NCBI GenBank assembly: GCA_002733665.1
Contig: NVWM01000008.1
Coordinates: forward strand, 1-43,562
DNA length: 43,562 bases
Direction of reading: 5' to 3'
Origin: Lutibacter sp.
GTDB taxonomy: Bacteria > Bacteroidota > Bacteroidia > Flavobacteriales > Flavobacteriaceae
A model generated the notes under the pieces. It was not told the origin of the DNA. It saw nothing but the letters and a program-made list of their open reading frames with translations, and did not search any database. Of the stretch, positions 1 to 43,562 are shown one piece after another. The position numbers and the translations under genes are program-made. Numbering within the stretch: position 1 is the first letter of the stretch; every line of letters starts with the position of its first letter.

Positions 1-385
1 GTTGCCTCCATTGTCCAATATTCCTCACTGCTGCCTCCCGTAGGAGTCTGGTCCGTGTCTCAGTACCAGTGTGGGGGATCTCCCTCTCAGGACCCCTATT
101 TATCGTAGTCTTGGTAAGCCATTACCTTACCAACTAACTAATAAAACGCATACTCATCTTTTACCGTCGAAACTTTAATCAATTTCCGATGCCGAAAATC
201 AATGTTATGGGGCATTAATCCGAATTTCTTCGGGCTATTCCCCAGTAAAAGGTAGATTGTATACGCGTTACGCACCCGTGCGCCGGTCGTCATCTGATTG
301 CAAGCAATCAATGTTACCCCTCGACTTGCATGTGTTAAGCCTGCCGCTAGCGTTCATCCTGAGCCAGGATCAAACTCTTCATCGT
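1..385 (-). rRNA. rrs: 16S ribosomal RNA, 5' portion (partial)
   Basis: Read on the minus strand, the segment carries the universal 5' 16S primer site (AGAGTTTGATCCTGGCTCAG, about 378-359). It also carries the conserved block around CTCCTACGGGAGGCAGCAG near 30-48. The gene runs off the left edge, so only roughly the first 385 nt are present. The exact 5' end is placed by analogy with E. coli, about 7 nt before AGAGTTTG. The downstream spacer, 23S and 5S genes would lie outside the window to the left. Confidence 0.97.
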
Positions 386-530
386 ATAAATTTTAAATAA
401 CTTATGACGTGATTAGTCTCAAAAAAAATTATCAATGTCTTAATAAAAAAACATCGGTTCTTACTCAATTTACGCTGTCAATTTCAATATTTTCAATGAA
501 CTTTATTTTCACTCTTTTCCTTAGCGGGTG

Positions 531-564
531 CAAATGTAAAACTTCTTTTTTACTTCACAAACAA
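531..564 (-). promoter_or_regulatory. rRNA promoter P2 (Bacteroidota type)
   Basis: On the minus strand TACATTTG (538-531) matches the Bacteroidota -7 element TAnnTTTG. A TTG lies 19 nt upstream (560-558) and a second TTG at 564-562. It faces the 16S gene and would give a leader of roughly 140 nt. The bases after the -7 box (CACCC) are also found after P1. Confidence 0.8.
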
Positions 565-636
565 AAAAATAACTTTTTTTTTAAATTATTTTTTCCGCGA
601 TAAAAAATGAACTATTCCTCAGTATTTCAAGGGGTG

Positions 637-668
637 CAAATATACAAACACTTAATTCAATTTACCAA
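637..668 (-). promoter_or_regulatory. rRNA promoter P1 (Bacteroidota type)
   Basis: On the minus strand TATATTTG (644-637) matches TAnnTTTG, with TTG at 668-666 and a 21-nt spacer. It lies about 106 bp upstream of P2, giving a tandem promoter arrangement for the rRNA operon. The rest of 386-744 is AT-rich leader and spacer with no convincing gene. Confidence 0.75.
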
Positions 669-744
669 ATAATAATGGCTCAAAGTTATTAACAAAGCCA
701 TGATAAGTGTATTAAATCCTCATTAAGTGAAAGATAGCAGTAAG

Positions 745-1428
745 TTATTTTTTTATTTGAATTAGCTTTCCTTTTTTTGAAGCCAATTTATAGTAGTCAA
801 AATCTAATTTTGATTCTTGTTTTTCAAGGATTTCATCAATAAAAGCTCGTTGTAAAATATCTTCTATTAAAAAATCTTCGTCAATATTTTCAGGATCATA
901 TACAGATTTAAGAGAAAGTTTAAATAATTTTGCTGTATTGTTATACCAAAATGCTTTCCATCCACTCCGTATTTCTTTAATTAAACTGAATGTTGTTTTT
1001 CCAGTTTGCCGATGAATTAACTTTATTAATATACGTCCTTCTGTTCGTGTAAGTTTTTTTAATTGAGATGTAAATTCTCCTTCCATATACTTTTGCACTC
1101 GTTTAGTATATCTTTTTCGCTTGCTTTTGGATTTTATTTTCTCTAATCTACTGTTTAAAACAGTAAATCTCTCTGCTGCAAGTTTTGCATAAGGATATGC
1201 TTTTATTGTTTTTTTACGAAACCAATAATAATAACTTCTATCATAATCGGTTTTAAATTTTAATTTGTTGAGTAAACGAACTTCTTCTAATTCGATTACA
1301 ATAGTATCTCCTTCAAAAATAATATAATCCCCATACACATATGAAGAGTCTTTTTTAGTTATTTTTTCTTCTTGTGCGTATAAGTTTACACCTATTATAT
1401 ATATGAGTAAAAAAAGTATTCTTTTCAT
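745..1428 (-). CDS. DUF4294 family protein, secreted
   Basis: This 227-residue protein has a signal peptide (MKRILFLLIYIIGVNLYAQ, cleavage about residue 19). The body is basic, with a conserved-looking YPYAKLAAER segment near residues 78-87 and a Lys/Arg-rich stretch around 97-112. I recognise the DUF4294 family of Bacteroidota, whose function is unknown. It is divergent from the M42 peptidase gene across a 310-bp gap. It is probably periplasmic. Its 5' leader resembles that of the PIG-L gene at 32281. The family assignment is from memory of its motif pattern. Confidence 0.8.
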   Translation of the reverse strand: MKRILFLLIYIIGVNLYAQEEKITKKDSSYVYGDYIIFEGDTIVIELEEVRLLNKLKFKTDYDRSYYYWFRKKTIKAYPYAKLAAERFTVLNSRLEKIKSKSKRKRYTKRVQKYMEGEFTSQLKKLTRTEGRILIKLIHRQTGKTTFSLIKEIRSGWKAFWYNNTAKLFKLSLKSVYDPENIDEDFLIEDILQRAFIDEILEKQESKLDFDYYKLASKKGKLIQIKK

Positions 1429-1482
1429 GTGTTTATACTAATTGCTTTTTTAAGCCGTCACATGTGTTCGCTATTAATCATT
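1429..1482 (-). promoter_or_regulatory. 5' leader shared with the PIG-L gene
   Basis: Reading toward the DUF4294 start, the leader contains AATGATTAA, then ACATGTGAC, then TTAAAA, then CAAT and TATAAACACATGAAA. The same blocks in the same order occur before the gene starting at 32281. The remaining part of this gap, 1483-1738, shows only a possible -7 element TATTTTTG (1715-1722) for the M42 gene. Confidence 0.45.
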
Positions 1483-1738
1483 CCTCTAAATGATAAAAAT
1501 TTTAACACGCTCGTTTCATCGATTATTTTAACGCTAAAACTGTTCCAAAATTACACTTTTTTATATTCTAACACTTTTTTATTAGTTCAAAATTACGTTA
1601 ATGATGGTAGCGACATCCTTTTTATGCGCAGCAAAAAAGATATAGCGAACAGCATGACCTCGAATTTAATGAGAGGGAACGCCCAAATTATTTTTATAAT
1701 GAATAAAACTTCGTTATTTTTGATGAAAATTAAACTAA

Positions 1739-2830
1739 ATGAGCAAAACAAAATCTATATTGAACAAAAAATCTATTGATTTTCTAGAAAAATATTTAAA
1801 CAATGCCTCGCCAACTGGTTATGAGAGTGAAGGGCAAAAAATATGGATGGATTATCTAAAGCCATATGTTGATACATTTATCACTGATAATTATGGGACT
1901 GCGGTTGGTATTATAAATCCTGATGCGAAATTTAAGGTTGTAATTGAAGGACACGCTGACGAAATTTCGTGGTACGTAAATTATATTACCGATGATGGCT
2001 TGATATATGTTATCAGAAATGGAGGGAGTGATCACCAAATTGCACCTTCAAAACGTGTAAATATCCATACTAAAAAGGGTATTGTTCAAGGGATTTTTGG
2101 TTGGCCAGCAATTCATACACGAAATAAAGGGAAAGAAGAACCACCTAAATTAGAGAATATTTTTATTGATACTGGATGTAAAACCAAGAAGGAAGTTGAA
2201 GCATTGGGTGTACATGTTGGTTGTGTTATTACATATCCTGACGAATTTTTTATTCTGAATAAAAATAACTTTGTTTGTCGTGCATTGGATAATAGAATGG
2301 GCGGATTTATGATTGCAGAAGTTGCGCGATTATTAAAAGAAAATAAGAAAAACCTTCCTTTTGGACTGTATATCACGAATTCGGTACAAGAAGAAATTGG
2401 TCTTCGTGGTGCTGAAATGATTACTCATACTATACAGCCTAATGTAGCAATTGTTACTGATGTATGTCATGACACAACGACTCCTATGATTGATAAAAAG
2501 AAAGAAGGAGAAACAAAATGTGGAGACGGTCCAGTAATTTCCTATGCTCCTGCTGTACAGAATAATCTTAGAGAACTGATTATTGATACTGCTGAAAAGA
2601 ATAAAATTCCATTCCAAAGATTGGCGTCATCGCGCGCTACAGGAACTGATACAGATGCATTTGCTTATTCAAATGGAGGAGTTCCAAGTGCATTGATTTC
2701 ACTTGCATTACGTTATATGCATACAACTGTTGAGATGGTTGCTAAAGAAGATGTTGAGAATGTAATAAAACTGATTTACGAATCTTTATTAGTTATTGAT
2801 CCAAAGAAAGGGTTTAGTTATTTTAAATAG
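1739..2830 (+). CDS. M42 family metallopeptidase (glutamyl aminopeptidase-like)
   Basis: A 363-residue cytosolic M42 aminopeptidase. Visible metal-site motifs are GHADE (H72, D74), ALDNRMGG around residue 182, the catalytic pair in QEEIGLRG near 218, VTDVCHD, and a C-terminal RYMHTTVEM segment supplying a late histidine. Length agrees with the family (about 350). The family removes N-terminal residues from peptides using two metal ions. The ATG at 1739 gives the expected N-terminus; an overlapping longer frame from 1429 is not coding. The NUDIX gene starts 5 bp downstream, so the two are probably co-transcribed. Confidence 0.93.
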   Translation: MSKTKSILNKKSIDFLEKYLNNASPTGYESEGQKIWMDYLKPYVDTFITDNYGTAVGIINPDAKFKVVIEGHADEISWYVNYITDDGLIYVIRNGGSDHQIAPSKRVNIHTKKGIVQGIFGWPAIHTRNKGKEEPPKLENIFIDTGCKTKKEVEALGVHVGCVITYPDEFFILNKNNFVCRALDNRMGGFMIAEVARLLKENKKNLPFGLYITNSVQEEIGLRGAEMITHTIQPNVAIVTDVCHDTTTPMIDKKKEGETKCGDGPVISYAPAVQNNLRELIIDTAEKNKIPFQRLASSRATGTDTDAFAYSNGGVPSALISLALRYMHTTVEMVAKEDVENVIKLIYESLLVIDPKKGFSYFK

Positions 2831-2835
2831 AATTT

Positions 2836-3387
2836 ATGTTTGATGAATTCATCGATATATTGAATAATGATTTGACAGTTTTAAAAACTTGTTTAAAAAC
2901 TGAAGTACATACATATGGACACTTGCATGCAAGTGTCCATATTTGGTTTTACACGAATGATTGTAAACTATTAATTCAAAAAAGAAGTTCAAACAAAATT
3001 GCTTTTCCAAACTTATGGGATGTTTCTGTTGCAGGTCATATTTCTACTGGAGAAACTTCTATTACAGGTGCTATTAGAGAAGTGAAAGAGGAAATTGGTT
3101 TAGACATAACAGCAAATGAGTTATTGAAAATTGGGAGTTTTAAAGAACAGTTTCAACACAAAGATGATTTTACCGACAATGAAATTCATCATATTTATTT
3201 ATGTAAACTAACGAAAGATATAAATCTATTAAAGATACAGAAAGAAGAAGTATCACAAATAAAATTAATTCCGATTGACGAGTTTAAAGACCAATTAAAA
3301 AAACATGCTTTTGAGAACGTTTTCGTTCCTCATTATCCCGAATATTATGATTTTATTTTAACCAACATCGATAAACAAGTTACTTAA
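2836..3387 (+). CDS. NUDIX hydrolase (IPP isomerase-like subfamily)
   Basis: A 183-residue protein with a perfect Nudix box at residues 67-89: G, then E73, then REVKEEIGL, fitting GX5EX7REUXEEXGU. The preceding HASVHIWFY segment resembles the isopentenyl-diphosphate isomerase-like branch of the superfamily. The substrate cannot be told from sequence. It starts 5 bp after the M42 stop. Its last 8 bases overlap the 3' end of the convergent acs gene. A perfect 30-bp palindrome sits inside the coding sequence (separate entry). Confidence 0.92.
   Translation: MFDEFIDILNNDLTVLKTCLKTEVHTYGHLHASVHIWFYTNDCKLLIQKRSSNKIAFPNLWDVSVAGHISTGETSITGAIREVKEEIGLDITANELLKIGSFKEQFQHKDDFTDNEIHHIYLCKLTKDINLLKIQKEEVSQIKLIPIDEFKDQLKKHAFENVFVPHYPEYYDFILTNIDKQVT
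2913..2942. repeat. perfect 30-bp palindrome inside the NUDIX gene
   Basis: The two 15-base halves ATATGGACACTTGCA and TGCAAGTGTCCATAT are exact reverse complements with no spacer, centred between 2927 and 2928. It encodes residues of the YGHLHASVHIW segment just before the Nudix fold core. Confidence 0.95.
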
Positions 3388-5275
3388 AATTTTCAATAAT
3401 TTCTTGCACTACATCAGGATTTAAAAGTGTTGAAATATCACCAAGATTTGATGTGTCATTAGATGCTATTTTACGTAAGATACGTCTCATTATTTTCCCG
3501 CTTCTCGTTTTCGGGAGTCCAGATACAAAAATAATTTTATCTGGTTTTGCAATAGGTCCAATCGTTTTTGAAACTATTTCACGGACTTCAGCAATTAAAT
3601 TATCGCTTTCCTGAACATTATCATATGTTGTGACATAAGCACATAGTGCATTTCCTTTGACATCATGAGGAAAACCGACGACTGCACATTCAACAATATC
3701 TTTATGCTCATCAATTGCATTTTCTATGGGTGCTGTCCCAAGATTATGACCAGAAACGATAACAACATCATCAACTCTACCTGTGATTCTATAATTACCA
3801 TTTTCGTCTCGCAAAGCTCCATCTCCAGGAAAATATTTATTTTCATATGCAGAAAAATATACATTTTTATAACGCTCATGATCTCCATAAATAGTTCTTG
3901 CCAATGAAGGCCAAGGAAAGTTAATTGCTAAAATTCCTTCTGCTGCATCTTCTGTAAGTTCATTCCCTTTATCATCTAATAATGAAGGTTGAATCCCAAC
4001 AAAAGGTAATGTTGCAAAGGCTGGCTTTTGCCCAGTAATTCCTGCCAATGAAGTCATCATCATCCCACCAGTTTCTGTTTGCCACCAAGTGTCAACAATT
4101 GGACAATTTTTCTTCCCTACATTTTCATCATACCAATGCCACGCTTCTTCATTAATTGGTTCGCCAACAGTTCCTAAAACTTTTAAAGAAGATAAATTAT
4201 ATTTTTCAACCAATGTTGTTGGATGTTTTGCCAATGCTCTAATTGCTGTTGGTGCTGTATAAAATTGATTCACTTTATGCTTTTCGCAAACTTCCCAAAA
4301 ACGTCCGTAATCAGGATAACTTGGAATGCCTTCAAACATTACCGTTGTAGCTCCACAAGCCAATGGACCATAAATAATATAACTGTGTCCAGTAACCCAA
4401 CCAATATCAGCAGTACACCAATACACATCATTTTCTTGATATTGAAAAACATTTTGAAACGTATATGCAGCATATACCATATAACCTCCACAAGTATGGA
4501 CCATTCCTTTTGGTTTTCCTGTAGAGCCTGAAGTATAGAGTATAAATAACATGTCTTCAGCATCCATTTCTTCTGCTGGACAATTATCATCGACCTTTTT
4601 TAGTTCGTCATGCCACCAAACATCTTTTTCATTCCAATCTACTTTCTGTTTTGTATTTTGATATACAATTGATTTCTCTATCGATGGACAAACTTTTAAA
4701 GCTTCATCTGCAATATCTTTTAAGGCAACCAATTTACTTCCTCGATATACGCCATCAGTAGTTAATAAAATTTTACACGATGCATCATTAATTCTTGCCG
4801 CTAATGCTGTTGCAGAAAACCCTGCAAAAACAACTGAATGTATTGCTCCTATTCTTGCACAAGCCAAAACAGCCACTGCAAGTTCTACAACCATTGGCAT
4901 ATAAATACAAACTCTATCTCCTTTGCCAACATTGCTGGCTTTAAGCACATTAGCAAACTGACACACTTTACTGTGTAACTGCTTATATGATATATGTTGT
5001 GCTTTTTCTGATGGATTATTTGGTTCCCAAATAATCGCAGTTTTATCACCACGAGTTTTTAAATGTCTGTCTAAACAGTTTTCTGTGATATTTAATTTTC
5101 CTCCAATGAACCATTTAGTTTCTGGTTTTGACCAATCATATTTTAAAACAGTATGCCACTTTTTTCTCCAAAGAAAGTTCTCTGCAATTTCTGCCCAAAA
5201 TTTAGAAGGGTTTTCTATGCTTTTTTGATATGCTTGATTGTATTCTTCTAAAGAATTTATCTTGAAGTTTTGCAT
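3380..5275 (-). CDS. acs: acetyl-CoA synthetase (AMP-forming)
   Basis: A 631-residue ANL-superfamily enzyme that activates acetate to acetyl-AMP and then acetyl-CoA. Visible motifs are YTSGSTGKPKG (residues 247-257, phosphate loop), WWQTETGG (acetate pocket and A5 motif), YRITGRVDDV (hinge) and the catalytic lysine K594 in TRSGKIMRR, the usual regulatory acetylation site. Length is slightly short of the typical 650. ATG 5275 gives a normal N-terminus. It is transcribed alone and is convergent with the NUDIX gene, overlapping it by 8 bp. Confidence 0.97.
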   Translation of the reverse strand: MQNFKINSLEEYNQAYQKSIENPSKFWAEIAENFLWRKKWHTVLKYDWSKPETKWFIGGKLNITENCLDRHLKTRGDKTAIIWEPNNPSEKAQHISYKQLHSKVCQFANVLKASNVGKGDRVCIYMPMVVELAVAVLACARIGAIHSVVFAGFSATALAARINDASCKILLTTDGVYRGSKLVALKDIADEALKVCPSIEKSIVYQNTKQKVDWNEKDVWWHDELKKVDDNCPAEEMDAEDMLFILYTSGSTGKPKGMVHTCGGYMVYAAYTFQNVFQYQENDVYWCTADIGWVTGHSYIIYGPLACGATTVMFEGIPSYPDYGRFWEVCEKHKVNQFYTAPTAIRALAKHPTTLVEKYNLSSLKVLGTVGEPINEEAWHWYDENVGKKNCPIVDTWWQTETGGMMMTSLAGITGQKPAFATLPFVGIQPSLLDDKGNELTEDAAEGILAINFPWPSLARTIYGDHERYKNVYFSAYENKYFPGDGALRDENGNYRITGRVDDVVIVSGHNLGTAPIENAIDEHKDIVECAVVGFPHDVKGNALCAYVTTYDNVQESDNLIAEVREIVSKTIGPIAKPDKIIFVSGLPKTRSGKIMRRILRKIASNDTSNLGDISTLLNPDVVQEIIENFK

Positions 5276-5310
5276 TGAGTTATATTTTCTATAAAAATAT
5301 AAAATTATAT

Positions 5311-7827
5311 TTAAAAAGAAATCCTAAAACTAACATTTGGTGTAAAACCAAGAGATGACTCTGTTATTTTATTTACAGTTGCATTTGTAGACTGATACTC
5401 ATAATAACTATTTAATTCGTTTTTTTCATTTAATAGATTCCAAATGGAAATTCCGGCATGCGCTTTTACTTTTTTAGAGAAGCCAAAACGATATTGTGCT
5501 GATATGTCTACTCTCATATAATCATCTAATCGACTACTATTTGCTGATTGATAATTTAATTCACCATTTTGAACTTCATTATCTAAAACCAATGCAGTTG
5601 TTGGTTTTCCAGAATGCCAATTAAGTCCTGCAGAAAACTTTAAATCCTTCAAAGTATATGTTGATGCCAATGAAACGGAATGTGTAATGTCAAAGTTATT
5701 TGGAAATGTAATTTCTAGCAAATCATTAAATGTATATTTGTTATCTACATAACTATATGTCAGCCAAGTACTACTGTTTTTAAATCGTTTATTAATTAAG
5801 AAATCCGCACCATAAACAGTATAGTTCCCAATAGTTTTAACAAATTGATATTGATTCTGAAATCCTTGACTTTGACTTGTTATTCCATCTACAAACTTAT
5901 AATACCCTTCTGCTGTAATCAACCAACTTTTTTTATTATAATGAAGTCCAACAGATGCTTGTTTACTCTTCACTATCGGAATATCATTGTTGTTACTCAA
6001 TAACCATCTTCTGTTTTCAACACCCAAGAAATCATTCTGAAAATCAACAACTTGTGTTGTGGTTTGATGTTTTACCTCACCTAAAAGTTCGACAGTAAAA
6101 TTAGTATTTAATCGTTGATTGAAACTTAAACGAGGTTCTACCAAAAAATTCCCAAACTTTTCTAAATAATTCAATCGTAATCCTGCTCTTACAGTCGTAT
6201 TTTTATTTGTTGATTGATAACCAATTTGAGAAGATAAACCATGCTTTCTAACTACTTCTTTCACCTTTAATCTAAAAATCGGATTGTCAACATCTTGAAT
6301 ACTGGTCACTCCTGTTTCAATATACTGATAACCATTATAAAACATTAAATTGTTAGTCAATCTATATTTAGAATCTAATTTTATTGATTCCTCAATCACT
6401 TCATTTTCTTGAATTAATCGTTGATTATTTAAAATATCAAAGTTTTTAGATTCAAGAAGGTATTTAGTCGTATAAATTTGAAAATCTGTTGAAAACCTAT
6501 CGTTCCATTTCCGGTTGTAAAAAATACTTGCCGCTAAATTATTTTGAGATGCTTTACTTTCCTTTGATTCTTCTATATTATCAATGATAGCGTTTTCTAA
6601 AAAAGATAATTCATTACTCACAGAAAGCAAATTCACTCTAATTCTATCAGTATCAGAAATATGATATAACCACCGCGCAGTAATATCGTTAAATGAAAAT
6701 TGATCATTAAAACTAATTACGTTTCCTGTATTGTTTACTACCTCTGTGTTTTGGAAGGACTTGTCAAAATAACTGCTGTAAGTTGGCGTTTCGATAAAGT
6801 CATTATACGACCGTCTAGCCGCTAATTGAATAGAAGATTTTTTACTATTAGGAATATCTATGAGAGCATCAATATTGATAAGATTTAGACCAGTTTCTAC
6901 TACAACTTTCTGTGTCAATTCTTCATCTGTACGCATCAAAATTGTTCCTGAAACACCATCGGAATAATTGGCATGAGTTCCATTTTTTAGTAAAGTTGCG
7001 TTTTTTGTTAAATGTGGATTAAATGCAGAAATCAATCCAAAGAAGTGTCCAGATTGATACATTTTAATTCCGTCCCAAAGAATTAAATTCTCATGATGAG
7101 AACCTCCACGAATATTGATATTTGAAACTGTTTCATCTACACTTTGTATTCCTGGAATTGCTTGTATAGTTTGTAAGACATCAGCTTCAATAAGCCCTGG
7201 AAGCGTTCCAAAATTTTCATAATTTATCTCATAACTTCCATCTATTTTCTTGCGAATTCCTTTGGTTAAGTAATTACGGATTGTAATTTCTCGTATACTC
7301 TCAATTTTAGGGACTAAAAAATGATTGTCACACTTACCTTCTACAAATATATTTGGTAAGTGTTTAACGGATTTATAACTGATATGCTTAAACGAAATAA
7401 ATTCGTTTTTAGAAATGTTATTTAACTCAAAATAGCCTTCTGAATCTGTTATAGAATACTCACTTCTTGCTTGTAATGTAGCATTTACAATCGGTTCACC
7501 AGTTTCTTTGTCAAGTAAATATCCACAGAAATTTTTAGCGCCATTTGCAAGACTAATAGTAATTGTGTTGTTTTCTAAAATCTTAAAATCAAGATTTGTA
7601 TTCTCATCTAAAAAAGTTATTGTTTCTTTAAGAGTAGTGTAGTTTGGCGGAAGATAAACGAAAACATTCTCAACATTGATATCTGCATAAGAAAAGTTAC
7701 ACGTAAATTGTTTTTCTAATTGTTTAATTATTTTGACAAGAGGTTTCTTCTCTTTCGTGTTTTGAGCATAAAAAATGTTGCAAAAAAGAAAGAATCCAAT
7801 TAAAATAAAGGCTTTCTTTCTATTCAC
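5311..7827 (-). CDS. TonB-dependent receptor, FecA-like with STN domain
   Basis: An 838-residue outer-membrane protein. Signal peptide about 1-21 (ending FYAQ). A secretin/TonB short N-terminal (STN) domain follows at about 25-95, then a carboxypeptidase-regulatory-like domain about 98-180 (CGYLLDKETGEPIVNAT), a plug about 205-300 (NINIRGG) and a beta-barrel ending in aromatic RISF. The STN domain is what signalling receptors use to contact FecR. The start overlaps the fecR stop by 4 bp, so the three genes form one operon. The ligand is unknown; nothing in the sequence argues specifically for iron. Confidence 0.93.
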   Translation of the reverse strand: MNRKKAFILIGFFLFCNIFYAQNTKEKKPLVKIIKQLEKQFTCNFSYADINVENVFVYLPPNYTTLKETITFLDENTNLDFKILENNTITISLANGAKNFCGYLLDKETGEPIVNATLQARSEYSITDSEGYFELNNISKNEFISFKHISYKSVKHLPNIFVEGKCDNHFLVPKIESIREITIRNYLTKGIRKKIDGSYEINYENFGTLPGLIEADVLQTIQAIPGIQSVDETVSNINIRGGSHHENLILWDGIKMYQSGHFFGLISAFNPHLTKNATLLKNGTHANYSDGVSGTILMRTDEELTQKVVVETGLNLINIDALIDIPNSKKSSIQLAARRSYNDFIETPTYSSYFDKSFQNTEVVNNTGNVISFNDQFSFNDITARWLYHISDTDRIRVNLLSVSNELSFLENAIIDNIEESKESKASQNNLAASIFYNRKWNDRFSTDFQIYTTKYLLESKNFDILNNQRLIQENEVIEESIKLDSKYRLTNNLMFYNGYQYIETGVTSIQDVDNPIFRLKVKEVVRKHGLSSQIGYQSTNKNTTVRAGLRLNYLEKFGNFLVEPRLSFNQRLNTNFTVELLGEVKHQTTTQVVDFQNDFLGVENRRWLLSNNNDIPIVKSKQASVGLHYNKKSWLITAEGYYKFVDGITSQSQGFQNQYQFVKTIGNYTVYGADFLINKRFKNSSTWLTYSYVDNKYTFNDLLEITFPNNFDITHSVSLASTYTLKDLKFSAGLNWHSGKPTTALVLDNEVQNGELNYQSANSSRLDDYMRVDISAQYRFGFSKKVKAHAGISIWNLLNEKNELNSYYEYQSTNATVNKITESSLGFTPNVSFRISF

Positions 7828-8720
7828 TCGTATATTCTTATGGTATTTTCTTTGATTTTATATTTTAAATTCAATGGAATTGTAATTGATTGTAATGCCA
7901 ATTTTTTGTCTTTGTGTGTAAAAGTTCCTGTAAACAAATTATTTACATCAGTTTCTAAATTCATTTTCACATTATATTGCCTTTCAAACTCTGCGACAAC
8001 TTGAGTAAAAGGAACGCTCTTAAAACTACTATAATTATCAATCCAAGTTGGATGATGTATTGCTGTAGTGTCATCAACTATATTTCCGTTTAAAATACGT
8101 ATTGTTTTTCCTAATGTCAATATTGATGTTCTTTCTTTTGTTCTAACTCTCACTTTTCCTTCGTAACAAGTAACTTCAAAATAATCATCTCTATTCTTTA
8201 CATTAAACTGTGTTCCGAGAACACTCACAACTCCAGAAGATGTTAGCACATCAAACTGTGATCCTTCGGCAACTTTAAAATATGCTTCTCCGTTTAATTG
8301 TACTTCACGTTGCTTTTTCCAAGCGTCTTTATTAAAACTTAATTTTGATGATGTATTTAATTGTGCAATCGAATTATCCGGTAAATTTATAATCGTTTTT
8401 TCACTTGCAAGTGTATTAATCGTTGTTAAATCATCAGTAAAAAACGCTGAATAAACAACTAACCCAATTATAAATATTGCAGCAATCTGCAAAACTGGTT
8501 TTAATTTTTGTAGCACTGTTTTAGATATTCTTTTTTGCTTAATGATTGGTAATACTTTCTCATACGCACTAGAACTATTATATTCTGGCGCTTTAAAATG
8601 CTGGGCGTTTTCAGACAACTTTATAAAAGAATCATACTCTTCTAACAGTTTAAACTCCTGCAACTCTTCAGTAGTCAACTCATTATCCAACCATTTTTTT
8701 ATTAATTCTTCTTTTCTCAT
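7824..8720 (-). CDS. FecR family anti-sigma factor with DUF4974
   Basis: A 298-residue single-pass inner-membrane protein. The cytoplasmic N-terminal part (about 1-75) would bind the sigma factor. One transmembrane helix lies near 75-93 (AAIFIIGLVVYSAFF). The periplasmic FecR domain is about 100-200 (NLPDNSIAQLNTSSKL, GEAYFKV, VLGTQFNV) and a DUF4974 domain is at about 230-297. It lies between the ECF sigma gene (44 bp upstream) and the receptor (4-bp overlap), the standard order for cell-surface signalling. Confidence 0.94.
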   Translation of the reverse strand: MRKEELIKKWLDNELTTEELQEFKLLEEYDSFIKLSENAQHFKAPEYNSSSAYEKVLPIIKQKRISKTVLQKLKPVLQIAAIFIIGLVVYSAFFTDDLTTINTLASEKTIINLPDNSIAQLNTSSKLSFNKDAWKKQREVQLNGEAYFKVAEGSQFDVLTSSGVVSVLGTQFNVKNRDDYFEVTCYEGKVRVRTKERTSILTLGKTIRILNGNIVDDTTAIHHPTWIDNYSSFKSVPFTQVVAEFERQYNVKMNLETDVNNLFTGTFTHKDKKLALQSITIPLNLKYKIKENTIRIYE

Positions 8721-8764
8721 ATTTATTCCTCCTTAACTATATAACAACTTGTTAGTGAAAACTC

Positions 8765-9283
8765 CTACTTAATCCCTTCAATTTCTTTTCGTAACTTCTT
8801 TAATCCACCATATAAACGTTTTTCAACTGCTTTGACAGAAATACTTAGCAAACTTGCAATTTCTTTATGTTTCTTACCTTCAATACGGTTTAATAAAAAC
8901 ACTTCTCGTTGACCATCTGTTAAATTTGATAGCGCTTTTTGGTATTTCTGCATATACTCCGATTCTTCCATCAAAAACTCTGGAGATTCATTTGTATAGT
9001 TTTTTGGAATATGCTTTTGATAGTTCAAGACTACTTTCTTATGCTTTATATCATTTAGTATTGAATTATTAGCAACCGTAAATAAAAAACTTTTTGCTTT
9101 ATCTAAAGAAACATTTTTGCAGTTATCCCAAAGTTTTATAAATGCCTCTTGAACTTTATCTTCAGGGCTTAAATATTCACCATATTTATAGTATAGAAAA
9201 TCATGTAGTGATTTTGAATACTTCATAAAAATGGAAGAGAACAATTTTTCTTCACAGATATTTTCTTGTAAATTTTTATTCAT
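8765..9283 (-). CDS. ECF RNA polymerase sigma factor (FecI-like)
   Basis: A 172-residue ECF sigma factor. Region 2 is about residues 17-85 (LHDFLYYKYG, EDKVQEAFIKLWDN, KSFLFTVANN). Region 4 is about 115-165 (LTDGQREVFLLNRIEG, then helix-turn-helix KEIASLLSISVKAVEKRL). It is the first gene of the sigma / FecR / TonB-receptor operon and is divergent from the 591-residue lipoprotein gene. A -7 element TATATTTG lies 18 bp before the start, suggesting that the operon itself can be read by the housekeeping sigma. Confidence 0.95.
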   Translation of the reverse strand: MNKNLQENICEEKLFSSIFMKYSKSLHDFLYYKYGEYLSPEDKVQEAFIKLWDNCKNVSLDKAKSFLFTVANNSILNDIKHKKVVLNYQKHIPKNYTNESPEFLMEESEYMQKYQKALSNLTDGQREVFLLNRIEGKKHKEIASLLSISVKAVEKRLYGGLKKLRKEIEGIK

Positions 9284-9300
9284 TGATAGGAAAATAAAAT

Positions 9301-9308
9301 CAAATATA
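9301..9308 (-). promoter_or_regulatory. -7 element for the sigma/FecR/receptor operon
   Basis: On the minus strand TATATTTG matches TAnnTTTG exactly. No TTG is found at the expected -33 distance, so the promoter is only half-supported. On the other side, the lipoprotein gene at 9394 has no visible TAnnTTTG in its leader, which leaves room for control by an alternative sigma factor. Confidence 0.5.
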
Positions 9309-9393
9309 ATTTTTTTTTCTTTTATGGTAGGGATTTTTCATTCTTAGTTGTTTTATTAGCAAAACACAGAACCACAACATTAAAAACCTTATT

Positions 9394-11169
9394 ATGAAAT
9401 TTATTTTAAAAAACGCATTATTTTTATCAATAGTAATTACCTTATTCCTTTTTACAGCATGTCAAGAAGAAGTCATTGAAACAAATCAAGAAGGCCCTCT
9501 ATCAGAAACATTAACTGCAAGTTCAACTATTGCATCATTAATACAACGTACCTCAACAAATGATGGATCTAATGATAATATAATAGATAATGCAAATTGT
9601 TTTAATGTTGAACTTCCAGTAACACTATTTGTAAACGGACTCGAAATAACTATTGATTCTGAAGAAGACTTTGCTGTTATCGAAACTATTTTTAATGAAT
9701 TTACTAATGATAACAACACCCTCGATATTGTGTTTCCTATTACAATTATCTTATCTGATTTTACTGAAATAACTATCGAAAATCAATCGGAATTAGAAGA
9801 ATATATAGATTTATGTGGCGATGAAAATGATGAAGATGACGACATTGAATGTATTGACTTTCAATATCCAATTACATTTTCTGTTTTCAACTCTCAAAAC
9901 AACCAAATTAGCACTATAACTATTAATAGTGATCAGGAAATGTATTCCTTTATTGAAAATTTAGATGAAAATGATTTAGCAAGTATTTCTTTTCCTATTA
10001 CAGTAGTATTATTTGATGGAACCTCAATTACTATAGACAGTTTATTAGCGTTAGAAAACATCATTGAAGAAGTAAGCAATCAATGTGACGAAGATGATGA
10101 TTATGATTGGGATGATGATGACAATAATGATATCTCACAAAATGATTTTATTGATTTATTGACTGATTGTAATTGGACCATAGATAAGTTAGAAATTAAT
10201 GGTGAAGATTTAGAAGAACAATATCAAAATTATGTCTTTACATTTTTTGAGAATGAAACATTATCAGTGGAGTTTAATGGGTCTACCTACTCTGGTATTT
10301 GGAATTTAGTTTCTACTGACAATATTCAAATAAGTATCTTAATTAATGATTTACCAGACTTCAATAACGAACATTGGGTTTTACATGAAATAGAAGATGG
10401 AAATGGATTCAAATTAGATTTTAGAAATGATGAAGATCGACTGAGAATTGAAAGTGGTGAATGTGGAACGATTACACAACCAAACTGTTCTGAATCTGAT
10501 ATTGATACTTATTTAATGGATTGTGTTTGGAATATTGTTAATTATAATAGCAGTAACGATTTAATCATATTCGATTTAGATTTTAATTCTAATCAAGAAT
10601 TAGTTATTACGAATTCATCAAACAGTAATGTAATTAATGCAACTTGGTCTACATCACAATCAACTGATGGAGTTATTTTAGAGTTTAACAATGTAATAGG
10701 ATCCGATATACAAACAATTACTGGTAATTGGATTATTACAGAATGTACGAATGATAGATTGGCAATGCATCATAACGATAATACTGATGAAATGATTATT
10801 GAAAAAGACTGTACAAGTAACACAAACACTTCAGATTTATCAACTATAATTACTGATGGAAATTGGGTTGTTGCAAACTATAATGACTCTGGTCAAGATG
10901 AAACTGCAGATTATAACGGGTACCAAATAACTTTTATTTCTAATGGAATTGTAGATGCTGTAAATACTTCAGGCACAATTTCTGGAACATGGTCAACAAC
11001 TATTGATGATGGTCAATTAAAGATGATCTTAGACTTTGGTGCTCAAACTCCTTTTGACGAATTTAATGATGACTGGGATGTTTACGATGTTGAAGTCGAT
11101 CGAGTAGAATTAAAAGATGTTAGTGGAGGAAATGGAACTACAGATATACTTGTCTTTGAAAAACTTTAA
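9394..11169 (+). CDS. large acidic lipoprotein with two kinds of internal repeats
   Basis: A 591-residue protein with a lipobox (LFLFTAC, Cys23), so probably membrane-anchored and exposed. The N-terminal half has four related beta-rich segments (about 74-100, 113-139, 157-191, 199-225) of the form P-V/I-T-hydrophobics-ITI-D/N-S. They are arranged as two modules bounded by cysteines (C69-C141, C153-C231). An Asp-rich linker (about 232-247) follows, then three lipocalin-like repeats of about 105 residues (250-357, 368-473, 480-591), each opening with a W-containing strand. The third repeat is closely similar to the next gene product. I do not recognise a named family. The divergent ECF operon suggests a functional link with the receptor. 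Confidence 0.8.
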   Translation: MKFILKNALFLSIVITLFLFTACQEEVIETNQEGPLSETLTASSTIASLIQRTSTNDGSNDNIIDNANCFNVELPVTLFVNGLEITIDSEEDFAVIETIFNEFTNDNNTLDIVFPITIILSDFTEITIENQSELEEYIDLCGDENDEDDDIECIDFQYPITFSVFNSQNNQISTITINSDQEMYSFIENLDENDLASISFPITVVLFDGTSITIDSLLALENIIEEVSNQCDEDDDYDWDDDDNNDISQNDFIDLLTDCNWTIDKLEINGEDLEEQYQNYVFTFFENETLSVEFNGSTYSGIWNLVSTDNIQISILINDLPDFNNEHWVLHEIEDGNGFKLDFRNDEDRLRIESGECGTITQPNCSESDIDTYLMDCVWNIVNYNSSNDLIIFDLDFNSNQELVITNSSNSNVINATWSTSQSTDGVILEFNNVIGSDIQTITGNWIITECTNDRLAMHHNDNTDEMIIEKDCTSNTNTSDLSTIITDGNWVVANYNDSGQDETADYNGYQITFISNGIVDAVNTSGTISGTWSTTIDDGQLKMILDFGAQTPFDEFNDDWDVYDVEVDRVELKDVSGGNGTTDILVFEKL

Positions 11170-11202
11170 GAAAACAAATAATAACCTATAAAATAAATAA
11201 AC

Positions 11203-11643
11203 ATGAAAAGAGTAGCCCTATTAATGATTGCAATCCTAACAATGTCTTCAACTTGTTCAGATGATGATGACACTTTTAACAGCAATACAGATATTGCAGA
11301 AATAAAAAACGTAGCATCAACTGGCGTATGGGTAATTACATATTTCTATGATACAGATCACGAAGAGACAAACAACTTTACTGGTTACCAATTTGATTTT
11401 AGTTCTAACGAAAACTTGATAGCTACAAAAAACACAAGTATTGTAAATGGAACTTGGTCTGTAACAAGTAGTAGTAGTAGTAGCAATGATGTTGATTTTA
11501 ATATTTTATTTTCAACTCCAACTAATTTTGAAGAATTAAGTGATGACTGGGAAATAATTAGATACACCTCTACAAAAATTGAATTAATAGATATAAGCGG
11601 AGGAAATGGAGGTACAGATTACTTAACATTTGAAAAAATATAA
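11203..11643 (+). CDS. small lipoprotein, paralog of the preceding C-terminal repeat
   Basis: A 146-residue protein with lipobox MSSTC (Cys18) followed by an acidic DDDD tether. Residues about 32-146 align over their whole length with the last repeat of the 591-residue neighbour. Shared features are GxWVxxYxxD, TGYQ/NGYQ, GTWS, F(D)E(F/L)xDDW and (D)xSGGNG. It looks like a single free-standing copy of that repeat. A run of five AGT codons (11467-11481) encodes a serine tract. It lies 33 bp downstream, probably in the same transcript, and is followed by a terminator. Function unknown; possibly a lipocalin-like ligand-binding fold. Confidence 0.8.
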   Translation: MKRVALLMIAILTMSSTCSDDDDTFNSNTDIAEIKNVASTGVWVITYFYDTDHEETNNFTGYQFDFSSNENLIATKNTSIVNGTWSVTSSSSSSNDVDFNILFSTPTNFEELSDDWEIIRYTSTKIELIDISGGNGGTDYLTFEKI

Positions 11644-11710
11644 TATTATTAGCCCCAACAAAATCCCCAAGACCCAATTATAATATCCTATAAGTATTTA
11701 GTTGGTTAGA

Positions 11711-11750
11711 AAACTACCTTTGAAAATAACTTTTCTAGGTAGTTTTTTTT
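11711..11750 (+). terminator. rho-independent terminator after the lipoprotein pair
   Basis: AAACTACCT (11711-11719) pairs with AGGTAGTTT (11737-11745) and is followed by a run of T. It closes the transcript of the two lipoprotein genes. Confidence 0.85.
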
Positions 11751-11758
11751 TATTTTTG
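11751..11758 (+). promoter_or_regulatory. -7 element for the TSUP gene
   Basis: TATTTTTG matches TAnnTTTG and lies 30 bp before the TTG start at 11789. It directly abuts the T-tract of the preceding terminator. No clear -33 TTG is seen. Confidence 0.5.
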
Positions 11759-11788
11759 TAGACAACAATAGACTCAAAACAAAACCAT

Positions 11789-12571
11789 TTGGAAATATCA
11801 TTACTTTTTGAAACACTTATTTCTAATTGGGAAATCATTTTGCTTTTCTTTTTTGTTGCTATTCTTTATTCTTCTGTAGGTTTTGGTGGTGGCTCAAGTT
11901 ATTTAGCAATTTTAGCATTGACATCTTTGGCATTTACACAAATTAGAGTAATAGCATTACTTTGCAATATTGTAGTTGTTTCAAGCGGAACATTTATATA
12001 TGCTAAAAATGGATTTTATAATTGGAAAAAAGTAATTCCGTTGGTTGCTTTTTCAGTTCCAATGGCTTTTTTGGGTGGATATATAAAAATTAGTCAGAAT
12101 TTCTTTTTTGTTTTACTAGGCATAACGCTTATTATTGCTGCATTTTTTATGTGGATTTCAAAATATATTATAGAAACATCTAAAGAAAAACAGTCAAAAA
12201 AATCAGTAAAAAAAGATGCTAGTTTTGGTGGAATAATTGGTTTTATTTCAGGAATGTTAGGTGTTGGAGGCGGAGTTTTCTTGGCTCCACTACTCTACCT
12301 TACAAAATGGGACACTCCAAAAAAGATTGCTGCAACTTCAAGTTTTTTTATTTTAGTAAATTCTATTGCTGGACTTCTTGGTCAATATCAAAATCCTGAT
12401 TTCTCTATAGAACCAAACATTACTATACTCTTACTCATTACAGTTTTTATTGGAGGACAAATTGGTTCACGACTAAGCGCCAAAACAATTTCTCCGTTTA
12501 CAATAAAAAAAATAACTGCCGTTTTAATTGTAATTGTTGGTTTACGAATTTTATGGAAGTATCTTTTTTGA
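11789..12571 (+). CDS. TSUP family membrane transporter (TauE/SafE)
   Basis: A 260-residue polytopic membrane protein with about eight hydrophobic segments. It has the two pseudo-repeats typical of TauE/SafE: SSVGFGGGSSYLAILAL near the N-terminus and GFISGMLGVGGGVFLAPLL in the middle. The family exports sulfite or organosulfur anions, but the substrate here is not deducible. No ATG is available: the reading frame runs back to a stop at 11759 with no ATG, so TTG at 11789 is the likely start. It is convergent with the sulfatase remnant, with 4 bp between them. Confidence 0.9.
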   Translation: MEISLLFETLISNWEIILLFFFVAILYSSVGFGGGSSYLAILALTSLAFTQIRVIALLCNIVVVSSGTFIYAKNGFYNWKKVIPLVAFSVPMAFLGGYIKISQNFFFVLLGITLIIAAFFMWISKYIIETSKEKQSKKSVKKDASFGGIIGFISGMLGVGGGVFLAPLLYLTKWDTPKKIAATSSFFILVNSIAGLLGQYQNPDFSIEPNITILLLITVFIGGQIGSRLSAKTISPFTIKKITAVLIVIVGLRILWKYLF

Positions 12572-12575
12572 TTTG

Positions 12576-13899
12576 TTATTGCCTAATCTCAATCACCTTA
12601 GCAGTTAATTCATCTTTAATTGTACTATCAAACACACTCAATGGCAATTGAGTAGGACTCAATAAATTTGGATTTTCTAATGGATTGTCTATCAAATTAT
12701 ACAAAGCTTCTGAACCATCATCAAATAAAATATATTTGTGAGTTGCATTTCTAATCGTATAGTCAGAACCTCCAGTATCTTTACCTATTTCAGTATATGC
12801 ATACTCTCTTTTAGTAGCGTTTTCATCAGTAAATAAAGGCATAAAACTGACTATCATTAGTTGACGAAACTCCAGCACCAACAATTTCAGCAACAGTAGC
12901 AAACATATCTGTTGTGTTAATCAATGCATCTTCAGTTTGATTCATTCTACTCACATCCAATCCAGAAACAACCATAGGCACATTAACTCCTCCTTGATAT
13001 ACACTTCCTTTTGCACGCTGAGAACTATATTCTTGCACTACTTGGTTTGGAGTACCGTTATCTCCAATAAAAATAATTACAGTATTATCTTTTTCCTCTT
13101 GTGTCATTGAACTCAACAATCTTCCTATTTCAGAATCCATTGCTTCTAACATTGCCATGTAATATGGTAATGGATTAGAATCTATGCTTGCTTGATCAGT
13201 TGGAAGAACACCTTGCGTATGTAACTCATTTGGAGGTAAATGAAATGGTGTGTGTGGAGCATTATACGCTAACCATAAAAACCAAGGTTTTGTTTGACTT
13301 TCTACCCAATCTATTGCTAAATCCGTGAATTTTGTTGTAGTGTATTCTGATGAATTATTGGTTTGACCATTTTCTGTGAAACTCCAATTCCAATAAGATT
13401 GCACTCCTCCTCCAATTAAACCTGCATAGTAATCAACTCCCATTGCTGTAGGATGGCTTGTATCAGTAGAAACATGCCACTTCCCTATAACTGCAGTACT
13501 ATATTCATTTCCAGTATTGTTACTAATATATTGTTGTAATGAAGTTTCTGAAGTTGATAAAACATCTCCAACTTGAGTTACATTGGTTCTAAAACCATAT
13601 TTCCCTGTAAGCATACTTGAACGTGTTGGAGTACACGTTGGATATGACCACAAATTATTAAACCGAAGGCCTGTATTAATCATGTTTTGCAGATTTGGCA
13701 TATTAGGTTTTATACTCCCAATATTATATCCAGGTGAAGCATCTAAACCCATATCATCTGCAATAATTAATAAAACATTTGGACTTGTTTGTGCAGGAAT
13801 TGGTGTTTCGTCAATTGGATCTTCAATTATTGAATCTATCGAATCACTACTACAAGATATAATAAAGATTGCTAAAACGATCAGAGTTAATTTTTTCAT
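12576..13899 (-). pseudogene. sulfatase lipoprotein, frameshifted near 12849
   Basis: The first frame (13899 to 12826) gives a lipoprotein signal (IFIISC, Cys16), the metal-site DD (residues 48-49), the sulfatase signature CTPTR with the formylglycine cysteine at residue 89, and GKWH. It ends abnormally after SSTNDSQFYAFIY. The coding sense continues in another frame from about 12848 to 12576 (SFMPLFTDENATKREYAYTE to the stop), so one extra base or two missing bases lie near 12849. Joined, the protein would be about 440 residues. Substrate unknown. The catalytic half is intact, so a sequencing error is possible; a slippery site is not apparent. Confidence 0.85.
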
Positions 13900-14027
13900 A
13901 TAGTTAAATTAGTTAATTAATATCTTTGACCTAAAATCTATCAAAAGGTTTAATCAACTTATTTACGAGACTGTTTTCTCTTGTTTCTTTGAAACAATGC
14001 TCTTACTATAATTTTATCAATTCAATT

Positions 14028-15632
14028 TTAATCACCCTTCAACAAATTTACACTTACCGTTGCAATATCATTATTCGGAAACTTAGTGAAATAATTTTTA
14101 TCAGGATTTAGTCCTACTTCGCCAGCTATTTGATTAAATATATCTACTTCTATAATAAACTGGTCAGAATAACCATGTGTAGCATCATAGGCAGTTGCAG
14201 CAGTTTTTCCAAGGTTTTGCGCAGTAAGTTTTGGAATTACTGTATGTAATTCGATTATTAAAAGTCCGAATTTTTCTACATATGGTTTCCATTTAACCAA
14301 ATGTTCAAATAGTGAATCTTCTACCAAATTATTACTAATTCGTTTTCCTTTATCTACAAATGCGCCTGAAGAAATACTAACTCTATTAGTTGGTTTTTTT
14401 GGCATTTCCCAAATACGATTGTGGTCTAAAAATGTGCGAACGTTTAACAAATCTCTTAGTTCTATATTATAATCTTCTTCTAAATCTTTTGCCAATAAAT
14501 CTGGTCTTCCGATATCTCCCCAAATTACCTTCGCCCAAATATCAGATTTTATCAAATTGGCTCTTGTTACTTTTAATGCTGCTTGATTAAAGTCTGCACC
14601 AACCAATAATAATGGGTGTTCTTCAAGTATTTTTCCTCTTAACGTTTGATGTTCAATCACATCAAAAATATGCTGAATAAAGGCTCCATTACCACAACCC
14701 ATATCTAAGATTCCTTTAGGTTGCTCATCAATAGGCTTGTTGAATAGTTTTATAATTATTGAGTCTATCACTTTAAAATAGGTCGAATGTGCTCCTCCAC
14801 TTCCCCAAACATTCATTTCTCTATCTACGTGTTTTTCTGTTTGACTAACATCATCTGTCTTTAAGATTAATGGGTTTCCAAATAGCAAATCATCTAATTT
14901 CATAAATGTTGGCAAATATGAAACTGTTACTCCATAAGCAGTCGCTCGTTTAGCAAAAAACAAGCCTTTATCTGTAAACTGATAGGTATCTTTCTTTTTA
15001 GTAAACCATTCCAAATAAGCCAAAAAGTCTAATATTTTCTTAAAACTTTCTGGATTTCGATGGTACTCTTGAGCTCTAAATGATGCTTCCATAAAATACT
15101 TATGAAACAAGCCCCTTGTTCCTAATAAAACTATAATAGGAGCAACAATAACACCTTCAATATGCTTTAAAATTTGATATTCAACCGAATCCTCATCGGA
15201 AAAGGAAAGGCCAAAATTATTTTTATACTTTTTAAATATTCGTTCCAGTATCAAAAAAGCATCAGAACCAATACGCTCTTCAGGAAATTTAACTGAATAG
15301 GATAATAAATTAATTGCATCTTCATATAAAGGCACTAATTCAAATGCAGTTTTACTTTGGTCATTTGTTTTATAAACAATTGTATCATTAGCATTATCTA
15401 GATGCTGCTCAAGCCAACCTTGTGAACATAAAATTCGTAAAGCAACATTTAAGTAGCCCTCATTTGCTTTAAAATGAGTAGTAAGTTCTTGCAGTGAAAC
15501 TTTTGAATGTTTTAAAAGATAGTCTAAAACTCCTTTTTTGTATAATGAATATGCAGTTGTTGCTGTTGCAATACCATCAAGATGTCTAAAAATAGTTCCT
15601 CGTAGCGTAACTTTGTCAAGTTTTGATAACAT
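14028..15632 (-). CDS. class I SAM-dependent methyltransferase with winged-helix N-terminus
   Basis: A 534-residue protein in this start choice. A frame extending to ATG 15674 adds 14 hydrophobic residues (MNTFLLSFNNISFI) unlike a soluble enzyme, so ATG 15632 (MLSKLDKV) is preferred. An N-terminal winged-helix-like segment (LYKKGVLDYLL, LQELTTHFKANEGYLNVALRIL) and a second one mid-protein (FLAYLEWFTKKKDTYQFTDKG) precede a Rossmann methyltransferase with motif I ILDMGCGNGAF. Downstream motifs include VRTFLDHNR, SSGAF and HGYSDQF. The overall pattern reminds me of the AprA-type methyltransferases of polyketide starter units, but that is a weak impression. The acceptor is unknown. No biosynthetic cluster surrounds it. 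Confidence 0.75.
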   Translation of the reverse strand: MLSKLDKVTLRGTIFRHLDGIATATTAYSLYKKGVLDYLLKHSKVSLQELTTHFKANEGYLNVALRILCSQGWLEQHLDNANDTIVYKTNDQSKTAFELVPLYEDAINLLSYSVKFPEERIGSDAFLILERIFKKYKNNFGLSFSDEDSVEYQILKHIEGVIVAPIIVLLGTRGLFHKYFMEASFRAQEYHRNPESFKKILDFLAYLEWFTKKKDTYQFTDKGLFFAKRATAYGVTVSYLPTFMKLDDLLFGNPLILKTDDVSQTEKHVDREMNVWGSGGAHSTYFKVIDSIIIKLFNKPIDEQPKGILDMGCGNGAFIQHIFDVIEHQTLRGKILEEHPLLLVGADFNQAALKVTRANLIKSDIWAKVIWGDIGRPDLLAKDLEEDYNIELRDLLNVRTFLDHNRIWEMPKKPTNRVSISSGAFVDKGKRISNNLVEDSLFEHLVKWKPYVEKFGLLIIELHTVIPKLTAQNLGKTAATAYDATHGYSDQFIIEVDIFNQIAGEVGLNPDKNYFTKFPNNDIATVSVNLLKGD

Positions 15633-15691
15633 AATGAATGAGATATTGTTGAAAGATAGTAAAAAAGTATTCATAGTTTCTTAATTTTAGA

Positions 15692-15699
15692 TATATTTG
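15692..15699 (+). promoter_or_regulatory. -7 element for terC
   Basis: TATATTTG matches TAnnTTTG and lies 21 bp before the ATG at 15721. It overlaps the upstream in-frame TTG at 15697, which argues against that TTG being the translation start. Confidence 0.5.
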
Positions 15700-15720
15700 G
15701 GCAACTACAAATTAACTTTT

Positions 15721-16503
15721 ATGCTATTAGAAAACATTGTCACTCTATTTATGCTTATCCTTTTACAAGCTGTTTTGGGATTTGACAATTTGCTATATAT
15801 TTCATTAGAATCTCAAAGAGCACCTAAAGAAAAACAAAAATATGTTCGAAAATTAGGAATTGGATTGGCAGTCGGCTTAAGAATTATCATGCTATTTGTT
15901 GTTGTAAAATTGGTGGCTTTTTTCCAAGATCCTTGGATAGAGGTTAATACCAAGTTTTTCTCAGGAGCATTTACCTTTGAAAGCTTAATTACACTCTTTG
16001 GAGGTGTTTTTATTATTTATACTGCCATCAAAGAAATATGGCATATGATGGAATTGGAAGAACACGATGAGTCATCAGACAAGTCAAAAAGAAGTGTTGG
16101 CAAGGTTATTTTCTTAATTGTTATGATGAACCTTGTTTTTTCTTTTGATTCTATTTTAAGTGCTATGGCACTTGCAAATCATACAGATGCAAATGGTGTT
16201 GTTGTGTATAATATGTGGTTGATGACAATTGCGATTTTAGTAAGTGGTGCTATGATGATTTGGCTTGCTGATAAGGTTTCTGAGTTCTTACAAAGAAATA
16301 GAATGTATGAAGTTTTAGGGCTTTTTATTTTACTTATCGTAGGTGTAATGTTGTTGACTGAAGGAGGTCACAAAGCAGGTATGACATTGTTTGAAAATCA
16401 TATCACTGCCATGAACAAAACAACGTTTTATTTTGTAATTTTTGTATTGGTATTGGTTGATATTGTACAATCAAGATATCAAAAAAAATTAAATAAGGTA
16501 TAA
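15721..16503 (+). CDS. TerC family integral membrane protein
   Basis: A 260-residue protein starting MLLENIVTLFML. The TerC motifs are present: GFDNLLYISLES in the first helix region and VFSFDSILSAMAL in the second half, with seven or so transmembrane segments. TerC/Alx proteins are linked to tellurite resistance and, in several bacteria, to manganese export for secreted or membrane enzymes. ATG 15721 is chosen over an in-frame TTG at 15697 because the latter lies inside the promoter -7 box. It is divergent from the methyltransferase gene. Confidence 0.93.
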   Translation: MLLENIVTLFMLILLQAVLGFDNLLYISLESQRAPKEKQKYVRKLGIGLAVGLRIIMLFVVVKLVAFFQDPWIEVNTKFFSGAFTFESLITLFGGVFIIYTAIKEIWHMMELEEHDESSDKSKRSVGKVIFLIVMMNLVFSFDSILSAMALANHTDANGVVVYNMWLMTIAILVSGAMMIWLADKVSEFLQRNRMYEVLGLFILLIVGVMLLTEGGHKAGMTLFENHITAMNKTTFYFVIFVLVLVDIVQSRYQKKLNKV

Positions 16504-16525
16504 ATAAATACGTCAAATCTTCAGA

Positions 16526-16909
16526 ATGGAATTTTTCAGAATTATTAAATTAAAGACACAAGACAAGATTATTCAAGATGAGTTAACTATTGCAAATCTA
16601 GAATATATTAGCAATGAGATTTTTGTTATTGGGGACCAAAATAAAACCGAAGCAAATATTGGAGGAATTTGGGGAGAGTTCACTTTAACTAGAAACTTAA
16701 TTAGAGGAGGAATGCGTTTTGCATTGGTAGAATGCCCAAATGCGCTAACTTGGACCATTACAACTGGAATTAATCCAGATCCTGACGCTATAGTAATTCA
16801 TCTAACAATAAATCGTCAACAACAAAAAGAAGCATTTATTGAAGAAATCGAAGAGTTTTTAGATGACCAAAGTAGTTGCTTGCAAGAGTACTTCAATAAA
16901 AACAGTTAA
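16526..16909 (+). CDS. hypothetical protein
   Basis: A 127-residue protein without signal peptide or membrane segment, acidic toward the C-terminus (EEIEEFLDDQ). It contains a GGIWGEFTLTRNLIRGGMRFALVECPNALTWTIT core rich in predicted beta strands. I do not recognise the family. It follows terC by 22 bp and precedes the esterase lipoprotein gene by 22 bp, so the three may be one transcript. Confidence 0.7.
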   Translation: MEFFRIIKLKTQDKIIQDELTIANLEYISNEIFVIGDQNKTEANIGGIWGEFTLTRNLIRGGMRFALVECPNALTWTITTGINPDPDAIVIHLTINRQQQKEAFIEEIEEFLDDQSSCLQEYFNKNS

Positions 16910-16931
16910 TAATAATAAAATTATCAGAATA

Positions 16932-17741
16932 ATGAAAAATAAGAACTACATACTATTAATGTTATTATTTGTTTTTGCATGTGGAAATAAATCACAAAGT
17001 CAAGACCCTATTCCCAAGCACGACAGTTTTAAAATTGAATCCAAGCAAGTTAACGAAACAAGAGTAATAACTGTTTGGACTCCTCCTTCTTATGAAAGCA
17101 GTAACGAATCTTTCCCTGTATTGTATATGCCTGATGGTGGAATAAAGGAAGATTTTCCGCATATCGCAAATACTATTGCTAAACTTATAAAAGAAAAAAG
17201 TATTCCTCCAATTATCCTTGTTGGTATAGAAAACACTGTTAGAGGAAGAGATTTGACTGGTGTTTCGGAAGTAAAAGAAGATGAAGAATATTGTCCAATT
17301 ACTGATGGCGCTAATGATTTTAGAAATTTTATCACACAAGAATTATTTTTAGAAATAGACAAAAAATATAGAACTACAAATAAAAAAGGAATTATTGGAG
17401 AATCTTTGGCTGGTCTTTTTGTAATGGAAACATTTATGCAGAAACCCGAATCATTTGATTTTTATATTGCAATGGATCCTTCTTTATGGTGGAATAACCA
17501 TTACTTAGTCAGAAATGCAAATACTCTTTTAGAAAAACTTGCAAATAAAGAAATCAAGCTTTGGTTTGCAGGATCTAGAACTGAAGATATTTCTGAATAT
17601 ACAAATGAATTAGCAAAAGTTTTAAAAAGTGACGCTCCTAATGAGTTAAAATGGAAATATTCTGACGAACCGAACGAAAAGCATAATACCATTTTTAGAG
17701 CAACAAAAGAAAAGGCTTTAAAATGGATGTTAAATGAATAA
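16932..17741 (+). CDS. putative esterase lipoprotein (esterase D/Fes-like alpha/beta hydrolase)
   Basis: A 269-residue lipoprotein with lipobox LLFVFAC (Cys17). The alpha/beta hydrolase nucleophile motif is GESLAG with Ser158, followed by FDFYIAMDPSLWW and a late histidine in EKHNTIF. This layout fits the PF00756 esterase group, which includes siderophore esterases; the real substrate is unknown. The frame can be read further upstream to 16863, but that region overlaps the previous gene and lacks a signal, so ATG 16932 is chosen. Confidence 0.88.
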   Translation: MKNKNYILLMLLFVFACGNKSQSQDPIPKHDSFKIESKQVNETRVITVWTPPSYESSNESFPVLYMPDGGIKEDFPHIANTIAKLIKEKSIPPIILVGIENTVRGRDLTGVSEVKEDEEYCPITDGANDFRNFITQELFLEIDKKYRTTNKKGIIGESLAGLFVMETFMQKPESFDFYIAMDPSLWWNNHYLVRNANTLLEKLANKEIKLWFAGSRTEDISEYTNELAKVLKSDAPNELKWKYSDEPNEKHNTIFRATKEKALKWMLNE

Positions 17742-17786
17742 CCATCAATTACAAGCACCAAATTACTTCATAAATAAAATAAAATC

Positions 17787-18230
17787 ATGAAATACATTTG
17801 CTCAATTGATATAAATTTATCCTTAGATAAAACAGTTGAACTTTGGGAAGATGAATCAAATTTTAAAGAATGGCAAGATGGCTTTAAGAGCATTGAACAT
17901 ATAAGTGGTGCACCAAATTCTAAAGGAGCGAAATCAAAAATAATTCTTGAAGAAAAAAGAAAAATTGAATTATTAGAAACAATAATTTCATATGATTTGC
18001 CAAACGAAAAAGTAGCGCTTTATGAACACATTCATATGACAAACATACAAACAACTCGTTTTAAAGAAATCCAAAAAAACAAAACACAATATACATCAGA
18101 AGTTGAATACATAAAATTTAATGGCTTTATGATTAAATTGATGGGAAAACTATTTCCAAATAAGTTTAAAGCACAAAGTCAAAAGTGGATGAATCAATTT
18201 AAGGAATTTGCAGAAAAAATGGATAATTAA
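17787..18230 (+). CDS. SRPBCC family protein
   Basis: A 147-residue protein with the START/Bet v1-like pattern. It begins with a strand (YICSIDINLSLDKTVELW), then WQDGFKSIEHISG, and a C-terminal amphipathic helix (SQKWMNQFKEFAEKM). Such proteins bind small hydrophobic ligands in a cavity; no ligand can be named. It lies 45 bp after the esterase gene and is convergent with the metallophosphoesterase gene. Confidence 0.8.
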   Translation: MKYICSIDINLSLDKTVELWEDESNFKEWQDGFKSIEHISGAPNSKGAKSKIILEEKRKIELLETIISYDLPNEKVALYEHIHMTNIQTTRFKEIQKNKTQYTSEVEYIKFNGFMIKLMGKLFPNKFKAQSQKWMNQFKEFAEKMDN

Positions 18231-18271
18231 CGTACTACAAACTGCATGAAATTATTTGTTTGTACCAAAGT

Positions 18272-19516
18272 TTAATCTTCTTTATACAATTCAATCAATG
18301 TGATTTCTGGAGCAATCCCTACACGTCCAGGAAAACCTAAAAAGCCTAATCCTCGATTGATATAAATATAGTTTTTTTCATACTTATATAGTCCAGCCCA
18401 ACGCTTATAACGAAGTTTTATAGGACTCCATTTTATCTTAAGAAATGGTATTTCAATTCCCATTTGCATTCCATGAGTATGACCTGAAAATGTTAAATCA
18501 ATATTTTTTTTGCCCTTCACTTTTTCTTCCCACAATGTTGGGTCGTGTGATAATAACATCTTAAAATAATTATCTTCCAATCCCTTTAAAGAATTTTCTA
18601 AGTTTCCTATTTCATGAAACCCTTTTCCCCAATTATGCATTCCAATTAGCGCGATTTTTTGATTCTCCTTTTCTAAAAAAACATGTTCATCTTCCAATAA
18701 ATTAAAACCCATTTCGTGATGGATTTCTTTTAGTCTACTGATGCTTTTTTTTCGTGCATCTTGAGGATAATTACTATAATCACAATAGTCATGATTTCCA
18801 AAAATAGAATATTTTCCATAGTTAGCCTTCAACTTCGAAAAAATGCCAATCCAAGGTTCTGCCTCATCAGAATGTACATTTACCATATCTCCTGTAAAGA
18901 AAATTAAGTCAGGTTTTAGGTCATTTATCATCGGAACAACGCGACTAACTTCATCAAAATCATTAATAAAACTTCCCAAATGCAAATCGCTTATTTGTAC
19001 AATTCTCAAACCATTAAAAGCACTTGGAAGGTTTGGAAAACTTATTTTTTCTTTAAAAATTTTAAACGAATACCTTCCTTTTAAAACTCCGTATGCATAC
19101 GAACCAAAAATGATCCCAGAAACACCTAAACCAACTTTTGTTATAAACGAACTTCGTGATATTGATGTTCCATCAAAAACTTGAGTATCTGTTTTAAAAT
19201 AGGCTATAATTTTTGTAAAAATCCAAGCAATATCATCTAACAGATGAAAGAACACAAAAAACAGTTTGGTAAATAACAATACAAAAAATATTCCTGACCA
19301 AAATCTAAAGGATGCTGGACTTTCGATTGTATACGCTCTAAAATCTGAAGCAATAGTATATAGTTTAAAAAGTACTCCTAAACTTATAAGCCAATATGAA
19401 AATTTGATTGTATTTTTCCAATTAGAATGAAGATTTCCAATCAGATTTGAAATTCCTTTGTATGCATAGGCATCAAACAAAAAAAGGATAATAAAAACTA
19501 TAATTAATCTATTCAT
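18272..19516 (-). CDS. membrane-anchored metallophosphoesterase (YkuE/YaeI-like)
   Basis: A 414-residue protein with about four N-terminal hydrophobic segments (about 1-18, 38-55, 73-105, 128-145) and a C-terminal calcineurin-like domain. Metal-binding motifs are QISDLHLGS (D177, H179), FFTGDMVN, FGNHDYCDY, LLSHDP and FSGHTHGMQMG. The catalytic domain probably faces the outer side of the membrane. Its ATG overlaps the stop of the cytosine deaminase gene by one base (TAATG), indicating translational coupling. Confidence 0.92.
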   Translation of the reverse strand: MNRLIIVFIILFLFDAYAYKGISNLIGNLHSNWKNTIKFSYWLISLGVLFKLYTIASDFRAYTIESPASFRFWSGIFFVLLFTKLFFVFFHLLDDIAWIFTKIIAYFKTDTQVFDGTSISRSSFITKVGLGVSGIIFGSYAYGVLKGRYSFKIFKEKISFPNLPSAFNGLRIVQISDLHLGSFINDFDEVSRVVPMINDLKPDLIFFTGDMVNVHSDEAEPWIGIFSKLKANYGKYSIFGNHDYCDYSNYPQDARKKSISRLKEIHHEMGFNLLEDEHVFLEKENQKIALIGMHNWGKGFHEIGNLENSLKGLEDNYFKMLLSHDPTLWEEKVKGKKNIDLTFSGHTHGMQMGIEIPFLKIKWSPIKLRYKRWAGLYKYEKNYIYINRGLGFLGFPGRVGIAPEITLIELYKED

Positions 19517-19956
19517 TACACACCAATATCTTCATTCCAAAGTGTAGGGTTCTTATCAATAAATTCTTTCATCAAACCTTTACACTCTTGATTGTCAATA
19601 ATTAACACTTCTACTCCATTTTCTTTTAATAATTTTTCAGAACCTAAAAATGTCTTGTTTTCTCCAATAATCACTTTTTTTATTCCGTATAACAAAATTG
19701 CTCCTGTACACATTGGACAAGGCGATAAGGTCGTATAAAGTATACTCTCTTTATATATTGATGCTGACAATCTTCCTGCATTTTCCAGCGCATCCATTTC
19801 ACCGTGCAACACAACACTTCCAGATTGCACTCTTTTATTGTGTCCTCTACCTATAATTTCATTATTATGCACAAGTACAGAACCTATAGGTATTCCTCCT
19901 TCTTCAAGGCCTTTTTTAGCTTCAGCAATTGTTGCTTGCATGAATTTATCGATCAT
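19516..19956 (-). CDS. cytosine deaminase, yeast (Fcy1) type
   Basis: A 146-residue zinc deaminase. Zinc and catalytic motifs are HGE (H51, E53) and PCPMC (C80, C83). Beyond the motifs, the whole protein follows the yeast cytosine deaminase pattern: EGGIPIG, GRGHN, LHGEMDALENAGRL, LYTTLSPCPMCTGAI, and the C-terminal FID-P-W-EDIG segment that closes the Fcy1 active site. A tRNA adenosine deaminase (TadA) would differ at these places. It lies 4 bp after purC in a likely purC-deaminase-phosphoesterase operon, suggesting nucleobase salvage. Confidence 0.85.
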   Translation of the reverse strand: MIDKFMQATIAEAKKGLEEGGIPIGSVLVHNNEIIGRGHNKRVQSGSVVLHGEMDALENAGRLSASIYKESILYTTLSPCPMCTGAILLYGIKKVIIGENKTFLGSEKLLKENGVEVLIIDNQECKGLMKEFIDKNPTLWNEDIGV

Positions 19957-19960
19957 TTCT

Positions 19961-20911
19961 TTATTGATTATTTAAAAATCCCAGCACATTTCTCTCAATC
20001 CGTTCTGCAACATCCTCAACATTTGCTTTTACAAATTTTTCACCTGCTATTTGTTCATACAGTTCTATATAACGTTCAGATATTTCATTGATTTTATCAT
20101 CATTCATCTCAGGAATTGATTGCCCTTCTAACCCTTGAAATCCGTTTTGAATTAACCATTGACGTACAAATTCTTTTGATAATTGTTTTTGTGTTTCACC
20201 TTTTTCTTGGCGTTCGGCATAACCATCAATATAAAAGTATCTTGAAGAATCTGGTGTATGAATTTCATCAATCAAAACAATCTTTCCTTCTTTTGTTTTA
20301 CCAAATTCATACTTCGTATCCACCAAAATAAGTCCGCGTGTTTTAGCAATTTCTGTTCCTCTTTGAAACAATTTACGCGTGTAATCTTCTAAAACTAAAT
20401 AATCTTCTTCAGAAACAATTCCGTTTTTAAGAATATCCTCACGAGAAATATCTTCATCATGCTCACCGTTTGCAGCTTTGGTTGAAGGAGTAATTATTGG
20501 TTCGGGAAATTTATCATTTTCTTTCATTCCATCAGCCATAGAAACGCCACATAAAATTCGTTTCCCTAACTTATACTCTCTCGCAGCATGACCAGACATG
20601 TATCCACGAATTACCATTTCAACTTTAAAAGGATCACATAAATGACCAATTGCAACATTTTCATCAGGAGTAGAAATCAACCAATTAGGAACAATGTCTT
20701 TCGTTGCATCCATCATTTTTGTTGCAATCTGATTTAAAATTTGCCCTTTATATGGTATCTGTTTCGGCATAATCACATCAAAAGCCGACAATCTGTCGGT
20801 TGCAATCATTACTAAAAAATTGTCGTCAATATTATAAACTTCACGTACTTTACCTTTGTAGATTGATTTTTGCTTCGGAAAATTATAATTTGTATCGTTT
20901 ATTGTGTTCAT
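19961..20911 (-). CDS. purC: phosphoribosylaminoimidazole-succinocarboxamide synthase
   Basis: A 316-residue SAICAR synthetase, which joins aspartate to CAIR in purine synthesis with ATP. Motifs are YKGKVREVY (nucleotide-binding strand), [36 protein letters not shown] and [12 protein letters not shown]. Length fits the long PurC class. It is followed at 4 bp by the cytosine deaminase gene. Confidence 0.96.
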
Positions 20912-20919
20912 TATTTTAG

Positions 20920-20940
20920 GTGTTGGGTGTTGGGTGTTGG
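20920..20940. repeat. heptanucleotide tandem repeat, 3 copies
   Basis: Three exact GTGTTGG units lie between phoH and purC, just upstream of the purC start on the minus strand (read there as CCAACAC units). A short GGGTAA/TTACCC hairpin (20944-20961) follows. Confidence 0.9.
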
Positions 20941-20984
20941 TTTGGGTAATCGTTTTTACCCTTTACCTCATCCCATTCACCATT

Positions 20985-21932
20985 TTATTCTGTTTCTATA
21001 CTCTTAAATGCTTTGATAATATGTTTCACCAATCTGTGGCGTACAACATCACTTTCTGTTAGATACACCATACCAATACCTTCAACATCTTTTAAAATCA
21101 ATAAGGCTTCTTTTAATCCTGATACTTGTCTGTGAGGCAAATCAATTTGTCCTGGATCACCAGTAATAATAAATTTAGCGCTCTTTCCCATACGTGTCAA
21201 AAACATTTTCATTTGACCATGTGTTGTATTTTGCCCTTCATCTAAAATTACAAAAGCATTGTCCAGTGTTCGTCCTCTCATAAATGCCAAAGGTGCAATC
21301 TGAATAACACCTTTTTCGAGATATGATTCTAATCTTTCTGACGGAATCATATCTCGCAACGCATCATACAAAGGTTGCATATAAGGATCCAATTTTTCTT
21401 TCATATCTCCAGGAAGAAATCCTAATTTTTCTCCAGATTCTACTGCAGGACGCGTTAAAATTATTTTACGGACTTCTTTTTCTTTTAATGCTTTTACTGC
21501 CAATGCAACTGCTGTATAGGTCTTCCCTGTTCCTGCAGGTCCTACAGCAAATAACATGTCCTTTTTTTCCATCAAGTCAACCATTCTTTGCTGATTTGGA
21601 CTTTGTGCTTTAATCAATCGACCACTTACACCATGTACCAAAACACCTTCAGTAGTTTTAGACGATTTAGTTGTTTTTCCATTAGAATTAAGAACACCTT
21701 CAATACTAGTTTCGTCCAATTTATTGTACTTATTAAAGTAATTGATAAGTTGGGTTACTTTTTTCTCAAATTCATCTAAAATTTCAGGTTCTCCATAAGC
21801 CTTAAGTTTATTTCCTCTAGCTATAATTTTTAACTTTGGATAAAATTTCTTAATAATTGCTACGTTACTATTTCGAGGTCCAAATAAATCGTTTGGACTG
21901 ATATCGGTAAGTTCTATTAATCGTTCGTTCAA
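20985..21932 (-). CDS. phoH: PhoH family ATPase
   Basis: A 315-residue cytosolic P-loop protein. Walker A is GPAGTGKT (131-138), Walker B is FVILDEGQN, followed by TRMGKSAKFIITGD. The N-terminal part (about 1-70) matches the KH-like segment usual in the YbeZ branch. Family members are ATPases linked to RNA metabolism and stress. It is divergent from the SAM hydrolase gene. Confidence 0.94.
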   Translation of the reverse strand: MNERLIELTDISPNDLFGPRNSNVAIIKKFYPKLKIIARGNKLKAYGEPEILDEFEKKVTQLINYFNKYNKLDETSIEGVLNSNGKTTKSSKTTEGVLVHGVSGRLIKAQSPNQQRMVDLMEKKDMLFAVGPAGTGKTYTAVALAVKALKEKEVRKIILTRPAVESGEKLGFLPGDMKEKLDPYMQPLYDALRDMIPSERLESYLEKGVIQIAPLAFMRGRTLDNAFVILDEGQNTTHGQMKMFLTRMGKSAKFIITGDPGQIDLPHRQVSGLKEALLILKDVEGIGMVYLTESDVVRHRLVKHIIKAFKSIETE

Positions 21933-22010
21933 ATGGTTATGGTTTTAATTTTTAAAGTGTCTAAAAATGCTTGTAAAAACAAATCATTTATAAATGAATA
22001 TTGATTAGAT

Positions 22011-22040
22011 TTGCATAACAAATTTATACATTTATTTTTG
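22011..22040 (+). promoter_or_regulatory. promoter for the SAM hydrolase-gld gene run
   Basis: TTG (22011-22013) and TATTTTTG (22033-22040) are separated by 19 nt, matching the Bacteroidota consensus. The start codon of the first gene lies 35 bp further on. Confidence 0.75.
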
Positions 22041-22075
22041 TAACCAAACAAATAATTTCAGGAAGTAATTAACAA

Positions 22076-22924
22076 ATGTCTTTAATAACTTTAACTACCG
22101 ATTTCGGACTCAAAGACCACTCTGTTGGCACAGTAAAAGGTGCAATATATACAGAACTTCCAGAAGCAGTTATTGTTGACATCTCTCACCAAATAACTCC
22201 TTTCAACATTGCAGAAACTGCATATGTCTTAAAGAATGCTTACAAAAGTTTTCCTGAAGGAAGTGTTCACATTATTGGCGTAGATTCTGAACTCAACAAA
22301 GAAACTAATCATATTGCTTTAAAATTAGATAATCACTATTTTGTTTGTCCAAACAATGGTGTTATCTCTATGATTGCTTCTGAGTTTAGACCTGAAAAAA
22401 TCGTGGAAATAAATATTCATGATCGTATTGAGAGTAGTTTCCCTGTGCTTGATGTCTTTGTAAAAGTGGCATGTCATATAAAACGTGGTGGCTCTTTAGA
22501 CATCATAGGTAAGGAAATAACTGACTTTAAAAAAATAAAAGATTTACAACCTATAATTTCGGTTGATAACACTAAAATTACTGGAAGTATTATACATATT
22601 GATAATTACGGCAATGTCATTACAAATATAAGTCGAAAATTATTTAATCAAATTGGAAAAGGGCGCAGCTTTGAAATGCTCGTTGGACGCTATACTTTTA
22701 AAAAAATAAACGAAAAATATAGTGATATTATTGACTTCTCATTGCCTATTGATGAGCGCCATCATGATGGAAGTAGATTGTCTTTATTTAATTCTGCTGG
22801 ACTCATAGAAATTGCTATTTACAGAAGTAACTTAGAAACTGTTGGAGGAGCCTCCAATTTATTAGGATTAAAATATCGTGATCAATTAACCATAATTTTC
22901 AAAGATGCTGATACGAATCGTTAA
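22076..22924 (+). CDS. SAM hydrolase, adenosine-forming (DUF62 family)
   Basis: A 282-residue member of the SAM hydroxide adenosyltransferase family, the group that includes the fluorinase and chlorinase. Motifs are LTTDFGLKDHSVGTVKGAI at the N-terminus, DISHQI, FVCPNNGVIS, HIDNYGNVITNI and a C-terminal FNSAGLIEIAI. The usual activity is splitting S-adenosylmethionine into adenosine and methionine with water. It is the first gene of a tight run; the next gene overlaps it by 20 bp. Confidence 0.92.
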   Translation: MSLITLTTDFGLKDHSVGTVKGAIYTELPEAVIVDISHQITPFNIAETAYVLKNAYKSFPEGSVHIIGVDSELNKETNHIALKLDNHYFVCPNNGVISMIASEFRPEKIVEINIHDRIESSFPVLDVFVKVACHIKRGGSLDIIGKEITDFKKIKDLQPIISVDNTKITGSIIHIDNYGNVITNISRKLFNQIGKGRSFEMLVGRYTFKKINEKYSDIIDFSLPIDERHHDGSRLSLFNSAGLIEIAIYRSNLETVGGASNLLGLKYRDQLTIIFKDADTNR

Positions 22925-23190
22925 ATTAAGTTTTCATATAGATAATATACCTACTTTTTTACAGGTATTTGAAAATTCGAAAGAAAAAATACGAAATTCA
23001 AATGGTTGTCGTTTATTAGAATTATACAATGACAAAAATGATAAAGGAATATTTTTCACATATAGTCATTGGGACTCAGAAGACGATTTAAATAATTATA
23101 GACATTCTGATTATTTTAAAGAAGTGTGGAGTAACACAAAACCATTGTTCAATAAAAAACCTGAAGCTTGGAGTGTTGACAGATTACACA

Positions 23191-23204
<14 letters not shown>
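22905..23204 (+). CDS. ABM-domain monooxygenase-like protein
   Basis: A 99-residue protein of the antibiotic biosynthesis monooxygenase (quinol monooxygenase-like) fold: [65 protein letters not shown] 22905 lies inside the previous gene (20-bp overlap). The last residues (SSKQ) and the stop codon are supplied by the first units of the GCAGTAA tandem repeat. The original 3' end may therefore have been replaced or trimmed by repeat expansion. Confidence 0.85.
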
Positions 23205-23326
<122 letters not shown>

Positions 23327-23365
23327 AAAATAAAAAAAATAGCTATAAAACAAGAAAACTTTGAA

Positions 23366-23395
23366 CCTTTAACCTTTAACCTTTAACCTTTAACC
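23366..23395. repeat. heptanucleotide tandem repeat, 4 copies
   Basis: Four exact CCTTTAA units (23366-23393) plus CC, preceded by a degenerate unit (CTTTGAA, 23359-23365). The repeat ends 6 bp before the gldF start codon and so occupies its ribosome-binding region. Confidence 0.95.
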
Positions 23396-23401
23396 AAATT
23401 A

Positions 23402-24121
23402 ATGCTAGCAATATTAAAAAAAGAATTAAATTCATTTTTTTCAACACCAATAGGTTACTTGGTGATTGCAGTATTTCTATTGGCAAACGGCTTATTTTTA
23501 TGGGTTTTTGATGGTGATTTTAATATTTTGAATGCAGGTTTTGCAGATTTAAACAGTTTCTTTTATCTCGCTCCGTGGATATTCATTTTCTTGATTCCAG
23601 CAATTACAATGCGTTCTTTTTCTGATGAATATAACAATGGAACTATTGAGTTGCTAAAAACCAAACCAATAAGCAATTGGCACATTATCATTGGTAAATA
23701 TGTAGCATCTTTATTATTAATAATTTTCGCACTTATACCAACATTAATATACGTTTATAGCATTTCAAAACTTGGAAATCCTGCAGGGAATTTTGATTTT
23801 GGCAGTATGCTTGGCTCCTACTTTGGCTTACTTTTTTTAGCAGGAACCTATACTTCAATAGGTTTATTTTCTTCTACGTTATCAAACAATCAAATTGTAG
23901 CATTTATCATTGCAATTTGCATCTCTTTTTTCCTTTTTTATGGTTTTGAAGCTATGTCTTCGCTCTTTGGAGAATTAGATTATTCTGTACAACAATTAGG
24001 AATAAATGAACATTATAAAAGTATAAGTCGTGGAGTTTTAGACACACGAGATATTATCTATTTTATCAGTATTACCATATTCTTCTTGATAGTAACCAAA
24101 ATGAGATTGGAACGTGAATAA
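23402..24121 (+). CDS. gldF: gliding-motility ABC transporter permease GldF
   Basis: A 239-residue ABC-2 permease with six hydrophobic segments. The opening LAILKKELNSFFSTPIGYLVIAVF, the AITMRSFSDEYNNGTIELLKTKPIS segment and the internal PAGNFDFGSMLGSYFGLLFLAGTYTSIGLF segment are typical of GldF. It works with GldG and the ATPase GldA in Bacteroidota gliding. gldA is not in this window. The stop overlaps gldG by 8 bp. Heptad repeats occupy its leader. Confidence 0.93.
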   Translation: MLAILKKELNSFFSTPIGYLVIAVFLLANGLFLWVFDGDFNILNAGFADLNSFFYLAPWIFIFLIPAITMRSFSDEYNNGTIELLKTKPISNWHIIIGKYVASLLLIIFALIPTLIYVYSISKLGNPAGNFDFGSMLGSYFGLLFLAGTYTSIGLFSSTLSNNQIVAFIIAICISFFLFYGFEAMSSLFGELDYSVQQLGINEHYKSISRGVLDTRDIIYFISITIFFLIVTKMRLERE

Positions 24122-25760
24122 GCAATCTAACACATCAAAAATAACGCTGCTTTTCATTGGTTTGATTGCGCTAAATTTTATTTCTAATAAAGTTTACAAG
24201 CGTTTTGATTTAACACAAGACAAGCGTTATACACTTTCACAACCAGCAATTGATATCTTTGATAATATTGACGAATCAATCATCGTAAAAGTATATTTAG
24301 ACGGTGATTTTCCAACAGAATTTAAACGTTTACAAATTGAAACACGCCAACTTCTTGAAGAATTAAAATCAGAAAATAAAAATATCCAGTTCCGTTTTAT
24401 AAATCCGTTAGATGATGCTGAAGAATTGATTGCAAAAGGATTGCAGCCAAGTCAATTATCAGTTCAAGAAAACGGAAAAGTATCAGAAATTGTGATTTTT
24501 CCTTGGGCAACAGTACAAACAGGAAAGAAGATTGAAAATGTGTCGCTTTTAAAAGATACAAACTCACAAAGTCAAGATGAGCAACTACAAAATTCGATTC
24601 AAAATTTAGAGTATGCATTTGCAAATGCTATTCATAAAGTAACATCAGAAAAGACGAAGAAAATTGCAGTATTAAGAGGAAATGGAGAATTAAGTGATGT
24701 TTATATTGCTGATTTTCTTCGCAAGTTGGGAGAATATTATCGCCTTGCTCCTTTCACATTAGATTCCGTTGCAAAAAACCCAACGAAAACACTTCAAAAA
24801 TTAAATGAGTTTGATTTAACTATTATTGCAAAACCTACTGAAAAGTTTACCGAAGAAGAAAAATATACGCTTGATCAATATATAGTAAATGGCGGAAAAA
24901 CCCTTTGGATGGTTGACCAAGTTCATGCAGAATTAGATAGTTTGATGACAACAGGAGAGTCTCTCGCTTATCCACGAGACTTGGGTTTAACTGATTTATT
25001 GTTTAGTTATGGAGTTCGCATAAACGCTGATTTAGTGGAGGATTTATACAGTTCAAAGATTCCGTTAGCGACAGGAAACGTTGGCAATCAAACACAGTAC
25101 AATCAATTTTTATGGCGGTTTTTTCCTGTAGCGCAATCGGCAAATAATCATCCAATAAATAAACATATAGAACCTGTAAGTTTAAAGTTTACAAATTCAA
25201 TTGACTTGCTAAAAAATGATATTGAGAAAACAGTTTTATTACAGAGTTCTCCGTTATCAAAAATCGTAGGAACTCCGTCTATTATCAGTTTGAATTCTAT
25301 ACGACAACAAGTTGACAAAGAAAGTTTTAACAAAAAAAACATTCCTTTAGGAGTGTTACTAGAAGGTGAATTTAAATCTGCTTATTCAGATAGAGTTCAA
25401 CCGTTTAAGATTACAAATCCGAAAAAAAAATCAGAAAAAAATCAGCTAATTTTAATTGCTGATGGTGATATTATTGCAAATCAAGTAACGCGTGGACAAC
25501 CAGAAAAATTGGGTGTTGATAAATGGACAGGTCAACAGTTTGGAAATAAAGAGTTTTTACTCAATTGCGTAAATTATTTATTGGATGATGCTGGATTGCT
25601 AGATATTCGTTCAAAAACAATAAATTTGAAACTCCTAAATCGTGAGAAAGCATTTGAAGAACGCAGTTTTTATCAGTTCTTAAATGTTGGGTTTCCGCTA
25701 CTTATGTTAACCTTTTTTGGATTGCTATTTAATTATTTCAGAAAGAGGAAGTATGCTTAG
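24114..25760 (+). CDS. gldG: gliding-motility ABC transporter component GldG
   Basis: A 548-residue membrane-anchored protein. One N-terminal transmembrane helix (LLFIGLIALNFISNKVY) is followed by FDLTQDKRYTLSQPAIDIF, a large extracytoplasmic GldG/IflE-type domain, and a C-terminal helix (FLNVGFPLLMLTFFGLLFNYF) with a basic tail. Its ATG lies in the 3' end of gldF (8-bp overlap), giving a coupled pair. With gldF it marks the organism as belonging to the gliding-competent lineage, though motility itself cannot be concluded. Confidence 0.93.
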   Translation: MNKQSNTSKITLLFIGLIALNFISNKVYKRFDLTQDKRYTLSQPAIDIFDNIDESIIVKVYLDGDFPTEFKRLQIETRQLLEELKSENKNIQFRFINPLDDAEELIAKGLQPSQLSVQENGKVSEIVIFPWATVQTGKKIENVSLLKDTNSQSQDEQLQNSIQNLEYAFANAIHKVTSEKTKKIAVLRGNGELSDVYIADFLRKLGEYYRLAPFTLDSVAKNPTKTLQKLNEFDLTIIAKPTEKFTEEEKYTLDQYIVNGGKTLWMVDQVHAELDSLMTTGESLAYPRDLGLTDLLFSYGVRINADLVEDLYSSKIPLATGNVGNQTQYNQFLWRFFPVAQSANNHPINKHIEPVSLKFTNSIDLLKNDIEKTVLLQSSPLSKIVGTPSIISLNSIRQQVDKESFNKKNIPLGVLLEGEFKSAYSDRVQPFKITNPKKKSEKNQLILIADGDIIANQVTRGQPEKLGVDKWTGQQFGNKEFLLNCVNYLLDDAGLLDIRSKTINLKLLNREKAFEERSFYQFLNVGFPLLMLTFFGLLFNYFRKRKYA

Positions 25761-25785
25761 GAATAGTATTACCTAAACTTTAACA

Positions 25786-25814
25786 TTTGTCAAAAGCATA
25801 AATCACTATATTTG
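25786..25814 (+). promoter_or_regulatory. promoter for the DUF2911 pair
   Basis: TTTG (25786-25789) and TATATTTG (25807-25814) with a 17-nt spacer fit the Bacteroidota consensus. The ATG follows 23 bp later. Confidence 0.8.
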
Positions 25815-25837
25815 TTTCTTAAACTTAATTTTATAAC

Positions 25838-26686
25838 ATGATGATTAAAAAAATAATAGCCTTAGTCCTATTTGTTGGATTAACTTATACAACTAACGCG
25901 CAAGTAGAAACTCCACAACCAAGTCCGTTTTCAAAAGTTGAGCAGAAGGTTGGTTTAACTGATGTAACAATTGAATATTCACGTCCTGGAGTAAAAGGAA
26001 GAGCTATTTTTGGAGATTTAGTTCCTTTTGGTAAAACATGGAGAACAGGTGCAAACGCAAATACTAAAATCACTTTCAGTAACGATGTAACTATTGGTGA
26101 GACAACTTTGAAAGCTGGTACTTATGCTATCTATACTATTCCAAATAAAGAATCTTGGGATGTACTATTCTATACTGATTCTGAAAATTGGGGAACACCT
26201 CGTAAATGGGACGAAAGTAAAGTTGCTGCAAAAGTAGCTGCTCAAGTTCATGAAGTACCATTTAATGTAGAGTCGTTTACAATCGATATTAATAATTTAC
26301 AAAGTGATAGTGCAACTTTAGAAATGATTTGGGAAAAAACATTTATTGCTGTACCTTTTTCAGTTCCAACTGACGAAGTTGCAAGTGCTAGTATTGAAAA
26401 AACGATGGCTGGACCATCAATAAATGATTATTTTAGTTCGGCAAAATATTATTTTGATTCTGGTAAAGATTTAAATAAGGCAAAAAAATGGATTGATTCT
26501 GCAGTATCAACAAGCGAGGAACCTGCATTTTGGCATATAAGATTACAATCTCTTATCTACGCTAAATTAGGAGATAAAAAAGGCGCTATAAAAGCGGCTA
26601 AAAGATCATTAGAATTAGCAACAGAAGCTGGAAATGCTGATTATGTAAAAATGAACAAAGAGTCTATTGCAGAATGGGCAAAATAA
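25838..26686 (+). CDS. DUF2911 protein with C-terminal TPR-like helices
   Basis: A 282-residue secreted protein. Signal peptide about 1-22 (ending TTNAQ). A DUF2911 domain spans about 30-165: VTIEYSRPGVKGRAIFGDLVPFGKTWRTGANANTKI and LKAGTYAIYTIPNKESW. A helical C-terminal part (about 195-280, YYFDSGKDLNKAKKWIDSA) resembles tetratricopeptide helices. Function unknown. It is a tandem paralog of the next gene, 28 bp downstream, which lacks the helical extension. Confidence 0.9.
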   Translation: MMIKKIIALVLFVGLTYTTNAQVETPQPSPFSKVEQKVGLTDVTIEYSRPGVKGRAIFGDLVPFGKTWRTGANANTKITFSNDVTIGETTLKAGTYAIYTIPNKESWDVLFYTDSENWGTPRKWDESKVAAKVAAQVHEVPFNVESFTIDINNLQSDSATLEMIWEKTFIAVPFSVPTDEVASASIEKTMAGPSINDYFSSAKYYFDSGKDLNKAKKWIDSAVSTSEEPAFWHIRLQSLIYAKLGDKKGAIKAAKRSLELATEAGNADYVKMNKESIAEWAK

Positions 26687-26714
26687 ACTGATTAATTTTT
26701 AAATTCAAAACGAT

Positions 26715-27203
26715 ATGAAAACAAAAATTCTATTATTATTTACACTTGTAAGTTTTATTTCTTACGGACAAAAAAGTCCAGCAGAAAAAGCACAAGGAAC
26801 AATAAACGGAACAGAAATCACAGTTGAATACAGTTCACCAAGAGTTAATGGAAGAGTCATTTTTGGAGACTTAGTTCCTTATGGCAAAGTATGGCGCGCT
26901 GGCGCAAATAAGAACACTACAATTAAATTTAGCAAGGATGTAAAAATCAACGGTAAAGAATTGAAGGCTGGTACTTATGGTTTCTTTATCATTCCAAACA
27001 CCGGAAAAGGTTGGGAATTAATATTCAATAAAAAAACAGATGGTTGGGGTTCATACAGTTATAAAGAATCTGATGATGCACTAAGAATTCCTTCAAAGGT
27101 TCAAAGTAATGAGAATTCTCAAGAGGAAATGTTATTTAAAGTAACTAAAAAAGAAATTTTATTTTCTTGGAGTGATACTACGTTTACAATGAGAGTTCAG
27201 TAA
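26715..27203 (+). CDS. DUF2911 protein, short paralog
   Basis: A 162-residue protein with signal peptide (ending SYGQ, about residue 18) and a single DUF2911 domain. The EITVEYSSPRVNGRVIFGDLVPYGKVWRAGANKNTTI segment and LKAGTYGFFIIP parallel the preceding gene product. It has no C-terminal helices. It shares the promoter at 25786 and is followed by a strong terminator. Confidence 0.9.
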   Translation: MKTKILLLFTLVSFISYGQKSPAEKAQGTINGTEITVEYSSPRVNGRVIFGDLVPYGKVWRAGANKNTTIKFSKDVKINGKELKAGTYGFFIIPNTGKGWELIFNKKTDGWGSYSYKESDDALRIPSKVQSNENSQEEMLFKVTKKEILFSWSDTTFTMRVQ

Positions 27204-27224
27204 ATTCTCAATAATATATTTCAT

Positions 27225-27257
27225 AAAAAGTCCGCAATTAATAATTGCGGACTTTTT
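27225..27257 (+). terminator. rho-independent terminator after the DUF2911 pair
   Basis: AAAAAGTCCGCAATTA (27225-27240) and TAATTGCGGACTTTTT (27242-27257) are perfect reverse complements. The long stem, with A and T runs on either side, could act in both directions. Confidence 0.92.
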
Positions 27258-27290
27258 AGGTTTTAATAGGCTATCAAAAAACGCTAGATT

Positions 27291-27357
27291 TGTCATTCTG
27301 AATGAAATGAAGAATCTATATTTATAATGAGATTTTTCGGCTGCGCTCAAAATGACA
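27291..27357. repeat. REP-like inverted repeat, copy 1
   Basis: Starts TGTCATTCTGAATG and ends CTCAAAATGACA, imperfect inverted ends of the kind seen in dispersed bacterial repeats. It is preceded by a 50-bp stretch that recurs before copy 2. It sits between the DUF2911 genes and the convergent GNAT gene. Confidence 0.75.
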
Positions 27358-27413
27358 ACATCTTTTATTTCGGACTTTTTAATTTTTAATAAGTTATCAA
27401 AAAATGCTTGATT

Positions 27414-27482
27414 TGTCATTCCTGCGAAGGCAGGAATCTACGCTCAATCTTTTTATGGATTCCTGCCTTCGCAGGAATGACA
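27414..27482. repeat. REP-like inverted repeat, copy 2
   Basis: Perfect 25-bp inverted ends (27414-27438 and 27458-27482). Each arm is itself a hairpin: TTCCTGC, loop GAAG, GCAGGAA. The spacer is 19 bp. It is probably a dispersed intergenic element, present many times in the genome. Confidence 0.85.
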
Positions 27483-27497
27483 TCAATTTAATTACGG

Positions 27498-27974
27498 TTA
27501 TTTTCTATTATTATCTTTTAAACTCATTCGCATATTCAAAAGATGTCCTTTAAACCCTGCTTTCTCATAAGCTCTTATCGCTCCAGGATTATCAACATAA
27601 ACATCTAATCTCACTTCATCAATTCCATGAGCGATTATCCATTCATTTAAAGCATCTACAACCATTTTATTTACGCCTTTACCTCTACTATTCTCCTTTA
27701 CAAACATAAATCCTAAATACGCATACTTCTTGTGTTTCAAGTATGGTTTTCCATTTTCAATTCGTGCATAACCAGAACCAACAATTTCATTACAATTTAT
27801 TGCTACTACAACAAACACATCTTTTGCTGCAATCATTGCTTCAATATCGTAATAATTGATTTTTTCTTCCTTTAAAGTAGGATCAAAAGGGCGTTCAAAA
27901 TTGATAACACCTTGTTCGAATTCCAATAAAGTCTCCAAATCCTCTATTCGTGCTTCTCTAGTTGTAAATTTCAT
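27498..27974 (-). CDS. GNAT family N-acetyltransferase
   Basis: A 158-residue acetyltransferase. The acetyl-CoA loop is ENSRGKGVNKMVV (R/QxxGxG type), preceded by the strand YAYLGFMFV and followed by VRLDVYVDNPGAIRAYEKAGF. The substrate is unknown. Its start lies inside the symporter gene (17-bp overlap), so it is the last gene of the PIG-L / small peptide / symporter operon. Confidence 0.92.
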   Translation of the reverse strand: MKFTTREARIEDLETLLEFEQGVINFERPFDPTLKEEKINYYDIEAMIAAKDVFVVVAINCNEIVGSGYARIENGKPYLKHKKYAYLGFMFVKENSRGKGVNKMVVDALNEWIIAHGIDEVRLDVYVDNPGAIRAYEKAGFKGHLLNMRMSLKDNNRK

Positions 27975-29637
27975 TTAATTCTGGTTCTTTTTTAGAAAAC
28001 AATTGCAATAGCAGAGCAATACTCATTACAATAGCGCAACCTAACAGGTTCAACCATAAATATGGCAATATATCTATATACCAAACAATAATTATGATTA
28101 CTTGTGTGATAATTGCCGCAACAAATACTGCATTTCCTTTTACAAATTTAATAAAAAATGCCAATAAAAATATTCCTAAAACATTTCCGTAGAAAATAGA
28201 ACCAATAATATTTACCAATTGTATCAAATTATCAAAAAGGTTGGCTACACACGCTATTAATATGGCGACTATTCCCCAAGCTAAAGTGAACCATTTTGAA
28301 GCATTTACATAGTGTGTCTCACTTCTTTCTCCTTTCACATTTCTCTTATATAAATCTATTACTGTAGTCGAAGCCAAAGCATTTAATTCAGAAGCTGTAG
28401 ATGACATCGCAGCCGATAAAATTACTGCCAAGAGCAAACCTATCAATCCTCTCGGTAAATTATTTAGAATAAAATGTAAGAAGACATAATCTTTATCATT
28501 TGTTTCTACTGTTGCATCGGCTTTTGAAATAATTGTTTTTGCTTTCGCTCTTAGTTCCTTATCCTGTAATTCTAAACTGTTTAATTGTGCATTTTTATCA
28601 AGAATAGATTCATCTAACAAGAGTGTTAACTTATCATTTTCTATTTGCTGATGTTGAGCTTCTAATAATTGATACTCAGCAGCATACTGTGAATTAACAA
28701 CTGCTTCTTTTGCTTGCGGATTAAAATTTAACGGTGACGCATTAAACTGATAAAACACAAAAACCATCACACCAACTAAAAGAATAAAGAATTGCATTGG
28801 GATTTTTAATATTCCGTTAAAAATTAATCCCATTTGACTTTGGCGAACCGTTTTCCCAGTTAAATATCTTTGCACCTGACTTTGATCGGTCCCAAAATAG
28901 GATAGCATTAAAAATGTTCCTCCAAGAAAACCTGTCCAAATAGTATATCTATTACTCAAATCGAATGAAAAATCCAATACTTTCATTTTCCCGTTTGCAC
29001 CAGCAATATCTAAGGCTTTAGAGAATGTAATATCTTGAGGTAATTGCTGCATAATCATATAAAATGCTACAGACATTCCCAAAAATATAATTCCCATTTG
29101 CTGTTTTTGAGTTACGTTCACAGCCTTGGTTCCTCCAGAAACAGTATATAAAATCACTAAAACTCCGATAATTATATTCAACTGAATTAAATCCCAACCT
29201 AAAACAGCAGAGAGGATAATTGCTGGAGCAAAAATTGTAATTCCAGCAGCCATTCCTCGTTGCACTAAAAACAGTATTGCCGCCAATGTCCTTGTTTTTA
29301 GGTCAAATCGACCTTCAAGATATTCGTAAGCCGTATAAACTTTAAGTTTGTGATAAATAGGAATAAAAACTAGACAAATAATCACCATAGCAATTGGCAA
29401 TCCGAAATAAAACTGCACAAACCCTAAACCATCGTTAAACGCTTGTCCTGGAGCAGATAAAAAAGTAATTGCACTTGCTTGAGTTGCCATTACCGACAAA
29501 CCAATAGTCCACCATTTACTTTCACTTCCTCCTTTAATGTATTCTTCTACATTCTTACTTCCTCTGGTTTTATATATCCCAAAACCGACTATAAAAAATA
29601 ATGTTGCTGAAAGTACGATCCAATCTAATGCTTGCAT
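27958..29637 (-). CDS. sodium/solute symporter (SSS family)
   Basis: A 559-residue membrane protein with about 13 transmembrane helices. Typical SSS segments are VEEYIKGGSESKWWTIGLSVMATQASAITFLSAPG, YTAYEYLEGRF, YTVSGGTKAV, YFGTDQSQVQRYLTGK and AVILSAAMSSTASELNALAST. An unusual hydrophilic insert (about residues 305-370, rich in Glu, Gln and Lys, likely coiled coil) sits between helices. The substrate is not evident. It lies 9 bp downstream of a 35-residue membrane peptide gene and overlaps the GNAT gene. Confidence 0.93.
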   Translation of the reverse strand: MQALDWIVLSATLFFIVGFGIYKTRGSKNVEEYIKGGSESKWWTIGLSVMATQASAITFLSAPGQAFNDGLGFVQFYFGLPIAMVIICLVFIPIYHKLKVYTAYEYLEGRFDLKTRTLAAILFLVQRGMAAGITIFAPAIILSAVLGWDLIQLNIIIGVLVILYTVSGGTKAVNVTQKQQMGIIFLGMSVAFYMIMQQLPQDITFSKALDIAGANGKMKVLDFSFDLSNRYTIWTGFLGGTFLMLSYFGTDQSQVQRYLTGKTVRQSQMGLIFNGILKIPMQFFILLVGVMVFVFYQFNASPLNFNPQAKEAVVNSQYAAEYQLLEAQHQQIENDKLTLLLDESILDKNAQLNSLELQDKELRAKAKTIISKADATVETNDKDYVFLHFILNNLPRGLIGLLLAVILSAAMSSTASELNALASTTVIDLYKRNVKGERSETHYVNASKWFTLAWGIVAILIACVANLFDNLIQLVNIIGSIFYGNVLGIFLLAFFIKFVKGNAVFVAAIITQVIIIIVWYIDILPYLWLNLLGCAIVMSIALLLQLFSKKEPELNEIYN

Positions 29638-29646
29638 AGTTAAGGC

Positions 29647-29754
29647 TTAATTTGAAAAATATGATGTGATGAAATAAAATAAAATGATATAGACAAGATT
29701 TGCAACAAGCACATAAGTATACATGCTTCGCCATTTGTATTTTGAGTTTTTCAT
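29647..29754 (-). CDS. 35-residue single-pass membrane peptide
   Basis: A short frame on the minus strand with an ATG at 29754 and TAA at 29649-29647. It encodes a basic N-terminus (MKNSKYKWRSMYTY) and one hydrophobic helix (VLVANLVYIILFYFITSYF). It fits between the PIG-L stop (4 bp before its start) and the symporter start (9 bp after its stop), with no room for anything else. By position it may be a small subunit or assembly partner of the symporter; that role is inferred. Confidence 0.75.
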   Translation of the reverse strand: MKNSKYKWRSMYTYVLVANLVYIILFYFITSYFSN

Positions 29755-29758
29755 TTTA

Positions 29759-32281
29759 TTAATTTTTGATTTTTTGTTCGGTTTTATTCTTTCCAACAGA
29801 TAATAAATTGGTGAATAGTTTATAAGCTCCTGGAACTCCTGCAGGCAATTCTCTAAAGAAACTTAGTCCTGTATAGATAAAGTACCCTTCGCCATATTTT
29901 GCGAGTAACAAACTTCCATTTTCGGCATCTTTCCCTTTATCATTCATAGATAAGATTGGTGTGAACTCAGAACTCCATTCTACTGGAAAATACAATCCTC
30001 GTTCTTGAACCCAACCTTCAAAATCTTTTTGAGTTATCTTATTTGGATAATTCATAACTTCATGAGAAGGCGCTAAAATTCTAACTTCCGAAAACTCATC
30101 AGTCACTCTACCTCTTGCTAATTTCAAAGGAATTGGCGAAACTTCATCAACTTTTAAACGATGACTTGTATTATATTGAACCATCATTGTTCCTCCATTT
30201 TTCACATATTTATGCAAATCTTCTTGGTAATATTTTGAATTTTCATTTGTATTGTATGCTCGAATTCCAAGAATAACCGCATCAAAATCTTTCAATTTTT
30301 CAAAAGAAATATCCTTTTCATTCAATTCAACAACCGTATAACCAACTTGACGAAGACTTTCTGGAACTTCATCTCCTGCACCTTGAATGTATCCAATCAA
30401 TTGACCTTTTCTTTTGATATCTAATTTCACAGCCTTACTTTTTGATGGCATCAATACTGACTGAAAAGGAATGTGGTCATAATCAATTTCTATCAACTCA
30501 TCAGAATACGCTGTTCCATCTATTTCAACAATTGGAGAAAAAACTCCTTCACTTTGATTTTTCGTTGGAGTAACCTTAAAAATAAATGATTGTTGAGCAC
30601 CTTTTTGTGCTATGTTCACGTCATACTTTTCTGGACTTACACTCCACCCTTTTGGAATTGACAATTTCACTTTACCTTCTACATTTGGCTTTCCAGATCT
30701 TACCTTTACAATAATATCCTTAGAATTTGTATCCGAAAAAATATAAACCTTATCTGTAATACCAACAGTAACTTCTGGCAAGATTTCAAAAGGTTGATAG
30801 ACTTCTCCTTTTACAGGATCGTTCTTTTTATAAACAACAGGTTTTTGAAAATGAATAGTATATCCATCAAAAGCAATAAAGAAATTCGCTATTAATTTCT
30901 TTGGAGTCTCTGGCTTCCCAATCATTTTCCTGTCATCAACCTTATACATCCCAACAGTTCCTCCTTCTTTCAACCAATATGGAGTTGTGTATTCAAAACC
31001 TTGAGTAATTACACCTTTCAATTCTATTTGTTCGATTTTATTATTTTGTAATATTATATATGGATTTTCAGCAATTTCTAATGAACTTATACCAACAGTT
31101 CTTAATTTCATTGGAAATTCACTCCTATTAATTATTTCAAACTTAAAAGAAACTTCACTCCCTATTGTCGCAGAAGATTCCGTTGCAACGGCTTCCAAAT
31201 ACAATCCTGTACAAGCCACAATAATTGCTGTTATTTCTTTTGTCTTTTGAGTTTTCCAATGCTCATTCTCTAATTTTTGAATCAGTTTATAAGCTTTTAA
31301 CAGTTCAGAAACACTTGCAGAAGGATTCTTAAAATCAAAATCACTTTCTACTTTAGACAATATTTCTCCAATCTCTTTTCCACCTTTTACACGTGTCCAA
31401 GTAGTATTGATTCCGTCAAAGACATTCGTTTTATCCTTTGGCATATCACCTTTAACCAATTCAAGATATTCAGTGTTACTTCCTCTAGTTCCAGTACTTC
31501 CAAAACCTTGGCTTTTATGCATACTTCTACTCAAACTCGCTATTTCGGTATTAGACAATCCAGAAGTTGGGTAATATGAACCAGTATTTACTTCTAGCAT
31601 AGTTGTTCTATCCGCTTTTTCAAAATTTTCTCTACTTCCATAAAACCACCAAGAAGTGTTAAAAAATTCTCTTTGAGGTTGCCAAACATCAACATATTTT
31701 AATTGTTCAGGATATTTAGTTTTATCTCCCGCCAAATCAAATGCTAATTCGCTTAAAACTGCCGAAGATGTATGATGGCCATGCGTTTTACCAAAAGTTT
31801 CTGGTTTATGACTAAAACGATTTACAATAACATCTGGTTTAAAATTACGAATAGCCCAAACTACATCTGCTAAAACTTCTTTCTTATTCCATATTTCTAA
31901 CGTTTCATCAGGATGTTTTGAATATCCAAAGTCATTTGCTCTAGAAAAAAATTGTTCTCCACCATCAGTTCTTCTTGCAGCCAACAGTTCTTGAGTGCGA
32001 ATTACTCCTAACAATTCTCTTATTTCTGGTCCAATTAAGTTTTGTCCGCCATCACCACGAGTTAAAGAAAGATAACCAGTTCTTGCCTTTACATCATTAG
32101 CGAAATAAGAAATTAATCGTTGGTTCTCATCATCAGGATGTGCAGCAATATAGAGTGCTGAGCCTAAAAAATTTAGTTTTTTTATTGATTCATAAACCTC
32201 AGAAGAGTTAAGTTTTTGAGGTGCTTGCGCATACATAAAAACTGTTATAAAGAGTAAGCTGAATAGTATTATTCGTTTCAT
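29759..32281 (-). CDS. PIG-L family deacetylase, large secreted form
   Basis: An 840-residue protein with a signal peptide (about 1-19, ending FMYAQ). The PIG-L/LmbE zinc deacetylase domain spans about 40-240: AHPDDE (H48, D51), LTRGDGGQN, and the later HGHHTSS. The middle (about 360-620) is predicted beta-rich, resembling NEW3-type modules. The C-terminal part (about 640-830) with FDAVILGIRAYNTN and LHKYVKNGGTMMVQYNT resembles a class I glutamine-amidotransferase-like fold. The likely substrate is an N-acetylated sugar derivative. It is the first gene of a four-gene operon. Confidence 0.9.
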   Translation of the reverse strand: MKRIILFSLLFITVFMYAQAPQKLNSSEVYESIKKLNFLGSALYIAAHPDDENQRLISYFANDVKARTGYLSLTRGDGGQNLIGPEIRELLGVIRTQELLAARRTDGGEQFFSRANDFGYSKHPDETLEIWNKKEVLADVVWAIRNFKPDVIVNRFSHKPETFGKTHGHHTSSAVLSELAFDLAGDKTKYPEQLKYVDVWQPQREFFNTSWWFYGSRENFEKADRTTMLEVNTGSYYPTSGLSNTEIASLSRSMHKSQGFGSTGTRGSNTEYLELVKGDMPKDKTNVFDGINTTWTRVKGGKEIGEILSKVESDFDFKNPSASVSELLKAYKLIQKLENEHWKTQKTKEITAIIVACTGLYLEAVATESSATIGSEVSFKFEIINRSEFPMKLRTVGISSLEIAENPYIILQNNKIEQIELKGVITQGFEYTTPYWLKEGGTVGMYKVDDRKMIGKPETPKKLIANFFIAFDGYTIHFQKPVVYKKNDPVKGEVYQPFEILPEVTVGITDKVYIFSDTNSKDIIVKVRSGKPNVEGKVKLSIPKGWSVSPEKYDVNIAQKGAQQSFIFKVTPTKNQSEGVFSPIVEIDGTAYSDELIEIDYDHIPFQSVLMPSKSKAVKLDIKRKGQLIGYIQGAGDEVPESLRQVGYTVVELNEKDISFEKLKDFDAVILGIRAYNTNENSKYYQEDLHKYVKNGGTMMVQYNTSHRLKVDEVSPIPLKLARGRVTDEFSEVRILAPSHEVMNYPNKITQKDFEGWVQERGLYFPVEWSSEFTPILSMNDKGKDAENGSLLLAKYGEGYFIYTGLSFFRELPAGVPGAYKLFTNLLSVGKNKTEQKIKN

Positions 32282-32336
32282 GTGTTTATATTTATTGTCT
32301 TTTAACTGTCACATGTTATATCCATTTTAATCATTT
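32282..32336 (-). promoter_or_regulatory. 5' leader shared with the DUF4294 gene
   Basis: Reading toward the PIG-L start: AATGATTAA, ACATGTGAC, TTAAAA, CAAT, TATAAACACATGAAA. These are the same blocks in the same order as at 1482-1420. The rest of 32337-32579 holds a hairpin (next entry) and otherwise nothing recognisable. Confidence 0.45.
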
Positions 32337-32493
32337 TTTGAGTATCAAAATATAGTTCTGGATATTTCATAAAGTATGATAGTATAGTTCAAACAAAACT
32401 AAAAATTTAATTCCAACAAAATGAAATAGCATCAAATCTTAACAATAATTTGTGATTTGCTTTTGGTTCAATTATTGATGAATAAAAAAAGTT

Positions 32494-32514
32494 ATGCTGA
32501 AATTGGTTCAGCAT
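32494..32514. repeat. 8-bp stem hairpin in the intergenic gap
   Basis: ATGCTGAA and TTCAGCAT with a 5-nt loop. On the minus strand it is followed by AAC and a T-tract and so resembles a terminator, but no minus-strand gene lies immediately to its right. It may instead be a dispersed REP-type hairpin. Confidence 0.5.
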
Positions 32515-32579
32515 CGCATCAAAATAATACGATTCTAAACCAAGTTTAGGGCGACATTAATATTTAATTTTATAAACTA

Positions 32580-32981
32580 ATGAGAAAATTACTATTTATC
32601 ATTTCAATACTTTCACTATATAGTTGTGATATGGTTCTTGAAAATGCTATTGATAATTTAATTGAAGATCCTGATCCTAATTATGATGTTTTTCTAAAAA
32701 TAGAGAACAATAGTATTTATCAGTTAAATGACATCCAAGTGACTTCATATTCTTCTATTTACATCAACAAACTTAAGCCTCATAACATGACAGGTTCATT
32801 TGGAGAATACAGCATTTTAGAAGGTCCATATATCAGTTTTTATATTAACAATAATCTATATGAACATAACTTCTCAAGTCCTCAAACTAGAATAGAATCT
32901 GGAAAATACATCTTAAAAATCAATGTATTATCTACAAGTCTGCATTCATTTAACTTTGAAATAGTAGAAGATACAGAATAA
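32580..32981 (+). CDS. small hypothetical lipoprotein
   Basis: A 133-residue protein with lipobox SLYSC (Cys16). The mature part starts acidic (LIEDPDPNYD) and then shows alternating hydrophobic strands, consistent with a small beta-sandwich. I do not recognise the family. It stands alone between the PIG-L operon and dnaN, on the same strand as dnaN, 77 bp upstream of it. Confidence 0.75.
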   Translation: MRKLLFIISILSLYSCDMVLENAIDNLIEDPDPNYDVFLKIENNSIYQLNDIQVTSYSSIYINKLKPHNMTGSFGEYSILEGPYISFYINNNLYEHNFSSPQTRIESGKYILKINVLSTSLHSFNFEIVEDTE

Positions 32982-33026
32982 GAAAATTTGTTTATAAGTT
33001 CATTTTAATATCACAGTTATTTAGAA

Positions 33027-33034
33027 TATCTTTG
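33027..33034 (+). promoter_or_regulatory. -7 element for dnaN
   Basis: TATCTTTG matches TAnnTTTG and lies 24 bp before the dnaN ATG. A -33 TTG is not found at the expected distance. Confidence 0.45.
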
Positions 33035-33058
33035 TGTTCTTAATAAAATAGAAGAGAC

Positions 33059-34177
33059 ATGAAATTTATAGTATCAAGTTCACAACTTTTAAAGCAATTA
33101 CAAGTTCTTGGAGGTGTAATCAACAACAATAACACCTTACCAATTTTAGATAACTTTTTGTTTGAATTAGACACAAACCAATTGAAGATTACTGCGTCAG
33201 ATTTAGAGACAACCATGAGTTCTACGATTGAAGTTGAATCGAATTCTCAAGGTTCTATTGCCGTTTCTGCACGTTTACTGTTAGATACTTTAAAAACATT
33301 TCCTAATCAACCATTGACTTTTAAGACGGAAGACAATAGCACTATCGAAATTAGTTCTAGTCAAGGAAAATATGATATGGCTTATTTTAATGGCGAAGAA
33401 TTTCCTAAAACAGTAGCATTAGCCTCTCCAAGCAAAACAGTATTGAATGGAGACATTTTGGCAACTGCTATTTCAAAAACTATTTTTGCTGCAGGAAACG
33501 ATGATTTACGCCCTGTAATGAGTGGTGTTTTCTTCCAATTCAGTCCAGAAAATTTAACTTTTGTTGCAACTGATGCGCACAAGTTGGTAAAATATACACG
33601 TACAGATGTTGCTGCTGATGAAGTTGCTGAGTTCATTATGCCAAAGAAACCATTGAACTTATTAAAAAGTATTTTAGGAAGTACAGGAACAGATGTTACT
33701 ATTGAATATAACGATTCTAATGCTAAGTTTACGTTTGATAACATTGTCTTAGAATGTAGATTAATTGACGGAAAATATCCTAATTACGATGCAGTAATTC
33801 CTAAGGAAAATCCAAATAAATTAACTGTAGATAGAGCATCATTTTTAAATTCTGCTCGAAGAGTTTCAATATTCTCAAGTAAAACAACACATCAGATTCG
33901 CTTGAAAATGGCAGGAACAGAATTAAACATTTCTGCAGAAGATATTGATTATTCAAACAAAGCAGACGAACGCTTAAATTGTGAATATCAAGGAGATGAC
34001 ATGCAAATTGGCTTTAACTCTCGTTTCTTAACAGAAATGTTAAGCAACCTTGATTCTAACGAAATAACGATTGAAATGTCATTACCAAACAGAGCAGGAA
34101 TCCTAACACCAATTGATGGTGTAGAAGAAGGTGAAGAAATCACAATGTTGGTAATGCCTGTAATGTTGAATTCGTAA
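33059..34177 (+). CDS. dnaN: DNA polymerase III subunit beta (sliding clamp)
   Basis: A 372-residue clamp with the expected three-domain length. The MKFIVSSSQLLKQLQVLGGVI opening, NNTLPILDNFLFEL, TDAHKLVKY and the C-terminal MLVMPVM hydrophobic end are DnaN hallmarks. It is a single-gene unit followed by a terminator. It forms the last recognisable core gene before the cassette array, whose first boundary lies 133 bp after its stop. Confidence 0.98.
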   Translation: MKFIVSSSQLLKQLQVLGGVINNNNTLPILDNFLFELDTNQLKITASDLETTMSSTIEVESNSQGSIAVSARLLLDTLKTFPNQPLTFKTEDNSTIEISSSQGKYDMAYFNGEEFPKTVALASPSKTVLNGDILATAISKTIFAAGNDDLRPVMSGVFFQFSPENLTFVATDAHKLVKYTRTDVAADEVAEFIMPKKPLNLLKSILGSTGTDVTIEYNDSNAKFTFDNIVLECRLIDGKYPNYDAVIPKENPNKLTVDRASFLNSARRVSIFSSKTTHQIRLKMAGTELNISAEDIDYSNKADERLNCEYQGDDMQIGFNSRFLTEMLSNLDSNEITIEMSLPNRAGILTPIDGVEEGEEITMLVMPVMLNS

Positions 34178-34197
34178 TATTTATAAACAACTAATAT

Positions 34198-34228
34198 AAA
34201 CCACAATGTAACAATTGTGGTTTTTTTG
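34198..34228 (+). terminator. rho-independent terminator of dnaN
   Basis: AAACCACAAT (34198-34207) pairs with ATTGTGGTTT (34214-34223) and is followed by T residues. Confidence 0.9.
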
Positions 34229-34241
34229 TTTAAACATAAAC

Positions 34242-34310
34242 AGGAACAAAAGTTCCTTTTATCACGAAATATAAACCCATAAAAGAGTACTTTAGTACTT
34301 TTATAACCAG
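34242..34310. other. left boundary of the cassette array (attI-like or truncated site)
   Basis: Two small inverted repeats precede the first cassette box: AGGAAC/GTTCCT around 34242-34257, and a near-perfect ATAAAAG..CTTTTAT palindrome at 34279-34304. The latter ends 6 bp before GTTGTGCG (34310). It does not have the arms of the six later sites, so it is either a primary insertion site or the remains of one. No integrase gene is adjacent in this window. Confidence 0.4.
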
Positions 34311-34572
34311 TTGTGCGTAAGCTGACCAAACCAACGAAAATTGAGTTGAAATTTAAGTTCTTGAATATTTATGAACGACAAACCAATCGGAATTTTAATT
34401 GGAACGTGAAAAATATAACGCTGGAATTATTTACTCTTGCGGAATATAACGCACGAATTAAAATCGGAACTATTTTTTAGATTTTAAAGTAAAAATTAAT
34501 AAATTCACTAAAAATAAAAAGACGTTAGATTTTTTGCTCATTAAACAAAAAGTTACGTAAAAAGTAAATTTA

Positions 34573-35100
34573 ATGATTGAGACAAACATTTACACAACTC
34601 GGAAACTTGAAAAAGTAACTAATGAGTTCATTTCAGATGACATAAATAAAGAAAATGATTTTTTAGGAAATTGGACTGCTACTCTATTTTATGTAAGCAA
34701 TAAAAAATGTTGGTTAATTATCAATAAGTTGACAAAATACCTTCTGATTTTACCGAATGTAAAAAAAACTGATTTAAAAAATATATCGACTATTTTTAAA
34801 GAGACTCTGTATTCACAACTGACTTATGACGGAGTTATAACAGATTATAAATTAGTTGAGAAAATAATAGGAGAAATCAAATTGCGCGAAACAAATAATG
34901 ACCGAAGTACAAATGGTTCTCTAAATAACTGTTTATTTCAAATGGAGGATTGGAAATATGATTATGGAACTTTTGAAAATATGCCGTTTAGAGATTTAAA
35001 CAATAGACTAAATAGCTCACCGAATAAAATGTTGAACTGGAAATATCCGAAAGAGAAAATGGACGAAATGATAAAAGCCTACGCACAACACCGTGTATAA
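34573..35100 (+). CDS. DUF6933-like protein (cassette 1)
   Basis: A 175-residue soluble protein. The order LGNWTATLFYVSNKKCWLIINKLTKYLLILPNVKK, TIFKETL and a later NNDRSTNGSLNNCLFQMED resembles the DUF6933 family (function unknown); this is from memory and is moderate. The final residues YAQHRV and the stop codon are encoded by the left box and first arm of the cassette site, so the cassette end defines the protein end. The 262 bp between the cassette start and the ATG hold no other gene that I can see. Confidence 0.7.
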   Translation: MIETNIYTTRKLEKVTNEFISDDINKENDFLGNWTATLFYVSNKKCWLIINKLTKYLLILPNVKKTDLKNISTIFKETLYSQLTYDGVITDYKLVEKIIGEIKLRETNNDRSTNGSLNNCLFQMEDWKYDYGTFENMPFRDLNNRLNSSPNKMLNWKYPKEKMDEMIKAYAQHRV

Positions 35101-35217
35101 TTAATTGCTTTGGTAAGTGCTTATTTGGAAAATTCCTTCGGAATTTTCTCTGGTTCGTATTTGTTTACTAAATTAGTTGCTTTACCACGCAACTAACCAT
35201 ACACAAACACGTTGGGC
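35080..35217. repeat. attC-like site A
   Basis: Left box TACGCACAAC (35080-35089); right box GTTGGGC (35211-35217), with the crossover expected between 35211 and 35212. The inner arms GTGTATAATTAATTGC and GCAACTAACCATACAC pair with A/G-type differences that are G-T wobbles on the bottom strand. The unpaired spacers are 3 and 6 nt. The loop end contains GAAAATTCC/GGAATTTTC. Length 138 bp. Confidence 0.8.
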
Positions 35218-35241
35218 ACTATTAAAAAAAACGAACACTTA

Positions 35242-36831
35242 ATGAAAAAAATATTATTATTCATCATCTCTTTTACTCTATTGAGTTCGTGTAGCCAGCA
35301 AAAAATTCTAACTTTAATTACTAAAACACCAAAAATTGAATATCAAAAACCTACTAATTTCGATAAACTTAATGATTACCAAAAAGATGCTGTTTATTTA
35401 ACAGAACTCATTAAACAAACTTACCCAAGATTAGGTACAAAAATTACAACTAAAAACTACCTAATTGAAAGTAATAAACTCATAAAGAAACTATCTAAAA
35501 TTGAAAATGATTTAGATTTTGAAATCGAAATTCAAAAGTTTATTGCACTACTTAAAGACGGTCATAGTTATATGGGAATTAACTATGTAGATCAAGACAA
35601 AAGAAAATTCAATGTATATCTATATAAAGAAAAAAAAGATTGGGTTATTTGGAATATTGACAAATCAAAAGATAGTTTATTTATAGGCTCAAAAATAGTT
35701 TCGATTAATGGAAAAAAACCAAATGAAATTAAAAATTTGATTAACAAATTTGAATGCGGTGAAAATGAATTTTGGAAATTAAAAAATTTTGGTTGGAAAA
35801 TCACTTACCCAAAATATTTAGAAGCCATTGGTATTATTAAAAAAGGTGAAAATTTAAAACTTTCAATTGCAAAAAATAATAAAACAGAAATAATTGAAAT
35901 TGAAAAAAAAGAAAAAGGAACATTTTATAATATCAGAATAAGAGAAAGAAAATTTCCGTTTACAAAAAAACAAAACAATGGGTTTTATTATAAAGTAAAT
36001 TCAAAACAGAATTTTGCATATCTACAAATGAACACATCTCTTGATTATGTGTCAATTAAAAGTGAAATAAGTAATTATACTAATTTTATAACAAAACCAA
36101 TTGCCTTAGCATATCTGAAAAAAGATACTAAAGATGCTCGAAATTTTGGATTAACATTACAAGCCCTATTTAATGAAATAAAAAACAACAATATTGATAA
36201 CTTAATAATTGACCTACGTTATAACACAGGTGGAGATGAACGCCCAGGAAAACAGTTAATATGGTATTTGACTGATAATAAAAATATAAATGGCTTTACT
36301 GATTATTTGAATATTTCTGATTATTTTAAAACTCAAATAAAAACCGATTATAAAAAGTACAATAAATTGTATATGAAAAAATACAATAAAACTATTCCTA
36401 ATGGAGAGATTAATATTACAAAGGAGTTTCTTAACAAACCTTATTTCTATGATATTACCAAAGAAAATAGTCCGTTTTTATTAGACAATACCATTCCGAA
36501 ATTTAAAGGAAAAGTTTATGTATTAATTGGAACAAATACTTTTAGTGCAGGTCAAGTATTAGCAACAACAATTGCAGACAATAATTTGGCAACTTTAGTG
36601 GGGAAACCAACAGGAAACAAACCTACAAGTCAAACAGGTGCTTCAGGTTTTAAATTGCCTAATACAAAAAAGATAATTATGATTTCATATACATTTATGG
36701 AAAGACCTAACAAGGAAAAGAATAGTGAAAACGCCCTATATCCTAATGTTGAAATTTACCACACTTACGAACAAATTATTAATGGAGATGATAAGCAGTT
36801 TGAATATATTATAAACGAAATAAAAAAGTAA
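35242..36831 (+). CDS. S41 family peptidase lipoprotein (cassette 2)
   Basis: A 529-residue lipoprotein with lipobox LLSSC (Cys17). The C-terminal S41 (tail-specific protease-like) domain has LIIDLRYNTGGDERPG and the nucleophile Ser435 in GTNTFSAGQV, then GKPTGNKPTSQTGAS. The frame can be extended to a TTG at 35212, but that codon is the cassette junction itself; ATG 35242 restores a normal lipoprotein signal. The stop lies 1 bp before the left box of site B. The substrate is unknown. Confidence 0.88.
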   Translation: MKKILLFIISFTLLSSCSQQKILTLITKTPKIEYQKPTNFDKLNDYQKDAVYLTELIKQTYPRLGTKITTKNYLIESNKLIKKLSKIENDLDFEIEIQKFIALLKDGHSYMGINYVDQDKRKFNVYLYKEKKDWVIWNIDKSKDSLFIGSKIVSINGKKPNEIKNLINKFECGENEFWKLKNFGWKITYPKYLEAIGIIKKGENLKLSIAKNNKTEIIEIEKKEKGTFYNIRIRERKFPFTKKQNNGFYYKVNSKQNFAYLQMNTSLDYVSIKSEISNYTNFITKPIALAYLKKDTKDARNFGLTLQALFNEIKNNNIDNLIIDLRYNTGGDERPGKQLIWYLTDNKNINGFTDYLNISDYFKTQIKTDYKKYNKLYMKKYNKTIPNGEINITKEFLNKPYFYDITKENSPFLLDNTIPKFKGKVYVLIGTNTFSAGQVLATTIADNNLATLVGKPTGNKPTSQTGASGFKLPNTKKIIMISYTFMERPNKEKNSENALYPNVEIYHTYEQIINGDDKQFEYIINEIKK

Positions 36832-36832
36832 C

Positions 36833-36966
36833 AGTGCCCAACAATCTGTATAGTTAATGGCTACTAATTGCTAACTCCAAAGTTCAATACTTTAAAATAA
36901 GTTTGGTTATTTAACCGAAAGTTTAGTAATTTTAACACGCCACTAACCATACAGGCAACGTTGGCA
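36833..36966. repeat. attC-like site B
   Basis: Left box AGTGCCCAAC (36833-36842) is the exact reverse complement of the cassette start GTTGGGCACT (35211-35220). Right box GTTGGCA begins at 36960. The arms CTGTATAGTTAATGGC and GCCACTAACCATACAG are separated from the boxes by 3 and 5 nt. An internal direct repeat is seen around 36868-36896 and 36907-36935. Length 134 bp. Confidence 0.85.
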
Positions 36967-36986
36967 ACCATTAGAAAAAACCAAAT

Positions 36987-38684
36987 ATGATAATAACAAA
37001 AATATCAGCAAAAAATTATAGAAGTTTAGAGGATATTAATATAGAATTCAACCCTTACTACAATGCTTTATCAGGTAAAAATAATTCTGGAAAATCTAAT
37101 TTAATTAAAGCAATACTATCTTTTCTTACATATAATTACAGAATATTTGGACATTATCAATCTGGACCAATTGACCACAATTCAGATTATCCTTCTTGGA
37201 AAAAAAATGAAAAGAAAAAAGAGCCTATTGTAATCGAAATTACATTAGAATTGGATAAAGATAATGATGCTGGATTATATAAATTTATCCGAGAATTGAT
37301 TTTCAAGGAAGATGAAACAGTAGATGTTGAAAAAGAATTATTATTAATAAAAGCAACTAATTCACCCGATAAAAAAAGCACGGAAATTGAAATCTATTTT
37401 GGAAAACACAAAATTGAAGATGAATATAAGCGTGATGAACTATTGAATAGGATAAGAGGTTCTGAAAGTGTTCTGTTTCATAATTCGACAGAAAACGAAC
37501 CATTTTTTTTATCTCAAAAAAGGAGAGATTCTATTTCCTCATATTTAACTAGTGAAGACCAAGAAAAAATAACAAAGAAAAAAGAGACTTTAGAAAGGGC
37601 GGTTAAGAGTTCTCTAAAAAAACATCAAACAGAGTTTAGTTCCCTTTTAGGTCGTTTAACTGAAAAATATGATGTTTCCCTAGGGATTCCAAGTTTAAAT
37701 ATTGATAGAGAAAGTATTGAGATATCTCTAAAAGAAAGAGGGATTGAAGTATCTCTTGAAGATTGGGGATCAGGTACAAAAAACAGAACATTGATTCTGC
37801 TTAATTTAATGAATGCGAAACGGATTCAAGAATCGGCAAACCTCAATAAAAGATTAACCCCAATAATCATTATAGAAGAACCTGAAAGTTTCCTTCACCC
37901 TTCTGCTCAAGCGGAATTTGGAAGAATCCTACAAGATATTGCTACAGAACTTAAAATTCAAATTATTGTAGCAACACATAGCCCTTATCTTTTAAGTCAT
38001 AAAGTACCGAAAGCAAATCTTCTTCTTGAAAGAGATTTAGGCTCAAAATTTAAAGGCTCAAAATTAATAGATACAGATGGAGAAAAATGGTACGAGCCAT
38101 TTGCACTCTCGTTAGGTATTAGTGGAGACGATTTCGGACCATTAAAATCGACTATTTTTAGTGGAAAAGATGATATTATTTTGGTTGAAGGCACATCAGA
38201 CAAAGATTATTTTGAGTTATTAAAAAAAGATTATCACGGAGAGAATAAACTTAATTTTAATGGTGAAATATTCCCATATGGAGGAGCAGGAAATATTAAA
38301 AACAACATTTTACTGCGGTTTATTAAAGAACGATTCAAGAGGTTTATCGTTACAGTTGACCTTGACAAGTATAATGACACAAAAAACACATTTAAATCAT
38401 TAGGTCTAACAGAAAATAAAGAATTTATAATTATTGGGAAAAATGAAACAGGAAAAAAATGTATTGAAGGATTAGTTCCAAGTGAATTACTGTCTAAAGT
38501 TTATGGGGAGAATGTTGATTTAGTACAACAATCTATGGAAAACTCACCTGATGGTAAAGATGCTCGTTCTAAAATAAAAACAAAAGTTTTAGATGCTTTT
38601 AAAGAAGAAGAAAAAAACAAAACTGTTTCAATTTTTAAAGAGTTCTATCCATTGGTGAAAATAATAAATAGAGTATTCAAATAG
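36987..38684 (+). CDS. OLD-family ATPase/TOPRIM nuclease (cassette 3)
   Basis: A 565-residue protein. The N-terminal ABC/SMC-like ATPase has Walker A GKNNSGKS (30-37), a signature region GSGTKNR, Walker B PIIIIEEPESFLHP and the switch histidine in VATHSPYLL. The C-terminal TOPRIM has IILVEGTSDKDYF (catalytic Glu), PYGGAG and VTVDLDKYND. This is the OLD / GajA type of domain layout. OLD-type nucleases act in phage defence, alone or with partners such as GajB. No partner gene is in the cassette, so a stand-alone defence role is inferred. The start lies 26 bp after the cassette border. Confidence 0.92.
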   Translation: MIITKISAKNYRSLEDINIEFNPYYNALSGKNNSGKSNLIKAILSFLTYNYRIFGHYQSGPIDHNSDYPSWKKNEKKKEPIVIEITLELDKDNDAGLYKFIRELIFKEDETVDVEKELLLIKATNSPDKKSTEIEIYFGKHKIEDEYKRDELLNRIRGSESVLFHNSTENEPFFLSQKRRDSISSYLTSEDQEKITKKKETLERAVKSSLKKHQTEFSSLLGRLTEKYDVSLGIPSLNIDRESIEISLKERGIEVSLEDWGSGTKNRTLILLNLMNAKRIQESANLNKRLTPIIIIEEPESFLHPSAQAEFGRILQDIATELKIQIIVATHSPYLLSHKVPKANLLLERDLGSKFKGSKLIDTDGEKWYEPFALSLGISGDDFGPLKSTIFSGKDDIILVEGTSDKDYFELLKKDYHGENKLNFNGEIFPYGGAGNIKNNILLRFIKERFKRFIVTVDLDKYNDTKNTFKSLGLTENKEFIIIGKNETGKKCIEGLVPSELLSKVYGENVDLVQQSMENSPDGKDARSKIKTKVLDAFKEEEKNKTVSIFKEFYPLVKIINRVFK

Positions 38685-38690
38685 CAACGT

Positions 38691-38886
38691 TTGCCAACAA
38701 TGGCTATAGTTAATACGGGTTTTGGTGCTTACCCCAAAGTTTAGAGCTTTTAAACTAAGTCCGCCAAATCTTTTGATTTGGCTTTAGAACAAAAAAGATA
38801 AAACAAAATGAAAAGTTTTGGCTAAGTGCTTAATCGAAAGTTTAGTTACTTTTAATCCCGTACTAACCATAGCCGAGACGTTACCC
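38691..38886. repeat. attC-like site C
   Basis: Left box TTGCCAAC ends at 38698 and complements the cassette start GTTGGCAACC in 9 of 10 positions. Right box GTTACCC begins at 38880. The 18-bp arms are at 38702-38719 and 38857-38874, with spacers of 3 and 5 nt. An apical hairpin GCCAAATC/GATTTGGC is visible. The sequence is nearly identical to site F over its whole length. Length about 196 bp. Confidence 0.85.
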
Positions 38887-38965
38887 AACATTCCAAAACC
38901 AACAAAAATTTCGCATAATAATAATAATAATAATACCTTAGCATTTTAATTAAAAATAGAAACAT

Positions 38966-39442
38966 ATGAAACACAAAAAGACAATGACAAGCATTGCGTT
39001 TCTTCTCTTAGGACTGGGAGGGCTGCACGCACAAGAAAGCCCAATTGCCACAGGCGGTGAGGCAACAGGAACAGGCGGAACAGCCAGTTACTCGGTAGGA
39101 CAAGTAGTTTACACTACAGCTACAGGAACAAACGGAAGCGTAGCACAAGGCGTACAACAACCCTATGAAATTTCTACAACGTTAGGCATAAATGAAACAT
39201 CTATTAACTTAGAAATGAGTGTTTATCCAAATCCAACTACCGATTATTTAACCTTAAAAGTAGAAAAAACAGGAGGATTAACTTTTCAGTTGTATGACCT
39301 ACAAGGAAAAGTAATAACAAACAAAAAAGTAAACAGTGCCACTACAACAGTAGCAATGGAAAATTTACCAACCGCTACTTACTTTTTAAACGTAGTAAAA
39401 AACAACCAAATAATAAAAACATTTAAAATCATAAAGAATTAA
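38966..39442 (+). CDS. small T9SS-sorted surface protein (cassette 4)
   Basis: A 158-residue secreted protein. Signal peptide about 1-22 (ending HAQ). A Gly/Thr/Ala-rich part (TGGEATGTGGTASYSVGQVVYTTATG) is followed by a type A type IX secretion sorting domain: SVYPNPTTDYLTLKVEK, LYDLQGKVI, YFLNVVKNNQIIKTFKIIKN. It is thus predicted to be exported and attached to the cell surface. Its leader holds six TAA repeats (38916-38933). It lies 39 bp before the DGR-target-like gene. Base composition is clearly richer in G and C than in the neighbouring cassettes. Confidence 0.88.
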   Translation: MKHKKTMTSIAFLLLGLGGLHAQESPIATGGEATGTGGTASYSVGQVVYTTATGTNGSVAQGVQQPYEISTTLGINETSINLEMSVYPNPTTDYLTLKVEKTGGLTFQLYDLQGKVITNKKVNSATTTVAMENLPTATYFLNVVKNNQIIKTFKIIKN

Positions 39443-39481
39443 TAAAAGCCACAATGTGGCAAATCATAAAAAATTAGAACA

Positions 39482-40684
39482 ATGAAAAAAATATACACAA
39501 TAATAGCAGGGTTAATGCTAACAGCAAGCGTATTTGCACAAGCACCCGAAAAAATGAGTTACCAAGCGGTAATACGAGATGCGAGTAACAATTTAACAAC
39601 TACCCAAGCCGTAGGAATGCAAATAAGCATTTTGCAAACTACAGCAACAGGTACGGCAGTTTATGTAGAAACACAAACCCCAACCACTAATGCTAACGGA
39701 TTAGTAACTTTAGAAATAGGAACAGGAACAGTAGTAAGTGGAGGTTTTGCCACTATTGATTGGGCAAACGACACCTATTTTATAAAAACAGAAACCGACC
39801 CAACAGGCGGAACAGCTTACACGATAACAGGAACAACACAATTAATGAGTGTGCCTTATGCTTTACACGCTAAAACTGCAGATAGCATTACAGGAACAGT
39901 AAACTACACAGAAACTGACCCAGTTTTTGGAGCATCTGTAGCCAATGGAATAACGGCACTTGATACTGCTAATTGGAATAACCACACCGTTGATACTGAT
40001 ACACAGCTTAATGAAGCAGCGGTAGATGGATTTGTTGCCAATAATGGTTATTTAACCACAGAGGTAGATGGTTCTGTTACAAATGAGTTACAAAACCTCA
40101 CGGTATCACCAATAGGAGACACCCTTACTATAACTGGAGGCAACTTCGTATTAGTACCAGGTATTAGTTTATTAAATTTCCCACCAGCACCAGTAATAGG
40201 CGACTTTATAAATGGAGGAGTCGTATTTTGGGTTGATGGCAATGGCGGAGGCTTAGTGGTTGATGTAAATGATTTAAGTACAAGTGCTGAATGGGGATGC
40301 GATGGAACGGTAATAACAGGCGCAGATGGAACGGCAATAGGTACAGGTGCGCAAAACACCATTGATATAGAAGCAGGTTGTACAACAACAGGGATTGCAG
40401 CCGATTTATGTGCTAACCTGACACTAAATGGGTATAGCGATTGGTTCCTACCTTCTATAAATGAATTGACAGAGTTATACACCAATAGAGCTACAGTTAA
40501 CACTGCGGCATTAGCAAATAGTGGTACAGCCTTATCAGAAAGCATCAGTGTTCCTTACGGAGCATATTGGAGTTCTACTGAGTACAGTAGTTATAGCGCT
40601 TGGGGCTACTATTTCAATTACGGTTACTCAAACGTCAACGATAAGTACGATACCTATAGAGTGAGAGCCGTTAGAGCTTTTTAA
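39482..40684 (+). CDS. DUF1566-type C-lectin-fold surface protein, probable DGR target (cassette 4)
   Basis: A 400-residue secreted protein. Signal peptide about 1-19 (ending VFAQ). The N-terminal half (APEKMSYQAVIRD, QISIL, PYALHAKTADSI) is a common Bacteroidota surface module. The C-terminal half (about 235-400) is a DUF1566/Lcl domain of the C-type-lectin fold: INGGVVFWVDGNGGGLVV, NGYSDWFLPSINELTELY, YWSSTEYSS, VRAVRAF. The last 40 residues are crowded with Tyr, Ser, Asn and Asp codons at surface-loop positions, as in DGR variable regions. A fragment of avd lies just downstream, strengthening that reading. No reverse transcriptase or template repeat is in the window. Confidence 0.85.
   Translation: MKKIYTIIAGLMLTASVFAQAPEKMSYQAVIRDASNNLTTTQAVGMQISILQTTATGTAVYVETQTPTTNANGLVTLEIGTGTVVSGGFATIDWANDTYFIKTETDPTGGTAYTITGTTQLMSVPYALHAKTADSITGTVNYTETDPVFGASVANGITALDTANWNNHTVDTDTQLNEAAVDGFVANNGYLTTEVDGSVTNELQNLTVSPIGDTLTITGGNFVLVPGISLLNFPPAPVIGDFINGGVVFWVDGNGGGLVVDVNDLSTSAEWGCDGTVITGADGTAIGTGAQNTIDIEAGCTTTGIAADLCANLTLNGYSDWFLPSINELTELYTNRATVNTAALANSGTALSESISVPYGAYWSSTEYSSYSAWGYYFNYGYSNVNDKYDTYRVRAVRAF
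40560..40684 (+). other. candidate DGR variable region (VR)
   Basis: The 3' end of the target gene from YWSSTEYSS to the stop has codons TAC, AGT, AGT, TAT, AGC, TAC, TAT, AAT, TAC, AAC, GTC, AAC, GAT, TAC and GAT at alternating positions. These could all derive from AAC/AAT template codons by adenine-specific change. Invariant WSST and VRAVRAF frames flank them. This is inference; the template repeat needed to prove it is not in the window. Confidence 0.5.
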
Positions 40685-40710
40685 CTATTTATCCCTTTAC
40701 CTATTTTATT

Positions 40711-40723
40711 ACTGCGTAGCAGT
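40711..40723 (+). other. small hairpin downstream of the candidate VR
   Basis: ACTGC-GTA-GCAGT, a 5-bp stem with a 3-nt loop located 26 bp after the target stop codon. DGR target sites often carry a GC-rich hairpin or cruciform just after the variable region. A second, longer stem TTTTTTGAAATGG/CCATTTCAAAAAA lies at 40733-40767 and may be a terminator. Confidence 0.45.
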
Positions 40724-40780
40724 CGATTTTTATTTTTTGAAATGGCCATTTTTCCCATTTCAAAAAAATCTTTACTAATT

Positions 40781-40948
40781 ATGGCATTATCACATACTTT
40801 ACCCATTTATATAGATACCTACAAATTAATACTGCTCATTTTTGAGCGTACCTCAAATTTTGGTAGAGAGTATAAATATACGCTTGGTCAAGATATGAAA
40901 CGAGATGGTATCAATTTGGTACGGAGTATTTATAGAGCCAATAGATGA
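40781..40948 (+). pseudogene. avd: Avd-like (four-helix bundle) fragment, C-terminally truncated
   Basis: A frame encoding LPIYIDTYKLILLIFERTSNFGREYKYTLGQDMKRDGINLVRSIYRANR, then a stop. The PIY-TY-LLL-IF-T-NF-REYKYTLGQ pattern and the IYRAN end of the second helix match the N-terminal half of DGR accessory variability determinant (Avd) / four-helix-bundle proteins. These are normally about 110-125 residues; here only about 55 remain. The frame can start earlier at 40742, but that codon is inside a hairpin, so ATG 40781 is used. It is followed directly by a terminator and the cassette end. Confidence 0.7.
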
Positions 40949-40955
40949 CGTATTA

Positions 40956-40989
40956 AAAAACGGCAAGATAATTAAATCTTGCCGTTTTT
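40956..40989 (+). terminator. rho-independent terminator at the end of cassette 4
   Basis: AAAAACGGCAAGAT pairs perfectly with ATCTTGCCGTTTTT across a 6-nt loop. It ends transcription of the T9SS protein / DGR target / avd run, 21 bp before the left box of site D. Confidence 0.92.
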
Positions 40990-41010
40990 AATATCAAAAT
41001 AAAAGCAAAC

Positions 41011-41208
41011 GTTGGGTAACAATGGCTAAAAAACATAGGGATTTTGGAGGTAATTTGGAAATTCAGAGTTTCAATTAAAAACCGCCAAACCAAAATTTTG
41101 ATAATGAAAAAAGAAAATTAATAATAAAAATATTTGGCTTGGCTAAGTGGTAAACTGAAAGGGCAGAGTTTCAAACTCCCCTACGATTTCTTAGCCTAAA
41201 CGTTGTGC
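41011..41208. repeat. attC-like site D
   Basis: Left box GTTGGGTAAC (41011-41020) is the exact reverse complement of the cassette 4 start GTTACCCAAC (38880-38889), ten of ten. Right box GTTGTGC begins at 41202. The arms share GGCTAA and TAGGG blocks with spacers of 3 and 5 nt. Length 198 bp. This pairing bridges a 2.3-kb cassette. Confidence 0.85.
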
Positions 41209-41232
41209 GTCATTAAAAATCAGAACTAAAAA

Positions 41233-42033
41233 TTGAAAATTCTACTGAAAATAATACTCAAAATAATTCTTTTTGTTTCTCTGAGTGTAATAACTCAAAT
41301 TGGCGGAATAGTTTATTTATTAAGCCTAATAATTTCCCGAAAATGGAATAAAAAACTGAATTTTAAAACACTGATTACCTTTATTGGACTTTATCTATTA
41401 TCGACATTTCTAATAGTTCCTTTAGTTGCCCCAAATTTTGGACGAGAGAAAGTAAAACATTCAGAAAAAATAAAACCAACGAATTTTATGACCGTTTTAT
41501 TGAACAGAAATTATGTTCGACCAAAACTGAACGAATTATTGAACCAAACGGAAAAGGAATTAAGAGGAACAGATATTGAAATTCATTATTTAGACGTAAA
41601 TTTCCCTTTTATAAATAAGTTCCCACTTCTTCCACATTTAAGCCATAATGACGGAAAGAAAATAGACATTAGTTTGATTTACGAAACAAACAGCGGAAAA
41701 ATAACAGATAAACAAAAATCTGTAAGTGGCTACGGAGTATTTGAAAATCCTAAATCGAATGAATATAACCAAATTGAAAAGTGTTTACAAAATGGATATT
41801 TCCAATATGATTATCCAAAATATGTGACTTTTGGGAAAATTAATAAAGAATTAGTTTTCTCTGAAAAAGGAACAAAAAGACTGATAAAAAGTATCTTGAA
41901 AAATCGAAATTTAGGAAAACTATTTATCGAACCACATTTGAAAAGCAGAATGAATTTAAAAAATAACAGAATAAGGTATCACGGTTGTAGAGCAGTAAGA
42001 CACGATGACCATATTCACGTACAACTGAAATAA
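41233..42033 (+). CDS. membrane-anchored LAS-type metallopeptidase (cassette 5)
   Basis: A 266-residue protein. Two N-terminal hydrophobic helices (about 8-33 and 45-66) are followed by a domain with HxxGxxxD (H138 to D145, in LSHNDGKKID) and a C-terminal HDDHIHVQL (H260, H262). These are the zinc-site motifs of LAS enzymes such as MepA murein endopeptidase and M15 peptidases. A role in cutting peptidoglycan cross-links is therefore plausible. No ATG precedes the signal helix; TTG 41233 is the likely start, 30 bp into the cassette. The stop lies 10 bp before the left box of site E. Confidence 0.75.
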   Translation: MKILLKIILKIILFVSLSVITQIGGIVYLLSLIISRKWNKKLNFKTLITFIGLYLLSTFLIVPLVAPNFGREKVKHSEKIKPTNFMTVLLNRNYVRPKLNELLNQTEKELRGTDIEIHYLDVNFPFINKFPLLPHLSHNDGKKIDISLIYETNSGKITDKQKSVSGYGVFENPKSNEYNQIEKCLQNGYFQYDYPKYVTFGKINKELVFSEKGTKRLIKSILKNRNLGKLFIEPHLKSRMNLKNNRIRYHGCRAVRHDDHIHVQLK

Positions 42034-42043
42034 AAAAATAACG

Positions 42044-42240
42044 AACGCACAACACCGTATAAAATTAATGCTTAAGGTCAGTGTTTAACCAAAGTTTTGG
42101 CATATTTATAAAGTCCGCAAAATTTTTCAAATTTTGCATTCAGCGGAAAAATAAGATAAAATTTAAAAAACTCTGCTAAGTGCTAAATCCAAAAATTATT
42201 GTATTTTTAACTCGCACTAATCTTATACAACACGTTGTGT
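42044..42240. repeat. attC-like site E
   Basis: Left box AACGCACAAC (42044-42053) complements the cassette 5 start GTTGTGCGTC (41202-41211) in 9 of 10 positions. Right box GTTGTGT begins at 42234. The arms GTATAAAATTAATGC and GCACTAATCTTATAC differ only by changes that pair as G-T on the bottom strand. Spacers are 3 and 5 nt. Length 197 bp. Confidence 0.85.
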
Positions 42241-42271
42241 ACAATACCAAAAAACCGAGAGAACATAGTAA

Positions 42272-43033
42272 ATGTCAAAGATTTATCACTATACAAAATT
42301 AAGTACAGCAATTGAATTCATTTTGCCATCTATGAATTTAAGGACAAATTTTTTGAACAAAATGAATGGTCCAAAAGAAAATCAAAAATGGTCTTTTGGT
42401 GGAATAAATGTCCCATACGAAACCCTTTATGCTGAATTAGATTATAATGTAGATTCCGACAAAGCACATTTTGACAGTATGTTCAAATTTGGAGAGGAAA
42501 TTAAGTCAAAAATTCAAGCCACCTGTTTTGTTTATTCAGACAAATACAAAGGATTTGAAAATGAAATGATGTGGGCACAATATTCGGAAAATCATAAAGG
42601 AATTTGCCTCGAATTAGACACAGAATTATTTATAAAAGAAAATAGTCAATTAGATATTTTTAAATTCCAAAACATCAATTACGAACCAAAAAAAGATGAA
42701 TGGGTTTATTGGAATAGAAATATGTCAAAAGACGAGAATATTGAGCAATTCATTAAACGAAATTTTGAAAACCTATTTCTTTCTAAATCTCATTATTGGG
42801 AAAAAGAATTTGAAAAACGACTATTAATACTTGCTAAAAACCATTGTTATTTAAACATAAAAGAATCTCTTACTGGAATTTATTATGGATTATCAACGGA
42901 CTTCAATTATGATCTTGCAATTCAGCAATTTATTGACCCATTAAGAACGAAAACATATCGTGTGTACTTTGAAGATAATAAACTGAAAAGAATGGAACGG
43001 AAAAGTACTGTACACAACAATGGCTATAATTAA
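42272..43033 (+). CDS. DUF2971 family protein (cassette 6)
   Basis: A 253-residue soluble protein. The opening IYHYTKLSTAIEFILPSMNLRTNFLNKMNGP, the central MMWAQYSENHKGICLELD and the later SHYWEKEFEKRLLIL follow the DUF2971 pattern, a family frequent in mobile and defence-rich regions; its function is unknown. The C-terminal STVHNNGYN and the stop codon are encoded by site F. The start is 37 bp after the cassette border. Confidence 0.88.
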   Translation: MSKIYHYTKLSTAIEFILPSMNLRTNFLNKMNGPKENQKWSFGGINVPYETLYAELDYNVDSDKAHFDSMFKFGEEIKSKIQATCFVYSDKYKGFENEMMWAQYSENHKGICLELDTELFIKENSQLDIFKFQNINYEPKKDEWVYWNRNMSKDENIEQFIKRNFENLFLSKSHYWEKEFEKRLLILAKNHCYLNIKESLTGIYYGLSTDFNYDLAIQQFIDPLRTKTYRVYFEDNKLKRMERKSTVHNNGYN

Positions 43034-43206
43034 TACGGGTTTTGGTGCTTAACCCAAAGTTTAGTGTATTTTTATAGAGTCCGCCAAATCTTTTGATTTG
43101 GCTTTAAAACAAAAAAGATAAAACAAAATAAAAAGTTTTGGCTAAGTGCTTAATCGAAAGTTTAGTTACTTTTAATCCCGTGCTAACCATAGCCTAACCG
43201 TTGTAG
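43009..43206. repeat. attC-like site F
   Basis: Left box TGTACACAAC (43009-43018) is the exact reverse complement of the cassette 6 start GTTGTGTACA (42234-42243). Right box GTTGTAG begins at 43200. Between the boxes it is almost the same sequence as site C, including the GCCAAATC/GATTTGGC hairpin and the two GTGCTTAA direct repeats (from 43045 and 43146). Length 198 bp. Confidence 0.87.
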
Positions 43207-43228
43207 TGCATTTGAGAAAAAACCCGAA

Positions 43229-43562
43229 ATGAAGAAGAAAACTATTCTTTCAAAGAAAATTATTAGAGATATAGATAAGGCAATTATTGATTCTGATTCC
43301 AAATTAGATATTGATTTCTTGAATCAGGAAAAGTATTATAATTATGAAATTGAAGAATGGTATGGAGAGGAATTTGGAATAAAAGGAGAGTTAAGAAAAA
43401 AAATTATTGAGACTCTATTAAAAACTTATTTTGAATGGAAAAAAGAACTTGATAAATTAAATAAGGAATATTATTTAGCAATTTGGCTTTATAATCCGAG
43501 AATGCTGAAATCAGAAATTGTTTGTGCAATAGACGAAAAAATAACTTATTACGAAAATGAAA
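43229..43562 (+). CDS. unknown protein, cut by the window edge (cassette 7)
   Basis: An open frame from ATG 43229 with at least 111 residues, beginning MKKKTILSKKIIRDIDKAII and running off the right edge. It is highly charged and probably helical (KGELRKKIIETLLKTYFEWKKELDKL). It has no signal peptide. I do not recognise the family. It starts 29 bp inside the seventh cassette, the same short spacing as in the other cassettes, which supports it being a real gene. Confidence 0.7.
   Translation, partial: MKKKTILSKKIIRDIDKAIIDSDSKLDIDFLNQEKYYNYEIEEWYGEEFGIKGELRKKIIETLLKTYFEWKKELDKLNKEYYLAIWLYNPRMLKSEIVCAIDEKITYYENE

Follow-up and report, generated by a model that had tools for sequence, protein, structure and literature searches.

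In the usual chromosomal integron, the intI gene points away from the cassette array. In the literature, the core-site consensus of integrons is given as RYYYAAC / GTTRRRY (PMC12901181), extrahelical bases are described as marking canonical attC sites (PMC11641012, PMC12901181), and secondary sites of integron cassettes are termed attG (as cited in PMC12901181). For Bacteroidetes proper, the accessible text of one paper names one complete integron, that of Salinibacter ruber, and refers to an earlier survey with only In0 (PMC9024848).

The window (the whole stretch of DNA analysed, 43,562 nucleotides) contains one of two cassette arrays in a Lutibacter-related genome, and we consider it very probable that it represents an integron-type gene-capture system, widespread in Bacteroidota, that employs a recombinase other than IntI. 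As in chromosomal integrons such as the Vibrio superintegrons, small gene units lie in one direction with one imperfect palindromic site each; R'' and R' pair with the unit's own ends; the site comprises R box, unpaired spacer, L stem and variable end; the fold favours the bottom strand; the AAC/GTT core would break at G|TT; and a putative attI, recognised by its position and boundary, lies alongside a tyrosine recombinase. In contrast to those systems, the recombinase lacks the IntI insert, carries an extra N-terminal domain of ~90 aa and is encoded in the same direction as the array, the core is GTT followed by any sequence instead of GTTRRRY, and the R stem reaches up to 14 bp, with G.T pairs usual in the stem. 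The window array also resembles a CALIN, the IntegronFinder term for an attC cluster without an integron integrase, in that no recombinase adjoins its sites, but differs in having its own attI-like copy and a candidate recombinase elsewhere in the genome.

The window array starts directly 3' of dnaN and continues beyond the window edge as far as 58 kb or more along its contig (C30), where model matches continue to 58479 and the farthest match is weak (E 0.038, 61980-62117); no recombinase gene lies alongside it. Position 34311, where the initial annotation began the array, is the T immediately 3' of the G|TT cut. Its complete units have GTT starts at 34310, 35211, 36960, 38880, 41202 and 42234, own inverse boxes at 35080, 36833, 38689, 41011, 42044 and 43009, and sites of 137-201 bp from R'' to R' inclusive. 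Every cassette below has its own boxes, and all six attC-like sites are model matches.

33059..34177, + strand: open reading frame that we take to be dnaN, the housekeeping gene for the DNA polymerase III beta clamp (77-93% identical in 9/9 relatives searched)
34238..34312, + strand: attI-like site, 75 bp (96% identity to C36:183323-183397; both copies end AACCA|GTT)
34311..35211, + strand: cassette 1, G|TT to G|TT (own boxes GTTGTGCGTA/TACGCACAAC)
34573-35100, + strand: cassette 1 gene, DUF6933 (Pfam 7.5e-36; PADLOC PDC-S63 1.3e-15)
35080..35220, + strand: attC-like site 1, R'' to R'
35212..36960, + strand: cassette 2
35242 (ATG) to 36831, + strand: cassette 2 gene, S41 peptidase (Pfam Peptidase_S41 2.9e-18)
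36833..36969, + strand: attC-like site 2
36961..38880, + strand: cassette 3
36987-38684, + strand: cassette 3 gene, AAA ATPase with OLD-like TOPRIM, defence-type (AAA_15 1.7e-32; AriA 2e-32; Old 5.8e-28)
38689..38889, + strand: attC-like site 3
38881..41202, + strand: cassette 4, two genes
38966-39442, + strand: cassette 4 gene a, sorting-domain protein
39482-40684, + strand: cassette 4 gene b, Lcl_C protein
41011..41211, + strand: attC-like site 4
41203..42234, + strand: cassette 5
41233-42033, + strand: cassette 5 gene, weak M74 peptidase match (E 0.0026, below Pfam cut-off)
42044..42243, + strand: attC-like site 5
42235..43200, + strand: cassette 6
42272-43033, + strand: cassette 6 gene, DUF2971 (1.8e-6; PADLOC PDC-S31 9.3e-14)
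43009..43209, + strand: attC-like site 6
43201..43562, + strand: start of cassette 7 (site beyond the window, C30:43851-43993; own boxes 10/10)

Among ten hand-chosen cassette proteins, six matched PADLOC models at E <=1e-4. The idea that an array beside dnaN is an old family trait was considered and dropped: dnaN was found in 9/9 relatives, one of which (G169) has the gene 269 bp from a contig end, so that eight were compared (for G047 over a downstream stretch of 2.0 kb), and since only one of these eight downstream stretches (G163) had a site at E <=0.1, an array at dnaN is not common to the relatives.

The pairing of each 5' box with the unit's own 3' site, on which the initial annotation had built its case, holds in 6/6 complete window units, at 10/10 bases in four and 9/10 in two, and is longer than the GTT plus seven bases described there, reaching 13-14 bp, with position 11 of the R stem usually A.C on the top strand. 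When 27 units from this genome's two arrays were taken together, their seven variable bases matched the own site at 168/189 positions, against a maximum of 111/189 in 20000 permutations. Three of the 27 units failed to pair with their own site; two of them span a site of the second array missed in the first covariance-model pass and found in a later pass, and the third, which runs from 58470 to a weak match, contains an IS3-type element that does not explain the failure. Among the matches listed, 212/242 units agreed with their own site in at least 6/7 variable bases and 30/242 fell below that level, whereas only 76/2404 non-own pairs reached it in the same comparison.

The sites were analysed in a set of 300 of 319 model matches listed, of which 292 were typed, antisense twins and short partial matches being left out; AAC and GTT were intact in 285 sites, and 279 sites had at least 9/14 Watson-Crick pairs. 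The earlier observation that most right boxes fall outside GTTRRRY extends to this larger set: R' fits in only 11/285 sites and R'' fits RYYYAAC in 22/285, only AAC and GTT being kept among the matches listed. Stem mismatches in the 279 sites comprised 605 bottom-strand G.T pairs and 9 top-strand G.T pairs among the matches listed, so the bottom strand folds better. These bottom-strand G.T pairs recur at step 7 (208/279 sites) and step 12 (196/279), and step 11 of the R stem, which lies outside the model, is A.C in 190/212 units, all among the matches listed. With DNA parameters, the bottom strand folded better in 254/284 whole sites and 276/284 arm-only constructs among the matches listed. 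Compensatory change was found in 568 cells compared with a shuffled mean of 167, in an alignment fitted to the model, and site 4 has one apparent bulged base, read by eye. An Rfam scan returned four matches at E <=1; because none reached the gathering score, no Rfam family was assigned.

A tyrosine recombinase, which the initial annotation had suggested seeking elsewhere in the chromosome, is encoded on another contig (C36) by a gene of 397 aa directly upstream of the second array. A copy of the 75 bases from the 3' end of this gene up to the GTT, with 96% identity, heads the window array, and with this attI copy in place the C36 enzyme could serve the window array in trans. R233, K258, H322, R325, H348 and Y357, which we take to be the catalytic residues, are invariant in 34/34 aligned sequences (alignment A4, 34 of 41, omitting five with an internal stop as cut, L089 with an open start and the short L116; a further alignment, A5, covers 54 of 80 named loci, one short sequence being left out). 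The extra N-terminal domain may be HARP-like; a Foldseek search with the whole recombinase returned tyrosine recombinases and their kin among the best 50 matches listed, and the N-terminal part was therefore folded alone. This genome also encodes two other recombinases of Xer size. A cassette promoter Pc was sought at attI: TANNTTTG, presumably the Bacteroidetes -7 promoter element, occurs at -22 or -21 in 7/41 attI-like sequences compared with 1.0 expected by base shuffling, and is absent from this genome's own attI-like site.

The second array was brought to light by a covariance model built from the six window sites, and scanning of related genomes, the course proposed in the initial annotation, yielded sites in 164 of 199 genomes of the family (one per species, this genome included), covering most sampled genera of Flavobacteriaceae; 35/199 had no site and 74/199 no recombinase match at 1e-40. 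From the recombinase matches we chose 41 stretches, long contigs first, and took the downstream side of the recombinase. Among the matches listed, 36/41 stretches showed the recombinase followed by codirected sites, always in the orientation of the recombinase, and 5/41 had no site at E <=0.01; in 24 of the 36, a GTT within 200 bp of the recombinase stop matched the first detected site at 8/9 bases or more. A single site orientation per locus was seen in all 38 loci with typed matches, antisense twins left out, among the matches listed. In named genomes, 74 site matches fell in 30/80 recombinase loci, 73 of them with the expected strand and the single exception an antisense twin of one of these (68 of the 74 were used in a later step). 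The remaining 50/80 loci had no site at E <=0.01, with scant downstream sequence in some and ample in others, and because the site model (R1) was trained on this genome alone, misses and non-members among them are indistinguishable. Some genomes of the phylum with canonical IntI carry R1 sites as well, so the sites alone are no proof of which enzyme uses them. A literature search confined to sources other than subscription journals and bioRxiv found no description of this system, which is weak evidence.

Cassettes are common to different genera, and their matches mostly begin at GTT. Of 36 cross-genus matches, 15 were IS3-type elements at array sites and were removed by hand, making cassette sharing smaller than at first sight; the remaining 21 rows represent six cassette families, one of which accounts for 16. 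Within this genome, one cassette occurs in two loci, the match starting at the cassette start.

Beside the arrays, this genome has 13 lone sites whose right half is other than GTT (11 GAT, one AAT, one GCC), a likeness to attG sites, for which Loot et al. in 2024 reportedly gave the consensus GWT. Unlike attG, most of these solo-cassette loci have conserved and dispersed sequence on both flanks and a promoter-like left end, and they resemble a dedicated platform for single cassettes instead of random targets. They end in GATACATAAAATWANNCAATAC, and an attC-like arm directly adjoins each of the genome's 14 right ends of this type (10 by model match, 4 by eye). The left-end pattern was found in 17/199 genomes, this one included, compared with 7 for a reversed control, and at least seven of the places matched seem unrelated; in other genera, the solo start box agreed with the downstream site at 7, 8, 8 and 9 of 9 bases in four places and at 1/9 in a fifth.

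Could the arrays belong to an ordinary integron whose divergent IntI, a canonical member of the family, is merely scored low by current profiles? We think this unlikely. Such an integron would have the same parts, from attC-like sites and own-end pairing to an attI by a tyrosine recombinase and the G|TT boundary, and the IntI profile TIGR02249 does match the recombinase at 192.7 bits, with IntI4 its third-best PDB sequence match; but that score is under the curated cut-off of 265. The best NCBIfam match is NF040815 (211.7 bits, cut-off 220) and the best PDB match 5hxy, a likeness to XerA and archaeal Xer from which the putative HARP-like domain and the association with attI-like sites and cassette arrays set the protein apart. 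The motifs KGxKDR and HxLRH are 57-63 residues apart in 87/88 rows (the value of 307 in the remaining row is put down to a misread by the regular expression) compared with 100 in 25/25 measurable rows, of 27, of canonical IntI, and therefore the IntI-specific insert is absent, in agreement with an alignment gap. A tree of 40 rows groups all 15 IntI in one clade (100/100) and places 23 recombinases across a branch from them (92/87, 90% bootstraps); it includes only two Xer rows, and the tool gave a warning of long branches. Two tests of integron identity were thus negative, the IntI insert being absent and GTTRRRY found in only 11/285 R' boxes among the matches listed.

Modules of Xer/pdif type, moved by housekeeping XerC/XerD at dif-like sites, would accord with the two Xer-size recombinase genes and with the ends of the solo loci, since the reverse of GATACATAAAATWANNCAATAC resembles an XerD arm. 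The arrays, however, carry long folded sites and no short dif sites, the attI copy derives from the third recombinase gene and not from an Xer locus, and an attC-like arm adjoins every one of the solo right ends; this origin is highly improbable. We give still less credence to fixed repeats, that is, gene-end hairpins acting as terminators or stabilising mRNA and spread by gene conversion, which are not recombination sites at all. The position of the sites at gene ends, their folding and the conserved long stem would suit such hairpins, but the A.C mismatches weaken the fold of the transcript strand and the G.T pairs favour the opposite one, terminators need no cassette-specific pairing with a unit start 0.4-3.3 kb away, and arrays begin with a recombinase gene and its attI-like site.

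The integron-like Bacteroidota cassette system originally proposed is, by comparison, backed by own-end pairing together with attC-like folding in which the bottom strand is favoured, by a tyrosine recombinase that adjoins an array and has an attI-like site beside it, and by cassettes found across genera and, in one case, in two loci of this genome. In such a system, a cassette would consist of one or two genes and a 3' site, its ends being brought together in a circle. The bottom strand of the circle, probably as a single-stranded substrate, would fold into a hairpin in which up to 14 bp form an R stem specific to the cassette, ~3 and 5-6 nt stay unpaired as a spacer, and a long inner stem follows, whose bottom-strand G.T pairs (steps 7 and 12) may mark the strand. 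The XerA/IntI-like tyrosine recombinase of C36 is predicted to act on these sites, cutting at G|TT, with its HARP-like N-terminal domain perhaps aiding the binding or annealing of folded DNA; the folded strand would be joined to the attI-like site directly 3' of the recombinase gene and the insert settled by replication.

More tentatively, and with the balance of our judgement slightly on the side of doubt, we propose that Bacteroidota possess a second integron lineage, derived from Xer-like recombinases apart from IntI, with a HARP-like fork-binding domain, G.T strand marks in place of extrahelical bases, and both arrays and promoter-bearing solo loci. If the proposal is true, IntI-based searches would miss a form of cassette capture present in most genera of one family. 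The system would then give access to a pool of cassette genes and provide a natural test of the requirements of an integron, showing if the IntI insert and extrahelical bases are indispensable or just one solution out of two.

Up to 34.2 kb the window (bases 1–43,562 of C30, a contig of 105,645 bases in a 2.7 Mb draft genome) resembles ordinary chromosome, with dnaN as its last gene. A short tandem repeat lies between two genes at 23111–23353, encoding LLPTAYC many times over in an antisense frame. From 34,311 onward follow six complete units and the beginning of a seventh, all in identical orientation, each opening with GTT plus variable bases and closing with a 3' site that starts with their reverse complement. 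The initial annotation described this pairing between each unit's own ends, and it held in all six complete units (10 of 10 bases in four pairs, 9 of 10 in two), frequently extending to 13–14 bp with an A·C on the top strand at step 11. We scanned the whole genome with R1, a covariance model trained on the six sites, a step that annotation had also proposed, and obtained 45 matches with E no higher than 1: 16 on C30 (35,080 to 62,117, single orientation), 11 in a second array on contig C36 (184,119 to 197,610), two that were antisense twins of stronger matches, and others scattered; the weakest array matches had E of 0.04 and 0.14. Over 27 units from the two arrays, 168 of 189 variable positions matched the unit's own site, against a maximum of 111 in 20,000 permutations. 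One cassette (C30:55052-58342) encodes both a C5 cytosine methylase and a restriction enzyme of the MutH type, apparently a complete restriction-modification pair.

The six window sites can be aligned at both ends and diverge in the middle, with the order R'' (an outer box ending in AAC), spacer, stem arm, variable stretch, second arm, spacer and GTT. Paired stem arms carry compensatory changes, and their mismatches are mostly top-strand A·C, equivalent to bottom-strand G·T, with two such columns invariant among the six. Folded individually, the bottom strands of five of the six sites had z-scores from −1.7 to −3.0. Across many genomes (292 typed sites from 319 R1 matches in 43 loci), AAC ended R'' in 287 and GTT opened the other outer box, R', in 290; 6 or 7 of 7 bases matched the own site in 212 of 242 units, compared with 76 of 2404 non-own pairs from the same loci. 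Stem cells in 279 sites comprised 605 bottom-strand G·T versus 9 top-strand G·T, with bottom-strand peaks at step 7 (208) and step 12 (196), although these counts are biased towards the model because the matches come from R1, itself trained on six bottom strands. Step 11 of the R-stem, which falls outside R1, was A·C in 190 of 212 units and Watson–Crick in one. Among 150 matches in an alignment fitted to the model, stem pairing reached 97.1% versus 76.0% in shuffles and cells altered on both sides numbered 568 versus 167, whereas pairs with both-side change showed no excess (13 versus 12.6).

The initial annotation had suggested looking for a tyrosine recombinase elsewhere in the chromosome, and one of 397 aa lies directly before the C36 array, with its nearest named relatives in Lutibacter (62%). 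The end of its gene and the bases just past it form a 75-bp stretch that is repeated at window 34,238–34,312 with 96% identity; the match halts at GTT, after which different cassettes continue at C36 and in the window, and a third copy (71%) lies on contig C1. We read this stretch as a putative attI, a copy of which now heads the window array. In G113, a genome of the same genus, no site was found within 8.8 kb after dnaN.

Judged by its sequence, the recombinase is not the canonical integron integrase, IntI. With NCBIfam models it reached 211.7 bits against XerA (cut-off 220) and 192.7 bits against integron integrase (cut-off 265), the KGxKDR-HxLRH interval spans about 58 residues compared with 100 in canonical IntI, and its group was separate from IntI in a 40-row tree in which long branches were flagged. 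TIGR02249, the integron integrase model, was matched at E up to 1e-60 in 85 of 296 phylum genomes (84 above its cut-off), none of them of the same family and one of the same class; judged by GC and size, these probably belong to Chlorobia-, Balneolia- and Rhodothermia-type lineages. R1 sites occurred in 80 of the 296, with IntI also present in some. R1 gave 181.7 bits to a site at G342:C22:53145-53343; that genome belongs to another class and encodes a canonical IntI, a hint that cassettes may pass between the two recombinase lineages. Residues 1–85 of the recombinase, folded alone, gave a predicted alpha/beta domain (pLDDT 86). Among 42 members, Pfam HARP was matched by seven (best 8.9e-6) and DUF5710 by 11 (best 2.7e-4); a profile of the 42 ranked the SMARCAL1 HARP structure first, with E only 0.2, and the top Foldseek result was an XPB domain (E 0.09). 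In SMARCAL1, HARP binds fork DNA and anneals strands. A HARP-like domain would suit an enzyme acting on folded single strands, which we offer as a lead only.

Among 199 genomes of the family, sampled at nearly one per genus, 125 had a match to the recombinase (E up to 1e-40) and 164 had R1 sites (E up to 1e-4); site numbers per genome are floors because just 12 candidates were scored in each. We examined 41 stretches: our own from C36 and 40 that lie downstream of a recombinase gene, drawn from 38 other genomes. Typed sites were present in 36, and all of them ran the same way as the recombinase. For 24 of the 36, a GTT at most 200 bp from the recombinase stop agreed with the first detected site in at least 8 of 9 bases; the script skipped the first cassette of our C36 array, which was visible on separate reading. 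Twelve of the 41 attI-like sequences contain a dyad with arms of 9–14 bp, mostly 11, ending 3–7 bases before GTT.

Carriers of the dyad in attI-like sequences (fetched loci)
L098, L100, L104, L105, L107-L109, L111, L112, L114, L115, L196

Among 80 named loci from other genomes, 30 contained 74 R1 matches, 73 on the expected strand, and 50 had no R1 match. Positive genomes include Lutibacter, Polaribacter vadi, Algibacter onchidii, Flavobacterium psychrophilum, Algoriphagus ornithinivorans, Arundinibacter roseus, Roseivirga echinicomitans and a MAG named Chitinophaga pinensis.

Single cassettes with fixed ends are also dispersed through this genome, where 13 lone sites run into bases other than GTT (GAT 11, AAT 1, GCC 1). 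The right end, GATACATAAAATWANNCAATAC (up to 2 mismatches), has 14 copies, each after an attC-like arm (10 by model match, 4 by eye), and the left end 12 copies at up to 3 mismatches; 11 left–right pairs share a direction, spaced 0.7–3.2 kb apart.

Solo-cassette loci
Contigs of this genome (G000): C4, C5, C10, C15, C17, C20, C24, C25, C28, C32, C34, C36
Fetched loci: L256-L281

The box following the left end matched an inverse box preceding the right end at 9 or 10 of 10 bases in nine of the 11 pairs, while the two other pairs scored 8 and 7; comparisons of start boxes with other loci averaged 6.6–7.3, with a maximum of 9. The left end, TTGACTTTGTCA with additional sequence as far as TTATCTT, resembles a promoter followed by a hairpin. 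Highly similar left ends precede cassette-like starts in six other genera (G044, G017, G163, G175, G049 and G019), in a pattern search that also returned unrelated matches, and start box and downstream site agreed at 7 to 9 of 9 bases in four of five comparable places. In G163, a solo cassette with a promoter-like left end (L250) lies about 0.2 kb after dnaN, the neighbourhood of the window array.

Cassettes were compared across genera at ≥75% identity over 300 bp. Among the 36 matches listed, IS3-type elements made up 15; in the remaining 21, 16 begin at cassette base 1, eight stop within 9 bases of the cassette end, and one cassette family accounts for 16. Within this genome, the cassette heading the C36 array, with a cupin-like gene (named by inspection), has an 87% identical copy on C34; the match opens at a common AACCA preceding the cassette, and their attC sites differ. 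IS3-type elements lie directly 3' of attC-like sites in several genera, repeatedly in one genome, as if they targeted such sites.

IS3-type elements (named by inspection of translations)
C30:58480-59811 (L041:4481-5811), L097, L098, L103, L134: first kind
L093, L106, L114, L122: second kind

The units, own-end pairing, strand asymmetry, attI copies and layout can be read directly from the DNA, and we propose a mechanism in which the bottom strand of a cassette circle would fold, and the recombinase would cleave the folded strand at G|TT and join it to attI. The array head would then be the entry point of new cassettes, and array expression would run from the recombinase side.
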